Shown: piece by piece, positions 1 through 64,000 of the stretch | Layout of the letters: each line of letters opens with the position of its first letter | Position numbering within the stretch: position 1 is the stretch's first letter | Source of the DNA: Actinomycetota bacterium | GTDB lineage: Bacteria > Actinomycetota > CADDZG01 > JAHWKV01 > JAOPZY01 | NCBI GenBank assembly: GCA_035765775.1 | Contig: DASTWV010000043.1 | Coordinates: 1 to 64,000 of the forward strand | Direction of reading: 5' to 3' | DNA length: 64,000 nucleotides | Program-made: the position numbers and the translations under genes | Notes under the pieces: model-generated | Database searches by the model: none | The model's input: the letters and a program-made list of their open reading frames with translations, nothing else | Told to the model about the DNA's origin: nothing

Positions 1-211
1 TATGGCCCGACCGGGGTGGAGCGGGCCGGGACTGGCCTGCCGCCGCATACCTGGTGGCGTGGTACAGCCAGGGGATGTACTGCTCCGCCAACTATGGCCC
101 GACCGGCGTGGAGCGGGCCGGGACTGGCCTGCCGCCGCATACCTGGTGGCGTGGTACAGCCAGGGGATGTACTGCTCCGCCAACTATGGCCGGACCGGCG
201 TGGAGCGGGCC
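1..211. repeat. 92-bp direct tandem repeat (2 full copies plus 27 bp)
   Basis: The string beginning TATGGCCCGACCGG recurs at 1, 93 and 185, giving an exact 92-bp period; the third copy stops matching at about 211. Copies 1 and 2 differ by about one base (GGGG versus GGCG near position 15), so the duplication is recent. Because 92 is not a multiple of three, a protein frame would shift at each copy, so the array is unlikely to be a coding repeat. One plus-strand frame of each unit reads a protein-like stretch (AWYSQGMYCSANYGPTGVERA), which may be the end of a gene lying to the left that was duplicated. The array runs off the window edge, so its true copy number is unknown. Confidence 0.85.
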
Positions 212-251
212 TGCGGCCGGGCTCGGGACCCGGTAGCCGAACCGCCCCACC

Positions 252-1481
252 TCAGTCCGAGATGACGACGGGCGTGCCCAGGGGCACGTTGTTCATCAGC
301 ACCGAGAAGTCGTTGCCGGTCATCCGCACGCAGCCGTTCGACGCCCGCTTGCCCATCACCGATGCGTCGGTCCACCCGTGGATGCCCGTACGGCCCCCGC
401 CCGGCCAGTTGACCAGCACCGGCGAGAAGGCCGACAAGGCAAAGATCCCCACGGCGTAGGGGTACTGGTTCCAGTGCTGGGTGGCCCAGACGAAGAAGCT
501 GCCGTTGGGCGTCGGCGTCGCCGGCACCCCGACCGCCACGGTGAAGGAGTTCTGCAGCTGGCCGTTCTCGTACAGGTTGAGCTTGAACTGGCTCTGCGAA
601 ACCGTGATGTACCACGGGTCCGAGCGGGTGGTCACGTCGGAGGCCCGGATCCAGCCCGTAGTCCCGTTCGGGCGAACGGGTACCTCCACCTGGTACCAAC
701 CGGGCTGCGAGCTGAGGACCAGGAAGGCCTCCCGCTGGCCCTCGACGTTGTAGCCGCTGACGCTCATGTTCGAGGAGCCCCCGGCGCTGCCGAAGATCGG
801 CACCGAGTTCACGGCGGCATCCGCCACCAGGGAAGTGGCCGGGATCCCGGGCACGGTGGCGGGCGCTGCGGGAGCGGCGGCCGGGGTGCCGACTACCGGG
901 GCGGGGGGCGCCGGGGACGGGTTGAGCCCGCCCAGGAGGCCCGAGGCGAGCCCGGACAGGTCGGGGACCGGGATCGAGATGGGCGGCAGGCCGCCGAGCT
1001 GGATCGGCCCGATGTCTGCGGTCGAGGCCTGCCCGGTGGAGGCGGCAGCCAGGGTGGAGCTCCCGTGCGGCGCCGGCCCCTGGTGGGTGGCCGCAACCCC
1101 GATGCCGGCGCCCACCAGGGCGATGGCGAGGAACAGGGCCACGGCCAGGCGGATCTCGGGCCGGAGCGACTTGCCCCCGGAGCGCACCGCCAGGCTGAGG
1201 GCACCGAGGACCGGGCCGACATCAGCCAGTGTCCTGGCGGACGGCCGGGGAGCTGAGGAGGGCGGCGTCCAACTCGAGCCTGCGGGGGTGGGCCGGGTCG
1301 CACCGGGACGGGTCGAACTGAGACGGGTCGAACTGAGACGGGCCGAACTGAGACGGGCCGAACTGGGACGGGCCGCGGGCACCGATGCGCCGGGGCGGAC
1401 ACCAGGCCCGCTGGAGGGGGGTTGCCAGGTGGCCGGGGGCGCGCTCTTACGGAGCCCCCCAAGCCCCTGTCCCCGAATCAC
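252..1481 (-). CDS. Membrane-anchored L,D-transpeptidase (YkuD domain) with SH3-like domain
   Basis: Predicted to cross-link peptidoglycan stem peptides (3-3 links) outside the membrane. The 409-residue protein has a Pro/Ser/Arg-rich N-terminal tail of about 105 residues, one membrane segment at about 111-131 (LAVALFLAIALVGAGIGVAA), a Pro/Ala-rich linker, an SH3b-like segment at about 230-285, and a YkuD catalytic domain from about 290 to the end. The active-site signature is visible as IHGWTD followed by SNGCVRM, giving the conserved His and the nucleophilic Cys. The tail contains five-residue repeats (SSARL/SSTRL) encoded by 15-bp DNA repeats. It lies downstream of the kinase gene on the same strand after a gap of about 155 bp and may be transcribed alone. 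The family is confident; the substrate is inferred. Confidence 0.9.
   Translation of the reverse strand: MIRGQGLGGLRKSAPPATWQPPSSGPGVRPGASVPAARPSSARLSSARLSSTRLSSTRPGATRPTPAGSSWTPPSSAPRPSARTLADVGPVLGALSLAVRSGGKSLRPEIRLAVALFLAIALVGAGIGVAATHQGPAPHGSSTLAAASTGQASTADIGPIQLGGLPPISIPVPDLSGLASGLLGGLNPSPAPPAPVVGTPAAAPAAPATVPGIPATSLVADAAVNSVPIFGSAGGSSNMSVSGYNVEGQREAFLVLSSQPGWYQVEVPVRPNGTTGWIRASDVTTRSDPWYITVSQSQFKLNLYENGQLQNSFTVAVGVPATPTPNGSFFVWATQHWNQYPYAVGIFALSAFSPVLVNWPGGGRTGIHGWTDASVMGKRASNGCVRMTGNDFSVLMNNVPLGTPVVISD
1307..1374. repeat. 15-bp direct repeats inside the transpeptidase gene
   Basis: Four consecutive 15-bp units (GACGGGTCGAACTGA and near copies) plus part of a fifth encode an SSARL/SSTRL pentapeptide repeat in the cytoplasmic N-terminal tail of the L,D-transpeptidase. 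The unit is a multiple of three, so copy-number change would keep the frame and alter tail length only. Confidence 0.85.
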
Positions 1482-1636
1482 CAGTAGATTTTACCCAACG
1501 CGGGGCTTTGTCGTCAAAACGATGTCGACAGAGTGTCCTGCTTTGATCCGTTCGAGGCGATTTCTGCCAGGCTCCGGTCAGCCAGCACCCAGCACGTGCC
1601 CACGTCCTCCCCAGCGACCCCGCGGGGCTCGCAGCG

Positions 1637-3361
1637 CTACGCCGCCCCCGCACAGTGGCGGTTCACCAGGGCCACGAGGGCGTCGGGGCGGATGGGCTTG
1701 GTGATGTAGTCGTCCATCCCCGCCTGCAGGCAGCGCTCCCGATCGCCCGACATCGCTGAGGCGGTGATGGCCACGATCGGCGTGTGGTGGCCCGAGCCCT
1801 CGAACTGGCGGATCTGGGCGGTGGCCTCCAGCCCGTCCACCATGGGCATGAGCACGTCCATGAGGATGAGGTCGTAGTCCTGGTGGCGCACGGCGTCGAC
1901 CGCTTCCGATCCCCCCGTGGCCAGGTCCACGGCGAAGCCCCGGGCTTCGAGGACCGCCCGGGCCACGAGTTGATTGACCGCCGAGTCGTCCACGACCAGG
2001 ACCCGGCTGTTGGCTGGACCGGCCAGCTGGGAATCCCGCTGCGGGGAAGGCTCGGGAACCGCGCCGCCCGAACTGGCAGGCTCATCGAGGCCGGCCGCAG
2101 TCCGGACCGCAGCCAGGGACCGCACGGGCGCCGGGACCGCAATGGCCAGGGGCACGTCGAACCAGAAGGCGCTGCCCTTGCCCGGCTGGCTGCGGTAGTC
2201 GAGGGTGCCGCCCATCAGCTCGACCAGCTGGCGGCAGATGGCCAGGCCCAGGCCCGTCCCGCCGAAGCGCCGGGTGGTGGAGGCGTCGGCCTGGGTGAAG
2301 GGGTCGAGGAGGTAGCGGCGGGCCGCCGGGTCGATGCCGATGCCCGAGTCCACCACTTCGAAGCGGATCCGGCCCGGCGCGCTCGGGCGGACCTTGATCA
2401 GGACCCCGCCCGAGTCGGTGAACTTCACCGCGTTGCCGGTCAGGTTGGTGAGGACCTGGCGGAGCCGGCCCGGGTCGCCGAGCGCAGTGCGGACCATGGT
2501 GACGGGGGCGTCGTAGTCGAGGGTCAGGCCCTTGTCGCGGGCCGCGGGCCCGAGGAGGCTGACCACGCCCTCCACCACCGACAGCAGGTCGAATTCCACC
2601 GACTCCAGCTCCAGCCGGCCGGCCTCGACCTTGGAGAAATCGAGGATGTCGTTGATCAGCTGCAGCAGGCCCTCGCCCGATTCCCGCAGCGCCACCAGGT
2701 ACCGGCGCTGCAGGGCGTCGACGTCGGTCTGCAGCAGGAGGTGGGTCAGCCCCAGGACACCGTTCATCGGGGTGCGGATCTCGTGGCTCATCGTCGCCAG
2801 GAAGCGGGACTTGAGCCGGGAGGTCTCCAGGGCGGCGTCCCGGGCCGCCCGGATGGCCTCCTCCTTGGCCCGCAGGGCCTCCTCGACCCGCTTGCGGTCG
2901 GAGATGTCCCGGATCGCAGCGATCACCCAGAGGCCGTCGTCGGTGCCCACCAGGCTGAGGGTGACCTCGACGGGGATCTCGGTGCCGTCCGGCCGGACCA
3001 CGGCCATCTCCACCGGGGTCTCCATCTGACGGAGCTCCGGGTCGGCCAGGGACCGGGGAAGGCCGCCGGCGTCCTCCCGGAGGAGGCCCTCCGCCGGGCG
3101 CCCGGTCATCTGCGACCGGGGCCGGCCGAACAGGCGCTCGGCGTGGGCGTTGGCGAAGCGGACGACGCCTTGGCGGTCGACACCCAGCATCGGGTCGGGC
3201 AGGCCGGCGAGGAAGCGTTCGAAGCGCAACTCGACGGTGTCGGCGATCAGGCGCTCGATGAGCGCGTCGCCCGGGCGGTCGGTGGCCGAGAGCGGGCGGG
3301 CGGCTGGGGTGAGCGGCCCACCGGGCAGCATGCCCGGGGCCTGCGGAGTGCCGAATGCCAT
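1637..3361 (-). CDS. Hybrid sensor histidine kinase (PAS-HisKA-HATPase-REC)
   Basis: A cytoplasmic two-component kinase of 574 residues with no membrane segment. Order of domains: PAS at about 45-160 (ends in the typical [13 protein letters not shown]), a dimerisation/phosphoacceptor helix with His193 in [14 protein letters not shown], an ATP-binding domain with DSGIGI and GGTGLGLAI boxes, and a C-terminal receiver with phosphoacceptor Asp502 in [10 protein letters not shown] and the conserved Lys in YITKP. It therefore can pass phosphate from His to its own Asp; no separate response regulator or Hpt protein adjoins it, so the output is unknown. It follows a small protein gene after 25 bp, probably in one transcript. 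The signal is not evident. ATG start at 3361. Confidence 0.93.
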
Positions 3362-3386
3362 GCCGTCCTCCGGGAGGAACTCCGGC

Positions 3387-3614
3387 TTACTCGTCCGAGC
3401 GCACCGAGCGCAGGGCGACCGACAGCCCGGGGGGATCGGAGGGCTGCAGGCGGCGCTCCGCCTCCAGGGCAGTCTCGGCCAGCCCCAGGGTCGGGTTCAT
3501 GACGTTGTCGAAGCGTTCCATCACGACGGCGATGCGCTCCAGCTTGTTCAGCAGCTCGACGAAATACGCTTCCAGCTTGGCGTAGTCCACGGCCAGCTCC
3601 GGCATCGTCTGCAT
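3387..3614 (-). CDS. Small helical protein upstream of the hybrid kinase
   Basis: A 75-residue protein of unknown function. The start at ATG 3614 is chosen because GGGAGA lies 7 bases upstream; a GTG immediately before it is the alternative. The chain is almost entirely amphipathic helix (LAVDYAKLEAYFVELLNKL then IAVVMERFDNVMN), consistent with a short coiled coil or a four-helix phosphotransfer-like partner, but no conserved phosphorylatable His is present. It is 25 bp upstream of the histidine kinase on the same strand, which suggests a joint role such as an adaptor. No family was recognised. Confidence 0.65.
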   Translation of the reverse strand: MQTMPELAVDYAKLEAYFVELLNKLERIAVVMERFDNVMNPTLGLAETALEAERRLQPSDPPGLSVALRSVRSDE

Positions 3615-3680
3615 CACGCGGTCTCCCGTCGCTCGCCGGGGGTGACCCCCAGATTGGCAGCAAATTGCTACCCCGAGTGT

Positions 3681-3736
3681 TCGCCCGCAGGGCGACAAAT
3701 TCAATGGCCCGATCGGGCCATTTCTTGACTAGTCAA
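3681..3736. promoter_or_regulatory. Cluster of three inverted repeats
   Basis: Three dyads follow each other: TCGCCC-GCA-GGGCGA at 3681-3695, a 20-bp perfect palindrome AATGGCCCGATCGGGCCATT at 3703-3722, and TTGACTAGTCAA at 3725-3736. They lie between the stop of the cupin gene and the start of the small protein/kinase pair, all on the minus strand. They could be operator sites for the kinase operon or a terminator for the upstream glycan operon; there is no clear T-run, so an operator is somewhat favoured. Confidence 0.5.
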
Positions 3737-3808
3737 CACCGGGTCTCCGGGGTCCCGCGGGGGTACCGGGACAGGTCAGCGCGGGCCTGCCGAATGCTCA
3801 CGCCGCGG

Positions 3809-4111
3809 TCAGCGGTGCGCCTCCAGGCACACGCAGCCCCGGGGGCCGACCAGTGCCCCGTGCGGGGTCCCGGCCGGCAGGTCCAGACGGTCGCCCGCCT
3901 GCAGCGTGACGTCTTCGCCCGCCACCTGGAAGGCGATGCTCCCCTGGGCGCAGATCAGGACCTTGTCGAAGCTGTGGGTGTGGACTGCGTAGCGGTCCCC
4001 CGGCCCGTTGGACCAGGCGTACGGCGACAGGCCCTCGGTGGCGAAGACGGCCCGCACCGAGGCCTCGGTCGGGGCTTCGGGCTGCCCCCAGCGCGTGACG
4101 GACAGCGGCAT
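3809..4111 (-). CDS. Single-domain cupin protein
   Basis: A 100-residue small beta-barrel protein. The cupin metal-site motif is visible as HTHSFDKVLICAQG and the second motif as GDRLDLPAGTPHG, giving His residues expected to hold a divalent metal. Such stand-alone cupins act as small sugar isomerases, metal sensors or quercetinase-like enzymes, and nothing here decides between them. It follows the Wzy-like gene by 9 bp on the same strand, so it is probably co-transcribed with the glycan block. Confidence 0.8.
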   Translation of the reverse strand: MPLSVTRWGQPEAPTEASVRAVFATEGLSPYAWSNGPGDRYAVHTHSFDKVLICAQGSIAFQVAGEDVTLQAGDRLDLPAGTPHGALVGPRGCVCLEAHR

Positions 4112-4120
4112 GCCGGATTC

Positions 4121-6322
4121 CTACCCACCCGAGGTCGAGGTCGTCGAGGTCGAGGTGGCCGGGGTGGCGGTCAGCGTGGCAAGGATGGACTTGGCGGTGG
4201 GATCGGTCGGCGAGTTGCTGAGCGCCTCGGTGGCTGCCGCCTTGGCCCTCGTGGTGTTGCCCAGGCTGAGGTAGACCTGCGCCAGCTCGTCGAGCTGGGT
4301 GGTCTGGTCGGGCCGCTCGGTCACCGCGGTCTGCAGCTCCTGGGCCGTGCGCTGGAGCAGCGAGCGGTTGGTGGGCTCGGCGTTGGCCCAGGCGTTCAGC
4401 ATGTTGGCGTACTGCTCGTGGATCTGGTAGTCGGTCGGGTCGATGGCCTGCGCCTTGCCCCACCAGGTGTCGGCCAGGGGGAACTTGGTCGGGTCGCCGG
4501 CCCCCCAGCTGGTGTACACCCGGGCGAGGTTCATCACGTAGAACACGTTCTCGGGCTGCAGGTTCAGCGCCGCCCGGTAGCGCCCGAGGGACAGGTTGAA
4601 CCACTTGGTCGCCGTCTTCGGGTCGGAGTTCAGCGCCGAGTCCCCGGCGCTCTCGTAGGTCGATCCCGCCAGGGACTGATAGCTCGGCTCCCGGGGCTGG
4701 AAGTGGGCGGCGTGGACGAACATCGCTGCCACGCCCTGGGTGGTGAACCCGCCCTGGCCCTGGGACAGGGCGCTCTGGGCCGTCTCGGCGGTGTGGGCCA
4801 GGTTGTCGGCCCAGAAGGGGCGCACGCCGATGACGAGGAGCACCACGAACCCCACGAAGCACGCCAGGTGCACCTGCCAGCGGGTCGTCCCCTGGCGCAC
4901 CACCCGCAGTCCCCCGAAGGGCAGGCGGGCCTTGGCCGCCGCGGCGCCCTTTTTCTTCTTCGGCCGCGCCCCCTTGGCCGCCTGCGCCGCTCGGGCCGCT
5001 TCGATGGCCTCCCGGGCACGGATCGCGCCGGGGTCCGCCAGGCAGGCAATGCCCGCCAGGTTCACCCACCCCAGCACGGCGAGCGGCGGGATGTCGATGG
5101 AGAACACGCCCTGGCCGATGTATGCGGCCAGCGAGACGATGAACACGGTCAGCAGCAGGCGGGTGTGGCCCTCGAGCTTCGCCACCCGCTTGTAGCCGAA
5201 CCAGAGGGCGGCCCCCAGCGTCGCCAGGTAGGTCCCGATGCCCAGGATCCCGGAGTTGGAGGCGTACTCCAGGTAGATGTCGTGGGGCTTGTCGGTGATG
5301 GTGAGGCCCAGCAGAGCCCCGTCCTTGGCCAGGCGGTAGTGCGGGTAGTTGGCGTAGTAGGTGTCGGGACCGGTCCCGAGGATCGGGTGGTGCTGGAAGA
5401 TCCGCAGGGCGGTCACCCAGTAGTAGGAGCGGGAGGTCAGTGTGCCGGTGCGGAAGAAGCTGAACTGGCCGTTGACGTTGAAGATCCCGGGCGCCTGCTT
5501 CATGCCGGGGTGGACCAGGACCAAGATCGAAACCAGCACGACCGCCACGACGCCACCGGCTGCCGCCCGGCGCAGCCAGCGGGGCGCGAGGTCTCGGTAG
5601 AGGAAGGCCAGGACGGCGAGGGCGAAGCCGAAGGCGATGAAGGCGCCGCGGGCCTGCGTGAACCACAGGGCCGTCATCTCGGCCACCATGGCGGCGGCCA
5701 GGATCCAGCGCATGTAGGTGCTCTTGGCGGTGATCACAACGTACAGAAAGAGCGGGGCGGCGATGGCCAGCCACCCGCCGGCGAAGTCCGAGTTGCCCAG
5801 GGTGCTGACCGGGTAGGGGGGCGGGTTGCCGGTCGAGTCCCGCCAGGGGATCCAGTCAAGTCCCGCCTTCTCGAGGATGACGTAACCCGAGACGAACAGG
5901 GCCGCCAGGACCATCGCCCGGGGGATCTCCTTGAGGTCCTGCGGGCGCTCCCAGTAGAGCCCCACCAGGATCAGGCCGATGGTGGCGTACAGGGTGAAGG
6001 GCAGCAGGCCCCCGTAGCGGTGGTAGAGCCCCAGGAAGGACAGCCAGCGGTCCTGGGAGAACACCGTGGCCAGCGCCTGAGCCACCAAGAACGCCCCGGC
6101 GAACCAGAAGAGCTTCGCCTTGGGGACCCAGACCCCCCGCTCGGCCGAGGAGATGATCCACAGCACCAGGGCCGCCAGACCCATGATCCACAGGATCGTG
6201 AGCTTGGTCAGGTCGAAGACGTCGATGGTCGGGCGCCAGAACCAGATCGCCGAGAAGAAGAGGCCCGTAAGGAGCACGAGGCGGGCATAGGTCTGGTAGC
6301 GCTGCAGGATCCACGTTCTCAT
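4121..6322 (-). CDS. O-antigen ligase/polymerase-like membrane protein with C-terminal TPRs
   Basis: A 733-residue multi-spanning membrane protein with about 11-12 hydrophobic segments in the first 430 residues, then a basic Ala/Lys linker (RPKKKKGAAAAK), one more segment, and a C-terminal extracytoplasmic region with tetratricopeptide-like helices (SLGRYRAALNLQPENVFY, AQVYLSLGNTTRAKAAATEAL). The periplasmic-type loop with GTGPDTYYANYP resembles the Wzy_C/WaaL family that polymerises or ligates undecaprenyl-linked glycans. It sits 24 bp after the WecA-like gene, so a role in polymerising the glycan begun by that enzyme is a reasonable inference. The tail ends in a Thr/Ser-rich stretch. Confidence 0.87.
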   Translation of the reverse strand: MRTWILQRYQTYARLVLLTGLFFSAIWFWRPTIDVFDLTKLTILWIMGLAALVLWIISSAERGVWVPKAKLFWFAGAFLVAQALATVFSQDRWLSFLGLYHRYGGLLPFTLYATIGLILVGLYWERPQDLKEIPRAMVLAALFVSGYVILEKAGLDWIPWRDSTGNPPPYPVSTLGNSDFAGGWLAIAAPLFLYVVITAKSTYMRWILAAAMVAEMTALWFTQARGAFIAFGFALAVLAFLYRDLAPRWLRRAAAGGVVAVVLVSILVLVHPGMKQAPGIFNVNGQFSFFRTGTLTSRSYYWVTALRIFQHHPILGTGPDTYYANYPHYRLAKDGALLGLTITDKPHDIYLEYASNSGILGIGTYLATLGAALWFGYKRVAKLEGHTRLLLTVFIVSLAAYIGQGVFSIDIPPLAVLGWVNLAGIACLADPGAIRAREAIEAARAAQAAKGARPKKKKGAAAAKARLPFGGLRVVRQGTTRWQVHLACFVGFVVLLVIGVRPFWADNLAHTAETAQSALSQGQGGFTTQGVAAMFVHAAHFQPREPSYQSLAGSTYESAGDSALNSDPKTATKWFNLSLGRYRAALNLQPENVFYVMNLARVYTSWGAGDPTKFPLADTWWGKAQAIDPTDYQIHEQYANMLNAWANAEPTNRSLLQRTAQELQTAVTERPDQTTQLDELAQVYLSLGNTTRAKAAATEALSNSPTDPTAKSILATLTATPATSTSTTSTSGG

Positions 6323-6346
6323 GTGCGGCTCCGCTCTGCCTCGGCT

Positions 6347-7405
6347 CTATGCCCGGGTCGGCTTCTTGCTGCGTTGCACCGCAGCGGCCCGCGGTGGGTA
6401 CTCCACCTTGACGCGCAATAGCAGCCAGCCGAGGAACAGCGCCATGGCGGTCAGCCACCCCATCAGCAGGTAGGCGGTGCGTGGGCGAGCATAGGCGATC
6501 ACCACCCCCAACCAGCCGCACGAGGCCGATGCGAAGTAAATCAGGCCGACGGCCGCACGGGAAGGAATGCCGATCTTCACCAAGCGGTGCGAGACGTGGT
6601 CCTTACCCGGCTGGATGGGGGAAAGGCCGTGGCTCACCCGGGACACCGACACCATCAGGGCGTCGATGATCGGAACCGCCAGCACGCAGATCGGCACGAA
6701 GAAGGTCACCTGGTCGATGTTGTCGAAGCGCAGCTTCAGCCCCAGGGCAGCGAGCAGGAAGCCGAGGAAGAGGCTGCCGGCATCGCCCATGAAGATCCGG
6801 GCCGGTGGCCGGTTCCACCACAGGAACCCGAGGGCGCAGCCGGTGAGTGCCGCCCCCAGGCTGGCCACCAGAACCTGGTGGGAGAGTGCGGCCATCACGA
6901 AGAAGTAGGCGGCGGCGATGGCGACGACGCCTGAACTCAGCCCATCCATGTTGTCCTGGTAGTTCACCGCGTTGGTCACCCCGACCACCCAGCCGATGTT
7001 GAGGGGAAGATCGAGGGCGAGGTGCTTGAACGGCTGCGCCCGCACGTGGGCGGCGAACAGACCCAGGGCCACCACGATCTCGACCGGCACCTTGATCCAG
7101 CCGGGGACGACCATGAGGTCGTCGATCAGGCCCATGCCCGCCAGGACCAGCCCGCCGCCGAGGATGGCCGCCACCTGCCCGTAGGAGCCGCTGAGCGGGT
7201 GGACGATTACGCCCAGGGCCATCGACCCGACGAAGGCCAGGATGATGGCCACACCCCCGAGGTAGGGCACCGGGTCCGTGTGCACCTTGCGCGCCGCCGG
7301 CATGTCCACTATGCCCAAGCGCAGGGCCACCTTGCGGGCGACCGGGGTGGCTACCAGTGCACCGACCAGCGAGACCGCAAACGCAGCGGCGTAGTCGACG
7401 CTCAC
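6347..7405 (-). CDS. Undecaprenyl-phosphate sugar-1-phosphate transferase (WecA/TagO/MraY family)
   Basis: An integral membrane enzyme of 352 residues expected to start lipid-linked glycan assembly by moving a sugar-1-phosphate (usually GlcNAc-1-P) from a UDP-sugar to polyprenyl phosphate. Visible family motifs are LIDDLMVVPGWIK (acidic pair at 95-96), NYQDNMDGLSSG (148-159), and MGDAGSLFLGFLLA; about ten membrane segments surround them. It is 6 bp downstream of an epimerase gene and 24 bp upstream of the Wzy-like gene, so all three look like one transcript. In actinobacteria the same family also primes arabinogalactan-type linkers; the specific sugar cannot be read from the sequence. Confidence 0.9.
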   Translation of the reverse strand: MSVDYAAAFAVSLVGALVATPVARKVALRLGIVDMPAARKVHTDPVPYLGGVAIILAFVGSMALGVIVHPLSGSYGQVAAILGGGLVLAGMGLIDDLMVVPGWIKVPVEIVVALGLFAAHVRAQPFKHLALDLPLNIGWVVGVTNAVNYQDNMDGLSSGVVAIAAAYFFVMAALSHQVLVASLGAALTGCALGFLWWNRPPARIFMGDAGSLFLGFLLAALGLKLRFDNIDQVTFFVPICVLAVPIIDALMVSVSRVSHGLSPIQPGKDHVSHRLVKIGIPSRAAVGLIYFASASCGWLGVVIAYARPRTAYLLMGWLTAMALFLGWLLLRVKVEYPPRAAAVQRSKKPTRA

Positions 7406-7411
7406 AACGCC

Positions 7412-8377
7412 CTAGCGGCGGTGCCGGGCGTCTTCGATCATCGAATCGACGATCTCGACCAGGGTGGTGCGGGGATCGAAGCCGATGAGCTTGCGGGCCC
7501 GGGTGGTGTCGGGCACGCGCCGGGGCATGTCCTCGAAGCCCCCCACGTAGACATCCTTATAGGGGATGAACTGGATGCCCGAGGAGGAGCCGGTGCGCTG
7601 GATCACCAACTCGGCCAGGGCACGGATGGTGATCTCCTCGTGGGAGCCGAGGTTGACCGCCAGCCCCTCCGCCTCCAAGGACCCCATGAGGGCCATGAGC
7701 GCCGGGACGATGTCCTGCACGTGGCCGAAGCACCGGGACTGGGACCCGTCGCCGTGGACCTTGAGGTCACGGCCCTCGAGGGCGGCGTCGATGAAGCGGG
7801 GCAGCACCATGCCGAACTCGGCCGACTGGCGGGGGCCGACGGTGTTGAACAGCCGGACGATCACCGTCGGCAGCCCCTTGGCCTGCCAGTAGGCATGGGC
7901 CAGGATCTCGTCCACCGCCTTGGAGGTTGAGTAGCTCCACCGCCCCACCAGGGGGGAGCCCAGCAGCCGGTCGCTGTCCTCGTGCATGGGGACGTCCGGG
8001 CTCTTGCCGTAGATCTCCGACGTGGAGGTGATGAGCACCTTCTTGCCGTACTTGTGGGCCTTGTCGAGGAGGATCTCGGAGCCCCGGATGTTGGTGACCA
8101 GCGACTCCAGGGGCCGCTCCACGATGAGCCGTACCCCCACGGCGGCCGCCAGGTGGTAGACGACGTCGGCCCGGGACACGAGGTCGTCCACCAGGTCGGC
8201 ATTGAGCACCGAACCCAGGACGAACTCGAAGCGCGGGTCGCCGATGTGGCCCCGGATGTTGTCGTGGCGCCCGGTCGTCAGGTTGTCGAGCGTCATGACG
8301 ACGTCACCGGCCGCCAGGTGAGCGTCGCCCAGGTGGGAACCGATGAACCCGGCACCGCCGGTGATGAGGACCCGCAT
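7412..8377 (-). CDS. NAD-dependent sugar-nucleotide epimerase/decarboxylase (extended SDR)
   Basis: A 321-residue cytoplasmic extended short-chain dehydrogenase acting on a nucleotide sugar. The Rossmann glycine motif GGAGFIGSHL is at residues 7-16 and the catalytic Tyr-Lys pair is in SYSTSKAVDE; STSEIYG provides the Ser/Thr. The closing pattern VHGDGSQSRCFGHVQDIV is shared with UDP-glucuronate decarboxylases and GalE-like epimerases. Together with the UDP-xylose-synthase-like gene at 9610 it gives two similar SDR enzymes in one block, so one may make the UDP-pentose and the other epimerise it; this split is inference. Start ATG at 8377; an intergenic stretch of about 150 bp precedes it. Confidence 0.85.
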   Translation of the reverse strand: MRVLITGGAGFIGSHLGDAHLAAGDVVMTLDNLTTGRHDNIRGHIGDPRFEFVLGSVLNADLVDDLVSRADVVYHLAAAVGVRLIVERPLESLVTNIRGSEILLDKAHKYGKKVLITSTSEIYGKSPDVPMHEDSDRLLGSPLVGRWSYSTSKAVDEILAHAYWQAKGLPTVIVRLFNTVGPRQSAEFGMVLPRFIDAALEGRDLKVHGDGSQSRCFGHVQDIVPALMALMGSLEAEGLAVNLGSHEEITIRALAELVIQRTGSSSGIQFIPYKDVYVGGFEDMPRRVPDTTRARKLIGFDPRTTLVEIVDSMIEDARHRR

Positions 8378-8525
8378 GGTCGCCCACTATAGGCGGGCGC
8401 AATATGAACAACACGTGAACTGCGCGGGGCTCCACCCGGGCTTTGGTGGTGTCTACTCGTCGTGGGGAGGGAGACCGTAGACCGAGCTGTTCCGGCGCTG
8501 ACGGTCGGGGGCTCGATGCCCCGTG

Positions 8526-9521
8526 CTACTGGGGCTCGCCGGCGAGACCTTCTGAAGCGGCATTCGTCACCGGCTTGCGGAGAACCACGAACCAGCCAGC
8601 GTCGTCCCGGGCCGCTTCCAGCGCCATGCCCGCGCCGGTGAACCAGGCCCGCAGCTCGTCCAGGGTGTAGCGGTTCTCGATCGGGGCGCTCAGGCGGTCG
8701 AAGGTATCCAGCCACAGGGAGCGCAGCGGCTTGGCCCGGTAGGTCTGCAACGGCAGGCCCCGCAGGGCGGCGACCCGGTAGCGGTCGCCCAGTTGCCCGG
8801 GCAGCACGAGGCCGGCGTACAGGACGCCGGCGATCGGGGCGCTGAGCGCCCGCAGGGCCTTGTGGGGCAGCCGGACGGTCGCACGGCGCAGGCCGGCAGC
8901 CGCGGCGAGGCCGAGCGCTCGGAGGTTGCGCTCCACGGGGCGGCTGTAGAGGTACAGGAGCATGAGGCCGCCCGGCTCCAGATGGCGGACCAGGGTCTCG
9001 AACCCGGCCCGCGGATCGGGCAGGTGGTGGAGGACCCCCAGGCACGAGATGAAGCCGAAGCTTTCCTCGGCGAAGGGCGGGGTACGCAGATCGGAACGGA
9101 CCACAACGACGTGGTCGAGGCCGGCCAGGTTGCGGGCGGCCGCCTGCACGGCGTCGGAGCCGTCGAGGGCCACAAGGGCCTCCAGGTGGCGGGCGGTGAA
9201 GACGCTGAAGCGCCCCTTGCCGCAACCGGCGTCGAGGCCCACCCGGCCGGCGAGCTCGTCGAGGGGCACGTCGGCGACGTAGTTGCGCCAGTAGGCCTCG
9301 TCCTCGGGCTGGATGGCATCGAAGGTCGTCCACTCGTAGCCGAAGCTGGCGAAGGTGCGTGCCGTGGCCTCGTCGGCGGGCCGGGCGGAGGCGTCGAGGT
9401 ACCCGTCCCGCACCGGGAGGGGATGGCCCTGCTGGCATACCAGTGCATCGGTCCCATCCGCAGGGAAGGGGCTGCCGCACGTCGGGCAGCGGAGCCGCTG
9501 CCGGATGGCTGGGTGGAGCAT
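8526..9521 (-). CDS. SAM-dependent methyltransferase with N-terminal Trm112-like zinc ribbon
   Basis: A 331-residue protein. The first 45 residues form a small zinc-binding region (LRCPTCGSPF, then CQQGH) like the Trm112-type modules fused to many methyltransferases. The class I fold follows: motif I is LDAGCGKGRFSV, an acidic residue after VALD, and SCLGVLHHLPDP at motif IV. The C-terminal third is basic and Leu-rich and may touch the membrane. Its substrate is probably a lipid-linked sugar or quinone-like molecule given its place among glycan genes, but this is inference. It is separated from both neighbours by about 90-150 bp. Confidence 0.85.
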   Translation of the reverse strand: MLHPAIRQRLRCPTCGSPFPADGTDALVCQQGHPLPVRDGYLDASARPADEATARTFASFGYEWTTFDAIQPEDEAYWRNYVADVPLDELAGRVGLDAGCGKGRFSVFTARHLEALVALDGSDAVQAAARNLAGLDHVVVVRSDLRTPPFAEESFGFISCLGVLHHLPDPRAGFETLVRHLEPGGLMLLYLYSRPVERNLRALGLAAAAGLRRATVRLPHKALRALSAPIAGVLYAGLVLPGQLGDRYRVAALRGLPLQTYRAKPLRSLWLDTFDRLSAPIENRYTLDELRAWFTGAGMALEAARDDAGWFVVLRKPVTNAASEGLAGEPQ

Positions 9522-9609
9522 GGCCGCATCTTGGCAGCCTGTGGATCAGACGGGTCCCTGGCGGAGCGGGTATGTCGACTGAGTACCACACCCGCCCCAG
9601 GGTGGCGGG

Positions 9610-10563
9610 CTATGGTTCCGGCGACGGTGCCCAGGCCCTCCGCGCCCATTCCAGCGTGCGCTCGATGCCCCGGGCCAGGGGGATCGCCGGCGTCCAGCCG
9701 AGCAGCTCGCGCGCAAGTCCGGGGTCGGGGCAGCGCCGCTGCGGGTCGTCCAGAGGGCGCTCCCGGAAGACGATCTCGGAACCTGACCCCGCCGCTGAGC
9801 GCACCCGCTCGGCGAGCTGCAGGACGGTGACCTCCTCCGGGTTGCCGATGTTGACCGGCCGGCCGGAGGCCCGCTCCGAGCCGAGCAGGCGGATGAAGCC
9901 TTCGATGGTGTCGTCCACGTAGCAGAGGCTCCGGGTCTGCGATCCGTCGCCGTGGACGGTCATCGGCTGCCCGGTCAGGGCCTGGCTGATGAATGCCGGG
10001 ATGGCCCGCCCATCATTGCGCCGCATCCGGGGTCCGTAGGTGTTGAAGATCCGGGCGATGCGGACCGGCACCGCATGCTCACGGTGGTACGCCATGGTTG
10101 CCGCCTCGGCGAAGCGCTTTGCCTCGTCGTACACGCTGCGCACGCCGACCGGGTTGACATTGCCCCAGTAGGACTCGGGCTGCGGGTGCACCAGAGGGTC
10201 GCCGTAGACCTCCGACGTGGAGGCGAGGAAGAACCCCGCCCCCGTTGCGCGGGCAAGGCCCAGGCAGTTGAAGGTGGCGAGCGACCCGAGCTTCAGGGTG
10301 TGTATCGGGTGGCCGAAGTAGTCCACCGGCGACGCCGGCGATGCGAGATGCATGATCCACTCCAGCGGGCCGCTGACCTCCAGGCGCTGGGTGACATCGA
10401 TCTGCTCGAAGGCAAAGCGGGGCTCGCCGCGCAGCGAGGTCAGGTTGTCCAGGGAGCCGGTCAGGAGCGTGTCGAAGCACAGGACCTCGTTGCCCTCTGC
10501 GATCAGCCGTTCGCACAGGTGGGAGCCGAGGAACCCCGCTCCTCCGGCGACCAGGACCCTCAC
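9610..10563 (-). CDS. UDP-glucuronate decarboxylase-like (UDP-xylose synthase family)
   Basis: A 317-residue extended SDR predicted to convert UDP-glucuronate to UDP-xylose. It matches UXS enzymes closely in visible motifs: [43 protein letters not shown], and the Tyr-Lys pair in [12 protein letters not shown]. The GTG start at 10563 overlaps the TGA of the upstream UDP-glucose dehydrogenase gene by 4 bp (GTGA), which fits translational coupling of two consecutive pathway steps. Since the dehydrogenase gene is damaged, the supply of UDP-glucuronate is in question. Confidence 0.9.
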
Positions 10564-11882
10564 GCCGGCCAGTTGACCGATGGCCGGCCGGTGGGCAGGT
10601 AGGTGAAGCCGGCCGACTGCAGCTCCGCCGGGTCGTACAGGTTGCGGCCGTCAACGACGAGGGGGTTGGTCATCAGCCCCTTCAGCCGCGCCCAGTCCAG
10701 GTGGCGGTACTCGGGCCACTCCGTGGCCAGGACGAGCGCATCGGCCGCCTCGGCTGCGGCGTAGGGATCAGCGGCGATCTCGAGTCCGGGCACCGCCTGA
10801 GCGGCTCGCTCGGCGGCCTGCGGGTCGCACCCGACCACCGAAGCCCCGCCGGCCAGCAGCCGGCCCACCAGGCGCGGGGCGGGCGAGTCCCGGAGGTCGT
10901 CGGTGCCCGGCCTGAACGCTAAACCGAGGACGGCGATGCGCTTCTGCTCCAGGTTCCCCAGGGCATCGGCGATCTTAGCCACGACCGCCTCCAGCGCCTC
11001 GTCGTTGATCCGGACGATCTCGTCCAGCAGGCGGAAGTCGTAGCCGAGCCGGTGGGCCTGGCGGTGGAACGTCGCCAGATCCTTGGGGAAGCAGAACCCG
11101 CCGAAGCTCAGGCCGGCATTGAGGAATGCCCGGCCGATGCGGGGATCGGCCCCGATGATGGCCGCCCCCGCGGTCAGGTCCGCTCCCGACGCCTCACTCA
11201 CCCGCGCCCGCGAGTTTGCGTAGGAGATCTTGAGCGAAAAGAACGCGCTACAGCCGTGCTTGGCCAGCTCGGCGGTGGCGATATCGGTGGCGAAGTAGGT
11301 GGCACCGGCGTCGATCATGGGGGCGTACACCCGGCGCAATAGCGCGTGGGCCTCCTCGTTTCCCGCCCCCACCAGGATCCGGTCGGGGCCCAGGGAGCCC
11401 GCCACCGCGCAGCCTTCCCGGAGGAACTCGGGTTCGACGCCACAAGCAGGCGGTGGCGGGACAGCCGCCGCAGCAACGCCGACGCCCGCTCGGAGGTCTG
11501 CACGGGGACCGTCGACTTCTGCACCACGACCATGTCCCGGGAGGTCTAGGTGCCGATGGCCGACGCCGCCCGCTCGACCGCCAGAAGGTTCGGCTCGCCG
11601 GTCGGCCTGCCCGGCGTCCCGACGCAGATGAACGCGACCTCGCTGCCGGGGATGCCCTCCTTCGGATCGGTCTCGAAACGAAGGCGCCCGGCGGCACCCT
11701 CGGCGTCCATGAGCTCCTGGAAGCGCTCCTCGAAGAGGTGACTTCCCCGACTGCAGGAGGACCACCTTCTCCCGGTTGTCGTCGGGGCCGACCACCCGGT
11801 GGTCCAGGCTGGACAGCGTGGCGGCGGTGACGAGCCCGACATGGCCAGTGCCGATGACCACGATCTTCAGCTCGTCGCCCAT
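10560..11882 (-). CDS. ugd: UDP-glucose 6-dehydrogenase, scrambled in the middle by compensating frameshifts
   Basis: The frame is open for about 440 codons, but only its two ends are UGDH. The N-terminus has the NAD-binding [10 protein letters not shown] and the last 265 residues carry the substrate region with the catalytic Cys in [10 protein letters not shown]. Between about 11738 and 11432 the homologous protein ([17 protein letters not shown], then [14 protein letters not shown]) is in another frame. A missing CT in a CTCTCT-like run near 11735-11741 shifts the frame, a missing C near 11429-11434 shifts it back, and a TAG at 11546-11548 interrupts the true frame. As written the product lacks about 100 native residues of the NAD domain and is probably inactive. 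ATG 11882 is chosen for the GGAGAAGG six bases upstream. Decay and assembly error are both possible. Confidence 0.8.
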
Positions 11883-12134
11883 CCCCACCCTTCTCCAGAT
11901 GTGCGCGCCCAGGACGACGCTCTCTTAGAGGCCGCTCGCTCAGCGTGCCCTCTCGTGTGCATCAACGCCCTGAGCTGAGTTTGCTCCGCCCGGAACGAGA
12001 CCTTTGTGAGCCTAGCCCAGGCACGGGCGCGCCGCAGGGCACCCAGCCGTTGGCGGCGTCCGGGCATGGACGCCCGCTACCCTGGCACGCGAGCGGCACC
12101 CCGCCAGGGGGGCGGGCCGGCCGCCGGAGGACTC
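11883..12134. other. Divergent intergenic region
   Basis: About 250 bp between the minus-strand UDP-glucose dehydrogenase and the plus-strand glycosyltransferase. It should hold promoters in both directions; no consensus -35/-10 pair stands out and no RNA gene was recognised. Confidence 0.4.
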
Positions 12135-13235
12135 GTGGCCGGTGCGCTCAAGGCAACATTCCTGGTGACCGCACCCCCGGACCGTTCCCCGGGGCAGCGC
12201 TTCCGGGCCGAGCAGTGGCTCAAGCTCCTGCCGGAGGGCGCCGTGGACGCCCGCGTGCTGGCTCTCTTCAACGAGGCGGAGTACCACCGCCTCCACCGCC
12301 CGGGCGGGACGGCCCGCAAAGCCGTGGACAACCTGGTGGCCCTCGGGCGGCGGGCGGCCCAGGTGGTTCAGGCGCAGCGAGCGGACGTCGTGTACCTGTT
12401 CCGGGAGGCGTTCATCCTCGGCCCGGCGTTCTTCGAACCCCTCCTGGAGCGCCGGGTCCCGGTGGTCTTCGACTTCGACGACGCCATCTGGCTGCTGGAG
12501 GCCAGCGAGGCGAACGCGTGGGTCGCCCGCCACCTGAAAGTGCCGGGCAAAGTGGACGGGATCATCGCCCGGGCCACCACGACCACGGTGGGCAACGACT
12601 ATTTGGCCGACTACGCACGGCGATCCAGTGATCGGGTGCACGTGATCCCGACCACGCTGGACGTCGAGCGCTACTGTCCCCAGCCCCGAGAACCGAACGA
12701 CCTCGTACGGATCGGCTGGAGCGGCAGCCCCACGACCTCCCGTTACCTCGGGCTCATCGAGCGGCCCCTCCGGCGGGCGCTGAGCGAGTTGCCGGTGGAG
12801 CTGGTCGTGACCGGAGACCCTGGCTTCGCCCTCCCGGGGGCCGAGCGGGTGCGGGTGCTGGCCTGGGATCCGGCAACCGAGATCGCCGAGGTGGGGGCCT
12901 TCGACATCGGGCTGATGCCGCTGCCCGACGATCCCTGGAGCCGGGGCAAGTGCGGCTTCAAAGCCCTCCTCTATATGTCGTTGGGGGTGACCCCGGTGGT
13001 ATCGCCGGTGGGGGTGAACACCGAGATCGTCGCCGACGGGGAGAGCGGGGTCCTGGCCGACAGCGAGGACCAGTGGTTCACTGCGCTCCGGAGCCTGGTC
13101 GAGGATGCCGATCTCCGGCGTCGGCTGGGTGCCGCCGGCCGTAAGACTGTGGTCGAGCGGTACTCGGGAAACGTCTGGGCGCCGAGGTTTCTCGAGGTCC
13201 TTCAGGAGGCGGCGAGCCGGAGGATGGGGGACTAG
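12135..13235 (+). CDS. Glycosyltransferase family 4-like protein
   Basis: A cytoplasmic 366-residue GT-B glycosyltransferase. The start at GTG 12135 is chosen because GGAGG lies four bases upstream and the protein then begins directly with the first beta-strand (LKATFLVTAPPD); an upstream ATG at 12066 would add a low-complexity tail. The donor-binding half is visible from about residue 180 (IGWSGSPTTSRYL) to the GT4-like segment KCGFKALLYMSLGVTPVVS and VNTEIV, where the usual acidic residue contacts the nucleotide sugar. It is divergent from the UDP-sugar operon and convergent with the next genes. Acceptor and donor are unknown. Confidence 0.85.
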   Translation: MAGALKATFLVTAPPDRSPGQRFRAEQWLKLLPEGAVDARVLALFNEAEYHRLHRPGGTARKAVDNLVALGRRAAQVVQAQRADVVYLFREAFILGPAFFEPLLERRVPVVFDFDDAIWLLEASEANAWVARHLKVPGKVDGIIARATTTTVGNDYLADYARRSSDRVHVIPTTLDVERYCPQPREPNDLVRIGWSGSPTTSRYLGLIERPLRRALSELPVELVVTGDPGFALPGAERVRVLAWDPATEIAEVGAFDIGLMPLPDDPWSRGKCGFKALLYMSLGVTPVVSPVGVNTEIVADGESGVLADSEDQWFTALRSLVEDADLRRRLGAAGRKTVVERYSGNVWAPRFLEVLQEAASRRMGD

Positions 13236-13540
13236 CTCGGCGTTATGCCGCGTCCGTGAACGTGAGGGTCAACTCACCGCTGCCGCGCTGCACACCGGCG
13301 CAATCAGCACCAGAGTCGCCGCGCGGGCTCCAGGTTTACCCGCCCCACATCTTCCCCATACTCCCCACTTAGAGCATTCTCGTAAGAAGGGCGGCTAACC
13401 TTTAGCCTTGGTCGATCGCAGCCCATGTGCGAACGCCTCGCGGATCCGCAACGCCGTCCTCACGCCTTACAGAGAGCGTTCTTCGAGGCGGTCAGGCTGA
13501 TCGTCAATGGCTGTGGGGCAGTTGCGGAAGGCAGTTAACC
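13236..13540. other. Non-coding junction, left edge of A/T-richer island
   Basis: A 305-bp gap between convergent genes. No gene, tRNA or strong hairpin is evident. From here to about 28 kb base composition and codon choice become noticeably more A/T-rich (for example frequent ATT, TTC/TTT and AAT codons), so this is a plausible recombination boundary. Confidence 0.5.
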
Positions 13541-14416
13541 TCAGCCTTGCTGCACGCCCCATGCAGCGGTCGTCAAGGCAAGCCGGGTGGGTCCGGAGGC
13601 CGCCTCCCAGTCGCGTGTGCGGTTGTCCGCGACAAGCAGGTTCGCCTGATCGCCGCTGCGGAACGTATGACTTTGCGGCCAGGCTTCCGCCTCATACGCA
13701 CGTCCGTCGCGGCCCACTACCAAGCAGGCTAGGCCCCGTCCCCACACTTGCCTGGTGAGGGAGCTTCGGCCACTTTCGAAACAAAGAGCTTCCCATTTGC
13801 TCATGACGTTGGGGGTTCGCAGATCGAGCATAAGGTCACGCCGCATGACGAAGGCATTCGTGCGGATGTGGGGATTCGGGAAGGCGGGAATAGCAACTGC
13901 TGCTCGGGCGTATTCCCTAATGACCCACCCTCGGTCCCGAAGGCTAAGTCTCCGAGACTTGCCGGATCCCTGAGACCTACCCCAAGGCAACAGAGCTGCA
14001 GGGAGCATGCGCCCAACTGACGACCTATGACTTTCCCAAGATCCACTGGCACCAACCACCCCTACGTCTGCAGTTTGGTGCGACAACAGCTTGCGCAGCC
14101 AGCCCTTATCCCGGATGACGCTGAAGGAATTCAGGAAGCAGAAAGTGTCGTATGAAAAGGCATGAGCAGCGGACCAATATGCGCCGATATCCCACCCTTC
14201 GTCCCCCAACGCCATCGACCGATTTCCGTGCCGAGCAAGGCGTTGCTGGTACTCAGGCGGCGCAACATCGCCGGGAAAGCCCTTGAGAACGACAACTAGT
14301 TCATAATCTACGCCAGCATCATACTCTTCAAGAGATCGCAGGAAGCGATCAAATGGTTCCCAGCCATTTGCCCAACGCGCCAGGTGTACCACGCACAGGC
14401 TGACCCCCTCAGCCAT
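13541..14416 (-). CDS. Putative glycosyltransferase-like protein of unknown specificity
   Basis: A 291-residue protein starting at ATG 14416, which overlaps the stop of the upstream rhamnosyltransferase-like gene by 8 bp (ATGGCTGA); a TTG at 14428 is the alternative. The N-terminal half looks like a GT-A fold: beta-strand SLCVVHLARWANG, YELVVVLKG, then GWDIGAYWSAAHAF and FCFLNSFSVIRDKGWL, a pattern resembling rhamnan-synthesis-type and other GT2-like proteins in which the family DxD motif is replaced. The C-terminal half has HIRTNAFVMRR and basic residues. It probably works with the adjacent GT2 on the same chain; the reaction is not known. Confidence 0.6.
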   Translation of the reverse strand: MAEGVSLCVVHLARWANGWEPFDRFLRSLEEYDAGVDYELVVVLKGFPGDVAPPEYQQRLARHGNRSMALGDEGWDIGAYWSAAHAFSYDTFCFLNSFSVIRDKGWLRKLLSHQTADVGVVGASGSWESHRSSVGRMLPAALLPWGRSQGSGKSRRLSLRDRGWVIREYARAAVAIPAFPNPHIRTNAFVMRRDLMLDLRTPNVMSKWEALCFESGRSSLTRQVWGRGLACLVVGRDGRAYEAEAWPQSHTFRSGDQANLLVADNRTRDWEAASGPTRLALTTAAWGVQQG

Positions 14417-15353
14417 CGTGTCGATCAAGGCGGCCTAGCCGCCGGCCTCGGATCGCCATCCGAAGGATCAGAGCGTAGGCTTGGAGACGCTCCTTGGCGA
14501 GCGACCTTCGCCGTGAGCTCGTAGACAAGAGTGCCCAGACAGCTGAGCGGAGGGCCATCTCCGGCACGGTCATCGCCGCGACCACTTTGCGTCGCCACAC
14601 TGATCCGTGGCGGTCAAAGAATCGTTGGGCGCTTTCATAGCTGTGCACAAGGCTCTGGGTCTCCAGCTTTTTGCGACTTGCTCCCCCAATATGGACTATT
14701 GGATGTGTGGATAGAAACCAGACACTAAATCCGGCCTCTCGGACACGGGCGCACAAGTCCAGGTCCTCGTAGAACATGAACATGGCCTCGTCCCACCCGC
14801 CCAAATCAATAGCGAGATCGCGTCGTATACAGAGGGCGGCTCCTGTTACCCAGTCAACTTGTCGCGAGGCCGAGGGAGCCCATTGCCGAAGTGTCGGAAA
14901 CACTCGGTGCAACAGTGACTTGCTTAGAAACTCCGTCCACAAATTTGGTCCCGGACCGCAGGAGGCCTGTGGCCGCCCATCGGGGAAGACCAGAGTCGGG
15001 CCAGCCACGCCAGTCAGCGAATGTTCCCCAAGGAACACGGCAATATCATCCAACGCCTTTGGGTCTGGAATTGTGTCGTTATTCAGAAACATGATATACG
15101 GTGTACTCAACGCGTACATGCCCTGATTATTGGCGTAGGCAAATCCGCGGTTGGTAGGATTTTTAATCACCTGCACTTCGGGAAACATCTCTTGAATAAG
15201 GTCGACGGATCCGTCGGAAGAGGCATTGTCAACAACAATGACGGGTACACCCGCTCGGGTCAGAGGAGTCAGGCATTCGCGCAGTAGATGAGTACCGTTC
15301 CAGTTGACAATGACAACGCCCATCGAGGGCTGAGGGACCTCGCGATCGTCCAT
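14409..15353 (-). CDS. Family 2 glycosyltransferase, rhamnosyltransferase (WbbL)-like
   Basis: A 314-residue GT-A enzyme. Visible GT2 signatures: VIVNWNGTHLLREC at the N-terminus, VVDNASSDGS, the metal-binding acidic cluster in MFLNNDTIPDP, and GWDEAMFMFYEDLDLCARVREAG, a pattern typical of WbbL-type L-rhamnosyltransferases. A dTDP-L-rhamnose operon occurs at 37-40 kb, so donor supply is present. ATG 15353 is preferred over the TTG at 15362. The gene is divergent from the next GT2, with only 11 bp between the two start codons. Confidence 0.85.
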   Translation of the reverse strand: MDDREVPQPSMGVVIVNWNGTHLLRECLTPLTRAGVPVIVVDNASSDGSVDLIQEMFPEVQVIKNPTNRGFAYANNQGMYALSTPYIMFLNNDTIPDPKALDDIAVFLGEHSLTGVAGPTLVFPDGRPQASCGPGPNLWTEFLSKSLLHRVFPTLRQWAPSASRQVDWVTGAALCIRRDLAIDLGGWDEAMFMFYEDLDLCARVREAGFSVWFLSTHPIVHIGGASRKKLETQSLVHSYESAQRFFDRHGSVWRRKVVAAMTVPEMALRSAVWALLSTSSRRRSLAKERLQAYALILRMAIRGRRLGRLDRHDG

Positions 15354-15364
15354 GCCGATCAATC

Positions 15365-16324
15365 ATGCCGCACTATTCTGTCCTTGTGATGCGCGATGAA
15401 CCCGTACTGGCTAAAGCGCCCGAGGCTGGGCGACCGACTTTGACGACTATAGCGATCCCCACATACAACCGATTGGGGCTTCTCGAACGCGCACTCGCCT
15501 CGGCGATGGCACAAGACTATGCGGACCTAGAAATTGTTATCTCTGACAATGCTTCAACAGATGGGACCGAGCAGTTCTGTAGGAGTGTCTGCGAGAAGGA
15601 TGCACGAGTTAGGTACTACCGGCTACCGGAGAACGTGGGGCATGCCCGAAATTTTGCCGCGGCGTTTCGGCACGTGCGCGGGCCCTTCTTCCTATGGCTC
15701 GCCGATGACGATTGGATCGATTCGAATTTTGTGTCGCGCTGCGTCGAGAAGCTCCAGAGCCATCCGGATACGGTTCTTGTCTGCGGTGTGTGCATCTATT
15801 ACCGTGAAGGTAACCCATCAGAGTTGAACGAACCAGTAGTGAATCTCCTCTCCGAGTCGCCCACGCGGCGAGTTCTCGATCACTATCGATCGGTAAAACG
15901 CAATGCCACGCTCCTGGGGGTCACTCGTAGCGCCTGCATTGAGGCCGATGCCTTCCCCACCGTCTTCGGAGGCGACTGGCTTCTGCTTGCCCGGCTGGCC
16001 TTTCAGGGGAAAGTCAACACCCTCGGGGACGTCGCTCTCCACCGGAGCCTTGGGGGCGAATCAGGGGATATGCGGGGCCTCGCGATGGGATTCGGTCTCT
16101 CTCCGGCGATCGCCCGGGTTCCCAATGTCGCCATCACCTGGTACGCCGTCCGCGATGTGCTCCGAGCCGATTCGTACCGCCGGATCGGTACCGTTCGGCG
16201 GGTGGCGCTTGCGGGGGAGGTGGGAGGAGCGCTCGCGGCGCGCTTCGGCGTGCCCTACCTCGTGCGCCGCATTCCGGGGGCGGCAGCCCCTCTGCGTCGA
16301 GTGCGGGATCGTTTCCGACGTTGA
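15365..16324 (+). CDS. Family 2 glycosyltransferase
   Basis: A 319-residue GT-A glycosyltransferase. IAIPTYNRLGLLERAL, VISDNASTDGTE and the acidic FLWLADDDWID motif are clear. The start may be ATG 15389 rather than 15365: a TATTCT hexamer at 15374-15379 would place transcription initiation at or next to GTG 15386/ATG 15389, giving a leaderless message. The stop overlaps the next gene by 4 bp (TTGA). It begins the plus-strand glycan operon of the A/T-richer island. Confidence 0.85.
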   Translation: MPHYSVLVMRDEPVLAKAPEAGRPTLTTIAIPTYNRLGLLERALASAMAQDYADLEIVISDNASTDGTEQFCRSVCEKDARVRYYRLPENVGHARNFAAAFRHVRGPFFLWLADDDWIDSNFVSRCVEKLQSHPDTVLVCGVCIYYREGNPSELNEPVVNLLSESPTRRVLDHYRSVKRNATLLGVTRSACIEADAFPTVFGGDWLLLARLAFQGKVNTLGDVALHRSLGGESGDMRGLAMGFGLSPAIARVPNVAITWYAVRDVLRADSYRRIGTVRRVALAGEVGGALAARFGVPYLVRRIPGAAAPLRRVRDRFRR

Positions 16325-18273
16325 GAGTCCCCACGCCCCGGGCCGTCTACCGTGCTCTTTCACCAACCGAGAGGCTGGCCAGCTTGGTCCGGGCGTCCTC
16401 CTCGGCGGTCGCGTTCAGACGGGCGCACCTTGCCCTGCGTCTCGCATGGCCGCCGGCACTGCGGGACCGCGAAAGGCGGGTTCCCGCTGCATCCAGCCTT
16501 TCGTCCGAAGCCCCTTTAGTCACGGTGCTGATCACACGGACATCGCCTGAGGCAGTCCAGTTTTGTCGGCAGTCCTTGGATCTGTCGCTCACATTGCCAT
16601 TCGAAGTCATCGTCGCCGACCGCCCCGATGGCCGGGCCCTTCCCGCCGTCCTGAACCGAGCGGTGCAGGAAGCCCGCGGGCAGATCCTCGTGTTCATGAG
16701 TGCCGACCTGCGGCTTGAGGGTTGGCCTTCGGTGCTTAAGGACTCCGTTATCGCCGGCGCTGTGACCCTCAGTGGCAAAGTGATCTCGGCCGGGGCAGAG
16801 GTGACCCAAAACGGGTCAACGCAGCGGCTCCATTGGGGCCTTAATGCGGACGAGCCCCCGGTCCGTTTCCGCCACCCGGTTATGGCGGCGTGCCCCCAGT
16901 TGCTGGTGATCACCAAGACAGCCTTCGATGACCTCAAGGGATTTGATCCAACCTTCGAGAACGGCTACGTCCAGGAATTGTGCCTGAGGATCCGCGATGC
17001 GGGGGTGACAGTAATGTTCGATCCCGGCCTTCGCGCAGTGGCCACCGGCCACGCCCGCCTCTGGCGAGCCACAGCTCACCAAGACGCTCCTGAGCTCGCC
17101 CGCCGATCCAAGGCGCTCGCCGCGCCCGGGCGCCCCCTCCGTGAGCACGATGGACTCCGCGTCTTGTTTGTTGAGGACCGAGTGCCTCACCCTCATCTGG
17201 GCCGCGGTCTGCCCCGCAGCCACGCCCTCCTGACCAGCCTGTGCGCTCACGGCCACCAGGTGACGCTCTACCCGCGGCTCTTCCCGAGGGAGGACTGGCA
17301 CGAGATCTACAGCGACATCCCCGACACCGTACGAGTCGAACGGCTGAGCGGCCGGTTTGGCCTTCGATCGTTCCTTCGCCGCAACGAGGCGGCCTTTGAC
17401 GCCGCGATTGTGAGCCGGCCGCACAACATGAGGGCCTACCGCCTGGCCGGCGGACTACATGGCCGAACGCCCGTCCTCTATGACGCTGAGGCGCTCTTCT
17501 GCCTGCGCGACATCGAGTTACAGAAGGTGCACGGGCACCCCCTCTCTCCTCAGCAGGAGGACACTTTGGTCCGCGCTGAAGTCGGCCTCGCGCGGGGTGT
17601 GAGTGCCGTCTTTTGCGTATCGAAGTCGGAGGCGGACCACTTCAGACAGGGAGGTATCGCCGATGTTCATATCCTGCGGCACATAGTGTCTGCTTCCTCA
17701 GATACGCCAGATCTCCGCGATAGGACAGAAATTCTCTTCATCGGTCCAATGGACAACCCCTTATCACCTAACGCCGACGGGGTTCAGTGGTTCGCCTCTG
17801 AAGTTCTCCCCCGTCTACGCCACATTCTGAATAAGGACGTTACCCTCCTGGCAGTCGGCGACCCGCCACCCGCGTCTCTGGCCCGCGAGCTTAGCGATCG
17901 CGTCCTCTTTCTCGGTCTTGTCGACGACCTCGCACCGCTATATAGAACCGCCAGGGCCTTTGTAGCCCCTGTGCGCTTCTCGGCTGGCATCCCACTTAAA
18001 GTCTGTGAGGCTGCCGCCGCCGGGGTGCCGGTCGCGACGACTCCCTTGGCCGCTCGTCAGCTGGGCTGGACCGACGGTGCCGACCTCGTCGTGGGAGGCT
18101 CGCCGGAGGAACTTGCACGCGCATGTGCTGCCCTCCTAGTCGATGACGAACTCTGGATCAGGGTTCGAGCCTCGGCGCTTGAACGGGTACGCAGCGAATG
18201 CTCGGCAGAGGCTTTCGAGGACACGCTCGAGAAGGCCCTACAGGCGGCGGCCAAGGCTCCCCCCGTACACTGA
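16321..18273 (+). CDS. Two-domain glycosyltransferase (GT2-like plus GT4)
   Basis: A 650-residue fusion. Residues about 65-260 resemble a GT2 domain (VTVLITRTSPEAVQFCRQSL, ILVFMSADLRLEG, FENGYVQELCLRIRDAG) although the metal-binding cluster is reduced to SADLRLEG. Residues about 285-640 are a complete GT4 GT-B domain with ILFIGPMDNPLSPNADGVQW and the donor-site segment GIPLKVCEAAAAGVPVATT. One chain may therefore add two successive sugars. It starts at TTG 16321 overlapping the preceding TGA, consistent with coupling; no better start exists nearby. It is followed 45 bp later by the exporter permease gene. Confidence 0.82.
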   Translation: MRVPTPRAVYRALSPTERLASLVRASSSAVAFRRAHLALRLAWPPALRDRERRVPAASSLSSEAPLVTVLITRTSPEAVQFCRQSLDLSLTLPFEVIVADRPDGRALPAVLNRAVQEARGQILVFMSADLRLEGWPSVLKDSVIAGAVTLSGKVISAGAEVTQNGSTQRLHWGLNADEPPVRFRHPVMAACPQLLVITKTAFDDLKGFDPTFENGYVQELCLRIRDAGVTVMFDPGLRAVATGHARLWRATAHQDAPELARRSKALAAPGRPLREHDGLRVLFVEDRVPHPHLGRGLPRSHALLTSLCAHGHQVTLYPRLFPREDWHEIYSDIPDTVRVERLSGRFGLRSFLRRNEAAFDAAIVSRPHNMRAYRLAGGLHGRTPVLYDAEALFCLRDIELQKVHGHPLSPQQEDTLVRAEVGLARGVSAVFCVSKSEADHFRQGGIADVHILRHIVSASSDTPDLRDRTEILFIGPMDNPLSPNADGVQWFASEVLPRLRHILNKDVTLLAVGDPPPASLARELSDRVLFLGLVDDLAPLYRTARAFVAPVRFSAGIPLKVCEAAAAGVPVATTPLAARQLGWTDGADLVVGGSPEELARACAALLVDDELWIRVRASALERVRSECSAEAFEDTLEKALQAAAKAPPVH

Positions 18274-18318
18274 TGAGGAAGGTGTACGAAGATCCCCCGC
18301 CAAGGGCCCTTTACACGA

Positions 18319-19209
18319 ATGAGCACATTCCAAAGCGGCGCTGACGCCTCCTCCGTGCCCGGCGCAAACCCAACCTCCCTTGGTTCGGGGACGGCGGTCC
18401 GCGACATTCAACCCCCTGGGCGATGGTCGTCCGTTCGGTTCGGGGACCTCTGGCAATCCCGGGAACTTCTGTTTTTCTTGTCGCTTCGAGATATTAAGGT
18501 GCGCTATAAGCAGGCGTTCATCGGTGTGGGTTGGGCCGTCATACAGCCCATTTTCATGATGTTGGTGTTTTGGATTTTTCTTGGCCGCCTTGCGAAGGTC
18601 GGTTCCGAAGGACTTCCCTACAGCGTGTTTGCCTTCTCCGGGCTTATCCCATGGTTGCTTTTCGCCAACGGAGTTACGACTGCGAGCGACAGCCTGGTTA
18701 ACAGCGCGAATCTCATCTCCAAAGTGTATTTCCCGCGCCTAGTGATCCCGCTCGCCGCCGTTGCATCCTGGGTACCTGATGTCTTTATTGGAATCTTGGT
18801 TCTTATCGGTGTTATGGCCGTCTATGGAATCGCGCCTGCCGGAGCTGTCGTCTTGTTGCCTCTCTTCATTGCCCTCGGATTCCTCACCGCAGTGTCGTTC
18901 AGCCTCTGGCTGTCGGCGCTGAATGTGGCATACCGAGATATTCATTACGCTGCGCCCTTCTTTATTCAACTGGGTCTGTTCCTGACCCCAGTCACCTATC
19001 CGTCCACCCTCGTGCATGCTCACCTTTTACGTCTGGCATTGAGCCTGAATCCTATGACCGGCGTCGTTGAGGGGTTCCGATGGGCACTCCTGGGCGGCGC
19101 TGCTCCATGGAGCGCGGTCGGCATCTCCTTCCTCGTCACTTGCATCATCCTGCTATCGGGTATTCTCTATTTTCGCCGTGTTGAACAATTCTTTGCAGAT
19201 ATCATCTGA
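18319..19209 (+). CDS. wzm: ABC-2 type polysaccharide export permease (Wzm/TagG family)
   Basis: A 296-residue inner-membrane permease that, with the ATPase encoded next, exports a lipid-linked polysaccharide. After a short soluble N-terminus there is an amphipathic segment with LRDIKVRYKQAFIGVGWAVIQP, the hallmark of this family, then six hydrophobic segments. The ATPase gene follows after 6 bp. In this position the pair implies chain completion in the cytoplasm before export, unlike Wzx/Wzy assembly. Confidence 0.92.
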   Translation: MSTFQSGADASSVPGANPTSLGSGTAVRDIQPPGRWSSVRFGDLWQSRELLFFLSLRDIKVRYKQAFIGVGWAVIQPIFMMLVFWIFLGRLAKVGSEGLPYSVFAFSGLIPWLLFANGVTTASDSLVNSANLISKVYFPRLVIPLAAVASWVPDVFIGILVLIGVMAVYGIAPAGAVVLLPLFIALGFLTAVSFSLWLSALNVAYRDIHYAAPFFIQLGLFLTPVTYPSTLVHAHLLRLALSLNPMTGVVEGFRWALLGGAAPWSAVGISFLVTCIILLSGILYFRRVEQFFADII

Positions 19210-19215
19210 GTCGGT

Positions 19216-20538
19216 GTGATCGATTCCGTGGAAGACCGTCAGCTTGCGGTTCGAGCCGAAAATTTGGGGAAGCTCTACCGCGTGGGAGCCACTCAAGGCG
19301 CCTATCGCTATCGTCTGTTGGGCGAAGAACTCGCAAATAAAGTTAGGCGAGGCCGCCTTGGCGATGACGGACGACCTCGCACCTTCTGGGCGCTCCGTAA
19401 CGTCTCATTCGAAATCGGCCAAGGGGAAGTCGTCGGCATCATTGGTCGGAACGGAGCAGGAAAATCCACCCTACTCAAGATCTTGTCGCGAATCACAGCT
19501 CCGACAGAAGGCCACGTTCAGGTCCGAGGTCGGGTTGGGTCCCTGCTCGAGGTCGGTACGGGATTCCACCCGGAACTGACGGGGCGAGAGAACATCTTCC
19601 TGAGCGGCGCCGTGATTGGCATGCGTCGGGCAGAGACCCTCGCGCAATTCGATCAGATCGTAGCATTTGCAGGCATAGAAAGGTTCGTGGACACACCAAT
19701 CAAGCGGTTTTCGACCGGGATGTACCTCCGCTTGGCGTTTGCCGTCGCAGCCCACTTGGAGGCGGACATTCTTCTCGTCGACGAGGTCCTCGCAGTTGGG
19801 GACGCCGATTTCCAGAAGAAGTGTCTAGGTAAGATGGCAGAAATAGGTGCGACTGGGCGTACTGTGTTGTTTGTGTCTCACAGCATGCCGACCCTTTTGC
19901 GACTTTGCCCACGGGTGATTCTGCTAGATCACGGCGGCGTTGTCGCGGACGGCGGGTCGGGCGAAGTGATTCGGGCTTACCTGGATTCCGGCCTGGGATC
20001 CGCCGAGAGAACTTGGGAGTCGATTTCCGTTGCCCCAGGAGACGAGGTCGCTCGACTCAAGGCAGTGCGTATTCGAACACGCGGCGGGGTCGTGAATGAA
20101 GAGGTTGACATCCGTCTTGCTGTGGGGATCGAGGTCCAGTATTGGCACCTTGCGAAGGATACAATCCTCAAACCATCCGTCAACGTACATTTGGTTAACG
20201 ATTCTGGAGTGACACTTTTCGTATCTAATGACTTCAACAATGAAGCCTGGCGACAAACCGAGCGGCACCCCGGCGTCGTGACCACCACCTGCTGGATCCC
20301 CGGCAACTTCCTTGCGGAGGGACGCATCTTCGTGACCGCTGCTGTCAGTTCCTATAATCCAACCCTTGTGCATGCCATCCAGACCGAAGCAGTGGCCTTC
20401 CAGGTCGTCGATCGAAGCGTTGGTGACGGCGTTAGAGGCGAGTATGTGGGCGATTGGCCGGGCGTCGTTAGGCCCATGCTGGATTGGAGCGTAAGCACCG
20501 AAACCATTGAGGTTGATGCCGAAGGCAGACCCTCGTGA
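19216..20538 (+). CDS. wzt: ABC transporter ATPase with C-terminal glycan-recognition domain (Wzt)
   Basis: A 440-residue ATPase. Walker A GRNGAGKST is at about 78-86, the ABC-type signature FSTGMYLRLAFAV at about 165-177 and Walker B ILLVDE at 185-190. Residues about 270-430 form an extra beta-rich domain (VDIRLAVGIEVQYW, PSVNVHLVNDSGVTLF), the place where Wzt_C carbohydrate-binding domains occur in O-antigen exporters that recognise a capped chain end. The GTG start at 19216 follows the permease closely, and the gene's TGA overlaps the next start (GTGA). The domain assignment is by position and fold pattern. Confidence 0.93.
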   Translation: MIDSVEDRQLAVRAENLGKLYRVGATQGAYRYRLLGEELANKVRRGRLGDDGRPRTFWALRNVSFEIGQGEVVGIIGRNGAGKSTLLKILSRITAPTEGHVQVRGRVGSLLEVGTGFHPELTGRENIFLSGAVIGMRRAETLAQFDQIVAFAGIERFVDTPIKRFSTGMYLRLAFAVAAHLEADILLVDEVLAVGDADFQKKCLGKMAEIGATGRTVLFVSHSMPTLLRLCPRVILLDHGGVVADGGSGEVIRAYLDSGLGSAERTWESISVAPGDEVARLKAVRIRTRGGVVNEEVDIRLAVGIEVQYWHLAKDTILKPSVNVHLVNDSGVTLFVSNDFNNEAWRQTERHPGVVTTTCWIPGNFLAEGRIFVTAAVSSYNPTLVHAIQTEAVAFQVVDRSVGDGVRGEYVGDWPGVVRPMLDWSVSTETIEVDAEGRPS

Positions 20539-21305
20539 AAGTGGTCATCTTAGCGGGAGGGTTGGGCACGAGGCTTGCCGAGGAAACCGAAACGCGGCCA
20601 AAGCCGATGGTGGAAATTGGTGGCTATCCGGTCCTCTGGCACATCATGAAGCACTACAGCGCGTATGGCTTCAAAGAGTTCGTTGTGGCACTGGGCTATA
20701 AAGGCGAGATGATCAAACGATATTTCGTGGACTACATAACATTGTCAGGTGATCTCACCGTATCTCTCGGCCATGGTCACGTGAAGCGGCACGGCAGTCC
20801 GCAAGACGAATGGACGGTCCAACTAATCGACACGGGCAAAGACACGCAGACAGGGGGCCGAATCGCCCGTCTGGCACCGATCCTTGGTGATGAGCCGTTC
20901 ATGCTCACATATGGGGACGGAGTTTCCAACATCGATCTCAACGAACTGCTTGCCTTCCACCAAGGGCACGGCAAGACGGCCACCATCTCGGCAGTTCGCC
21001 CCCCCTCACGGTTTGGCGGCCTCGAGTTCGCGCCCGGGGGAAGCGTGCGCTTCAACGAGAAGCCCCAGATGGGTGAGGGGTGGATCAATGGCGGGTTCAT
21101 GGTCATGGAGCCACGGGTACTCGGGCTGATCGATGGCGACATGACCAACTTTGAAGCCGATGTTCTGGAGAGGCTCGGTCTTGAGGGCGACCTGATGGGC
21201 TTTCCCCACACAGACTTCTGGCAGTGCATGGACACCCTTCGGGAACTGCGCTTTCTCCGGGCGCTGTGGGATGAGGGAAGGGCTCCCTGGGTGACGTGGC
21301 AGTGA
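20535..21305 (+). CDS. rfbF: Glucose-1-phosphate cytidylyltransferase
   Basis: A 256-residue nucleotidyltransferase making CDP-glucose from CTP and glucose-1-phosphate. The nucleotide loop is VILAGGLGTRLAEETETRPKP, and WHIMKHYSAYGFKEFVVALGYKGEMIK plus DFWQCMDTLRE are characteristic of the cytidylyl branch rather than RmlA. It is the first enzyme of a CDP-sugar pathway whose next steps are encoded directly downstream, all with 4-bp overlaps. GTG start at 20535. Confidence 0.93.
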   Translation: MKVVILAGGLGTRLAEETETRPKPMVEIGGYPVLWHIMKHYSAYGFKEFVVALGYKGEMIKRYFVDYITLSGDLTVSLGHGHVKRHGSPQDEWTVQLIDTGKDTQTGGRIARLAPILGDEPFMLTYGDGVSNIDLNELLAFHQGHGKTATISAVRPPSRFGGLEFAPGGSVRFNEKPQMGEGWINGGFMVMEPRVLGLIDGDMTNFEADVLERLGLEGDLMGFPHTDFWQCMDTLRELRFLRALWDEGRAPWVTWQ

Positions 21306-22279
21306 CCGGCGCCGACGGATTCTGGAGGAGCCGGCGTGTGCTCGTCACGGGAGCCGGCGGGCTTCTCGGTGGGTGGGTGACGCAGGCTCTAGCCGCTGCG
21401 GGGTCCGATGTCGTGGGTCTCGACAACGCTTGGACGCCGGGTGCTCGCCAGCGAGCGGCAGAGGGCGTTCAAGTGTTCGATGGAGACGTCCGGGATCTGG
21501 ACTGCCTTCGGGACGTCCTTGAAAGCGGGATCGATACCGTCCTGCATCTAGCGGCCCAACCCATTGTCGGCGAGGCGAACGAGGATCCCATCCCCACCTT
21601 CGACAACAACATCGCGGGGACGTGGACGCTGTTGGAGGCGTGCCGACTATCCCCTGCAGTCCAAGGAATCCTGGTCGCTTCGTCCGACAAGGCATATGGC
21701 GACGCGGGTTCGGCAACCTACAGTGAGGACATGCCCCTCAAGGCTCGGCACCCGTACGCCGCCTCGAAAGCCTGCACAGATCTCCTCGCCCAGACCTACG
21801 CAGAGAGCTACGGCACAAAGGTGGTCATCAGTCGGTGCGGAAACCTCTACGGCGGAGGCGACCGCAATTGGAGCCGGATCGTCCCGGGCACGATCCGGTC
21901 CGCCCTTGAAGGTCGTCGGCCGATTATCCGTTCGGATGGAACCCCCGTCCGAGACTACTTATACGTCGAGGATATTGCAGCCGGCATGTTGCTACTCTCG
22001 AAGGCCATCGTGCTCCAACCGGAACTGCGGGGAGAAGCGTTCAACTTCGGCGGCGGAGACCGCGTGGCGGTGCTGGACGTCGTCACCATGATTCTGGGGG
22101 AGCTGGGGTCCGAACTGGAGCCCGATATCCGATGTGACTCCGTGAACGAGATCCCCGAGCAGAGGGTAGGCGCGGAAAAAGCCCAGGCTATTCTCGGGTG
22201 GCGGCCGACGCACGGGCTCCCCGAAGGACTCCACCGGACTGTCGCGTGGTACCGCGAGCACCTGGCCAGCATGCTATGA
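21302..22279 (+). CDS. rfbG: CDP-glucose 4,6-dehydratase-like SDR
   Basis: A 325-residue extended SDR expected to make CDP-4-keto-6-deoxyglucose. Motifs: VTGAGGLLGGWVTQAL for NAD, HLAAQPIVGEANEDP, SSDKAYGD, and the Tyr-Lys pair in HPYAASKACTDL; GNLYGGGDRNWSRIVP resembles the RfbG signature. The start at GTG 21302 gives a GTGA overlap with rfbF like its neighbours; GTG 21296 is the alternative. The link to CDP-glucose rests mainly on the adjoining cytidylyltransferase. Confidence 0.87.
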   Translation: MTGADGFWRSRRVLVTGAGGLLGGWVTQALAAAGSDVVGLDNAWTPGARQRAAEGVQVFDGDVRDLDCLRDVLESGIDTVLHLAAQPIVGEANEDPIPTFDNNIAGTWTLLEACRLSPAVQGILVASSDKAYGDAGSATYSEDMPLKARHPYAASKACTDLLAQTYAESYGTKVVISRCGNLYGGGDRNWSRIVPGTIRSALEGRRPIIRSDGTPVRDYLYVEDIAAGMLLLSKAIVLQPELRGEAFNFGGGDRVAVLDVVTMILGELGSELEPDIRCDSVNEIPEQRVGAEKAQAILGWRPTHGLPEGLHRTVAWYREHLASML

Positions 22280-23499
22280 GTAGCCTCATCTGCCTTTCGT
22301 GCGGGAGTCAGGCCTTGGAGATAGTTCTCAGCCTGGGCAAGCAACCTTTGGCCAACGCTCTTCTCACCGAGGAGCAATTGAGTGAGCCCGAACAGCGCTA
22401 CCCGCTGGATCTCGCCTTCTGTAGTGCCTGTGCGCTTGCGCAAATAACGGAAGTAGTGTCTCCTGAAATCCTCTTCGGCGAGTACAACTACTTCTCTTCC
22501 TTCTCGTCCACCATGGTCGCCCATGCAAAGGAACTGGCCGATCGACTGATCGTTGAGCGACAACTTGGCCCCGGTTCGTTGGCCATGGAAGTGGCAAGCA
22601 ATGACGGCTATCTCCTGCAGAATTATGTTGCCGCTGGGATCCCGGTCCTAGGCATCGAGCCCGCCCGGAATGTGGCGCCCGCCGCCGAGGCCAAGGGCGT
22701 GACGACCCTGTGCGAGTTCTTCAGCCCGTCTGTCGCCGACCGGCTCGTCGCCGATGGGCAGCGGGCCGACGTGTTGCACGCGAACAACGTCATGGCGCAC
22801 GTTCCTGACATCAACGGGATCATGTCCGGCATCGCTCGGGTGTTGAAGCCAACGGGAGTAGCGGTGATCGAGACACCGTACGTGCGGGATCTGGTGGAGC
22901 GCCTCGAGTTCGACACCATCTACCACGAGCATCTCTTCTATTACTCGTTGACCTCTCTCGAGCGGGTTGCGCGCCGCAACGGGCTAAGCGTGGTCGGCGT
23001 CGAGCGCCTCCCGATCCACGGCGGCTCCCTTCGTGTGTTCGCCTCCCCAAGCCCAGCCGAGGCCGGCCCCGCCGTGGACGCCATGCTCGAAGAGGAAGCG
23101 CGACTGGGGATGGGGACCGTCGGCTACTTCCGCGGATTTGCCGCCCGGGTCGACATGGTTTGCCGGTCGCTTGTGGCCCTTGTCGGCAGCCTGAAAGCCG
23201 AAGGCCGTCGCCTCGCTGCTTACGGGGCCGCGGCCAAAGGCTCAACGCTGCTGAACGCCTGCGGCCTCGGCACAGAGACGTTCGAATACGTCGCAGATCG
23301 GAGCACGCACAAGCAGGGCCGCTACATGCCCGGCGTGCACTTGCCCATCGTCTCCGCGGAGCGCCTGCTGGCCGACGGCCCCGACGACGTACTGCTGTGT
23401 ACGTGGAACTTCGCCGACGAGATCCTGGCCCAGCAGGCCGAGTTTCGGGCGAGGGGTGGTCGGTTCATCATCCCGGTCCCGGAGCCCCGCGTCGTATGA
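22276..23499 (+). CDS. Sugar C-methyltransferase (NovU/TylCIII type)
   Basis: A 407-residue protein with the three-part layout of nucleotide-sugar C-methyltransferases: an N-terminal zinc-binding module (CLSCGSQALE and FCSACALAQ), a SAM-binding domain (MEVASNDGYLLQNY, HANNVMAHVPD), with EHLFYYS near the presumed catalytic region, and a C-terminal domain (YGAAAKGSTLLNACG). These enzymes methylate C-3 or C-5 of a 4-keto-6-deoxy sugar. The ATG at 22276 overlaps the previous stop (ATGA). In this operon the substrate is likely CDP-4-keto-6-deoxyglucose or its epimer, giving a branched deoxysugar. Confidence 0.9.
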   Translation: MSSLICLSCGSQALEIVLSLGKQPLANALLTEEQLSEPEQRYPLDLAFCSACALAQITEVVSPEILFGEYNYFSSFSSTMVAHAKELADRLIVERQLGPGSLAMEVASNDGYLLQNYVAAGIPVLGIEPARNVAPAAEAKGVTTLCEFFSPSVADRLVADGQRADVLHANNVMAHVPDINGIMSGIARVLKPTGVAVIETPYVRDLVERLEFDTIYHEHLFYYSLTSLERVARRNGLSVVGVERLPIHGGSLRVFASPSPAEAGPAVDAMLEEEARLGMGTVGYFRGFAARVDMVCRSLVALVGSLKAEGRRLAAYGAAAKGSTLLNACGLGTETFEYVADRSTHKQGRYMPGVHLPIVSAERLLADGPDDVLLCTWNFADEILAQQAEFRARGGRFIIPVPEPRVV

Positions 23500-23954
23500 G
23501 CGCGGCCATTGAGGGCGTGCTCGTTGTCCCCCTCCGCCGAATTCCCGACGAGCGCGGCACTGTCATGCACATGTTGAAACGGACGGACCCGCATTTCATC
23601 GACTTCGGGGAGATTTATTTCAGCACGATATATCCCGGCGTCGTCAAGGGGTGGCACCTCCACCATCGAATGGTGCTCAACTACGCCTGCGTGAGTGGTC
23701 GCATCAAGATGGTCCTCTACGACGACCGGGAGCACTCCCCCACGCGAGGGCAACTCATGGAGCTTTTCTTGGGACCGGACAACTACAGCCTCGTCCAGGT
23801 ACCGGTCGAAGTCTGGAACGGGTTCACCTGTGTTGGGGGCCAGCCTGCGATCGTTGCCAACTGTGCGACGATTCCGCACGATCCCACCCAGTCCGAACGG
23901 ATGGACCCTCACGGTGATGCAATCCCCTACTCCTGGACGGTCCGAGATCAGTAG
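23496..23954 (+). CDS. RmlC-like nucleotide-sugar 3,5-epimerase/isomerase
   Basis: A 152-residue cupin-fold protein. The active-site His pair is seen in KGWHLHHRMV, followed by a GRIKMVLYDDRE strand; PVEVWNGFTCVG resembles the RmlC C-terminal sheet. It starts at ATG 23496 overlapping the methyltransferase stop (ATGA). In noviose-type pathways a 3-epimerase partners the C-methyltransferase, which matches this order. It is distinct from the true rmlC at 38907. Confidence 0.85.
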   Translation: MSAAIEGVLVVPLRRIPDERGTVMHMLKRTDPHFIDFGEIYFSTIYPGVVKGWHLHHRMVLNYACVSGRIKMVLYDDREHSPTRGQLMELFLGPDNYSLVQVPVEVWNGFTCVGGQPAIVANCATIPHDPTQSERMDPHGDAIPYSWTVRDQ

Positions 23955-24885
23955 CCGAACCCGGGTTCTGCTCACCGGTGGCACCGGCTTCGTAGGCTCT
24001 CACGTTGCGCGGGTGTGCGTGGCGGCCGGATGCGATACCTACGTCCTGGCCCGGCCGGGATCTTCGCTGGCGCGGTTGGAGGGCGCACTCGAATCACTCA
24101 CCATCATTCGGGGCAGCCTCGATGAGGCGGCCGACCCACAGTTGCTGACTGAGCTCGAACCCGACGTTTGCATTCACCTGGCCTGGTACGCGGAACCTGG
24201 ACGATACCTGCGCGCGGTTCCGGAGAACCTGGCGGCCCTGCGCTCAAGCCTCGACCTCATTGAGGCATTGGCTGTCGCGGGCTGCCCGAGGGTTGTGGTT
24301 GCGGGCAGTTGTGCCGAGTACGGTCAAGCATCGTCCGACACCACGTTCACCGAGGCCTTTCCGGTCCGGCCGACCACCCCCTACGCCCGGGCCAAGGCTG
24401 CGCTCTTTCTGGCCGCCCAAGACATGGCCGCCAATGCCGGGATGGGACTGGCATGGGCACGCCTCTTCTTTCTCTATGGGCCTTGGGAGCAGCCTCAGCG
24501 TGTGGTGCCGACGGCCATTGAAGCCTGCCTCGCGGGACGCGGCCTTGGCGCCACCTTGGGAGAGCAGGTACGCGACTACCTTCATGTCGCCGACGTCGCC
24601 GAGGCCCTCTGGGCGGTCGCACAATCTCCGCTCCTGGGACCGGTGAACATCTCATCCGGACACGGGGTGCAGCTCCGGGCAGTCCTTGAAGCCATCGAGG
24701 GCGCTGCCGGCACCCCCGGCCTCATCCGGTTCGGCGAGCGACCGTACGCCGATGATGAGTGGCTGTGGATGCATGGCGATAACACGCTCCTGCGTGCCAC
24801 TGGGTGGTACCCGAGATTCACGTTGGAAACAGGGATCGCTGAAACCCTTGCGTGGTGGCGATCACATCTGGTATCTGCAACGTGA
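23917..24885 (+). CDS. NAD(P)-dependent 4-ketoreductase-like SDR
   Basis: A 322-residue extended SDR likely to reduce the 4-keto group of the CDP-sugar as the last pathway step. Motifs: LLTGGTGFVGSHVARV, CIHLAWYAEPGRYL, AGSCAEYG and the Tyr-Lys pair in TPYARAKAALFL. No start codon is available after the upstream stop, so translation probably begins at ATG 23917 or GTG 23914, overlapping the epimerase gene by about 38 bp. The assigned step is inferred from operon order. Confidence 0.8.
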   Translation: MQSPTPGRSEISSRTRVLLTGGTGFVGSHVARVCVAAGCDTYVLARPGSSLARLEGALESLTIIRGSLDEAADPQLLTELEPDVCIHLAWYAEPGRYLRAVPENLAALRSSLDLIEALAVAGCPRVVVAGSCAEYGQASSDTTFTEAFPVRPTTPYARAKAALFLAAQDMAANAGMGLAWARLFFLYGPWEQPQRVVPTAIEACLAGRGLGATLGEQVRDYLHVADVAEALWAVAQSPLLGPVNISSGHGVQLRAVLEAIEGAAGTPGLIRFGERPYADDEWLWMHGDNTLLRATGWYPRFTLETGIAETLAWWRSHLVSAT

Positions 24886-26756
24886 CCCGGCCGCTGTTCT
24901 CCGTTCTAATCCCGAGCAAGGATCGGCCGGATCTCCTTTCCCGGGCCTTGGATTCCATTCGGCGCCAGGAATTCGCGGATGTCGAGATCGTCGTGGCGGA
25001 CAACGCGTCGTCACCCCCGTATGAGCTCTTTGCCGAAACCCTGGGCGACGAGCGCATCCAGCAGGTCCGCACTGAGGTTGGCGTCCCGGTCACCGAGAAT
25101 TGGAACCGAGCCCTTGCCCAGGCGCGTGGGGAGTACGCGGTCATGCTCGGCGACGACGATGCATTGGCCCCCGGATATTTCGTCTCGATGACGGCGCTGA
25201 TCGAGCAATTTTCTCGACCGTCAGTCGTGTATTGCGGGGCCTACCACTACGCCTATCCCGGAGTCATGCCGTCGGAGCCAGATGGGGTTTTGGCCATTGT
25301 CAGGAATAGCCCGCTCTTCGTCGACCACTATGAGCCCTACGAACTTCCTCTCGACCGGGCGGCAGAGTTCGCGAAGAAGGCATTGAACTTCCACGATTAC
25401 TTCCCTTTCAACAGCCAACACTTCCTGTGGAAACGCTCGGCTATGCCGGAAATATGTCGGGGCGGTGATTTCTTCAAGTCCCCCTACCCGGACTTCTATT
25501 CGGCGATCATGACCTTTCTCAACGCGAAGGAAATCGTCGTCCAGCCCCTGCCTCGCGTAATCATAGGCATTTCGCCGCGCTCATTCGGGTACTACTATCT
25601 GAACCGCCAAGAGCACGAAGGCCACCAATACCTCGGAGCAGAGGGGCAGCCGGCAGATGCTGCGCTCCTTCCCGGATCCGAGCACAACACCAAGTGGCTC
25701 CTCGCAGCCGATGCCGTTCGGTCTTCCATGAGCGACCGCTTGCCGCTACACGTCGGAACCCGCAACTACCGGCGGCTGCAGATCGTTGCAGGTGCACGGA
25801 GAAAGGTCCTTGAGGGCGACGAGCAGCCACTGCAGGACCTTCAGAGGCACCTTCGCCTTCACGAAAAGCTGTTCGTGTGGGGAATGGAGACGGGCACCCA
25901 GCTCCTTCGTTCGCGGCGGCCGAACTCGACCGGCACATTCCTCTTCCGAGCAGTGGATCACCTCTTGGATCAACACGCCCCATCGGTCAACACTCGCCTG
26001 CCCCTGCGCAATCATGCCACGATTTTGGATGCCATACGATGGCTTGAGGTGGGCTCGCCAACGCCTGCATCAGACCCACCCAATCCGTTCCTGAGTCCGA
26101 ATCAGCAGGGGTTGGTCAATCAATTTCATGATTTGTACTACTCCCTCATGAGCGAAGGCAAGGGCGTCCAAACGATCGGCCTGAAGTGGCTCGGCGTCGA
26201 CCTCTTTAAATGTCCCCTGGACCTCTGGATCTATCAGGAATGGATTCACGCCCATCGCCCAGACGTGATCATAGAGACGGGCACGTTCCGCGGCGGAAGC
26301 GCCCATTACCTGGCCACCCTCTGCGAGCTGGTAGGCCACGGTCGAGTGATCACTGTAGACGTCAGCGCCTGGGAGGACGTGCCCCGGCCTCAACACCCTC
26401 GGCTCACCTACATTACGGGGTCGAGTATTGCTGCTGAGGTACTGGCAGAACTACGCCGCCTTGTTGGTAAGGCCACGAACGTGCTGGTTATTCTCGACAG
26501 CGACCACACCCGCGATCACGTGCTCGACGAGCTGCGCCTGTACCAGCAATTCATCCCGCCAGGGGGTCTCTTGGTCGTCGAGGACACCAATGTCAACGGT
26601 CATCCGACCTACCCAGAGCACGGCCCAGGGCCCTGGGAGGCCGTGGATGCCTTCCTGGCCGAAAATCCCGACTTCATCGCTGACCGTTCTATGGAACGAT
26701 TCCTGCTAACGATGAACCCACGTGGCTTTCTTAGACGCACGTCCGGTAAACTCTAG
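24882..26756 (+). CDS. GT2 glycosyltransferase fused to a CmcI/rhamnosyl O-methyltransferase-like domain
   Basis: A 624-residue fusion. The N-terminal GT2 domain shows SVLIPSKDRPDLLSRAL, VVADNASS and the acidic MLGDDDALAPGY. After a helical middle region, residues about 431-624 form a CmcI-type (cephalosporin hydroxylase family, PF04989-like) SAM-dependent domain: IIETGTFRGGSAHYLA, VITVDVS, VLVILDSDHTRDHVLDEL and LLVVEDTNVNG, with Asp residues expected to bind a divalent metal. The start at GTG 24882 gives a GTGA overlap with the previous gene. A single chain could add a sugar and O-methylate it; next to a Wzt with a long C-terminal domain this fits a chain-end cap. That role is inference. 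Confidence 0.85.
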   Translation: MTRPLFSVLIPSKDRPDLLSRALDSIRRQEFADVEIVVADNASSPPYELFAETLGDERIQQVRTEVGVPVTENWNRALAQARGEYAVMLGDDDALAPGYFVSMTALIEQFSRPSVVYCGAYHYAYPGVMPSEPDGVLAIVRNSPLFVDHYEPYELPLDRAAEFAKKALNFHDYFPFNSQHFLWKRSAMPEICRGGDFFKSPYPDFYSAIMTFLNAKEIVVQPLPRVIIGISPRSFGYYYLNRQEHEGHQYLGAEGQPADAALLPGSEHNTKWLLAADAVRSSMSDRLPLHVGTRNYRRLQIVAGARRKVLEGDEQPLQDLQRHLRLHEKLFVWGMETGTQLLRSRRPNSTGTFLFRAVDHLLDQHAPSVNTRLPLRNHATILDAIRWLEVGSPTPASDPPNPFLSPNQQGLVNQFHDLYYSLMSEGKGVQTIGLKWLGVDLFKCPLDLWIYQEWIHAHRPDVIIETGTFRGGSAHYLATLCELVGHGRVITVDVSAWEDVPRPQHPRLTYITGSSIAAEVLAELRRLVGKATNVLVILDSDHTRDHVLDELRLYQQFIPPGGLLVVEDTNVNGHPTYPEHGPGPWEAVDAFLAENPDFIADRSMERFLLTMNPRGFLRRTSGKL

Positions 26757-26828
26757 CTGTAGGCTGTGAACCCATCGGATCGAATCCTAAGGGGCTTGCG
26801 GTGTAGGTGCACTAGATCTAGGAGCTAA

Positions 26829-27743
26829 ATGCTGATCACCATCCTTGTTGGCGCTGGAGCGAGTTTCGGAGCGTTCGATGAAGGGCCCTCCCGACCTCCA
26901 CTGGGCAACCAGCTCTATGATCGCTTGGTCGCGACCTATCCTGGCTCATGGGGCGAGTTGCCTAAATGGATTCAGGACGAATTCCAAGGTGACTTCGGCT
27001 TCGAGGCTGGAATGGTCGCCTTGCGTCAAGAGGCTCTGTCCACTCACCAAGCTCTTTTGGATATGAGTTGCTACTTTGGCTCGTTCCAGTTGCCCACGCG
27101 AGGAAGGAATCTTTATAGGAACTTGATCTTCGCGCTAGACTCGCTGGGCCCCAAATTTCAGTATTCCTTCGGCAGTCTAAACTATGAATGTCTTCTGGAA
27201 CTGAGTATGGCCAATTTAGGGCACCCACCTTATTATTGGGGCAACTCAATGGCAAGCGGGCCCCGAGCGGTCCTGGTTGTCAAGCCGCATGGTTCTTGCA
27301 ATTTCGTCCCGGATACGGGCAGCAACACCATCCAGGTTGGACATTTTGTCGGCGGCAATGCCTACATCGACACTCCCCATCTCAAAAGTATTGGATTAAC
27401 GCCTGGGTATTGGAACTCTTCCATACCTGCAGCCATGAGCCTCTATGCACCCGGCAAACCGAATCTCGTCGCGCCGACAGCCGTCAAGAGACTTCACAAT
27501 GACTGGCGGCGCGTGATTGATCGGTCAGATGCAATCCTCATTATCGGTGCACGGATCATAGCCGAGGGCGACCCTCATATTTGGAGGCCAATCTTCCAGT
27601 CCAGTGCACCGATCGGGTTCATCGGAGGCGTGGATGCCATGTCCGAATATTCACTGGGAGTTCGGCTCACCATAATCGGATCAAGGTGGGAGAGCTGCGA
27701 GCCTGAACTGCATACGTGGCTTCAACAAACGGTCCCTCAATGA
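26829..27743 (+). CDS. SIR2-family protein of unknown role
   Basis: A 304-residue protein with sirtuin-like NAD-site motifs: ILVGAGASFGAF at the N-terminus (GAGAS loop), SLNYECLLE where NAD-binding Asn is expected, KPHGSCNF with the presumed catalytic His, and ILIIGARI near the C-terminus. Zinc-ribbon Cys pairs typical of deacetylase sirtuins are absent, so it resembles the SIR2-like proteins used in NAD-consuming defence more than classic deacetylases. AGGAG lies shortly upstream of ATG 26829. It stands alone, 72 bp after the glycan operon at the right edge of the A/T-richer island. Function not established. Confidence 0.75.
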   Translation: MLITILVGAGASFGAFDEGPSRPPLGNQLYDRLVATYPGSWGELPKWIQDEFQGDFGFEAGMVALRQEALSTHQALLDMSCYFGSFQLPTRGRNLYRNLIFALDSLGPKFQYSFGSLNYECLLELSMANLGHPPYYWGNSMASGPRAVLVVKPHGSCNFVPDTGSNTIQVGHFVGGNAYIDTPHLKSIGLTPGYWNSSIPAAMSLYAPGKPNLVAPTAVKRLHNDWRRVIDRSDAILIIGARIIAEGDPHIWRPIFQSSAPIGFIGGVDAMSEYSLGVRLTIIGSRWESCEPELHTWLQQTVPQ

Positions 27744-28043
27744 GGAGGAGGGGCAGTTAAGCCGGGTCAGCGGACCTACGGAATGAGTTAGTACGGCGTC
27801 GTGTCTATGACTAATGGGCGAGTATTATCTGTTTCGGTGCCAGATCTTGTTCCGTGTGGCGGCGCGTAGGCTTGCCCTCCCATGAATCCGAGAATCTCCC
27901 CTCATTGAAGATGTGCGCCCTTCGGCATCTCGGTATGAGTAGATCGGGTTGAATCCGGCGATAGGTTGGCGCCGCCATCACCGGTCATGCCTCCAGCGAT
28001 GAGTAAGGAGCTCTGGCGTTCAAAGAACAGAGGCTGGCCAGAG
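27744..28043. other. Non-coding right edge of the A/T-richer island
   Basis: About 300 bp downstream of the SIR2-like gene with no convincing gene, RNA or mobile-element end. The composition returns to very GC-rich just to the right. Confidence 0.5.
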
Positions 28044-28087
28044 GCGCGCTTTAAACGCGCACCGGCCGGGCCCGAAGGCCCGGCCGG
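28044..28087 (-). terminator. Strong UUCG-tetraloop hairpin terminator
   Basis: Read on the minus strand, an 11-bp perfect stem CCGGCCGGGCC/GGCCCGGCCGG (28062-28087) closes a UUCG tetraloop. A second short stem GCGCG/CGCGC enclosing TTTAAA follows at 28044-28060. It lies about 20 bp after the stop of the DUF1059 gene, as expected for its terminator. Confidence 0.75.
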
Positions 28088-28107
28088 AAGTGGTTCAGCG
28101 CCGGAAA

Positions 28108-28305
28108 CTAGTGCTGGACGGAGCCCGACATGTCCTTGGCCACCTTGACCAGGTAGTTCACGACCGTCGCCGTGGGGGGGTTCACGCTGTGCACGTTCAC
28201 GAGGTGAGCGGCCAGCTGGCGGCGGAGATCCGCTTCGTCGGTCCAGGTGGTCTTGAAGCCGCAGGCGCCGGCGCCGGCGTTGGCGCACGCGTACTGGTTA
28301 GCCAT
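28108..28305 (-). CDS. DUF1059-type small protein
   Basis: A 65-residue protein. ATG 28305 is chosen because AAGGAG lies nine bases upstream. YACANAGAGACGFKTTW followed by LRRQLAAHLVNVHSV matches the small DUF1059 family (two Cys near the N-terminus and a C-terminal HxxxxH-like pattern), thought to bind a metal. No function is known. It is monocistronic with its own terminator. Confidence 0.8.
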   Translation of the reverse strand: MANQYACANAGAGACGFKTTWTDEADLRRQLAAHLVNVHSVNPPTATVVNYLVKVAKDMSGSVQH

Positions 28306-28491
28306 GGGAGCACGCTCCTTGGGAGAGAGATCAACGGATGGATTGACTGCGAACAGCACCGGGAACCCGGCGCACCCGTCCCTGCACACGGCGGACCGGG
28401 CCAAGACAGCCTCATCTCATAGGCGCCCCACCCCCTTCGTGCAGGCCGGAACTAACTATGCCAATAGCTTATCGCATCCTGGGATCCATGC

Positions 28492-29703
28492 CTATTCAGT
28501 ATCGGAGGACGGATCGGGGGTCGGATCGGGGGCTGGATCGGGCACCGGCAGCCCCTTGCGCTCCAGCTGCTCGGCATACAGGGCGCTGAGATCCTCCACC
28601 AGGCGCTCGGCACTGAAGCGGGAGCGCACCCACTCCCGGCCCGCCGCCCCGAAGCGGGCGGCCAGCTCGGGCGCCGCCAGGATCTGCAGCGCCCGAGCGG
28701 CGGTGGCCGCCGGGTCTCGGGCCGGCACGACGTAGCCGGTCTCGCCGTCCCGCACCACCTCGGGCACCCCGCCGACGTCGGTGGCCACCACCGGCCGCCC
28801 GGCGGCCCCCGCCTCGATCAGGGCGACGGGGGTGCCCTCGTTGCGGGAGGTGAGGACCACGAGGTCGAGGGCGCCGTAGAGCACCGGCAGGTCGGTGATC
28901 CACCCCAAGAACCGCACCCGGTCCCCGAGCACGCTCCCGGCGGTGCGCTCCAGGGTCTGCCGGAGCCCCCCGTCGCCCGCCACCACGAAGGTGACATCGG
29001 GGCGCGCCCTCGCCACCTGCGCCGCCATGGCCAGGAAGGTGTCGTGGTCCTTGATGGCCGCCAGCCGGCCCACGATCCCCACCAGGGGCCCGTCCGGCGG
29101 CAGCCCCAGCGCCTCCCGGGACGGTGCCGGGGCGGCCGGCCCGGCCAGGAGATCCCCCAGCTCGAGGCCGAGCGGCACCACCCGCCACTGCTCGGGCCTG
29201 CCGATGCCGAGGGCCAGCAGCTCGTCCCGCACCCGGTGCGAGACAGTGACCAGCACGTCGGTGTGGCGGGCCAGCCAGCGCTCGGCGGCGGTGAGCAGCT
29301 TGGTCTGCGGGCCGGACAGGTAGCCCGACAGCACGTGGCCGTGGGCGGTGTGGACCACGACCGGCACCTTCGCCCGCCGGGCGGCGATGCGCCCCAGCCC
29401 GCCAGCGGTGGTGGTGTGGGTGTGCACGATGGCCGGGGACCAGGCCCGCATCTGGCGGGTGAGGGCCGAGATGGCCCGGGCGTCGGCGGCGAAGTCGGTC
29501 TCCCGCCGGAGCGAGTCGACCCGCGTGTAGCGCTCCGCCGGGGGCGGGAACGTGCCCTCCTCGGCCTGGGGCGCCCCGGACACCAGCTCGCAGGCGTACC
29601 CCCGCCGGGCCAGCTCCCGGTGCAGCATGAGCACCTGGCGGGCGGGGCCGCCGATGTTCAGCCGGGTGATCACCCGCAGCAGCCGGGTGGGGGCCTCGGT
29701 CAC
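28492..29703 (-). CDS. GT4-family glycosyltransferase
   Basis: A 403-residue GT-B enzyme. The first strand LLRVITRLNIGGPARQVLML, the mid-domain VVHTAHGHVLSGYL, the inter-domain VGIVGRLAAIKDHDTFLAMA and the donor-site segment SRNEGTPVALIEAGAAGRPVVATDVGGVPEVV are all typical of GT4 enzymes of exopolysaccharide loci. GTG 29703 shares one base with the TAG of the upstream asparagine synthase gene, so it belongs to the epimerase-AsnB-GT4 operon. Acidic Asp/Pro repeats form the last 20 residues. Confidence 0.9.
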   Translation of the reverse strand: MTEAPTRLLRVITRLNIGGPARQVLMLHRELARRGYACELVSGAPQAEEGTFPPPAERYTRVDSLRRETDFAADARAISALTRQMRAWSPAIVHTHTTTAGGLGRIAARRAKVPVVVHTAHGHVLSGYLSGPQTKLLTAAERWLARHTDVLVTVSHRVRDELLALGIGRPEQWRVVPLGLELGDLLAGPAAPAPSREALGLPPDGPLVGIVGRLAAIKDHDTFLAMAAQVARARPDVTFVVAGDGGLRQTLERTAGSVLGDRVRFLGWITDLPVLYGALDLVVLTSRNEGTPVALIEAGAAGRPVVATDVGGVPEVVRDGETGYVVPARDPAATAARALQILAAPELAARFGAAGREWVRSRFSAERLVEDLSALYAEQLERKGLPVPDPAPDPTPDPSSDTE

Positions 29704-31598
29704 TAGTCGACCGACACCGGCCGGCGCCCGTCGATGAAGCGCCGGTGCCACAGCTCGAAGCAGAGCAGCGCCCAGAGCTTGGCGCTGTGGTCCGCCCCGG
29801 CCTCGTGCTCGTCCAGCAACTGTTCCACCGCGCCGGGGTCGAAGTAGGGCCGGTGCCGGGCGGTGTGGTCGCACAGCGCGTCGTGGGCCAGGTCCCGCAG
29901 CTCGGTGCGCAGCCAGGCGGCCACCGGGACGCCGAAGCCCATCTTCGGGCGGTCGAGCACGGCGTCGGGCAACCAGCCCCGGCCGGCCTGCTTGAGGATC
30001 CACTTGCCGGAGCGACCCCGGATCTTCATCGACGCCGGCAGCGAGGCGGCGAACTCCATCACCTTGTGGTCCAGCAGCGGGGAGCGGGCCTCCAGGGAAT
30101 GCGCCATGGTGGCGATGTCCATCTTCACCAGCAGGTCGCCGGGGAGGTAGGTGGCGACGTCGGCGGCCAGGACGGCGTCGACCGGGTCCAGCGCGTCGCT
30201 GACCGCCTGGGCGGCAGCGAGCACCCGGTAGGCGTCGTCGCCGGCCACCGCCTCCCGCATCTCGTCGCTGTAGAGGAACTCCTTGTCCCGGTTGGTGAAC
30301 ACCGACATCACCTCGGCGTAGCGGGTGGTGGGCGGGCTGAGGGCGAAGGTCAGGAAGCGCTTCACCTTGCGGGTGCGGGAACGGTGCGCCCCGGAGGGCA
30401 GCGCATCCACCCCCCGGTGGGCCAGTCTCGACACCGGCCCCCCGGCGGGGATGCGGGCGGCCAGCTTCTGGGCGACGTAGCGGTCGTAGCCGGCGAAGGA
30501 CTCGTCGCCCCCGTCACCGTTCAGCGCCACCACCACCTCCCGGCGGGCCAGCTCGGCCAGGGCGAAGCTGGGGATGGCCGAGGAGTCGGCGAAGGGCTCG
30601 TCGTAGTGCCACACCAGGCGGGGCAGCAGGTCGGCGACGTCGGAGCCGTGCGGGCTCACCACCAGCTCCTCGTGGCGGGTGCCGAAGCGCTCGGCCACCA
30701 GCCGGGCGTAGCTGCGCTCGTCGAAGCGGGCGTCCTCGAAGCCGATCGAGAAGGTGCGCACCGGCTCGGTGGACGCCTCCGCCATCGCCGCCACCACGAT
30801 CGACGAGTCCACCCCACCGCTCAGGAAGGCTCCCAGGGGCCGGTCGGAAATGAGCCGGATCCGGGTGGCCTCCCGGATCAGCTCGCGCAGCGCCTCCACC
30901 GCCTCGCCCTCGGAGGCGTGGGTCTTGGCACTGAAGGACAGGCTCCAGTAGCGCCGTTCGCTCACGATGCCGTCATGCCAGGTGAGGGTGTGTGCCGGCG
31001 GCAGCTTGCGGACCCCAGACAGGATGGACTCGGGCGCCGGGACGTAGCCGTAGGTGAGGTAGTGGTGCAGGGCGGTCAGCTCCACGCTGCGCCCCATCCC
31101 CCCGGCGGCCAGCAGCGCCTTCAGCTCGGACCCGAACCAGATCCCGTCGGGCGTCAGGCGGTAGTAGAGCGGCTTCTTGCCCGCCCGGTCCCGGGCGAGC
31201 AGCAGTTGGCGCCGGCGCTCGTCCCACAGGGCGAAGGCGAACATCCCGCGCAGCGAGGCACAGCAGCGTTCGCCCTGCTCCTCGTAGAGGTGGACGATGC
31301 ACTCGGTGTCGGTGCCGGTCTTGAAGATGTGGCCCCGCGCCTCGAGGCCCGCCCGGATCTCGCCGAAGTTGTAGATCTCGCCGTTGTAGACGACGGCGAC
31401 GGTGCCGTCCTCGTTGAAGATCGGCTGCTGGCCGCCCGCCAGGTCGATGATCGACAAGCGGCGCATGCCGAGCGCCACCCGGTCCCCGACGAAGTAGCCC
31501 TCCTCGTCGGGACCCCGGTGGGCGATGACGTCGCACATCGCCTTGAGGCGTGCCCGGTCGGGCACCTGGGCGCCGGCGTACCCGGCGATGCCGCACAT
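29703..31598 (-). CDS. asnB: Glutamine-dependent asparagine synthase-like amidotransferase
   Basis: A 631-residue class II glutamine amidotransferase. Cys2 (MCGIAGYAG) is the glutaminase nucleophile, with HRGPDEEG and VVYNGEIYNF completing that site; the synthetase half has the ATP pyrophosphatase loop FLSGGVDSS. It starts at ATG 31598, 4 bp after the epimerase stop. Homologues inside glycan operons often amidate sugar acids or other acceptors rather than make bulk asparagine, and the setting here favours that, though free asparagine synthesis cannot be excluded. Confidence 0.9.
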   Translation of the reverse strand: MCGIAGYAGAQVPDRARLKAMCDVIAHRGPDEEGYFVGDRVALGMRRLSIIDLAGGQQPIFNEDGTVAVVYNGEIYNFGEIRAGLEARGHIFKTGTDTECIVHLYEEQGERCCASLRGMFAFALWDERRRQLLLARDRAGKKPLYYRLTPDGIWFGSELKALLAAGGMGRSVELTALHHYLTYGYVPAPESILSGVRKLPPAHTLTWHDGIVSERRYWSLSFSAKTHASEGEAVEALRELIREATRIRLISDRPLGAFLSGGVDSSIVVAAMAEASTEPVRTFSIGFEDARFDERSYARLVAERFGTRHEELVVSPHGSDVADLLPRLVWHYDEPFADSSAIPSFALAELARREVVVALNGDGGDESFAGYDRYVAQKLAARIPAGGPVSRLAHRGVDALPSGAHRSRTRKVKRFLTFALSPPTTRYAEVMSVFTNRDKEFLYSDEMREAVAGDDAYRVLAAAQAVSDALDPVDAVLAADVATYLPGDLLVKMDIATMAHSLEARSPLLDHKVMEFAASLPASMKIRGRSGKWILKQAGRGWLPDAVLDRPKMGFGVPVAAWLRTELRDLAHDALCDHTARHRPYFDPGAVEQLLDEHEAGADHSAKLWALLCFELWHRRFIDGRRPVSVD

Positions 31599-31602
31599 GG
31601 GA

Positions 31603-32553
31603 TCAACCGGCCCCGGGCCTCGTCCCCTCGGTGAACCACCGGACGGTTGCCCCCACCGCCTCGCTCCAGCTGGCTTCCGGCTCCCAGCCCAGCACGTCCC
31701 GCGCCCGGCTGATGTCCGCCAGCGAGCTGCGGACGTCACCCTGGCGCTTCGGGAGGCGCTGCGGGTCGATCCAGACCCCCAGGGCCTCGGACACTGCGGC
31801 CAGGGTCTCGTTCACGGTCTTGGGCCGGCCGGCGCCGATGTTGCAGACCGCACCGTCCGCCTGGGTGCCGGCGGCCCCGGCGAGGAGGTTGGCGCGCACC
31901 ACGTCGTCGATGAAGGTGAAGTCCCGGGACTGCTCGCCGTCCCAGTGGATCTCCGGCGCCCTGCCCTGCACCAGGGCCGAGATGAGGGCGGGGAACAGGG
32001 CGGCGTACTGCGAGTCGGGCCGCTGGCCGGGGCCGAAGACGTTGAAGTAGCGCAGGGAGACGGTCGAGAGTCCCTTGATGCGGGTCCAGACCCGGCAGTA
32101 GTACTCCGCGGTGAGCTTGCTCACCGCGTAGGGCGACATCGGGTTGGGGGTGGCATCCTCCCGGTTCACGCCACCGGTGGTCTCGCCGTAGGCGCTGGAG
32201 CTGGAGGCGTAGACCACCCTCCGGACGCCCGCCGCCTCGGCGGCCTCCAGCAGGTGCAGCGTGCCGGTGACATTGGTCTCCTCGGTGGGCAGCGGCTCGT
32301 CCACCGAGCGGGCGACGCTGCGCAGCGCCGCCTGGTGGTAGACGACGTCCACGCCCACGCACGCCGTGCGGACCGCCTCGGGGTCACGCAGATCACCGAA
32401 GGCGAACTCGGCCCCGTCGGGGATGTTCTCCCGGTGCCCGGTGGTGAGGTTGTCAAACACGCGCACGCCGATGCCCTGCGCCAGTGCAGCCCGGGCGATG
32501 GAGGATCCGATGAAGCCGGCGCCGCCGGTGACGAGAACGAGTTGGTCGCCCAT
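31603..32553 (-). CDS. UDP-sugar 4-epimerase-like SDR
   Basis: A 316-residue extended SDR. VTGGAGFIGSSIARAAL, YHQAALRSVARSV, YASSSSAYGE and the Tyr-Lys pair in MSPYAVSKLTAEYY are clear, and the sequence RYFNVFGPGQRPDSQYAA resembles UDP-GlcNAc/UDP-Glc 4-epimerases of the WbpP/Gne type. It heads the epimerase-AsnB-GT4 operon on the minus strand. Confidence 0.87.
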   Translation of the reverse strand: MGDQLVLVTGGAGFIGSSIARAALAQGIGVRVFDNLTTGHRENIPDGAEFAFGDLRDPEAVRTACVGVDVVYHQAALRSVARSVDEPLPTEETNVTGTLHLLEAAEAAGVRRVVYASSSSAYGETTGGVNREDATPNPMSPYAVSKLTAEYYCRVWTRIKGLSTVSLRYFNVFGPGQRPDSQYAALFPALISALVQGRAPEIHWDGEQSRDFTFIDDVVRANLLAGAAGTQADGAVCNIGAGRPKTVNETLAAVSEALGVWIDPQRLPKRQGDVRSSLADISRARDVLGWEPEASWSEAVGATVRWFTEGTRPGAG

Positions 32554-32615
32554 CTGGTCGCCAGGGTAGCAGCGCGAACGTTGGGGGCCGGGCTGTACGC
32601 GCGCCCTGAGCAGTG

Positions 32616-33174
32616 TCAGTCGACCGTGACCCGCCGATCGAGGTCGTCATGGAGGGCGTCGATGTCGAGGCCGCCGAACAGCGTCGCGACGACATGGCCC
32701 GCGCCGTAGGTCTGCCAGCTCCCGATGGTGCCGCCCTGCGGCCGGGCCGCCTCCATCCGCAGGCTGTCGGGGTGCACCAGGAGGTAGAGCTCGAGGCCGG
32801 GGAGCTGGGCGTAGGCCACCGCTTTCTCCCGGCGATCGATGTCCGCGGTGGACGGTGAGAGCACCTCGAGGATCAGCGAGGCGTCGACTTCGTGGAGGCG
32901 CTTTGCTCCTGGGCCGCAGGAGACGAACATGTCCGGGTAGTACGCATTACCAGCCGGGGTCACCAGTATGCGGTTCGCCATGAAGAGCAGGCACCGGGCG
33001 GAGCGGACCCCGGGGGAAAGCACGTCATAGATGAGACCGGCGATGACATCGTGGCGTTGCGAACCGCCAGTCCGGACGTAGACCCGCCCGCCGACGAACT
33101 GGGCTACTATCCATTTCGAGCAAATAGTGGCGGAAGAAGGGCTGGTAGAGTCCAGGGAAAGTGGAAGGGCCCAC
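32616..33174 (-). CDS. Uma2-family PD-(D/E)XK endonuclease-like protein, 5' end probably frameshifted
   Basis: From about 33110 downward the frame encodes most of a Uma2 (DUF820) protein: FVGGRVYVRTGG, YYPDMFVSC, LILEVLSPSTADIDRREKAVAYAQLPGLELYLLV, containing the Asp and Glu-x-Leu core of the nuclease fold. Upstream of that point the frame has no reasonable start and is not Uma2-like, whereas the neighbouring frame reads from GTG 33174 LYQPFFRHYLLEMDSS, a typical Uma2 N-terminus. Joining the two near 33112 gives about 186 residues, equal to the two other Uma2 proteins here. The first 14 bp overlap the divergent membrane-protein gene. The open frame without a shift would run up to GTG 33251. 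Confidence 0.65.
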
Positions 33175-34552
33175 GGGTCGAGCGGGTCGAGCGGGTCGAG
33201 CGGGTGGCCGTTCGCACGCAACGAGCAGCCGTCTGGCGGCCGTGACCGCACTGTGCGTGCTGCCCTTCCTCCTGCTCGTGGCCTTCATCGAGCGCCGGGC
33301 GGTGAACATCCCGTACTCCGACGAGTGGGACCTGGTCCCGCTGCTGCGCAAGCAGGCCCTCGGCACGCTACGGCTGTCCGATGTCTGGGCCCAGCACAAC
33401 GAGCACCGCGACTTCTTCCCGCAGCTCATCCTGTTGAAGCTCGCCCGGCTGACCCACTGGGACCTGCGCTGGGAGCTGGTCGTGAACGTGGTCCTCGCGG
33501 TGGCGATGCTGGCGGTGCTGTTGCTGTTGGTGCGCAGGGTCCTGCGCCCCCTGGGTGTGGGGCCCTGTGCGGTGGGCGCGGTCGCCGCTGCCTGGCTGTT
33601 CTTCTCCCCGATGCAGTGGGAGAACTGGCTTTCCGGCTGGCAGGTGGGATGGTTCCTGGCATACGGGGCCGCAGTGGGAGCCATCGCTCTCCTGGCCCTG
33701 TGGCCGGCCGGCCGCCCAGCCGGGATCCCGGTGGTGGGGGCCATCGTGCTGGGCGTGATCGCCAGCTACTCGCTCGCCAGCGGGCTCTTCGTCTGGCCGG
33801 CGGCCCTCTGCGTCTTCGTGGTGCAGCCCCGCTACCGGCGCTGGCTCTGGGCCTGGGTGGGCGCCGGGCTCGTGACGGCGGCGCTCTACCTCCGGGGCTA
33901 CCACTCGCCCGCCGGGGCGCCGCCGCTGACCGCCGGGCTGCACCACCCCGGGAACTTCGTGCTCTACCTGCTCGCCTACTTCGGCACACCGCTGTGGGGA
34001 AGGCGTGCCGGTGCGGTACTCGTGGGCCTCGGGGTCGTCGTGGGTTTCGCCGTCGCCCTCCGGTACCTGGTGCGCGGCGACCGTCAGGCGCTGCGGGACG
34101 CTGCCGCCTGGGTGGGCCTGGCGGTGTTCGCGCTGCTCGCCGCGCTGGAGACGGCGGTGGGCCGGGTGGGCTTCGGCGCCACCCAGGCCACCACGAGCCG
34201 CTACACCACGGCGGCGCTCCTCTTCATCGTGGTGACGGTGGTCTTCGGCATCCTGGCCTTCCACACCTGGGCGTCCAGGGAGCACAGCCCGGCAGCCTCG
34301 GGGGGCAGGGTGGGGGCCGTCCTCGTGATGATCGTGGTGGCGGCCATCCTGCGCAGCTACTCCTCCGGCATCAGCGGTTCACGCGTGTACCGCTCCTACG
34401 AGCTGGCAGGCCGGGCCTGCATGGCCACGGCGACCCCCACCGACCACGCCTGCCTGGCGATCCTCGTCCGGCCACCGGACTACGTCTACCAGCAGCTCAC
34501 GTACCTGCGCGCCGCCCGACTCGACGGCCAGCACCCGATCCCCGGAGGGTAG
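33161..34552 (+). CDS. Polytopic membrane protein, GT-C-like
   Basis: A 463-residue protein with about 9-10 hydrophobic segments. After the first segment the external loop contains YSDEWDLVPLLRK and WAQHNEHRDFFPQL, acidic/His-rich loop motifs reminiscent of the catalytic first loop of lipid-linked GT-C glycosyltransferases, although the family is normally listed as hypothetical. A Cys-containing soluble tail ends the protein. The start at GTG 33161 is immediately followed by 9-bp repeats (GAGCGGGTC) coding Gly-Arg-Ala, so the exact N-terminus is uncertain. Function inferred only weakly. Confidence 0.7.
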   Translation: MEGPTGRAGRAGRAGGRSHATSSRLAAVTALCVLPFLLLVAFIERRAVNIPYSDEWDLVPLLRKQALGTLRLSDVWAQHNEHRDFFPQLILLKLARLTHWDLRWELVVNVVLAVAMLAVLLLLVRRVLRPLGVGPCAVGAVAAAWLFFSPMQWENWLSGWQVGWFLAYGAAVGAIALLALWPAGRPAGIPVVGAIVLGVIASYSLASGLFVWPAALCVFVVQPRYRRWLWAWVGAGLVTAALYLRGYHSPAGAPPLTAGLHHPGNFVLYLLAYFGTPLWGRRAGAVLVGLGVVVGFAVALRYLVRGDRQALRDAAAWVGLAVFALLAALETAVGRVGFGATQATTSRYTTAALLFIVVTVVFGILAFHTWASREHSPAASGGRVGAVLVMIVVAAILRSYSSGISGSRVYRSYELAGRACMATATPTDHACLAILVRPPDYVYQQLTYLRAARLDGQHPIPGG

Positions 34553-34585
34553 GGGCAGGATCCGGCATCGGGACGCCACCCCGAC

Positions 34586-34978
34586 CTACCACACCGTGGT
34601 CGCTCGGGAGTTGGGGTGTCCCCGCATTCGACCGTCCTTCGTGACGAGGGGCCACCCATACTCAAGTGCGGTGGCATAGATGAGCCGGTCTGCGGGGTCA
34701 CCCAGAAATGTGGCGGGCAGCCCTGCCGCTCGATCGGCGATCGAGGGCGTGACTCCGACGGTCCGCACGAACGAAGAGAGATCGCTCAGCCACGTCAGCA
34801 CTGGGGCCGAGACCAGAATGCGTCCGTGGGCCGCAAGCCAAGCCAATTCGTACCAAGAGATTCCGGCGACGGCCAGTTCGTCGGCGTCCTCGACGGTCTG
34901 GCGCGCTCGGGGACTGAGCCGGTCTGCCTCGGTCGACCACCAGTGCAGCACGTGAGTATCGAGCAGGGCCGTCGTCAC
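34586..34978 (-). CDS. PIN-domain toxin (VapC-like)
   Basis: A 130-residue PIN ribonuclease. Acidic residues are at ALLDTHVLHWW, ISWYELAWL, and DPADRLIYATAL, with a final Asp in VTKDGRM, the usual metal-binding quartet. The GTG start at 34978 overlaps the antitoxin's TGA (GTGA), so the pair is translationally coupled. It should cleave RNA when freed from the antitoxin. Confidence 0.88.
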   Translation of the reverse strand: MTTALLDTHVLHWWSTEADRLSPRARQTVEDADELAVAGISWYELAWLAAHGRILVSAPVLTWLSDLSSFVRTVGVTPSIADRAAGLPATFLGDPADRLIYATALEYGWPLVTKDGRMRGHPNSRATTVW

Positions 34979-35223
34979 CGGAGCTCCCACTCGACGCCGG
35001 CACTGAACAACTCGTCATCGCGTGCGGCTGACTTCGCAATGCCCGACGCGGCACCCCGCAGGCCACGGGCCGCCCGGGGGGGTACGAGGCGCGCCACTGT
35101 CTTGCCCCGCTTCGTAATCTCGACCTCCTCGCCAGCGGCCACGTCGTTGAGAAGCCGCAGGAAGGTGGCCTTGGCCTCGGTGGCTCCCAGTCGCCTCACC
35201 ATACTGGTCATTCTACTGGTCAT
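34975..35223 (-). CDS. Phd/YefM-family antitoxin
   Basis: An 82-residue DNA-binding antitoxin (75 residues if ATG 35202 is used). LGATEAKATFLRLLNDVAAGEEVEITKRGKTVARLVP is represented here by LGATEAKATF and EVEITKRGKTVARLVP, the Phd/YefM core, followed by a toxin-binding tail. The 5' end contains a duplicated ATGACCAGT giving MTSRMTSM, so three ATG codons compete. It should repress its own promoter through palindromes upstream. Confidence 0.87.
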   Translation of the reverse strand: MTSRMTSMVRRLGATEAKATFLRLLNDVAAGEEVEITKRGKTVARLVPPRAARGLRGAASGIAKSAARDDELFSAGVEWELR

Positions 35224-35224
35224 T
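35200..35224. promoter_or_regulatory. Duplicated ACTGGTCAT at the antitoxin start
   Basis: ACTGGTCATT occurs twice, 12 bp apart, and spans the alternative start codons of the antitoxin. It may be an operator half-site pair for autoregulation or a start-region duplication. Confidence 0.45.
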
Positions 35225-35295
35225 GCGCCCTCGGGCCCCTGTTTCGATGCCGAAGCGCACAACGGACGCGACGTGTGCCGGGCTACGCTTCTCCC

Positions 35296-36942
35296 ATGGG
35301 CACCCTCCGGCTGGCCCTCGCCCAGCTGAACCTCACCGTCGGCGACCTCGAGGGCAACCGCGACCGCATCGTGGCGGCGATCGGAGCGGCCCGCAGCGCC
35401 CGGGCCCACCTCGTCGCCCTCCCGGAGCTGGCGGTCACCGGCTACCCGCCCGAGGACCTGGTGCTGCGCCCCTCCTTTGTCGCCGACAACCTCGCCACGC
35501 TGGATGCCATTGCCCCGGCGGCCACCGGGCTGAGCGCGGTGGTCGGCTTCGTCGACCGCTCCGGCGGCCAGCTGTTCAATGCCGCCGCCGTGCTGGTGAA
35601 CGGGGCGGTGGGGGCCATCTACCACAAGCACCTGCTGCCCAATTACGGGGTCTTCGACGAGCAGCGCTACTTCTCGCCCGGCAGCGGCATCGTGCTGGCC
35701 GAGGCCGCCGGGACCCGGATCGGCGTCACGATCTGCGAGGACCTCTGGCGTCCGGACGGCCCGCACGCCGCCTGCGCCGCGGCGGGGGCCGAGGTCATCG
35801 TCAACATCAACGGTTCGCCCTACCAGCGGGGCAAGGGCGCCCTGCGCCAGGAGCTGCTCCGGACTCGGGCCCGCCAGACCAGTGCCACCTTCGCGTACGT
35901 CAACCTGGTGGGCGGCCAGGATGAGCTGGTCTTCGACGGCCAGTCGTGCGTGGTGACCCCCGATGGCGCCCTGGTGGCCCGGGCGGTCCAGTTCGCCGAG
36001 GACCTGCTGGTCGTCGACCTCCCGGCCACCACGCCGCTCCTGGCCCCGGAGATGGGTAGCGCCGAGGAGGTCTACGCCGCCCTTGTCCTGGGGGTGGCCG
36101 ACTACCTGGGCAAGAACGGCTTCGCCTCGGCGTGCATCGGGCTTTCCGGGGGCATCGACTCCTCGCTGACCGCGGCGATCGCGGCGGACGCCCTGGGTCC
36201 GGAGAACGTCCTGGGCGTGCTGATGCCCAGCGTGTTCACCAGCGCCGAGAGCACCGAGTACGCCCATGCGCTGGCGGCCAACCTCGGCATCGCCACCCTG
36301 ACCCTGCCGATCACCGGCCCCTACGAGGCCCTTGCCGGCACGCTCGCCCCGGTCCTGGACGGCCGCCCTCCGGGGCTCACGCAGGAGAACCTGCAGTCGC
36401 GGATCCGGGGCACGCTGCTGATGGCGATCTCCAACCAGACCGGGCGCCTCGTGCTCTCCACCGGCAACAAGTCCGAGATGTCCACCGGCTATGCCACGCT
36501 CTACGGCGACATGGCCGGCGGCCTGGCGGTGCTCAAGGACGTGCCGAAGACCCTGGTCTTCGAACTCAGCGCCTGGCGCAACCGGGTCGGCCCGGCGATC
36601 CCCGAAGGGGTCTTGACCCGGCCCCCCACCGCCGAGCTCCGCCCGGATCAGCTCGACGCCGACGCCCTGCCACCTTACGAGATCCTCGACCCGATCCTGG
36701 AGGCCTACGTGGAGGAGGACGCCAGCCCGGAGGAGATCGCCGCCCGGGGGTTCCCCCGGGAGACCGTCGCCCGGGTGGTCGCCATGGTCGATGGTGCGGA
36801 GTACAAGCGTCGGCAGGCCCCGCCCGGGGTGAAGATCACCGGACGGGCATTCGGGAGGGATCGCAGGCCCCCGATCACCAACCGCTACCGGCCGTTCGTC
36901 GGTCCGCAAATGGTGCGCGCCAAGGAGGCGGCGGAGCCTTAG
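35296..36942 (+). CDS. nadE: Glutamine-dependent NAD+ synthetase
   Basis: A 548-residue two-domain enzyme converting nicotinate adenine dinucleotide to NAD+ using glutamine. The nitrilase-type glutaminase domain (1-265) has its Glu in LPELAVTGYPPEDL, Lys in IYHKHLLPNYGVF and Cys in GVTICEDLWRP. The synthetase domain has the ATP loop IGLSGGIDSSLTAAI and LSTGNKSEMSTGYATLYGD. ATG 35296 begins directly at the first strand (MGTLRLALAQLN); an upstream start at 35275 would add seven residues. It is divergent from the toxin-antitoxin pair. Confidence 0.96.
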   Translation: MGTLRLALAQLNLTVGDLEGNRDRIVAAIGAARSARAHLVALPELAVTGYPPEDLVLRPSFVADNLATLDAIAPAATGLSAVVGFVDRSGGQLFNAAAVLVNGAVGAIYHKHLLPNYGVFDEQRYFSPGSGIVLAEAAGTRIGVTICEDLWRPDGPHAACAAAGAEVIVNINGSPYQRGKGALRQELLRTRARQTSATFAYVNLVGGQDELVFDGQSCVVTPDGALVARAVQFAEDLLVVDLPATTPLLAPEMGSAEEVYAALVLGVADYLGKNGFASACIGLSGGIDSSLTAAIAADALGPENVLGVLMPSVFTSAESTEYAHALAANLGIATLTLPITGPYEALAGTLAPVLDGRPPGLTQENLQSRIRGTLLMAISNQTGRLVLSTGNKSEMSTGYATLYGDMAGGLAVLKDVPKTLVFELSAWRNRVGPAIPEGVLTRPPTAELRPDQLDADALPPYEILDPILEAYVEEDASPEEIAARGFPRETVARVVAMVDGAEYKRRQAPPGVKITGRAFGRDRRPPITNRYRPFVGPQMVRAKEAAEP

Positions 36943-37129
36943 CGGAGCGCCGGTTCCGCGCGCTTCAACCGTTACTGCACCAGAATCTCCCGGGCGTTCG
37001 CATACCTTAAGATTTTTTCATTTTCCGCGACGGTCCGGACATACAGCCCGAACAAAGACTCGGTATAGTTCCCTAGTCACTGGACCGCGCCAACCGGGTG
37101 TGGCCCCAACCTGAAACGGGGGAATCGCT
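36943..37129. promoter_or_regulatory. Intergenic region with A/T-rich tract and TATAGT hexamer
   Basis: A locally A/T-rich run (TTAAGATTTTTTCATTTT at about 37007-37024) is followed by TATAGT at 37064-37069, a plausible -10 element about 60 bp upstream of the microprotein start at 37130. A matching -35 is not evident. Confidence 0.4.
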
Positions 37130-37237
37130 ATGGGTGGACTCGGAGAGCTTCTCGAGAACCTCCTCACCAGCCTCGGCCTGCACGACCTCGGCCAGACGCT
37201 GGAGAACCTGCTGGACGGCAGCGACGACGACGACTAG
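37130..37237 (+). CDS. 35-residue Leu-rich acidic microprotein
   Basis: A short ORF with a good ribosome site (GGGGGAA six bases before ATG 37130) and a TAG at 37235. The product is an amphipathic helix pair made from a degenerate repeat (LGELLENLL and LGQTLENLL separated by TSLGLHD), ending in four Asp. Leu heptad spacing suggests a self-associating or membrane-surface helix. It has its own -10-like element upstream and a strong hairpin downstream, which argues that it is a real transcription unit. No family was recognised. Confidence 0.6.
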   Translation: MGGLGELLENLLTSLGLHDLGQTLENLLDGSDDDD

Positions 37238-37264
37238 AGCACCCGCACCACGCACTGCGGTATG

Positions 37265-37291
37265 ACGGGTGGGGCGGCCAGCCCCGCCCGT
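37265..37291. terminator. Hairpin between microprotein and rmlA
   Basis: ACGGGTGGGGC and GCCCCGCCCGT form an 11-bp stem (one G-U pair) around GGCCA. It lies between the stop of the plus-strand microprotein and the stop of minus-strand rmlA, so it can serve as a bidirectional terminator. Confidence 0.6.
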
Positions 37292-37324
37292 TGCGCGCCC
37301 GGGACGGGCCGGGCTGGAGCCGGC

Positions 37325-38059
37325 TCAGCGGTGGAAGGTGACGCCCTTCTCCAGAGCGACAAGGATGGAGGCCTTCAGCTTGCTTGCTGGCGTGCCGGCG
37401 TCGGTCCACCAGCCCCGCAGGACGTCATAGGTCATCGTGCGCTCGGCGATATAGACGTTGTTGAGATCGGTGACCTCCAGCTCGCCCCGGGCCGAGGGGA
37501 CCAGGGTGCGGATGAGGTCGAAGACCCGGTCGTCGTAGAAGTAGCAGCCGGTCACGACCAGGTCGGATCGGGGCGCATCGGGCTTCTCCTCGATCCCGAG
37601 GATCTTGCCGTCGGCCACCTCGGCGACCCCGAAACGGCGGGCATCCTCGGGCGAGACCTGCTTGAGGAGGATCTTCGCCCCCTTGCCCTGGTCGGCGAAG
37701 GCCTCGGCCGCTCCGGCCAGGCTCTCCTGGAAGATGTTGTCGCCCAGGATCACGCAGATCGGGTGCCCGCTGACCAGGGACTCCGCCCGGGAGAGTGCGT
37801 CGGCGATACCCCGCTCGCCCTCCTGGTAGGCGTAGGTGATCCGGACGCCGAGCGACGACCCGTCGCCCAGCAGTTTCTTGAACTGGGCGATCTCCTCCCC
37901 GGTCACCAGGGTGATCTCCTCGATGCCGGCGGCGGCCAGGGTGCGGATCGGGTAGAAGACCATGGGCTCGTCGAAGACGTCGAGGAGGTGCTTGTTCACC
38001 ACCTTGGTCACGGGATGGAAGCGGGTGCCCAGTCCGCCCGCCAGCACGACGCCCTTCAT
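37325..38059 (-). CDS. rmlA: Glucose-1-phosphate thymidylyltransferase
   Basis: A 244-residue nucleotidyltransferase that makes dTDP-glucose for L-rhamnose synthesis. The loop VVLAGGLGTRFHPVTKVVNKH, FYPIRTLAAAGI, and GDNIFQESL are family motifs; it is the short type without the C-terminal helical extension. The ATG at 38059 overlaps the rmlD stop by 4 bp. It is the last gene of the rmlBCDA operon. Confidence 0.92.
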   Translation of the reverse strand: MKGVVLAGGLGTRFHPVTKVVNKHLLDVFDEPMVFYPIRTLAAAGIEEITLVTGEEIAQFKKLLGDGSSLGVRITYAYQEGERGIADALSRAESLVSGHPICVILGDNIFQESLAGAAEAFADQGKGAKILLKQVSPEDARRFGVAEVADGKILGIEEKPDAPRSDLVVTGCYFYDDRVFDLIRTLVPSARGELEVTDLNNVYIAERTMTYDVLRGWWTDAGTPASKLKASILVALEKGVTFHR

Positions 38060-38910
38060 GCGCACACCCTGACATACGCAGCCACCGCTTGGCGCCAGTC
38101 GCGCAGTTCCACCCCGAGGGCGGCCGCCCGGGCGCAGTCCAGGACGCCGTTGGCCGGCCGGGGTGCGATGGGGCCCGGCCGTCCGGCGTTGTAGGCCTCG
38201 GTGCTGGTGCGCAGCACCGGTGCCGGGCGCCCGGCGGCCTCCAGGGCCACGGCGGCGACGTCCGCCCACGTCCCGGGCTCGCCGCCGCCCTGCAGGTGGA
38301 GCAGGCCGGTGGCCCCCGCCTGGACCAGGGCGACCATGCCGCCGGCCAGATCCACGGCGTACGTCGGCCGCCCCCGCTGGTCGTCCACCACCGTGAGGGC
38401 CTGGCCGGGCCGGGCGGCGCTGGCCGCCAGGATGGCCCCGATGAAGTTCTTGCCCTCACCGAAGACCCACGAGGTGCGCACCACGAGGTGGCGGGGCGCC
38501 TGGGCGGCCGCCTCCTCGCCACCGAGCTTGCTGGCGCCGTAGACCGAGAGCGGGTGCGGGGGATCGTCCTCCCGGTAGGGGCGGGCGGAGGCACCGTCGA
38601 AGACATAGTCGGTGGAGAGGTAGACCAGCAGCGCCCCGGTCTCTGCGGCCGCCCGGGCGACCGCAGAGGTGCCTGCCACATTCACCGCCCGGGCCGCCTC
38701 CGGGTCGGCCTCGGCGGCGTCCACCGCCGTCCAGGCTCCGGCGTGCACGATGACCGAGGGCGCCCGGGCTACGAGCTGTCGGCGCACCCCGCCGGGGTCG
38801 GACAGCTCGAACTCCGGGCGGTCCACCAGCACCGCGTGCGGCAGGAGTGCTGCCAGCGCCCTGCCGAGCTGGCCGTCCCGGCCGGTGACGACCCAGCCGG
38901 CGCCGGTCAC
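38056..38910 (-). CDS. rmlD: dTDP-4-dehydrorhamnose reductase
   Basis: A 284-residue SDR catalysing the final NADPH-dependent reduction to dTDP-L-rhamnose. VVTGRDGQLGRALAALLP, AGAWTAVDAAEADP, YLSTDYVFDG and the Tyr-Lys in LSVYGASKLGGEE are typical RmlD motifs. GTG 38910 overlaps the rmlC TGA (GTGA). Very Ala/Gly rich but complete. Confidence 0.93.
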   Translation of the reverse strand: MTGAGWVVTGRDGQLGRALAALLPHAVLVDRPEFELSDPGGVRRQLVARAPSVIVHAGAWTAVDAAEADPEAARAVNVAGTSAVARAAAETGALLVYLSTDYVFDGASARPYREDDPPHPLSVYGASKLGGEEAAAQAPRHLVVRTSWVFGEGKNFIGAILAASAARPGQALTVVDDQRGRPTYAVDLAGGMVALVQAGATGLLHLQGGGEPGTWADVAAVALEAAGRPAPVLRTSTEAYNAGRPGPIAPRPANGVLDCARAAALGVELRDWRQAVAAYVRVCA

Positions 38911-39440
38911 TCCCCCGTCGGCCACAGCCCGCCGACGTCGTCCCAGGACAACGGCGGGTTGGCCTGGTCCCGCCCCGAGAGCACCGGCTGGGCGATGCGC
39001 CAGGGGGCGGACAGGGTGGCGTCGTCCCAGGCCACCCCGAACTCGTCGCTGGCGTCGTAGTAGCCGGTCACCCAGTAGATGAGGTCCACGTCGGTCACCG
39101 CCAGGAAGCCATGGGCGACGCCGGGCGGGATGTAGAGCACCTGCGGCTCGCCCCCGACGAGCGGGACCGGCACCACCGCCGGGGAGGTGGAGGCGGTGCG
39201 CAGGTCGGCCAGCATCGCCTGGGCCTCCCCGCCGATCACGTACCAGGCGTCGGCCTGCTTGCGGTGGTAGTGCAGCCCGCGCAGCACCCCGGCGGCCGAG
39301 TGCGAGTGGTTGGCTTGCACGAAGTGCACCCCCAGGAGGTCCTCGCGGAAGATCTCCATGAACGACCCCCGGCTGTCGCCGTGCACGACGGGGGTGCCGA
39401 GGACGGCGCCCGGGATGCCCGGGATCGGCTCCAGCTTCAC
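38907..39440 (-). CDS. rmlC: dTDP-4-dehydrorhamnose 3,5-epimerase
   Basis: A 177-residue cupin-fold epimerase. RGSFMEIFRED, VLRGLHYHRKQADAWYV (active-site His) and YIPPGVAHGFLAVTD are diagnostic RmlC motifs, and the dyad Tyr/Asp region follows in LIYWVTGYYDASDEFGVAWDD. GTG 39440 overlaps the rmlB stop (GTGA), so the whole operon is coupled. Confidence 0.94.
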   Translation of the reverse strand: MKLEPIPGIPGAVLGTPVVHGDSRGSFMEIFREDLLGVHFVQANHSHSAAGVLRGLHYHRKQADAWYVIGGEAQAMLADLRTASTSPAVVPVPLVGGEPQVLYIPPGVAHGFLAVTDVDLIYWVTGYYDASDEFGVAWDDATLSAPWRIAQPVLSGRDQANPPLSWDDVGGLWPTGE

Positions 39441-40453
39441 CGGGCCGCCGCATCGGTGTAGATCGACTCCGCCTCCGCCAGGTGCGGCCCCCACCAGTCC
39501 TCGTGGTCCCGGTACCAGTCCACCGTGGCCCCCAGCTGCTCCCAGACGTCGCCCGGGCGCCAGCCCAGGCCGGTGATGCGGGTCGCATCGACGCAGTAGC
39601 GCCGGTCGTGGGCCGGGCGGTCGTAGGCGGTCATGACGATGCGGTCCTCGGGCAGGCCGAGGCGTCCCGCCAGCCAGCGCACCAGCGCCAGGTTGGTGAT
39701 CTCGGGCTCATGGCGGGGGCCGACGTTGTACACCCCACCCGGGGCGCCCATCGTGGCGGCCAGGCCGACGGCGGCGGCGAAGTCGCCGGCGTGCAGCCAC
39801 TGACGCACGTAGAGGCCGTCGCCCCAGACCGGCAGCACGTCGCCCCGGAGGCCCCGCACGATCCAGCGGGGGAAGGCCTTCTCGGGGAACTGGTGCGGCC
39901 CGAAGGCGTTGGTGGGCCGCACGACCACCACCTCCAGGCGATCGGCGTACGAGCGGGCCAGGTCGTCGGCGATGGCCTTCGACCGGGCGTACGGGCTACT
40001 CGCCGCCCCCTCGCCTCGCCCCTTGTCCTCCTCGGCGAAGGCCCCCTCGAGGATCGGGCCGTAGACCTCGTCGGTGGAGACATGGACCACACGGCCCACC
40101 CCGTGGGCGAGCGCCGCGTCGAGCACCACCCGGGTGCCCTCGACGTTGGTGCGGAAGAACCGGTCGGGATCCGACTCGCTGCGGGTGACGTGGGTCTCAG
40201 CTGCGTAGTGCACGACGAGATCGGGCCGGTACACCTGGAAGACGGCGGCGATCTCGGGCGCCGAGGCGACGTCGGCCCGGACGAAGGCGCAGCGGGGGTC
40301 GTCGGCCACATCGCCGAGGCGGCGCAGGTCCCCGGCGTAGGTGAGCGCATCGACGTTCACCACCAGGCCGGCGCCGGACGCCAGGGCGTGGCGGACGAAA
40401 TGGCTGCCGAGGAACCCGGCCCCGCCCGTCACCACGATGGTCTTGCCCTGCAT
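39437..40453 (-). CDS. rmlB: dTDP-glucose 4,6-dehydratase
   Basis: A 338-residue extended SDR and the first gene of the rmlBCDA operon. [38 protein letters not shown] (with the catalytic Asp-Glu), and the Tyr-Lys in SSPYARSKAIADDL are all present; RPTNAFGPHQFPEKAFPRW is the RmlB substrate loop. Start ATG 40453. Product feeds rhamnosyltransferases such as the WbbL-like enzyme at 14409. Confidence 0.94.
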   Translation of the reverse strand: MQGKTIVVTGGAGFLGSHFVRHALASGAGLVVNVDALTYAGDLRRLGDVADDPRCAFVRADVASAPEIAAVFQVYRPDLVVHYAAETHVTRSESDPDRFFRTNVEGTRVVLDAALAHGVGRVVHVSTDEVYGPILEGAFAEEDKGRGEGAASSPYARSKAIADDLARSYADRLEVVVVRPTNAFGPHQFPEKAFPRWIVRGLRGDVLPVWGDGLYVRQWLHAGDFAAAVGLAATMGAPGGVYNVGPRHEPEITNLALVRWLAGRLGLPEDRIVMTAYDRPAHDRRYCVDATRITGLGWRPGDVWEQLGATVDWYRDHEDWWGPHLAEAESIYTDAAAR

Positions 40454-40584
40454 CCGCCCTCCGGCTTCCTGTTCGCCCGCGTTCGGCGCCCACGTTCGGC
40501 GCCCGCGCCGGGGACGATACTGCACTGGTTGGCCGGCGGCGGTCTCCAGAAGCCCGCCCAGGTGGCTGGGGCCTTACTCCGGGG

Positions 40585-40941
40585 TTACTCCTTCTCAGCC
40601 AGCGCCGACTTCACTGCCGTGATCATGTCGGGTGGGCTGGCGAACACCAGGTTCTTCACCTTGCCCTTCAGACCCCGGGCGGCGGATTCCTTGGCGGCGA
40701 TGACCACGATCGGGACGGTTGCGAGCTCGTCGGTGCCGGCCAGGCCCACGGCCATCGCCCGGCCCTGATCCGGTGAGCGGGTGAGGTCGATGAGCACGAG
40801 GTCGGGCTCGATCTTGGGGATCTGCTTGTAGGTGTCCCCCTTCGGCTCCTCCACCCAGGGCACGCTGTAGCCGTTCTGGCGCAGCGCGCTCACCCAGGGG
40901 CGGCTCTCCTCCCAGCAGAGAACGGCAACCTTGGCGTTCAT
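40585..40941 (-). CDS. Stand-alone receiver-like protein
   Basis: A 118-residue alpha/beta protein resembling a CheY-type receiver: VAVLCWEES at strand 1, PDLVLIDLTRSPDQGR with an Asp at the phosphoacceptor position, PIVVIAAKES at strand 4 with Lys absent from its usual spot, and a final helix. Acidic residues after strand 1 are reduced to Glu-Glu. It could be a degenerate receiver. ATG 40941; monocistronic. Confidence 0.6.
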   Translation of the reverse strand: MNAKVAVLCWEESRPWVSALRQNGYSVPWVEEPKGDTYKQIPKIEPDLVLIDLTRSPDQGRAMAVGLAGTDELATVPIVVIAAKESAARGLKGKVKNLVFASPPDMITAVKSALAEKE

Positions 40942-41109
40942 TGCTCCTGCTTCCTTCGCGGTGGGTGCGGGCTGGACCCCGCCGGCCGGCGCACAGCCCT
41001 ACCGGGCGCCATATTGATGATATCCGACCGCCCGCACGGGCCGGTGGCGGGGGGCCGGAAGCGGTACCCTCCCCCCTCGCACCGAACCCTCGCACCGACC
41101 CGCGCCCCC

Positions 41110-41147
41110 ATGACCCAACCCATGACCCAACCATGACCCGACCATGA
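41110..41147 (+). promoter_or_regulatory. Chained mini-ORFs in an ATGACCC repeat upstream of a hydrolase
   Basis: CCATGACCC-type units repeat four times at 41109-41147. From ATG 41110 the frame reads MTQPMTQP and stops at TGA 41134; that TGA overlaps ATG 41133, which reads MTRP and stops at TGA 41145; that TGA overlaps the hydrolase start ATG 41144. A ribosome could pass from one to the next through ATGA junctions. Confidence 0.45.
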
Positions 41148-41989
41148 GCCACCCCCTGCCCGCTGACTCCGCCACCCGGCCCGGCGTCCCCGTCGAGCTC
41201 GCCGCCCTCGAGCGCGGGGCGGGCCCGGTCGTCACCCTCATCCACGGCGGGATCTTCCATTCCGGCCCCACCTGGGCCCGCCAGATCGGCCCGCTCGCCA
41301 CCGAGGGCTACCGGGTGCTGGCGGTGGACCGGCGGGGCTACGGTCGCTCCCCGGACGCCCGGGCGCCGGCGGGCGAGCGCATCTCGGTCGCCCTGCAGGC
41401 CGCCGATGTCTGGCACACCCTCGACCTGCGGGAGGCCCCGGCCAGCCATCTGGTGGGCATCTCCTACGGCGCACTGGTTGCCCTGGAGGCCGCCCTGGCC
41501 CGCCCGGAGGCGTGCACCTCGCTGACGCTCATCGAGCCCGGCCTGCTGGCCTGGCTGGCGGACGATGCCGACTACGGCCCCTGGCTGCAGCGGTGGCGGG
41601 AGCTGGAGGCGCGGGGGGCCTCGGGGGCGCCGCTCGAGGAGTGGCTGGGCGAGTTCCTGTCCCTGATCGACCCGCAGATGGCCCGGGACCTGGCGCCGGG
41701 ATCACCTGCCTACGGCATCCTGGAGCGGGCACTCCCCCACGAGTGGGAGGAGGAGAGCGCCTCGACCTACCAACCCGACCCCGAGGCGTTGGCCGCCCTC
41801 GGCGTCCCCACCTTGATCGTCACCGGGGCCGACAGCGAGCCCGCCCCGCATGCCATCGCCGAGCTGATGGCGGAGCGCATCGCGGGCGCCACCCAGGCCG
41901 AGATCGAGGGCGCCGGGCATGCCCTGCAGGCCGAGCAGCCCGACGCCTTCAACCGGCTACTGCTGGGGTTCCTCGCCCTGCAGGCGTAA
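41144..41989 (+). CDS. Alpha/beta hydrolase
   Basis: A 281-residue serine hydrolase. The oxyanion region is LIHGGIFHSGPTW, the nucleophile elbow is GISYGAL, the acid is expected in VTGADSEPAP, and the catalytic His in GAGHALQ. The substrate is unknown; the fold covers esterases, lipases and C-C hydrolases. Transcribed alone. Confidence 0.88.
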   Translation: MSHPLPADSATRPGVPVELAALERGAGPVVTLIHGGIFHSGPTWARQIGPLATEGYRVLAVDRRGYGRSPDARAPAGERISVALQAADVWHTLDLREAPASHLVGISYGALVALEAALARPEACTSLTLIEPGLLAWLADDADYGPWLQRWRELEARGASGAPLEEWLGEFLSLIDPQMARDLAPGSPAYGILERALPHEWEEESASTYQPDPEALAALGVPTLIVTGADSEPAPHAIAELMAERIAGATQAEIEGAGHALQAEQPDAFNRLLLGFLALQA

Positions 41990-42078
41990 CCCGCGGGGGC
42001 TCGCCCCGGTCGTAGAATTGAGGCAAGCACCACAGGCCCGGAGGCCCCGCCCCGGGACCAGAGAGAGGAGTGCCCGCC

Positions 42079-42879
42079 ATGCCCACGACCGTGCGCGACC
42101 TGGCCCGCTACAAGTCGGACGGCCGCCGCTTCGCCATGCTCACCGCTTACGACTTCCCCACCGCCCGCCTGCTGGACGAGGCCGGGATCCCCGCCCTGCT
42201 GGTGGGCGACTCCCTCGGGCAGGTGGTCCTGGGCTACGACACCACCCTGCCGGTGACGATGGACGAGATGCTGCACCATTGCCGGGCGGTCGCCCGGGGG
42301 GCGCGCACCGCCCTGTTGATCGGCGACATGCCCTTCGGCAGCTACCAGACCTCGCTGGAGGACGGCATCCGCAACGCCACCCGCATGCTGAAGGAGGGCG
42401 GCATGCACGCCGTGAAGTTCGAGGGCTGGATGCCCGAGCTCACCCAGGCCCTCACCGAGCGCGGCATCCCGGTAATGGCCCACCTGGGCCTGACCCCCCA
42501 GTCGGTGCACGCGTTCGGCGGCTACCGGGTGCAAGCCAAGAACGAGGAGGACGCCCACGCCCTCGTCGCCCACGCCCTCGACCTGCAGAAAGCGGGCGCC
42601 TTCGCCCTGGTGCTGGAGGCGGTGCCCGCGGCCGTGGCCGCCTCGGTGACCCAGGCGCTCGCCATCCCCACCATCGGCGTCGGGGCGGGGCCGGGCTGCG
42701 ACGGCCAGGTCCTGGTGGTGCACGACCTGCTGGGCTTCCGGGCCGGCGTGGAGGCCACCCGCTCCCCCAAGTTCGTGAAGGCCCAGGCCGACCTCGCCAC
42801 CGTTATCCATGACGCCGCCCGGGCGTACCTGCACGAGGTGGAGGCAGGCACCTTCCCGGACGAAGCCCATTCGTACTGA
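42079..42879 (+). CDS. panB: 3-methyl-2-oxobutanoate hydroxymethyltransferase
   Basis: A 266-residue TIM-barrel enzyme making ketopantoate for pantothenate and CoA. LTAYDFPTARLLDEAG, LLVGDSLGQVVLGYDTTLPVT (metal-binding Asp), GDMPFGSY, VKFEGW, MAHLGLTPQSV and IGVGAGPGCDGQ are diagnostic. ATG 42079 is chosen, with GAGAGGAG eight bases upstream; GTG 42070 would lack proper spacing. Confidence 0.96.
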   Translation: MPTTVRDLARYKSDGRRFAMLTAYDFPTARLLDEAGIPALLVGDSLGQVVLGYDTTLPVTMDEMLHHCRAVARGARTALLIGDMPFGSYQTSLEDGIRNATRMLKEGGMHAVKFEGWMPELTQALTERGIPVMAHLGLTPQSVHAFGGYRVQAKNEEDAHALVAHALDLQKAGAFALVLEAVPAAVAASVTQALAIPTIGVGAGPGCDGQVLVVHDLLGFRAGVEATRSPKFVKAQADLATVIHDAARAYLHEVEAGTFPDEAHSY

Positions 42880-42950
42880 GGCCGCCACCGCGGCGTCATC
42901 GGTCACGGTCAGATCAACACCAGAATCTAAGTCCCAACCACCCTCCCCGG

Positions 42951-43517
42951 TTACCCGGCCGACCCGGGGGTGCCAAGGCTCAGCCGCACCGGCTGGCCGG
43001 CCACCTTCAGCGCAATCTCGCCCTCAGCCGTGACCTCCGGCTCGCCCGGACGCACCAGCGTGAAGGTGGGAGCTTCAACCGGGGCCAGGCCGGGCAGGTC
43101 CACCAGCAGGTAGGCCTCGGCCCCACCCAGCAGGTAGTCGTCCCGCTTGCGATTGCGGTCCACCACCCGGGTGGAGGGCGAGGCAATCTCGACCACCAGG
43201 TAGGGGGGAGGAACGAAATGTTCGTCCTGGCGGGTGTCCCAGTCGCGTCGGAGGACCGTCAAGTCCGGCATGTTGAGGTAGCCGCTCCCCTCCGGTACCC
43301 GCCACGGTGGGCCGTTGCCCACAATCTGGGCATCCACCACGCTGAGTTGCGAAAAGAGCTGTTCCCACAGCAGTGCGACGGCCTTCTCATGCTGATCCGT
43401 CGCCGGCGTCACGATGAGGCTCCCCCACGGGTCCAGCTCGACGTGCGCCACACCCAACTGGGTCCGGAGCCAGTCGAGATCGTCGACGGTGTAGCCTCCT
43501 TCGGCCGCACGAACCAT
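42951..43517 (-). CDS. Uma2-family endonuclease-like protein (copy A)
   Basis: A 188-residue protein with the Uma2 core: LIVTPATDQHE, LNMPDLTVLRRDW (Asp), YLVVEIASPSTRVVDRNRKRDDYLLGGAEAYLLVDL (Glu and Lys). Uma2 proteins are widespread putative restriction-like nucleases of unclear role. It is the downstream member of a tandem pair with copy B at 43534, which it resembles over almost its whole length. Confidence 0.85.
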   Translation of the reverse strand: MVRAAEGGYTVDDLDWLRTQLGVAHVELDPWGSLIVTPATDQHEKAVALLWEQLFSQLSVVDAQIVGNGPPWRVPEGSGYLNMPDLTVLRRDWDTRQDEHFVPPPYLVVEIASPSTRVVDRNRKRDDYLLGGAEAYLLVDLPGLAPVEAPTFTLVRPGEPEVTAEGEIALKVAGQPVRLSLGTPGSAG

Positions 43518-43533
43518 GCCGCAGGGTACCCGT

Positions 43534-44097
43534 TCAGTCCCGCGACTCGAGCGGGGTCAGGGTGAGGCGCACCGGCCGGCCGGCCACCATCAGCGCAATC
43601 TCGGTGTGGGCCGTGACCTCCGGCTCGCCCGGGCGCACCAGCGTGAAGGTGGGAGCCTCGACCGGGGCCAGCGCGGGCAGGTCTACGAGCAGGTAGGCCT
43701 CGGCCCCGCCCAACAGGTAGTCGTCCCGCTTTCGGTTGCGATCCACCACGCGGGTGGAGGGCGAAGCCACCTCGACCACCAGGTGAGGGGGAGGGACGAG
43801 ATGCTCGTCATCCCGGAGGTGCCAGCCCGCCGTCAGTACTGCCAGATCCGGCATATTGAGGTACCCACTCCCGCCGGGCACCCGCCAGGCAGGGCCATTG
43901 GCCGCAATGGCCAAAGAGTCTGGGAGTTGGCGTACAAGCTGGCGGGTCAGCAGGCTGACCGCGGCCTCGTGGAGGTCCGTCGCCGGCGTCACGACCAGGT
44001 TGCCCCAGGGATCGAGCTCGACGTGCGCCACTCCCCACTGGGCGCGCACCCAGTCGAAGTCCTCGACGCTGTACCCTCCCTCAGCTGCACGGGCCAT
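43534..44097 (-). CDS. Uma2-family endonuclease-like protein (copy B)
   Basis: A 187-residue tandem paralogue of the gene just downstream; both begin M-x-RAAEGGY and share the segment STRVVDRNRKRDDYLLGGAE exactly. The gap is 16 bp. The core Asp (MPDLAVLTAGW) and Glu (LVVEVASPST) are conserved, so both copies could be active. Confidence 0.85.
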   Translation of the reverse strand: MARAAEGGYSVEDFDWVRAQWGVAHVELDPWGNLVVTPATDLHEAAVSLLTRQLVRQLPDSLAIAANGPAWRVPGGSGYLNMPDLAVLTAGWHLRDDEHLVPPPHLVVEVASPSTRVVDRNRKRDDYLLGGAEAYLLVDLPALAPVEAPTFTLVRPGEPEVTAHTEIALMVAGRPVRLTLTPLESRD

Positions 44098-44106
44098 GCA
44101 CCCAGC

Positions 44107-46170
44107 CTACGGCGTGGGCGTCTCCGTCGCCCGGTACTGGCCCGCCCAGAACGCCGTGCGGGCCAGGTAGGCGGTCTGCGCCTGGGGGTCGGCCAGGCCG
44201 TAGGCCCCGCTGTAGTCCTCGTAGCAGCTCCCCTGGTTCGGGATGCAGAACGGCTGCGCCGGCTCGATCTGGGAGCCCTCGTGCCATTCGTTGTAGCTGG
44301 TGATGGTGATGAGGTCCGGGGCGGCGCTGATGGCGCCCGACCACATGGAGTCGTACGTCGCCCCGTTGCTCCGGGAGCGCACCCGCGTGTCGCCAGTGGC
44401 CCGGGTGGCGTCGTAGCCGGGCGCCACCGACGGGGCGCACAGCAGTCCGTTCGCCCGGGCCTGGGTGCACAGGTGGGCGAAGTCCGACCCCGAGAAGTTG
44501 TACGGGTCGTAGGTGTAGATGCCGTCGAAGCCCCCCGCCACGGCGAAGGGGTTCAGCAGCCCTGCCTTCATCGCCGAGGCGCCTCCGGTGGCGAACAGGG
44601 TGATGGCGGGGTACTGCGCCCGGATGAGCGCCCAGTTGTTGGCCGAGATCTGGGTGGTGTCGTAGACGTAGAACTCGGTGATGCCTTTCGCCATGAGGTA
44701 GGGGATGTCGGAGGTCACCGAGGACGCGGTCCTCCCCACGTAGGGCTCCAGGTGGATGGCGACATCGATGCCATGGGCCGCCGCGATCGGCAGCGTGGCG
44801 GTGAGGGCCTGGTCGATGTAGGTGCCCTGGCCCCACCAGGAGAAGACGATCTGGTTGATCCCGGCGGCGGCGATCTCGGCCATCTGGGCATCGATCACCG
44901 CCGTATCGGTGCTCGAGTAGGCGCCCCGGGTCGGGTAGAAGGTGGACCCGATGTCCGTGGGTGGGCTGTGGCCCCCCTCATCCCAGTGCAGCCAGCCGCC
45001 ATTGGCGGTGGACGACGGGGTGCCGTACCAGCCGTAGTAGAAGACGCTCACCACCCCGGTCACGTGGTTCGGCACCGGCGCCATCCCGATCACCCCGCTG
45101 GCATGGCCCCCGGCGCTGCCGAAGAAGGCGGCGTCGCCGTACGAGAACACCCCGCCGTCCGAGGCGGCCAGCCAGTAGCCCTTGCCGCTGGGCGTCGCCG
45201 CCATGCCCACCACCGGCTTGACCAGCGGGACCGAGCCCGCCGAGCCGTAGAAGGCGGCGTCGCCGAACGAGAAGATCCCCCCGTCGGAGGCCACCAGCCA
45301 GTAGCCGGCGCCGTCCTGGGTCGCCGCCATGCCGACGATGGGCTTGTTGAGGGGCACCGAGCCCATCGATCCCAGGAACCCGGCGTCGCCGAAGGCGAAC
45401 ACGCCGCCGTCGGAGGCCACCAGCCAGTAGCCGTTGCCCGAGGGGGTCGCCGCCATGCCGACGATGGGCTTGTTGAGCTTGATGCTGCCGGTCGAGCCCT
45501 CGAAGGGTGTTCCGTAGTTGAAGATCCCTCCGTCGGAGGCCACCAGCCAGTAGCCGGAGCCACCCGGATCGGCGGCGATGCCTACCACCGGCTTGTTGAG
45601 CTTGATACCCCCCGCCGAGCCCTCGAAGGGCAGGCCGAAGGCGAACACGCCGCCGTCGGAGGCCGCCAGCCAGTAGCCGTTGTCCAGGGTGGAGTTGGCG
45701 ATGCCCACCACGGGCTTGTTGAGCGCGCCGGGCACGCCGCCCTTGTCCACCGCCGCCCCGTAGTGCAGCACCTGCCCGCCGGCGGTGGTCAGCCAGTACC
45801 CCTTCGCCGCCCGGCCCGCAGACCGGGGCGTGACGGGCCTGGCCGGCGTGTAGGTGGGCGTGACGGTGGCGGTCACCTGGCTGGGAGCGCCGAGCAGGGC
45901 CTGAGCCGCCGGGTCGCCCGACCCCGCGCCCCCGGCCGCCGAGGCCCCGCCGGCTGCGAGGGCCACGCCGAACAGGGCGAGCACCACCAAGGCGGCGACC
46001 CGGGGAAGGGTGGCCCGGAGCCGCCCGATCAGCCCGCCGCTCCCGGTCGAGGAACACCCGGCACAGCGTGGCTTAGGCCTGTTGCCAGGATCGCTGCGCC
46101 AGTCACGGTCAAGACAATACCGCGGGTGGAGCGGCGTCACCTGGGTTTGGGCGATCGCCCAGCCGGGCAA
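44107..46170 (-). CDS. Secreted GH99-like glycoside hydrolase with six N-terminal GYWL repeats
   Basis: A 687-residue protein. A hydrophobic segment at about 55-79 (VAALVVLALFGVALAAGGASA) acts as signal peptide or anchor, followed by a Pro/Thr linker. Residues about 121-370 hold six copies of a 41-42-residue repeat (GYWLVASDGGVFAFGDAxFxGS...LNKPVVGMAA), likely a beta-propeller. Residues about 371-687 resemble GH99-type endo-mannosidase-like domains: YYGWYG, FSWWGQGTYID, IHLEPYVGR, and ITSYNEWHEGSQIEP with candidate acids. The start is uncertain: TTG 46170 and GTG 46140 both overlap the neighbouring gene. It may trim surface or environmental glycans. Confidence 0.78.
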   Translation of the reverse strand: MPGWAIAQTQVTPLHPRYCLDRDWRSDPGNRPKPRCAGCSSTGSGGLIGRLRATLPRVAALVVLALFGVALAAGGASAAGGAGSGDPAAQALLGAPSQVTATVTPTYTPARPVTPRSAGRAAKGYWLTTAGGQVLHYGAAVDKGGVPGALNKPVVGIANSTLDNGYWLAASDGGVFAFGLPFEGSAGGIKLNKPVVGIAADPGGSGYWLVASDGGIFNYGTPFEGSTGSIKLNKPIVGMAATPSGNGYWLVASDGGVFAFGDAGFLGSMGSVPLNKPIVGMAATQDGAGYWLVASDGGIFSFGDAAFYGSAGSVPLVKPVVGMAATPSGKGYWLAASDGGVFSYGDAAFFGSAGGHASGVIGMAPVPNHVTGVVSVFYYGWYGTPSSTANGGWLHWDEGGHSPPTDIGSTFYPTRGAYSSTDTAVIDAQMAEIAAAGINQIVFSWWGQGTYIDQALTATLPIAAAHGIDVAIHLEPYVGRTASSVTSDIPYLMAKGITEFYVYDTTQISANNWALIRAQYPAITLFATGGASAMKAGLLNPFAVAGGFDGIYTYDPYNFSGSDFAHLCTQARANGLLCAPSVAPGYDATRATGDTRVRSRSNGATYDSMWSGAISAAPDLITITSYNEWHEGSQIEPAQPFCIPNQGSCYEDYSGAYGLADPQAQTAYLARTAFWAGQYRATETPTP
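45060..45810. repeat. Six coding repeats of about 125 bp
   Basis: Near-identical in-frame units encode the GYWL-ASDGG repeats of the GH99-like protein. Units 3-5 are the most alike, suggesting recent internal duplication. Confidence 0.8.
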
Positions 46171-46603
46171 TGATCGGCCACAGTGTGCGGACGTAGGTGG
46201 CCATCACCTCGGCCGCCTCGCTGGCGAGGTCGGGATCCTCGTGGTCGGTCTCCGCCAGGCACTCTGACAGGCGGCGCCACTGCGCCCCCATCGGGCCGAG
46301 GGCCCGGCCGGCCACCGCCGCCGGCAGGGCCGGCCGCCACGAGGGCTCGGCCTCCTGCAGGGCGTGCAGGACCTCGTCGTTGGCCACCGGGCGGGGGTGC
46401 TCGCAGTGCAGGCCGACCTCGAGCACCGGCGCCTTCGTGGGCGACCAGCGCGGCCCGACCCGCTGGACCTCGAAATGCACCGGCCCGTCGCCGTACCACA
46501 GCTTGAGGAGGCGGGAGCTGCGCACCGAGCGGTAGTCGCGCAGGGCCGGGCCGAGCAGCCCGCGCAACTCGTCGTCGATCTGTTCGAAGAACTCCCGGCT
46601 CAT
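46109..46603 (-). CDS. Conserved-looking hypothetical protein
   Basis: A 164-residue protein starting at ATG 46603. It is rich in Trp, Arg and Glu with mixed alpha/beta pattern (SRLLKLWYGDGPVHFEV, LEVGLHCEHP) and no signal or membrane segment. No family was recognised. It overlaps the 5' end of the secreted hydrolase frame by up to 62 bp and is divergent from the FAD oxidoreductase with a 40-bp gap. Confidence 0.65.
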   Translation of the reverse strand: MSREFFEQIDDELRGLLGPALRDYRSVRSSRLLKLWYGDGPVHFEVQRVGPRWSPTKAPVLEVGLHCEHPRPVANDEVLHALQEAEPSWRPALPAAVAGRALGPMGAQWRRLSECLAETDHEDPDLASEAAEVMATYVRTLWPIIARLGDRPNPGDAAPPAVLS

Positions 46604-46643
46604 GGGCCGGACTGTAGCGCCGCCCGGAGTAGTCTCAGGCCCG

Positions 46644-47957
46644 ATGGCGGAGCCCGGCACCATCCAGGAGCACTACGACGCCATCATCGTCGGGGGGCGG
46701 GTGGCGGGGGCCTCGCTGGCGACCCACATCGTGCAGCAGGGCTACTCGGCCCTGGTCGTCGAGCGGGCCGCCTTCCCCCGGGACACCCTGTCCACCCATA
46801 TTTTCCAGAACCTCGATACCCTGGAGCGCCTCGGAGTCCTCGACCGCCTCCTCGCCACCGGCGCCCCCCTCCTCACCGAGTTCCGCCTGCGCATGGACGG
46901 CCTCGACCTGTCCCAGGACCACGACGACCTCCCGATGCTCGCCGTGCGCCGGCGGGTGCTGGACCCGATCCTCCTCGACCGGGCAGCCCGCGCCGGCGCC
47001 GACGTGCTCAGCCCGGCCCGGGTGACCGGCCTCCTCAGCAACGGCGCCCGGGTCACCGGCGTTCGCCTGCGGGACCCCGGGCGCCGCGAGCGCGAGATCC
47101 ACGCCCGGGTGGTGGTGGGAGCCGACGGGCGCACCTCGACCGTCGCCCGGCTGGTGGGCGCCCGGCGCTACAACGTCACCCGCAGCGAACGGTCGGGCGG
47201 CTTCGCCTACTTCGAGGGCGTGGAGCCCGGCCCGGTCTTCCACTTCTACGTGGAGGGCACGGACTACTTCCTGGGCTACTCCACCGACAGCGGGCTGTTC
47301 CTCGCCTCGATGATGTGGGGCAGCCCCGACTTCCGGCGCTACCACGATGCCGATGGCACCGCCTTCGACGCCGCGCTCGCCACCTGCCGCCCGCTGGCCA
47401 AAGCCCTGGCGGGCGGGCGCCGCATCCGCCCGCCGGTGTTCATCGGCGGCTGGGAGGGCTACTTCCGGGAGGCGGCCGGCCCGGGCTGGGTGCTGGTGGG
47501 CGACGCCGGGCACTTCAAGGACCCCGCCCCGGGCCAGGGGATCTCCGACGCCCTCCGGCAGGCCGAGGGCCTGGCGGCCGCCATCTGCCGGGGCATCGAG
47601 ACCCACACGCTGCCCGCCCAGCTGAAGGCCTGGTGGCGCTGGCGGGACTGGGACGCCGCCGAGATGTACTGGTGGGCACGGGAATTCGGCCGGGGGGGCC
47701 GGCAGTCGCCGGTGATCGCCGAGATGCTCCGGGCGATGGCGGGCAGCCCCCGGGCACTCCGGGCGACACACGAGATCGTGTTCCACCGCCGCCGCCCCTT
47801 CCGGGTGTTCACCCCGCCCCGGGTGGCAGCAGCGGCGACCCGGCTGCTGGTCGCCGGGTCCCTCCCCCGGGGCCAGGTGCTGGCCGAGACCCGCACCCTG
47901 GTACGCCGGGACCTCGAGCGCCGCTACCGCACCCGGCGGCCGAAGTACGAGGAGTAG
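46644..47957 (+). CDS. FAD-dependent oxidoreductase (geranylgeranyl-reductase/PHBH-like)
   Basis: A 437-residue flavoprotein. The dinucleotide-binding AIIVGGRVAGASLATHI is at residues 12-28, the NAD(P)H-linked VVVGADGRTSTVARL lies mid-chain and the second FAD motif is GWVLVGDAGHFKDPAPGQGISDALRQAE. Such proteins hydroxylate aromatics or reduce isoprenoids; nothing nearby fixes the substrate. ATG 46644. Confidence 0.88.
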   Translation: MAEPGTIQEHYDAIIVGGRVAGASLATHIVQQGYSALVVERAAFPRDTLSTHIFQNLDTLERLGVLDRLLATGAPLLTEFRLRMDGLDLSQDHDDLPMLAVRRRVLDPILLDRAARAGADVLSPARVTGLLSNGARVTGVRLRDPGRREREIHARVVVGADGRTSTVARLVGARRYNVTRSERSGGFAYFEGVEPGPVFHFYVEGTDYFLGYSTDSGLFLASMMWGSPDFRRYHDADGTAFDAALATCRPLAKALAGGRRIRPPVFIGGWEGYFREAAGPGWVLVGDAGHFKDPAPGQGISDALRQAEGLAAAICRGIETHTLPAQLKAWWRWRDWDAAEMYWWAREFGRGGRQSPVIAEMLRAMAGSPRALRATHEIVFHRRRPFRVFTPPRVAAAATRLLVAGSLPRGQVLAETRTLVRRDLERRYRTRRPKYEE

Positions 47958-47981
47958 CCCTCCGGGCAGTACGGTGGAGGC

Positions 47982-48572
47982 ATGGCCCGGTACGGTCCCA
48001 CCACGGCGCTGATCGTCGTCGACGTCCAGAATGACTTCGCCGACCCCCGGGGCAGCCTGTCGGTCCCGGGCGGCGAGCAGGCCCTCGGCGCGATCAACCG
48101 GGAACTGGCCGAGGCCCGGGCGGCGGGCGCCTTCGTGGTCTTCACCCAGGACTGGCACCCACCGGTCACGCCGCACTTCGCCAGCGACGGGGGCACCTGG
48201 CCCGAGCACTGCATCGGCGGCAGCTGGGGAGCCGAGCTGCACCGGGACCTCGCCGCCCTCCCCGACGAGCCCCGCATCCGCAAGGGCGTCGGCGGGGAGG
48301 ACGGCTACTCGGGCTTCACGGTCGCCGACCCCACCGGCGGGCAGCGCTCGCCGACGGGGCTGGAGGACCTGTTGCGGGACAACGGGATTGCGCAGGTGGT
48401 GGTGGTGGGCCTGGCCACCGACTACTGCGTGAAAGCCACCGCCCTGGACGCCGTCACCCTGGGCTTCCCAACGGTTGTCGTCGAGGACGGCGTCCGGGCG
48501 GTGGACCTCGCCCCAGGCGACGGTGCCCGGGCCGTCGCCGAGATGCGAGCCGCCGGGGTCACGGTTGCCTAG
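47982..48572 (+). CDS. pncA: Nicotinamidase/pyrazinamidase
   Basis: A 196-residue isochorismatase-fold hydrolase converting nicotinamide to nicotinate for NAD salvage. The triad is visible: Asp in VVDVQNDFADP, Lys in IRKGVG, Cys in GLATDYCVKATALD; metal ligands follow as DWHPP and GGTWPEHC. It follows the FAD oxidoreductase by 24 bp. Together with nadE at 35296 it allows conversion of salvaged nicotinamide through the Preiss-Handler route. Confidence 0.93.
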   Translation: MARYGPTTALIVVDVQNDFADPRGSLSVPGGEQALGAINRELAEARAAGAFVVFTQDWHPPVTPHFASDGGTWPEHCIGGSWGAELHRDLAALPDEPRIRKGVGGEDGYSGFTVADPTGGQRSPTGLEDLLRDNGIAQVVVVGLATDYCVKATALDAVTLGFPTVVVEDGVRAVDLAPGDGARAVAEMRAAGVTVA

Positions 48573-48589
48573 GCCTCAGGCGGACTACC

Positions 48590-48943
48590 TCAGCCGGCGA
48601 CCGGGTCCTCGAGCAGCCCGATGACGTTGCCGTCGGCGTCCTTCACCGAGCCGACCAGCCTCCCCCCGCCGACATCCCGGGGCTCGGCGTTCGACGTCGC
48701 CCCGCCGTCGATGAGCGCCTGCATGGTGGCCTTGATGTCGCTCACGTGGTAGAAGGCCTGCGGCCCGCTCTGGCCCTCCCGGTGCCCGTGCGGGTTCAGC
48801 CCGATGTGCTGCTTGCCCACCTGGAAGCCCACGTAGTAGGGCGAGTCCGCAATGGGGTCGGAGCCCAGCAGCGTGGCGAAGAGGGCCTTGCTGGCCTCGA
48901 GGTTGGTGGTCGGGTAGATGATGGTCCACACCCCTTCGTTCAT
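48590..48943 (-). CDS. VOC-family (glyoxalase/bleomycin-resistance-like) protein
   Basis: A 117-residue vicinal-oxygen-chelate protein: IYPTTNLEASKALFATLLG at the first beta-alpha unit, YYVGFQVGKQHIGL, FYHVSDIKATMQALIDGGA and VKDADGNVIGLLEDP. Metal-ligand residues are only partly recognisable, so it may bind rather than convert its ligand. Convergent with pncA. Confidence 0.85.
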   Translation of the reverse strand: MNEGVWTIIYPTTNLEASKALFATLLGSDPIADSPYYVGFQVGKQHIGLNPHGHREGQSGPQAFYHVSDIKATMQALIDGGATSNAEPRDVGGGRLVGSVKDADGNVIGLLEDPVAG

Positions 48944-49058
48944 GTCCTTGCTCCTTTCACCGCTCTGGCGTTTCGGTCATCCCACTGACGGATGCGCCGC
49001 CGCGCATGTGACAGGCAGGCCGCGTCCGCAGTAAGCCCCGGCCACCCTCGGCAGCCGG

Positions 49059-50207
49059 TCAGCGGGAGCCGGTGATCGGGGAGTCGGTGGCCAGCTCCTG
49101 CACCAGGGCATCGACCACCTCGACCAGGCTTCCCGAGGCCGCGGCGATGTCACGCTGGCGCAGGTAGGAGGGACCCGTCTCCAGGATGGTGAGGCAGTGG
49201 CGGAGCTCCGCCAGGCACCCGAGCCGCTGGGCGACCGGGCTCAGCTCGTCGACCAGGGTGACGATCGCCTCCCGGATCTTCATGAGGTCGCCCTCCTCGT
49301 CGATGATGATCTCGGCCTCCATCCCGTAGCGCACCGCCCGCCATTTGTTCTCCCGGAGGATCCACTGCTTGGGTTCGGGCAGCGCGAAACCTCGCTCGCA
49401 CAGGCCCTCCATCCACTCGACCAGGCACTGGCTGAGGGCGGCGACCGCGCACACCTCGCTGAGGGTGGGCATGCCGTCGCAGATCCGCATCTCCACAGTG
49501 CCGAAGTCCGGGTGCGGCCGCACGTCCCACCACACCTCCCGGATCGAGTCGACGGCCCGGGCGTTGATCAGCGTGGTCATGAAGCCCTCGAAATCGCTCC
49601 AGGTCTGGAGCGGGTACGGCAGGCCGGCGGTCGGAAGCTGCTCGAAGATCTTGGAGCGGCACGACGCCAGCCCGGTGTCCTGGCCGAGCCAGAACGGGCT
49701 CGAGGCCGAGAGGGCCAGGAAATGCGGGATGTAGTAGGCGAGGGCGCCGGCCATCGCCACCGCCCGCTCGGCGGAGCGCACGCCGACGTGGACGTGGATG
49801 CCGAAGATCTGGAGCTGGCGGGCGGGCCACTGCATGGTCTCGACCAGCCGGCCGTAGCGGGGGTCGGGGCTGATGCGCTGGTCGATCCAGTGCGAGAACG
49901 GGTGGGTCCCGGAGCACATCATCGCGACGCCGGCGTCGGCGCAATGCGGCGCCAGGGCGGCGATTGCCGACTCCAGGTCAGCCCGGGCGTCGGCCACGGT
50001 GTCGCACACCCCGGTATTGATCTCGACGGTGCATTCCATCAGTTCGTGCTTGGCCCGCACCGCCGCGTGGCCGGCGCTGCTCCGGGCGAGGGCCTCCAGG
50101 ATCTGCGAGCCCTTGGAGGTCAGCTCGCGGGTCGCCGTGTCGACGAGCTCAAGCTCCATCTCGACGCCGAGGCTGGCTCGTGGTGAGGCCTGGAACACGA
50201 TGTGCAC
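49059..50207 (-). CDS. Glutamate-cysteine ligase-like carboxylate-amine ligase (YbdK/GCS2 family)
   Basis: A 382-residue ATP-dependent ligase. LGVEMELELVDTATREL, INTGVCDTVADA, FGIHVHVGVRS, SASSPFWLGQDTGLASCRS and FGTVEMRICDGMPT are family motifs. Members make gamma-glutamyl amides; in mycothiol-containing bacteria the enzyme is often annotated EgtA or weak GCL, but the YbdK pattern fits best. It precedes the M20 peptidase operon region by a 45-bp gap. Confidence 0.9.
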   Translation of the reverse strand: MHIVFQASPRASLGVEMELELVDTATRELTSKGSQILEALARSSAGHAAVRAKHELMECTVEINTGVCDTVADARADLESAIAALAPHCADAGVAMMCSGTHPFSHWIDQRISPDPRYGRLVETMQWPARQLQIFGIHVHVGVRSAERAVAMAGALAYYIPHFLALSASSPFWLGQDTGLASCRSKIFEQLPTAGLPYPLQTWSDFEGFMTTLINARAVDSIREVWWDVRPHPDFGTVEMRICDGMPTLSEVCAVAALSQCLVEWMEGLCERGFALPEPKQWILRENKWRAVRYGMEAEIIIDEEGDLMKIREAIVTLVDELSPVAQRLGCLAELRHCLTILETGPSYLRQRDIAAASGSLVEVVDALVQELATDSPITGSR

Positions 50208-50252
50208 GCCGAACTGTATTCCCGTTGGCGGCGGGGCGCTACACGAACGACG

Positions 50253-51629
50253 TCATTTCAGCAGCTCCCACACCAGCAGCGGCCACAGCTCGGCGCAGCG
50301 CCGGAGGGACTCGGCGTCGATGCGCTCGTTGTCCCCGTGGGCCATGGTGGCGAAGTCGGCGAAGCTCAGCCGGTCGCTGTAGAGGCCGAACCCGTAGGCC
50401 GTGGCCCCCATCATCCGGAAGAACCGGGCGTCACTCTGCCCGGCGGCCAGGAACGGCACCAGGACCGACCCCTGGGCAGTGGGGAGAAGGGCCGAGGTCG
50501 CCCGGGACAACGCCTCCCACAGCGGTGAATCGGTGGTCGACTCCGTCGGCGGGGCGTCGAAGTCCACCGTGAGGCGCACCGAGTCCCACAGGTCGCCGAG
50601 GGCGTCCCGGAGCATCGCCTGCACCTCGTCGCCCCCATGCGCCGGCAGTGTCCGGATGTCGAGCTGGATCTCGGCGGCGTCGGGGATGACGTTGCGCTTC
50701 ACCCCGCCCCGGAGCACCGTCGGGGCGATGCTCGTGTGGGTGCAGGCGTGCGCCATGCCCGCCCAGGGGGCGAGGGGGTGGCGCTCGGCGATGTCGCCGA
50801 TGCGGCGGGCGTCAACCAGGGCCGCGGTGTCCTCGGCGCTCAGGTCCATCCCCTCCACGAAGCGGCGCCACACCGCCGGGATGTGCGCCTCAGGCCGGAA
50901 CGCGGCCAGCCGGCTGACGATCTCGGCCGCCTTCACCACCGCGTTGTCGGTGCGCAGCGGGCGGGCGCCGTGGCCGGGGCTGCCCTCCACGTTGATCGTG
51001 CACCAGTAGGCACCCTTCTCGGCGACCGTCACCGGGAGCCGCAGCGGCCCTCCCGGGGTGGCTGCCGGGAGCGGCATGCGGAACAACCCGGGCTCGGTGA
51101 CGACGTAGTCGCACCGGATGGCGTCGGGGTGGTGCTGCGCCAGCCACTCGGCCCCCAACCGCCCTCCCGCCTCCTCGTCGGCGACTGCCAGGTACAGCAC
51201 CGTCCCCCGGGGACGGGTCGCAACCCTGGCCCCGGTGGCCCCCGTGGCGAGATGGCGGGTCGCCACGGCCATCGACGCCGTCAGGCTGAGCATGTCGACG
51301 GCTCCCCGGCCCCACACTTCACCGTCGACCACCTCGCCGCCGAAGGGGTCCCGCACCCATCCGTGGGGATTGGCCGGGACCACGTCGGTGTGGCCCATCA
51401 GCATCAGCGTCGGGGCGTGCTCGTCGGCGCCCTCCAGGCGGGCGAGGAGGCTGACCCGGCCCGGGTGCGGCTCGAAGCGCTGCAGCTCCAGCCCGGGCAC
51501 GTCGAGGTAGGAGGCCAGCAGGTCGGCACTCACCGACTCATGCCCGGAGTCGGGCGTGCCGTCGTTGATGCACGCGTTGCGGATCAGCTGGCTCAGCAGC
51601 TCAGTTGTCTCGCCCTCGAGGTCCGCCAT
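50253..51629 (-). CDS. M20-family zinc metallopeptidase/deacylase
   Basis: A 458-residue enzyme with the M20 metal site: LMLMGHTDVVPA (His, Asp), WGRGAVDML (Asp), VADEEAGG (catalytic Glu pair), and a C-terminal His in TMAHGDNERI. A dimerisation domain is inserted mid-chain. Substrates are typically N-acyl amino acids or dipeptides; the exact one is not known. Confidence 0.92.
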   Translation of the reverse strand: MADLEGETTELLSQLIRNACINDGTPDSGHESVSADLLASYLDVPGLELQRFEPHPGRVSLLARLEGADEHAPTLMLMGHTDVVPANPHGWVRDPFGGEVVDGEVWGRGAVDMLSLTASMAVATRHLATGATGARVATRPRGTVLYLAVADEEAGGRLGAEWLAQHHPDAIRCDYVVTEPGLFRMPLPAATPGGPLRLPVTVAEKGAYWCTINVEGSPGHGARPLRTDNAVVKAAEIVSRLAAFRPEAHIPAVWRRFVEGMDLSAEDTAALVDARRIGDIAERHPLAPWAGMAHACTHTSIAPTVLRGGVKRNVIPDAAEIQLDIRTLPAHGGDEVQAMLRDALGDLWDSVRLTVDFDAPPTESTTDSPLWEALSRATSALLPTAQGSVLVPFLAAGQSDARFFRMMGATAYGFGLYSDRLSFADFATMAHGDNERIDAESLRRCAELWPLLVWELLK

Positions 51630-51681
51630 CGCTCCGCTCCGTCCGGGGTAGCCAGTCCATCAGGCTACCCAGGCCGGGCGC

Positions 51682-52251
51682 TCACCTCGCGGTTTCCGAC
51701 GCCAGCAGGTCCATGAGCAGGCCGTCGTGGAAGGTGCCGTCGAGCCCCCGCTCGTACTCCCGCAGGATCCCCACCGGCCGGAAGCCCACCTTTTCGTAGG
51801 AGCGGATCGCCCGGGCGTTGGCGGCGGCGGGGTCGATGGTCAGGCGGTGGTGGTGGCGCTGGTCGATGAGGAAGCGCACCAGGAGCCCGACCGCCTCAGT
51901 GCCCAGGCCGCGGCCCTGATGGGCGGTGGACAGGAAGATGTCGATCCCGGCGTGGCGGTACTGCTCCACCGGCTGCTCGCAGTACTGGATGCCGCCCGCG
52001 ACCGCCCCACCGGCCTCGATGACCAGCATCACGCACTCGCCGTCGCCCGCCAGCGCCTCGGCGAGGTCCTCCTCGTCGTCGGGCTCCCCCCACCACAGCA
52101 TGACCGACGCCTCGGCGAGGATCGCCCGCAAACGGGGGACGTCGTCCGGCTCGCCCGGGCGGAGGACCACGCGGTCACCCCGCAGGACAGCCAGGCGGGG
52201 GTAGGGGTCGGGCGCCGCCGGGATGCTACTCGTGGCCGGCGGCCAGCTCAC
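51682..52251 (-). CDS. GNAT-family N-acetyltransferase
   Basis: A 189-residue acetyltransferase. The acetyl-CoA loop is visible at HQGRGLGTEAVGLL; VVLRPGEPDDVPRL and NARAIRSYEKVGFRPVGILREY match RimJ/AacA4-type GNATs. GTG 52251 is the best start, overlapping the end of proC by 26 bp; no ATG is closer to the conserved N-terminus. Confidence 0.83.
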   Translation of the reverse strand: MSWPPATSSIPAAPDPYPRLAVLRGDRVVLRPGEPDDVPRLRAILAEASVMLWWGEPDDEEDLAEALAGDGECVMLVIEAGGAVAGGIQYCEQPVEQYRHAGIDIFLSTAHQGRGLGTEAVGLLVRFLIDQRHHHRLTIDPAAANARAIRSYEKVGFRPVGILREYERGLDGTFHDGLLMDLLASETAR

Positions 52252-53041
52252 GGGAGCGCTCCATCGCCGCCTGGATGGCATTCAGCAGGGCGGCCCGCAC
52301 CCCGGCCTGCTCCAGCTGGCGGATCGCCATGATGGTGGTGCCGCCGGGGGAGGTCACCGCCTCCCGGAGCTCGACGGGGTGCATGTGGGCGTCCCCGAGC
52401 AACCGGGCGGTGCCCAGCATCGTCTGGACGACGAGGTCGGTGGACACCCGCCGGGACAGCCCGAGCATGATGCCGGCGTCGATCATGGCCTCCGCCAGCA
52501 GGGCGAAGTAGGCCGGCCCGGACCCCGATACCGCGGTCACCGCGTCCATCGACGCCTCGGAGACGGTCACCACCTTGCCGACGTGGGCGAGCACGGCCTC
52601 GGCGGCCTCCAGGTGCTGGCGGGTGGCCGAGCTGCCGGCGCACACCCCGGCGATGCCCTCGCGCACCTGGGAGGGGGCGTTGGGCATCGCCCGCACGACC
52701 GGGACGCCGGGGGGCAGGCGGCGCTCGATGTAGCTGGTGGAGATGGCGGCGGCCACCGAGAGCACCAGGTGCTCGGGGGTCACCTCGGTGGCGATCTCGT
52801 CCAGCAGGTGCTCCACGTCGGTGGGCTTGACCGACACGACGAGGGTGCGGGCCTCCCTGGCCGCCTCCTGGTTGGAGGTGGTGGCGTGGAAGCCGTAGCG
52901 GGCGGCCAGCTCTTCGGCTCGCTCCGGGCGCCGGGCGGTGACGATGATCTGGTCGGGCCGCTTCCAGCCGGACGCGGCGAGACCGGCGGCGAGGATCTCG
53001 CCGATCTTGCCGCACCCCAGGATCGCCAGGCCGTCGTCCAC
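52226..53041 (-). CDS. proC: Pyrroline-5-carboxylate reductase
   Basis: A 271-residue enzyme that makes proline. ILGCGKIGEILAAGL binds NAD(P)H, VSVKPTDVEHLL and VVRAMPNAPSQVREGIAGV follow, and AVSGSGPAYFALLAEAMIDAG plus SPGGTTIMAI are the diagnostic C-terminal motifs. GTG 53041. Divergent from proline dehydrogenase with 37 bp between starts. Confidence 0.95.
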   Translation of the reverse strand: MDDGLAILGCGKIGEILAAGLAASGWKRPDQIIVTARRPERAEELAARYGFHATTSNQEAAREARTLVVSVKPTDVEHLLDEIATEVTPEHLVLSVAAAISTSYIERRLPPGVPVVRAMPNAPSQVREGIAGVCAGSSATRQHLEAAEAVLAHVGKVVTVSEASMDAVTAVSGSGPAYFALLAEAMIDAGIMLGLSRRVSTDLVVQTMLGTARLLGDAHMHPVELREAVTSPGGTTIMAIRQLEQAGVRAALLNAIQAAMERSRELAAGHE

Positions 53042-53078
53042 CGGCCGAAGTATAGGGACGCCCTACGATGGCACGACG
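53042..53078. promoter_or_regulatory. Short divergent promoter region between proC and proline dehydrogenase
   Basis: Only 37 bp separate two start codons. TACGAT (53062-53067), about 12 bp before ATG 53079, could be a -10 element for a nearly leaderless proline dehydrogenase message. Confidence 0.4.
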
Positions 53079-53990
53079 ATGCCCAACCACCTCCTCCTGC
53101 AGATCGCCGGCAACGAGCGGCTGAAGGAGCTGATCTCCTCGAGCCCGGTCACCCGCCCGGTGGTCGAACGCTTCGTCGCCGGCGACACCCTGGACGACGC
53201 CGTCCGGGTCGCCCAGGAGCTGAAGGCGGGCGGCGTGGGGGCGATCTTCGACTACCTGGGTGAGAACGTGTCCACCGAGCAGCAGGCCGACGCCGCCATG
53301 GCGGCCTACATCGCCAGCCTGCGGGGGATCATCGCCCTCCGCCTGGACGCCCACGTGTCGGTCAAGCTCACCCAGCTGGGCCTCGACCTCTCCTTCGAGT
53401 CCGCCCTCGGGCGGCTGCGCCAGATCGTCGAGGCGGCCTCCCAGGGACCCCGGACAAAGGTGGCCATCGACATGGAGTCGCACGCCTACACCGACCGCAC
53501 CATCGAGGCCTACCGAGCCCTGCGGCCCTCCACCGACCGCCTCGTCCTCTGCCTGCAGGCGTACCTGAGGCGCACCGAGGCCGACGCCGGGTCCCTGGTC
53601 GCCCTGGAGCCCAGCGTCCGGCTGTGCAAGGGCGCCTACGACGAGCCGAAGGAGATCGCCTTCGGCCACCAGGCCACGATGGGCTCCTACCGGCGCTGCC
53701 TGGCCCTGCTGCTGCCCACCTCACCCTGGACGGCAGTGGCCACCCACGACGAGCTGTGCGTCAAGGAGGCGATCCGCATCGCCCGCCGGCGCCGGGTGAC
53801 GGCCGACCGGTTCGAGTTCGAGATGCTCTACGGCGTGCGCCGGGACCTCCAGGCCGCCCTGGTGGAGCAGGGCTACGGCGTGCGGGTCTACCTGCCGTTC
53901 GGCACCCAGTGGTACCCGTACCTCATGCGCCGCATGGCCGAGCGGCCGGCGAACCTGCGCCTGTTCGTGGAATCGGTCCTGCGGGGCTGA
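53079..53990 (+). CDS. Proline dehydrogenase
   Basis: A 303-residue monofunctional FAD enzyme oxidising proline to pyrroline-5-carboxylate. VSVKLTQLGLDLS, VAIDMESHAYTDRTIEAYR, VLCLQAYLRRTEAD, VRLCKGAYDEPKEIAF, VATHDELCVKEA and EFEMLYGVRRDLQAALVEQGY are characteristic. It catalyses the reverse direction of the product of proC. Confidence 0.95.
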   Translation: MPNHLLLQIAGNERLKELISSSPVTRPVVERFVAGDTLDDAVRVAQELKAGGVGAIFDYLGENVSTEQQADAAMAAYIASLRGIIALRLDAHVSVKLTQLGLDLSFESALGRLRQIVEAASQGPRTKVAIDMESHAYTDRTIEAYRALRPSTDRLVLCLQAYLRRTEADAGSLVALEPSVRLCKGAYDEPKEIAFGHQATMGSYRRCLALLLPTSPWTAVATHDELCVKEAIRIARRRRVTADRFEFEMLYGVRRDLQAALVEQGYGVRVYLPFGTQWYPYLMRRMAERPANLRLFVESVLRG

Positions 53991-54057
53991 GCCGGGCACG
54001 CCCCGCTTACCCCGGCCGCCCAGCCAGCCCGCCCTGCTCCCACCGGCCCCGGCTGGG

Positions 54058-54918
54058 CTACCCCCGGAGGGCCGCCTTGGGGTACGAACCCAGGACCCGC
54101 AGGAACGACGTGTGGTCGGCCACCGCCTGCAGGGCCTCCTGGGCGACCGGGTCGTGGGCCGGGGCGTCGAAGTCCACGTAGAAGTTGGATTGCCAGGCCT
54201 TGGCCCTCGAGGGACGGTGCTCCAGCTTGGACAAGTTGAGGTGGCGCTCAGCGAAGGCCCCGAGGCAGCGGTACAGCGCCCCGGGCACATCGGCGGTGGT
54301 GAACACCACCGAGGTCTTCTCCGGCGGGCCGAACAGCTCGGCCGGGTTGCCGCTGCGGGCCGAGGCGATGGCCACGAACTTCGTCGAGTTGTCGGCCCGG
54401 TCCTCGATGTCGGAGGCCAGCACCTCCAGCCCGTACAGCTCGCCGGCCTCGGCCGAGGCGATGGCGGCCGCGGCGGGCTGCTTCTTCTCGGCCAGGAGGC
54501 GGGCGGCGCCGGCGGTGTCGTGCACCGCCACCCGCTCGACCTGCAGCGAGTCGAGGAACTCCGAGCACTGGTCGAGGGCCTGGGCGTGCGAGTAGACGGT
54601 GCGCACCTCGTCCATGGCGGTACCGGGCAGCACCAGCAGGCAGTGGGAGATGCGCACGATGGTCTCGGCGACGATCTGCACGCCGTGGCGCACCAGCAGG
54701 TCGTAGCTCTCGTTGATGGAGCCGGCGTGCGAGTTCTCCAGGGGCACAACCCCGTAGCCCACGGTCCCGATCTCCACCGCCTCGAAGACCCGGTGCACCG
54801 AGTGGAACGGCACCGACTGCGCCTCCTTGAAGAGGCGGGTGACCGCACGCTGGCTGTAGGCGCCCGCCTCGCCCTGGTAGCCGACCTGCAGGACCCGGGC
54901 GTCCGTGTTCGTGATCAT
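54058..54918 (-). CDS. pheA: Prephenate dehydratase
   Basis: A 286-residue monofunctional dehydratase for phenylalanine synthesis. VGYQGEAGAYSQRAV, YGVVPLENSHAGSINESYDLL and DRADNSTKFVAIAS (the catalytic Thr) mark the PDT domain. Residues about 200-280 form a regulatory ACT domain (KTSVVFTTADVPGALYRCL, LSKLEHRPSRAKAWQSNFY), the expected phenylalanine-binding site. It has a 350-bp non-coding leader region upstream. Confidence 0.95.
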   Translation of the reverse strand: MITNTDARVLQVGYQGEAGAYSQRAVTRLFKEAQSVPFHSVHRVFEAVEIGTVGYGVVPLENSHAGSINESYDLLVRHGVQIVAETIVRISHCLLVLPGTAMDEVRTVYSHAQALDQCSEFLDSLQVERVAVHDTAGAARLLAEKKQPAAAAIASAEAGELYGLEVLASDIEDRADNSTKFVAIASARSGNPAELFGPPEKTSVVFTTADVPGALYRCLGAFAERHLNLSKLEHRPSRAKAWQSNFYVDFDAPAHDPVAQEALQAVADHTSFLRVLGSYPKAALRG

Positions 54919-55268
54919 TGCCGGCGAAACCTAGCACGACGACTCCGCCGGGCCCCGGACGCGGTTAAGGCCCGAGCTACCTCCGAATCGACAGCCAGAG
55001 CGCACTTCCCCACACACTCCGACCGCCGACCCCTTAGCAACTCGGGCCCTAAGCGTCCCAAGCGACCTCTTGAAGGGGAGCCGCTGGTGCGACGTCGAGG
55101 ACCCCTCGTCGAGCCTGCCGCCTCGCCCGGCGTTCCCCCTGTAGCAGCGGGTTTCCCCTCCGCAACGGGCGACCGCTCGGGTCCGCCGACCTGCTCTTCC
55201 AGAGTCCCCGGACGGCTACCTCCGGCTCCGTTCCCCCTGCCGACCGCTTGGGACAGGGGGCAAGATAC
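54919..55268. other. 350-bp non-coding region with long inverted repeats upstream of pheA
   Basis: No protein is convincing here. AGGCCCGAG near 54968 pairs with CTCGGGCCC near 55042, closing a loop of about 65 bases; CCCCCTG/CAGGGGG at about 55233-55260 forms a 7-bp hairpin just after the mshA-like stop; GACG-TCGAGG/CCTCG-TCG pairs near 55091-55112. The region could be a pheA leader, an unknown small RNA, or simply the terminator of the upstream gene. Signatures of tRNA, tmRNA, RNase P and SRP RNA were looked for and not found. Confidence 0.45.
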
Positions 55269-56660
55269 TTATCCGACGCCGGGGGCGTCAAGGGGCGGGC
55301 CGGAGATTTCTTCGCGTGCTCGGAAGTTTCTTCGCGCTCCCTGCTCCTGCCCCCGAAGGGCGACCGATTCGGCGTGATCGCGAGCGCTGACCATGTACAG
55401 ATCGGTCAATTCCGCAGCCGAGCGATCCCAGGAGAAATCCCGGGACGAGCACTGGGCGAGGCGCCCCATGCTCTCGGCCAGGGGCCGGTCGGACAGCACC
55501 CGCCAGATTCGTTCGGCGAAGGCGGCGCTGGCCCCGGGCTGGACCAGGAAGCCGGTCTGGCCGTGGCGCACGATGGCCCGCAGCCCGCCGACCGCGCCCC
55601 CGACCACCGGCGTGCCGCACGCCTGGGCCTCGAGGGCCACCAGGCCGAAGGATTCGGTGTGCGACGGCACCAGGGCGACCTCGGCCGCCTGGTAGAAGGC
55701 GGGCAGCTCGCCCTGGGGCTGGGCGGGCAGGAAGCACACCGCGCCGGCGACCCCGAGACGCTCGGCCAGCGCCCGCAGGCGGGCGGGCTCGGCCTCGCCG
55801 CTGCGCCCGGAGCTGCCGCCGACGATGACGAGCATCGCCTCCTCGAGGGCGAGCCGGCCCCAGTCCACCAGGTGGGCAAGCGCCTGGATCGCGGTGTCGG
55901 CGCCCTTCAGCGGCTGCAGCCGGCCGACGAAGAGCAGGAGCCGGCGGCCGGCCAGCGCCGGTGCCCCGGCCTCGGCCAGCCGGGGGGCCAGGGCGGCCCG
56001 CGCGGCGGCGGTGTCCCCGTCGGGGGCGGGGACGAAGCGGGTGTGGTCGACGCCGGGGTGGATGACGTGGATGCGCTCGGGGTGGGCGGCGTAGAGGTCC
56101 ACCAGCCACTCCCGCTCTTCCCAGGTGGAAGCGACGATGGCATCCGCCTCGGCGATCACCCGGGCCTCGCCCCGCAGGCGGACCTCGGGCTCGATGGCCT
56201 CGCCCGCCGCCCGGCCCTCGTTCTTGACCCGCCCGAGGGTGTGGAAGGTGTGGACGAAGGGGATCCCCCAGTGGGCGGCCAGCCGGGCGGCGACCCGCCC
56301 CGAGAGCCAGTAGTGGCTGTGCAGCAGGTCGTAGTGCACGCCCCGGCGCTCGGCGTCACGCACGAGGTTGGCGGTGAAGCTGGGCAGGTACGCCGGGATC
56401 TCCTCCTTGGAGAGCCCGGGCGGCCCGGCGGCGATCGGGCGCACCTTGACCCCTGGGAACAGCTCCCGGGTCTTCGGCCTCCCGCCGGACTCGCTGTCCT
56501 GGCGGGTGTAGATGTCCACCTTCAGACCCTGGGCGGCGAGCGACCGGGCCATCTCCCGCACGTAGACCGTCATGCCCCCGGCGTCGCCCACCCCGGGCTC
56601 GGCGACCGGGTTCGAGTGCACCACCAGCATCCCGACACGGCGCAGCCGCCGGTGCGGCAC
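55269..56660 (-). CDS. mshA: MshA-like GT4 glycosyltransferase
   Basis: A 463-residue GT-B enzyme. The N-terminal MLVVHSNPVAEPGVGDAGG closely follows MshA, which joins GlcNAc to inositol-3-phosphate in mycothiol synthesis, and HSHYWLSGRVAARLA and FVGRLQPLKGADTAI continue the match. The donor-site segment is SHTESFGLVALEAQACGTPVVG. The C-terminal 45 residues are basic and divergent. MshA-related sucrose-phosphate-synthase-like enzymes are the main alternative. Confidence 0.82.
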   Translation of the reverse strand: MPHRRLRRVGMLVVHSNPVAEPGVGDAGGMTVYVREMARSLAAQGLKVDIYTRQDSESGGRPKTRELFPGVKVRPIAAGPPGLSKEEIPAYLPSFTANLVRDAERRGVHYDLLHSHYWLSGRVAARLAAHWGIPFVHTFHTLGRVKNEGRAAGEAIEPEVRLRGEARVIAEADAIVASTWEEREWLVDLYAAHPERIHVIHPGVDHTRFVPAPDGDTAAARAALAPRLAEAGAPALAGRRLLLFVGRLQPLKGADTAIQALAHLVDWGRLALEEAMLVIVGGSSGRSGEAEPARLRALAERLGVAGAVCFLPAQPQGELPAFYQAAEVALVPSHTESFGLVALEAQACGTPVVGGAVGGLRAIVRHGQTGFLVQPGASAAFAERIWRVLSDRPLAESMGRLAQCSSRDFSWDRSAAELTDLYMVSARDHAESVALRGQEQGARRNFRAREEISGPPLDAPGVG

Positions 56661-56786
56661 GGGGGCGAGCGGGGTGTCACGGACGGCCAGGGGGGTCTCC
56701 TTCGCGGCAGCGGACTGGGGGTGGCGTGCGCGGGCTGCGGACCTATGGTACCCAGCACCCAGGTATAGTCGGGCCCCGAACGACCC

Positions 56787-57803
56787 TCAGGTCTTCCCGG
56801 GCCGGGTGATCTGCACGGCGTGCAGCGGGAGGCGCTCGGCCCCCAGCTCGAACTTGTAGCGCTCGGTGCCCCGCAGGAAATCGAAGCGAGCCATCCCGGC
56901 CGCGATGCAGCGCTCGATGAGGCGCACCACCAGCACGATGCCGGGCGAGATCCCCCCCTGGCCGGCGGTGAGCGCCGAGTTGTACAGGTAGAAGGACCCC
57001 TCGTACGGGAACGAGAACGTCGTGGCGATCCGGTCCCCGCCAGCCGTCTGCAGGAAGTCGAGGCTGAGCATGCCGTGGGGCTCCAGGGTGCGGGCGATCC
57101 GGGTGAAGAACGTCTCCCGCGCCGCACCCATGAAGTGGCCCTTCTCGCCCTCGCTGCCCCGGTGCATGGCGAAGAAAGCCGCAAGGTCGGCATCGAGGCG
57201 CTCTGGGGTGGTGGTGGTGAGCACCGCGCCCGGCGTCGCCTCCTCGAAGCGGCGCATCTTGCGGCGCAGCTCGTGGCGGCGGTGCTTGCCGAGCTGTTCC
57301 AGGTAGGCGTCGAAGGAGTCCGGCAGGCTCATCACGGCGGTCATCTCGTGCTCGTCGATCACAAACGGCAGCCCGAGCCGGTCGGCGGCCTCCACCAGCC
57401 ACTCGGCGAACTGGAAGGGCACCGGCAGGCAGCGGGCATCGACCTTGGTCCAGCCCGGGATCTCCTCGACGGCGTAGGTCAGCAGAGCCTCGGCGATGGC
57501 CGGCTGGCGCTCGTGCCCGGCCGAGATCGGCCCCATGTAGTCGGTCAGGTCCTCGCCGCCCAGGAACGTGAGGCACCCGGGGCAGTCGGGGCCGGCGGGG
57601 TCCAGGACCAGCGGCGCCAGGCCCACCGGGTCCGGGTCGAGGAAGGTCAGGACCAGGAGGCGGCGCCCAGCACCGAACTCGCCCCACCACGCCCGGCTCC
57701 ACTCGGGAGTGGCGAACACGTGGCGGTAGGGGTCGGCGGCCAGCAACGCCGGCCACTGGGGCAGGTCGAAGGCGGCCTCCCCCTCGGTGACGGCGACATC
57801 CAC
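56787..57803 (-). CDS. BcsL/CelD or FemAB-like GNAT protein
   Basis: A 338-residue protein of the Acetyltransf_6 type. HRRHELRRKMRRFEEA and the C-terminal FSFPYEGSFYLYNSALTAG plus FDFLRGTERYKFELGA are recognisable signatures of BcsL/CelD proteins, which occur in cell-envelope polysaccharide loci and are related to FemABX aminoacyl transferases. The acyl donor and acceptor are unknown. GTG 57803. Confidence 0.85.
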   Translation of the reverse strand: MDVAVTEGEAAFDLPQWPALLAADPYRHVFATPEWSRAWWGEFGAGRRLLVLTFLDPDPVGLAPLVLDPAGPDCPGCLTFLGGEDLTDYMGPISAGHERQPAIAEALLTYAVEEIPGWTKVDARCLPVPFQFAEWLVEAADRLGLPFVIDEHEMTAVMSLPDSFDAYLEQLGKHRRHELRRKMRRFEEATPGAVLTTTTPERLDADLAAFFAMHRGSEGEKGHFMGAARETFFTRIARTLEPHGMLSLDFLQTAGGDRIATTFSFPYEGSFYLYNSALTAGQGGISPGIVLVVRLIERCIAAGMARFDFLRGTERYKFELGAERLPLHAVQITRPGKT

Positions 57804-57849
57804 GGCCGAGACGCTAGCACGGGCCCTGTTGTGGGCCGGTCTTGTCGTA

Positions 57850-58470
57850 CCCTCCAGGGCGTCTACCGGCTGGCGGGCATGACCCCCAGCGTGCGCCAGG
57901 ACATGATGGCGGCCGTCCTCGCCGGGGGCACGGGGCCGTACTGTCGCACCGGGCCGCCGCCTGGCTCCTGGGCCTCCCCGGCGGCAGCATGGCGCCGGCG
58001 ATCACCGTGCCCCGCGGCCGCCGGCCCCGGGCGCCGGGGGTGACGCTGCACACCACCACCGACATGCCGGTACCGGATTGGGGCGTGCACCAGAACATCC
58101 CGGTCACCACACCCGCCCGCCTCCTGGGTGACATGGTCCCCGTCACCTCTCGCCGGGAACTGGAGATCCTGGTGGACGCGATCCTGGCCAAGGACCTGGC
58201 TAAGCGGTCCCGGATCGCCTGGCGCATCCAGGAGCTGTCCAGGCAGGGCCGGGAGACAGGCGTGCTGGTGGAGCTGCTCGAGGCCCGCACCGACGAGGCC
58301 GGGGTCCCGGCCAGCGTGCTCGAAAGCCCATTCCGGCTCGTGGTCCAGGGCTTTCCCGGCCTCACCTTCAACCGGCGGGTGGTGGCGGGCAAGGAACGCC
58401 GGGTGGACTGTGACCTCAACCCGCTGAACCTCATCGCTGCCTGGGCAGCGGTAGACCCGCGGGTGGCGGA
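57850..58470 (+). pseudogene. Frameshifted AbiEi-antitoxin-like gene
   Basis: The first part of the gene reads in one frame (QGVYRLAGMTPSVRQDM then AAVLAGG) and the next part in another (AVLSHRAAAWLLGLPG, DWGVHQNIPVTTPARLLGDM, ASVLESPFRLVVQGFP), the shift lying in a G-run at about 57924-57935. Together they follow the order of type IV AbiEi-family antitoxin proteins with a DUF559-like tail. The start is not clear and the tail ends early, against the HD-GYP gene stop, so it is degenerate. No AbiEii toxin gene adjoins it. Confidence 0.65.
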
Positions 58471-59199
58471 TCAGGCGATCTGCGGCTCCGGGAGCGGCAG
58501 CACGGACGCCAGGCGCAGGAAGACGTCCACCACCTCGGGATCGAACTGCACGCCCGCCCCCGCCTCCAGGCGGTCGAGCGCCTCGTCGACCGCCAGGGCC
58601 CGGCGGTAGGGCCGGTCGGTGGTCATGGCGTCGAAGGCGTCCACCACCGAGAACACCCGGGCGCACAGCGGGATGTTCCGGCCCGTCAGGCCCTCGGGGT
58701 ACCCGGTGCCGTTGAACCACTCGTGGTGGCAGCGGATGACGTCGAGGGCGTCGGCGTCGAGGAAGCGCAGCGGTGCGACGATCCGCAGCCCCATCGGGAC
58801 GTGCGAACGCATGATGGCCTCCTCGGCCCGGGTGAGCGGCCCGGCCTTGTCGAGGATGGACTCGGGGACCACCACCTTGCCGACATCGTGCAGCAGGAAA
58901 CCGTACTCCAGCTCCGGGTTGACCATGTCGGCGTCGATCGCCTCGGCCAGCGCCAGCCCGTAGGTGCGGCAGCGCTCCAGGTGGGAGCCCGTCACGGCGT
59001 CCTTGGCGTCCACCATAAAGGCGAGGGTCTGGACCATGGAGTAGTCAATTGCCCGCCGCTCCAGCACCAGCTCTTCGAGGCGCGCCTTCTGCGCCCGCTC
59101 CCGCCGGTACGCCTCGCCCACTTCTTTGGCGAAGACGAGGAGCTGCTGGCGCGTGCGGTCCAGGTCCATTACGTAGTTCCCTGCGACGTCCTCAGCCAC
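58471..59199 (-). CDS. HD-GYP domain protein (c-di-GMP phosphodiesterase)
   Basis: A 242-residue protein: a short coiled-coil N-terminus (residues 12-52), then an HD-GYP domain. The metal-binding HD is at 104-105 in FLLHDVGK, His73, His158-His159 in RCHHEWFNGTGYPEG, and GYP at 166-168; the trailing DAFDAMTTDRPYR completes the signature. It should hydrolyse c-di-GMP. GTG 59199 has GGGGGAGGGGG about seven bases upstream. It lies about 1 kb from the rsiG-like gene. Confidence 0.93.
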   Translation of the reverse strand: MAEDVAGNYVMDLDRTRQQLLVFAKEVGEAYRRERAQKARLEELVLERRAIDYSMVQTLAFMVDAKDAVTGSHLERCRTYGLALAEAIDADMVNPELEYGFLLHDVGKVVVPESILDKAGPLTRAEEAIMRSHVPMGLRIVAPLRFLDADALDVIRCHHEWFNGTGYPEGLTGRNIPLCARVFSVVDAFDAMTTDRPYRRALAVDEALDRLEAGAGVQFDPEVVDVFLRLASVLPLPEPQIA

Positions 59200-59525
59200 C
59201 GGTCGTCCCCCTCCCCCAAGCGGCGGCCTCCGCCGCCACTAACAAGATTAGCGCCCGCGACTGGCGGAAAGATACTCCTGCGGGCCACCGAAGCGGTGAG
59301 TTTTTCTTCAGGCCCGGGCGACGCTCCGAGCGGTCCCGGGCGCGCCCGGGATAGGCCCGGTCGGTCCCGCAACTCCCGAAACGGGGCACCGACCTAAAGC
59401 TGCAGCCCGATCCCGCCGACGCTTACTCACGCGTGCACTAGTCATTTTTCGCTATGGCACACCATCCCGGCGGGCCACCCCTCCGGGGGGCTGTAGGCCG
59501 GAACGCAGGGCGGCAGGAGTTCGCA
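59200..59525. promoter_or_regulatory. Non-coding region with an 18-bp perfect palindrome
   Basis: About 325 bp between divergent genes. TCCCGGGCGCGCCCGGGA at 59334-59351 is a perfect 18-bp dyad and a candidate operator or hairpin. No RNA gene or riboswitch class was recognised. Confidence 0.5.
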
Positions 59526-60224
59526 GTGCGACGTACTGGCGGTTCGAGGATGTTCATCTGGGTGATCGCGGTCCTGACCGCAGGGCTACTCTCGGTCACC
59601 CTCTTCGCCATGAACCGGTCGCTGCAGAACGCCATCTCGCCCCTCTTCGCCGCCGGGCGGGTGCAACCCACCGCCGCCGCCGGATCGCCCAGCCCGCTGA
59701 CGCCGGCCACCCCCATCGTGCTGGCCACAGCCACCACCGTGCCGCCCGCCGAGCCCCTGGTGGGCGTGAACTTCGCCGCCCCGGACACCGGCTCCGGCCT
59801 TTCCCCGAATCCCGCCCCGAATCCCGCCCCGGCGCCCGCCCACGCACCCCAGGCGCCCGTCCACAAGCCAGCCCCCAGGGTGCTCGCCGCCGCCATCTCC
59901 GTGCCCAAGGCCGGGGCGTTGGTGGCGCCGGTCGCCGAGGTGCCCCGGCCCCCGGTCGCGCCCGTGAAGGCCGCGGTCGCGCTCGCCGCGGCGCTGCACT
60001 CCCCCACCCAGACCGCCTTTCTCGACATGCCTGCCGTGGCGCCCCTGTCCACGCCGGCAGTGGCGGCAATCGTGCTGCCGGTGCCGCATGTGATCACCAC
60101 GATGCCCATGCCCACCCCGACCGCGACCCACCATCACCACGACGGCGCCCAGGAATCGGTGGGGACGAGGAGCGGGGGCCACAACGGCCGGAGCCCGGAC
60201 CGCGGGGACAGCCGGGACAGCTAG
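59526..60224 (+). CDS. Proline/alanine-rich single-pass membrane protein
   Basis: A 232-residue protein starting at GTG 59526 (AGGAG seven bases upstream). One membrane segment near the N-terminus (MFIWVIAVLTAGLLSVTLFA) is followed by a long low-complexity Pro/Ala/Val region with PNPAPNPAPAPAHAP repeats and a His-rich end (HHHH). It is probably an extracytoplasmic stalk or an anchor; no domain is evident. Convergent with rsiG. Confidence 0.7.
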   Translation: MRRTGGSRMFIWVIAVLTAGLLSVTLFAMNRSLQNAISPLFAAGRVQPTAAAGSPSPLTPATPIVLATATTVPPAEPLVGVNFAAPDTGSGLSPNPAPNPAPAPAHAPQAPVHKPAPRVLAAAISVPKAGALVAPVAEVPRPPVAPVKAAVALAAALHSPTQTAFLDMPAVAPLSTPAVAAIVLPVPHVITTMPMPTPTATHHHHDGAQESVGTRSGGHNGRSPDRGDSRDS

Positions 60225-60238
60225 AGCGCTTCGGCGGG

Positions 60239-60778
60239 CTACGAGGACAGCAGGGCGGTCGGGTCTTCCTGGCCCTCGCGGTAGCGGCGCACCAGCTCGG
60301 CGGTGAACTGGTCCATGACGCCCTGGACCCGGCGGCGGCGCTGGGAGGTCTCCCGCTCCGCCTCGGTCAGGCGCTCGACCATGTCGCCGATCTCGTCGGA
60401 GGTCAGCTCCTCGAGCCGGGCCAGGTCGGCGGTGGACGCCACCCGCTCCACCTCCCGGCGCTGGTTGTCGGCGTTGGCCGGGGCCAGGATCCGGGGCAGC
60501 CGGCCAGCGGCGCCGCCGACGCCCTCGGAGAGGATGCCGGGCAGGTCCTCCACCATTTCGGTCACACCCAGGCTCTCGCCGTCGGCCATCTTCTCGGCGC
60601 CCGCCCGCAGGATGTCGAGCTTGCCCTGGATGAGGCGGCGGGCGTAGGAGATCTCCGCCTCGAGGGCCTCGCACTCGTCCTTGCGGCGGCGGATCTCCTC
60701 GACCGGCATGGCCTGCAGGCCCTCCACGTAGGTCGGATCAACGATCCGATCGATTGTCCTGCGCGGTCCCTCGGCCAT
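60239..60778 (-). CDS. rsiG: RsiG-type c-di-GMP-binding anti-sigma protein
   Basis: A 179-residue helical protein. Two copies of the c-di-GMP signature E(X)3S(X)2R(X)3Q(X)3D known from Streptomyces RsiG are perfect: Glu40-Ser44-Arg47-Gln51-Asp55, and Glu141-Ser145-Arg148-Gln152-Asp156. They sit in two antiparallel coiled-coil helices joined by a Gly/Pro-rich linker. In Streptomyces, RsiG with c-di-GMP sequesters the sigma factor WhiG; no sigma gene is in this window. Older databases call this family aerial mycelium formation protein. A c-di-GMP-hydrolysing HD-GYP gene is nearby. Confidence 0.88.
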   Translation of the reverse strand: MAEGPRRTIDRIVDPTYVEGLQAMPVEEIRRRKDECEALEAEISYARRLIQGKLDILRAGAEKMADGESLGVTEMVEDLPGILSEGVGGAAGRLPRILAPANADNQRREVERVASTADLARLEELTSDEIGDMVERLTEAERETSQRRRRVQGVMDQFTAELVRRYREGQEDPTALLSS

Positions 60779-60873
60779 ACAACAACATTACCAAGACTTG
60801 GGAGGCCCGCTTCCCACCGACCGCACCGGCGCAGCCGCGCGGGGACCCGGGGGCCCCGTGGCATGATTGCCTC

Positions 60874-61560
60874 GTGCGTGGCGTCGAGGATTACCTCCAG
60901 CAGATCAAGCGCCTCGAGGAGGGCGGGCAGCGCTGTACCGCCACCGTCCTCGCCCAGACCCTGGGCGTCTCCCTCCCCTCGGCCAGCGAGATGCTGAAGC
61001 GCCTGGCGGAGGAGGGCTACCTGGAGCGGGAGAAGGACGGGGCGATCCGCCTGACCGCCTTCGGCCGGCCGCTCGCCCACCAGGTGCTGCGCCGCCACCG
61101 GCTGGTCGAGCGCCTCCTCACCGACATCCTGGGCATGCCCTGGCACGAGGTCCACCGGGAGGCCCACCGGCTGGAGCACGCGGTCTCCAGCCGGGTCGAG
61201 GAGCACCTGGCCGCGGCCCTCGGCTACCCGGAGTACTGCCCGCACGGCCACCCGATCTGCCCGGTCGACCGCCGGGAGCTCCGCCCCTTGGAGGCGCTGC
61301 ACCCGGCCGAGCAGGCGGCGGTGGCCCAGATCTCCGAGATCTCCGAGGAGCTGCTGGCCTACCTGGACCAGATCGGCATCAGGCCGGGGACAGTGCTGAC
61401 CATGGTCGAGGCTGCCCCGTTCGACGGCCCGCTCACCTTCGAGGGCGAGGGTGGGCTGGTGACCGTGGGCCGGGAGGTGGCGGCCCACGTCCGGGTGTGC
61501 GACCCGGCGCAGGCCAGCTGGATCGAGCGCCGGGCGATGGGGATCGGGAGCCGGATCTAA
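60874..61560 (+). CDS. DtxR/IdeR-family metal-dependent repressor
   Basis: A 228-residue regulator. The winged helix (RCTATVLAQTLGVSLPSASEMLKRLAEEGYLERE) is shown by TLGVSLPSASEMLKRL; the dimerisation/metal domain has HRLVERLLTDILGMPWHEVHREAHRLEHAVS, with Glu, His and Cys (EYCPHGHPICP) as iron or manganese ligands. A C-terminal SH3-like domain (residues 155-225) follows. GTG 60874. Its stop overlaps the stop of kgd by 3 bp on the other strand. Confidence 0.94.
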   Translation: MRGVEDYLQQIKRLEEGGQRCTATVLAQTLGVSLPSASEMLKRLAEEGYLEREKDGAIRLTAFGRPLAHQVLRRHRLVERLLTDILGMPWHEVHREAHRLEHAVSSRVEEHLAAALGYPEYCPHGHPICPVDRRELRPLEALHPAEQAAVAQISEISEELLAYLDQIGIRPGTVLTMVEAAPFDGPLTFEGEGGLVTVGREVAAHVRVCDPAQASWIERRAMGIGSRI

Positions 61561-64000
61561 AGCGCCTCGAACGCCCGCCGGATGAGGTCGGCCTGCTCCA
61601 CGGCGTGCACCTTGAGGCTCCCGGTGGCCGGGCTGGCGCTGGCCGGCCGGGCGACCACCGACAGCGGGAGGCCCAGTTCCTCGGCGAACGCCGCCTGCAC
61701 GACGCGCCAGGCCCCCATGTTCTTCGGCTCCTCCTGGACCCAGACCCACTCGGTGGCACCCGGGTAGGCGTCCAGCTCCCGGCGGAGCGCCTCGGCGGGG
61801 AACGGGTAGGGCTGCTCGAGGCGCACGACCGGGAACCGCAGGCCCCGCTCCTCCCGGAGCTTCACCAGGTCGTAGTACGGCTTGCCCTGGGTGAGCAGGA
61901 CCCGGGTCGGGGCGTCGACCGAGGTCACTGAGGGATCGCCCAGCACCTCGCAGAAGTGCCCCTCCACCAGGTCGGCGGCGGCCGATCTCGCCGCTGGCAG
62001 GCGCAGCAGCGACTTGGGGGTCATCACCACCATCGGTTTGGCCGGCATCCGGTGGGCCTGAGCGCGCAGGGCGTGGAAGTACTGGGCCGGCGTGGACGGC
62101 ACGATGATCTGCATGTTGTCCGCCGCCCCCAGCTGCAGGAAGCGCTCCAGGCGGGCGCTGGAGTGGTCGGGCCCCTGGCCCTCGTAGCCGTGCGGCAGCA
62201 ACAGCACGAGGCCGCTGCGCTGGCCCCACTTGTCCTCGGCGGCGGCCAGGTACTCGTCGACGATCACCTGGGCGCCGTTGACGAAGTCGCCGAACTGGGC
62301 CTCCCAGGCCACGAGGGCGTCGGGGTTGCCCACCGAGTAGCCGTACTCGAAAGCCAGCGCCGCCATCTCGGAGAGTGGGCTGTCGTAGATGAAGAAGCGG
62401 GCAGGGCTCTCGGGCAGGAGCCCGCCGAAGCCGCCGGAGAGGGTGGCGAGCGGGATGTGCTCGGCGGCCGTGGTCTGATCCACCAGCACGGCGTGTCGCT
62501 GGCTGAAGGTCCCCCGCCGGGTGTCCTGGCCCGCCAGGCGTACGGTGCGCCCCTCCACGAGCAGCGAGCCCAGGGCCAGCGACTCGGCCAGCGCCCAGTC
62601 GATGGCGTCCCCCTTCAGCGCCTCCCGCCGGGTGTCCAGCCACTTGCGCAGCTTGGGGTGCACATCGAAGCCGTCAGGGACCTCCACCAGGGCGGCGAGG
62701 ACCCGGTCCAGGGTGTCCCGATCCACCGTGGCCCCGTCCCCGGCGGGCTGCAGCGCCTCGGGCCGCAGGAACGCGATCCGGGGCGGTCGGGCGGGCCCCT
62801 GGGTCTCGTCGAAGGCCTGCTGCAGGCGGCGGCGGAAGGCCTCGAGGTGCTCCTCGGCCTCGTCGATGCCCAGGTCGCCCCGGTTGACCAGGGTCTCGGT
62901 GTAGCGCTTGCGCACCGACCGCCGGGCCTCGATGGCCCGGTACATCAGCGGCTGGGTGAAGGCGGGGTCGTCGGCCTCGTTGTGCCCCCAGCGCCGGTAG
63001 CACCACAGGTCGATGATCACGTCCCGGCGGAAGGTCTGGCGGTACTCGAACGCCAGCCGGGCCACCCGCAGGCAGGCCTCGGGGTCGTCGCCGTTGACGT
63101 GGAACACCGGGGCCTGGATGACCTTGCCGACGTCGCTGGCGTACGTGCTGGAACGGCCGAACGTGGGGCCGGTGGTGAAGCCCAGCTGGTTGTTGACGAT
63201 CACGTGCACCGTGCCGCCGGTCCAGTAGCCCTTGAGCTGCGAGAGGGCGAGGGTCTCGGCCACCACACCCTGACCGGCGAAGGCGGCGTCGCCGTGCACC
63301 AGCAGCGGCAGCACCTGCGCCTCCCGCACCCGGTCCAGCAGGTCGAGCTTGGCCCGCACGATGCCCTCCACCACGGCATCGACCGATTCCAGGTGGCTGG
63401 GGTTGGGGGCCAACATGACGCCCAGCCGGTTGCCCGCCCGGGAGGTGTGCTCCCCGGAGGCGCCGGTGTGGTACTGGACATCCCCCGAGCCGTGCACCGC
63501 CTCCGGGTCGATGTCGCCCTCGAACTCCTGGAAGATCTGGCCGTAGCTCTTGCCGACCACGTTGGCCAGCACGTTCAGCCGGCCCCGGTGGGCCATGCCG
63601 ATGACCCCCTCCACCAGGCCCCCGTCGGCGGCCTCGTCCAGGATCGCCCGCAGGATGGGGATCAGGGACTCGGCCCCCTCCAGCGAGAAGCGCTTGTGGC
63701 CCACGTACTTGGTGTGCATGAAGCGCTCGAAGGCCTCCGCCTCGCTCAGGTCCTCCAGGATGCGGAGCATGTCGGCCCGGGAGGTGAACGCCGGGACGCC
63801 CTCGACATGCTCCTGGATCCAGCGCTTCTGGGCCGGCTCCTGGCTGTGCATGTACTCGACGCTGGAACGGCGGCAGTAGGCGTCCAGGAGGATCGCCAGG
63901 ATCTCGCCCAGGGTCAGCTCCTGCTTGCCCGCCAGGCCCCCGGTGTCGAAGCTGCGCTCCAGGTCCCAGATGGTGAAGCCGTAGGTGGCGGGGTCCAGCT
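61557..64000 (-). CDS. kgd: Kgd/SucA-type 2-oxoglutarate decarboxylase (C-terminal 814 residues; runs off the edge)
   Basis: Only the distal part is in the window, with the frame open to position 64000. The thiamine-diphosphate site of the 2-oxoglutarate dehydrogenase E1 family is shown by MAHRGRLNVLANVVGKSYGQIFQEFEGD and VHGDAAFAGQGVV, RRWGHNEADDPAFTQPL, and the C-terminal LLPHGYEGQGPDHSSAR. In actinobacteria the full protein also has an N-terminal acyltransferase domain and works in the TCA cycle. Upstream codons (FTIWDLERSFDTGGLAG) continue the family. Confidence 0.95.
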   Translation of the reverse strand, partial: LDPATYGFTIWDLERSFDTGGLAGKQELTLGEILAILLDAYCRRSSVEYMHSQEPAQKRWIQEHVEGVPAFTSRADMLRILEDLSEAEAFERFMHTKYVGHKRFSLEGAESLIPILRAILDEAADGGLVEGVIGMAHRGRLNVLANVVGKSYGQIFQEFEGDIDPEAVHGSGDVQYHTGASGEHTSRAGNRLGVMLAPNPSHLESVDAVVEGIVRAKLDLLDRVREAQVLPLLVHGDAAFAGQGVVAETLALSQLKGYWTGGTVHVIVNNQLGFTTGPTFGRSSTYASDVGKVIQAPVFHVNGDDPEACLRVARLAFEYRQTFRRDVIIDLWCYRRWGHNEADDPAFTQPLMYRAIEARRSVRKRYTETLVNRGDLGIDEAEEHLEAFRRRLQQAFDETQGPARPPRIAFLRPEALQPAGDGATVDRDTLDRVLAALVEVPDGFDVHPKLRKWLDTRREALKGDAIDWALAESLALGSLLVEGRTVRLAGQDTRRGTFSQRHAVLVDQTTAAEHIPLATLSGGFGGLLPESPARFFIYDSPLSEMAALAFEYGYSVGNPDALVAWEAQFGDFVNGAQVIVDEYLAAAEDKWGQRSGLVLLLPHGYEGQGPDHSSARLERFLQLGAADNMQIIVPSTPAQYFHALRAQAHRMPAKPMVVMTPKSLLRLPAARSAAADLVEGHFCEVLGDPSVTSVDAPTRVLLTQGKPYYDLVKLREERGLRFPVVRLEQPYPFPAEALRRELDAYPGATEWVWVQEEPKNMGAWRVVQAAFAEELGLPLSVVARPASASPATGSLKVHAVEQADLIRRAFEAL

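Follow-up and report, generated by a model that had tools for sequence, protein, structure and literature searches.

The anti-sigma factor RsiG requires a dimer of c-di-GMP to hold the sigma factor WhiG, and in the crystal structure WhiG contacts c-di-GMP through residues K57, G61 and R62 (PMC8325347). In Rubrobacter, RsiG carries a single c-di-GMP motif and works as a homodimer, as in the (RsiG)2-(c-di-GMP)2-WhiG complex of Rubrobacter radiotolerans (PDB 7lq2-7lq4; PMC8325347). The RsiG-WhiG complex has an affinity of 0.4 uM and global c-di-GMP in Streptomyces falls only to ~1 uM (PMC13232838); how c-di-GMP is removed from so tight a complex is a current open question in the field. RmdB of S. 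venezuelae, a GGDEF-EAL phosphodiesterase, binds WhiG via its GGDEF domain and acts locally on the RsiG-WhiG complex (PMC13232838).

The window, by which we mean the whole stretch of 64,000 nucleotides from an uncultured Actinomycetota bacterium that was analyzed, contains an rsiG gene near a predicted HD-GYP phosphodiesterase gene (Table 1). The RsiG protein matches the RsiG profile PF22802 in two stretches (1.2e-22), scoring 79.8 bits where the cut-off is 27, and its closest solved structure, aligned over almost the full length, is S. venezuelae RsiG (PDB 6pfj/6pfv, 2.2e-16). The original prediction had identified this protein as an RsiG with an exact E(X)3S(X)2R(X)3Q(X)3D signature in each of two helices, and both points are borne out. 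When the whole window is translated in six frames (127,996 residues), the signature occurs exactly at these two places and nowhere else; among shuffled versions of the RsiG protein at least one motif occurred in 0.04% and two motifs in 0 of 200,000.

Table 1. Features around rsiG and their positions in the 64,000-nucleotide window.
Feature	Position	Strand	Details
HD-GYP phosphodiesterase (predicted), rsiG-linked subfamily	58471..59199	-	242 aa; HD_5 4.5e-30
Pro/Ala-rich, probably single-pass membrane protein with His-rich end	59454..60224	+	no Pfam match; start may be later
rsiG	60239..60778	-	twin-motif RsiG anti-sigma factor, 179 aa; assigned by PF22802, PDB match and fold
c-di-GMP motif 2, ERETSQRRRRVQGVMD	60311..60358	-	RsiG residues 141-156; exact match
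c-di-GMP motif 1, EAEISYARRLIQGKLD	60614..60661	-	RsiG residues 40-55; exact match
DtxR/MntR-like metal-dependent regulator	60874..61560	+	Fe_dep_repr_C 6.5e-28, FeoA 2e-14

In an AlphaFold model of the protein (pLDDT 84.1, pTM 0.77), two long helices spanning residues 26-65 and 127-167 bear one motif apiece and form a coiled coil, with low confidence in the loop at residues 85-95. A Foldseek search with this model returned, at E<=0.001, the S. venezuelae RsiG-WhiG-c-di-GMP crystals 6pfv/6pfj alone (E ~1e-5, TM 0.63-0.74, rmsd ~5 A). Two motifs, a score above the cut-off, a predicted antiparallel coiled-coil fold and the presence of WhiG in the genome together place the protein in the RsiG family; we found no viral copies of it. 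Its architecture is the Streptomyces twin-motif one, and, judging from the sequence, it should act as a monomer. Having two motifs, it does not belong to the single-motif homodimer type of Rubrobacter and Thermoleophilia, and the earlier description of binding "as in Streptomyces/Rubrobacter" was therefore wrong on its second half, since it conflated two architectures. The Rubrobacter system resembles the one described here in its motif and its sigma partner, and differs in RsiG architecture.

The motif residues vary to different degrees across the RsiG alignment (n=36). In motif 1, S44 and R47 are invariant, E40 is kept in 31/36 and D55 in 32/36, and position 51 is Q in 28 proteins and H in 8; in motif 2, E141, S145 and R148 are invariant and D156 is kept in 34/36, with position 152 variable (15 Q, 13 H, 8 other).

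The original prediction called for a WhiG-like sigma partner, and the genome encodes one: exactly one protein, of 282 aa, exceeds the FliA/WhiG cut-off (TIGR02479, 279.9 bits against 189.6), and its top PDB match is S. venezuelae WhiG (4e-100). Its K60, G64 and R65 correspond to K57, G61 and R62 of the S. venezuelae protein, so all three c-di-GMP contacts are kept. In four of the five WhiG proteins examined from relatives of family f2, A or S replaces the contact glycine. Searches of class members found RsiG in 24/24 and WhiG in 23/24. The whiG gene lies directly before rpsB (contig C26). Of 20 whiG neighborhoods extracted from relatives, 19 likewise contain rpsB close by, that of a Streptomyces-like genome (L275) among them. 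With its twin motifs, predicted fold and WhiG K/G/R contacts all like those of the S. venezuelae complex, an RsiG-WhiG switch very probably operates in this actinobacterium, and that it is of the ordinary, already known twin-motif kind is well supported.

On the other side of whiG (L082:11811-12659(-), contig C26) we observed a divergently oriented gene (L082:12934-15741(+)) whose HD-GYP product, 935 aa long, contains four TIG domains as well as segments that by eye look membrane-spanning. It also adjoins whiG in the sister genome G001 (L257) and was not found at that position in the other 19 relatives examined.

The enzyme gene near rsiG had likewise been anticipated, and its product carries every motif residue expected of an HD-GYP phosphodiesterase. 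The HD metal ligands and the HHE and GYP residues are all intact, and H73, H104-D105, H133, H158-H159-E160 and G166-Y167-P168 are invariant across the alignment of the subfamily. In a PDB search the protein resembled solved c-di-GMP/cGAMP phosphodiesterases (5z7c, 5e-37; 4r8z; 4mcw). The HD-GYP domain is preceded by a short helical N-terminus, in which Q19, A24 and Y31 are invariant across the subfamily; the protein has no further recognized domain. It thus shares its domain and its metal and GYP residues with stand-alone HD-GYP phosphodiesterases (PF13487; PDB 4r8z, 4mcw, 5z7c), and differs from them in its conserved N-terminal part and in the position of its subfamily, found only beside rsiG at the 310-bit threshold described below. 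The genome encodes six HD-GYP proteins over the cut-off and seven GGDEF proteins.

To define this subfamily we built a profile from the rsiG-linked copies and ran it over 397 Actinomycetota genomes, counting matches of 310 bits or more as strong; the window protein scores 344.6 bits. On the genome contigs, a single-sequence scan gave no match and an alignment-based scan gave matches. Strong matches were found in 24 genomes from eight families (f1, f2, f8, f9, f11, f12, f15 and f65), 13 of which had played no part in profile construction, and comparison of coordinates placed all 24 immediately after rsiG in the same orientation; no match of 310 bits or more lay away from rsiG in the 397 genomes. 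Below this threshold, partial matches in two genomes (G207 and G089) also adjoin rsiG, and the remaining matches are not beside any listed rsiG. Since the genome has six HD-GYP proteins, a chance HD-GYP neighbor of rsiG is unlikely (<1% by a rough count). The linkage is real, conserved and not accidental, and on this point the original prediction is supported. The association of rsiG with this HD-GYP subfamily is apparently unreported: we found no report of the gene pair in the main texts of the open-licence papers searched.

In 27 of the 114 rsiG loci of our RsiG tree, among them the window, the HD-GYP gene follows rsiG in the same orientation, and in the rsiG neighborhoods it never occurs upstream or on the opposite strand. 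The pair is present in named metagenome-assembled loci, including two labelled Acidimicrobiaceae (L142 and L163), and was not found in the examined Streptomyces-like, Geodermatophilaceae, Pseudonocardiaceae or single-motif RsiG loci, nor in another family of the same class (f3) or the sister genome G001. Because G001 retains RsiG and WhiG without this HD-GYP, the enzyme is dispensable. On a quick tree with many weak branches, the presence of HD-GYP requires at least 13 changes, against 24.4 when labels are shuffled; the pattern agrees with a single ancient pairing that was lost repeatedly, and the direction of change is not provable from the tree.

In five of six genomes of family f2, the gap between the aligned ends of rsiG and the HD-GYP gene is ~54-91 bp, an operon-like spacing. 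In the window, rsiG and its HD-GYP neighbor lie ~1 kb apart, with an opposite-strand open reading frame between them, so they do not form a contiguous same-strand transcription unit; there is no simple operon and co-transcription is doubtful. The intervening frame, which encodes the Pro-rich protein, is convergent with rsiG and divergent from the HD-GYP gene. The original prediction had counted this protein as part of the module; the frame is indeed present beside rsiG, and the role in the module did not hold up. A close homologue occurs at the same location only in G001 (N-terminal 75 aa, z=11), with a doubtful one in G004, indicating a lineage-specific protein that is probably not a member. 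The DtxR/MntR-like regulator is head-to-head with rsiG, and this upstream position is kept in many of the class members examined; we regard it as a neighbor of rsiG without a demonstrated tie to c-di-GMP. A c-di-GMP riboswitch or other RNA element was also considered and rejected, as the whole window had no Rfam match at gathering scores and only chance-level weak matches near the locus.

The locus belongs to a larger conserved block (window positions 52226-61560) in which rsiG is followed in many relatives by the optional HD-GYP and GNAT-like genes, a glycosyltransferase gene and proC, and which is conserved also where the HD-GYP gene is missing. Because the glycosyltransferase, GNAT-like and proC genes have no c-di-GMP tie, the adjacency of HD-GYP to rsiG may be inherited synteny of the same kind, which weakens any functional inference from linkage. 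That the HD-GYP is such a neutral neighbor, a reading to which its lack of a recognized targeting domain and its repeated gain or loss on the RsiG tree also lend weight, has perhaps an appreciable chance of being correct, though we think it the less probable account. Unlike the other members of the block, the HD-GYP works in RsiG's own pathway, c-di-GMP signalling; its subfamily is never seen elsewhere among strong matches and always takes the immediate same-strand position; and in one locus (L069) it still adjoins rsiG where the glycosyltransferase and GNAT-like genes were not found within 6 kb. These features speak in favor of function. On the model of S. venezuelae RmdB and its GGDEF domain (PMC13232838), the HD-GYP could instead act mainly through protein contact, competing as an anti-anti-sigma factor with RsiG or WhiG while hydrolysis is secondary, and the invariant Q19, A24 and Y31 of the helical part would suit such a role; we consider it improbable, since the full conservation of the metal-binding and GYP residues argues that catalysis matters. 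Least probable is that the RsiG-like protein has some other partner or ligand and keeps its motifs by descent alone. The variable glutamine of motif 2 among relatives would be in keeping with this, against which stand two exact motifs, a fold that matches RsiG and a co-occurring WhiG with its contact residues.

The best overall explanation, which we hold with modest confidence, is an RsiG-WhiG switch with a dedicated, linked HD-GYP. At high c-di-GMP, an intercalated c-di-GMP dimer would occupy the RsiG coiled coil and enable RsiG to keep WhiG inactive, the mode of action known from Streptomyces. The HD-GYP encoded beside rsiG would then lower c-di-GMP at or near the complex, and the local drop would disarm RsiG and free WhiG. 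The assignment of the HD-GYP as a dedicated phosphodiesterase is the less secure part of this explanation, and we judge it only slightly favored. Local action on RsiG-WhiG has a precedent, because RmdB acts there in Streptomyces (PMC13232838). RmdB is likewise a c-di-GMP phosphodiesterase at RsiG-WhiG; it is of the EAL type, whereas the window enzyme is an unrelated HD-GYP tied to rsiG by genomics only. A more elaborate version, in which the HD-GYP, distinct from RmdB, docks on RsiG-(c-di-GMP)2-WhiG and destroys the bound c-di-GMP and, in this family, the membrane HD-GYP divergent from whiG, its TIG domains facing outward, couples surface contact to WhiG, strikes us as rather unlikely. As an enzyme confined to the neighborhood of rsiG across several actinobacterial families, this HD-GYP is a candidate dedicated off-switch, with genes that can be tested. 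It suggests that lineages may differ in the enzyme that terminates the signal locally, with the EAL-type RmdB in Streptomyces and an HD-GYP here; no HD-GYP lies beside rsiG in a Streptomyces-like locus (L068).

The output of the switch in Streptomyces is sporulation, and the original prediction had proposed envelope or surface functions here. The WhiG regulon could not be read from promoter consensus. In the genome, the flagellar/WhiG consensus (TAAA / GCCGATAA) gave 28 sites against 32 for the control at a spacing of 15, no enrichment, and 43 against 27 at a spacing of 16, a weak excess. Genes downstream of the predicted sites are scattered and unrelated and form no coherent target set, and the window contains no WhiG-type site within two mismatches. 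A flagellar role was rejected, as the genome has no flagellin. The genome does have a type IV pilus cluster (contig C59, L123:685-10656), which encodes a prepilin-like protein, PilC, a PilT-like ATPase and a PilB with an MshEN domain. MshEN domains bind c-di-GMP, and this PilB is possibly a further c-di-GMP target. With a pilus cluster present and no flagellin, type IV pili are a candidate WhiG output, as was proposed for Rubrobacter. Envelope or surface control is thus possible, and the proposal as first made is not supported, given the narrow distribution of the Pro-rich protein and the unconvincing promoter enrichment.

WhiG-type promoter-like sites (TAAA, spacing 15-17, GCCGATAA, at most two mismatches) lie upstream of rsiG in five relatives (L043, L071, L134, L231 and L076), and a reversed control pattern gave no sites there; the window rsiG has none. 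Feedback in these few relatives is possible.

Across the phylum, RsiG was found in 243 of the 397 genomes, many of the matches being short frames of ~85-130 aa. Four of these that we opened (L076-L079) contain one motif each, and single-motif RsiG proteins may exceed the five reported. The record titles of three loci (L147, Melainabacteria; L207, Bifidobacterium breve; L139, Rhodococcus rhodnii) clash with the RsiG tree, which groups their RsiG with Pseudonocardiaceae or other Actinomycetes, and these assemblies are probably misnamed or contaminated.
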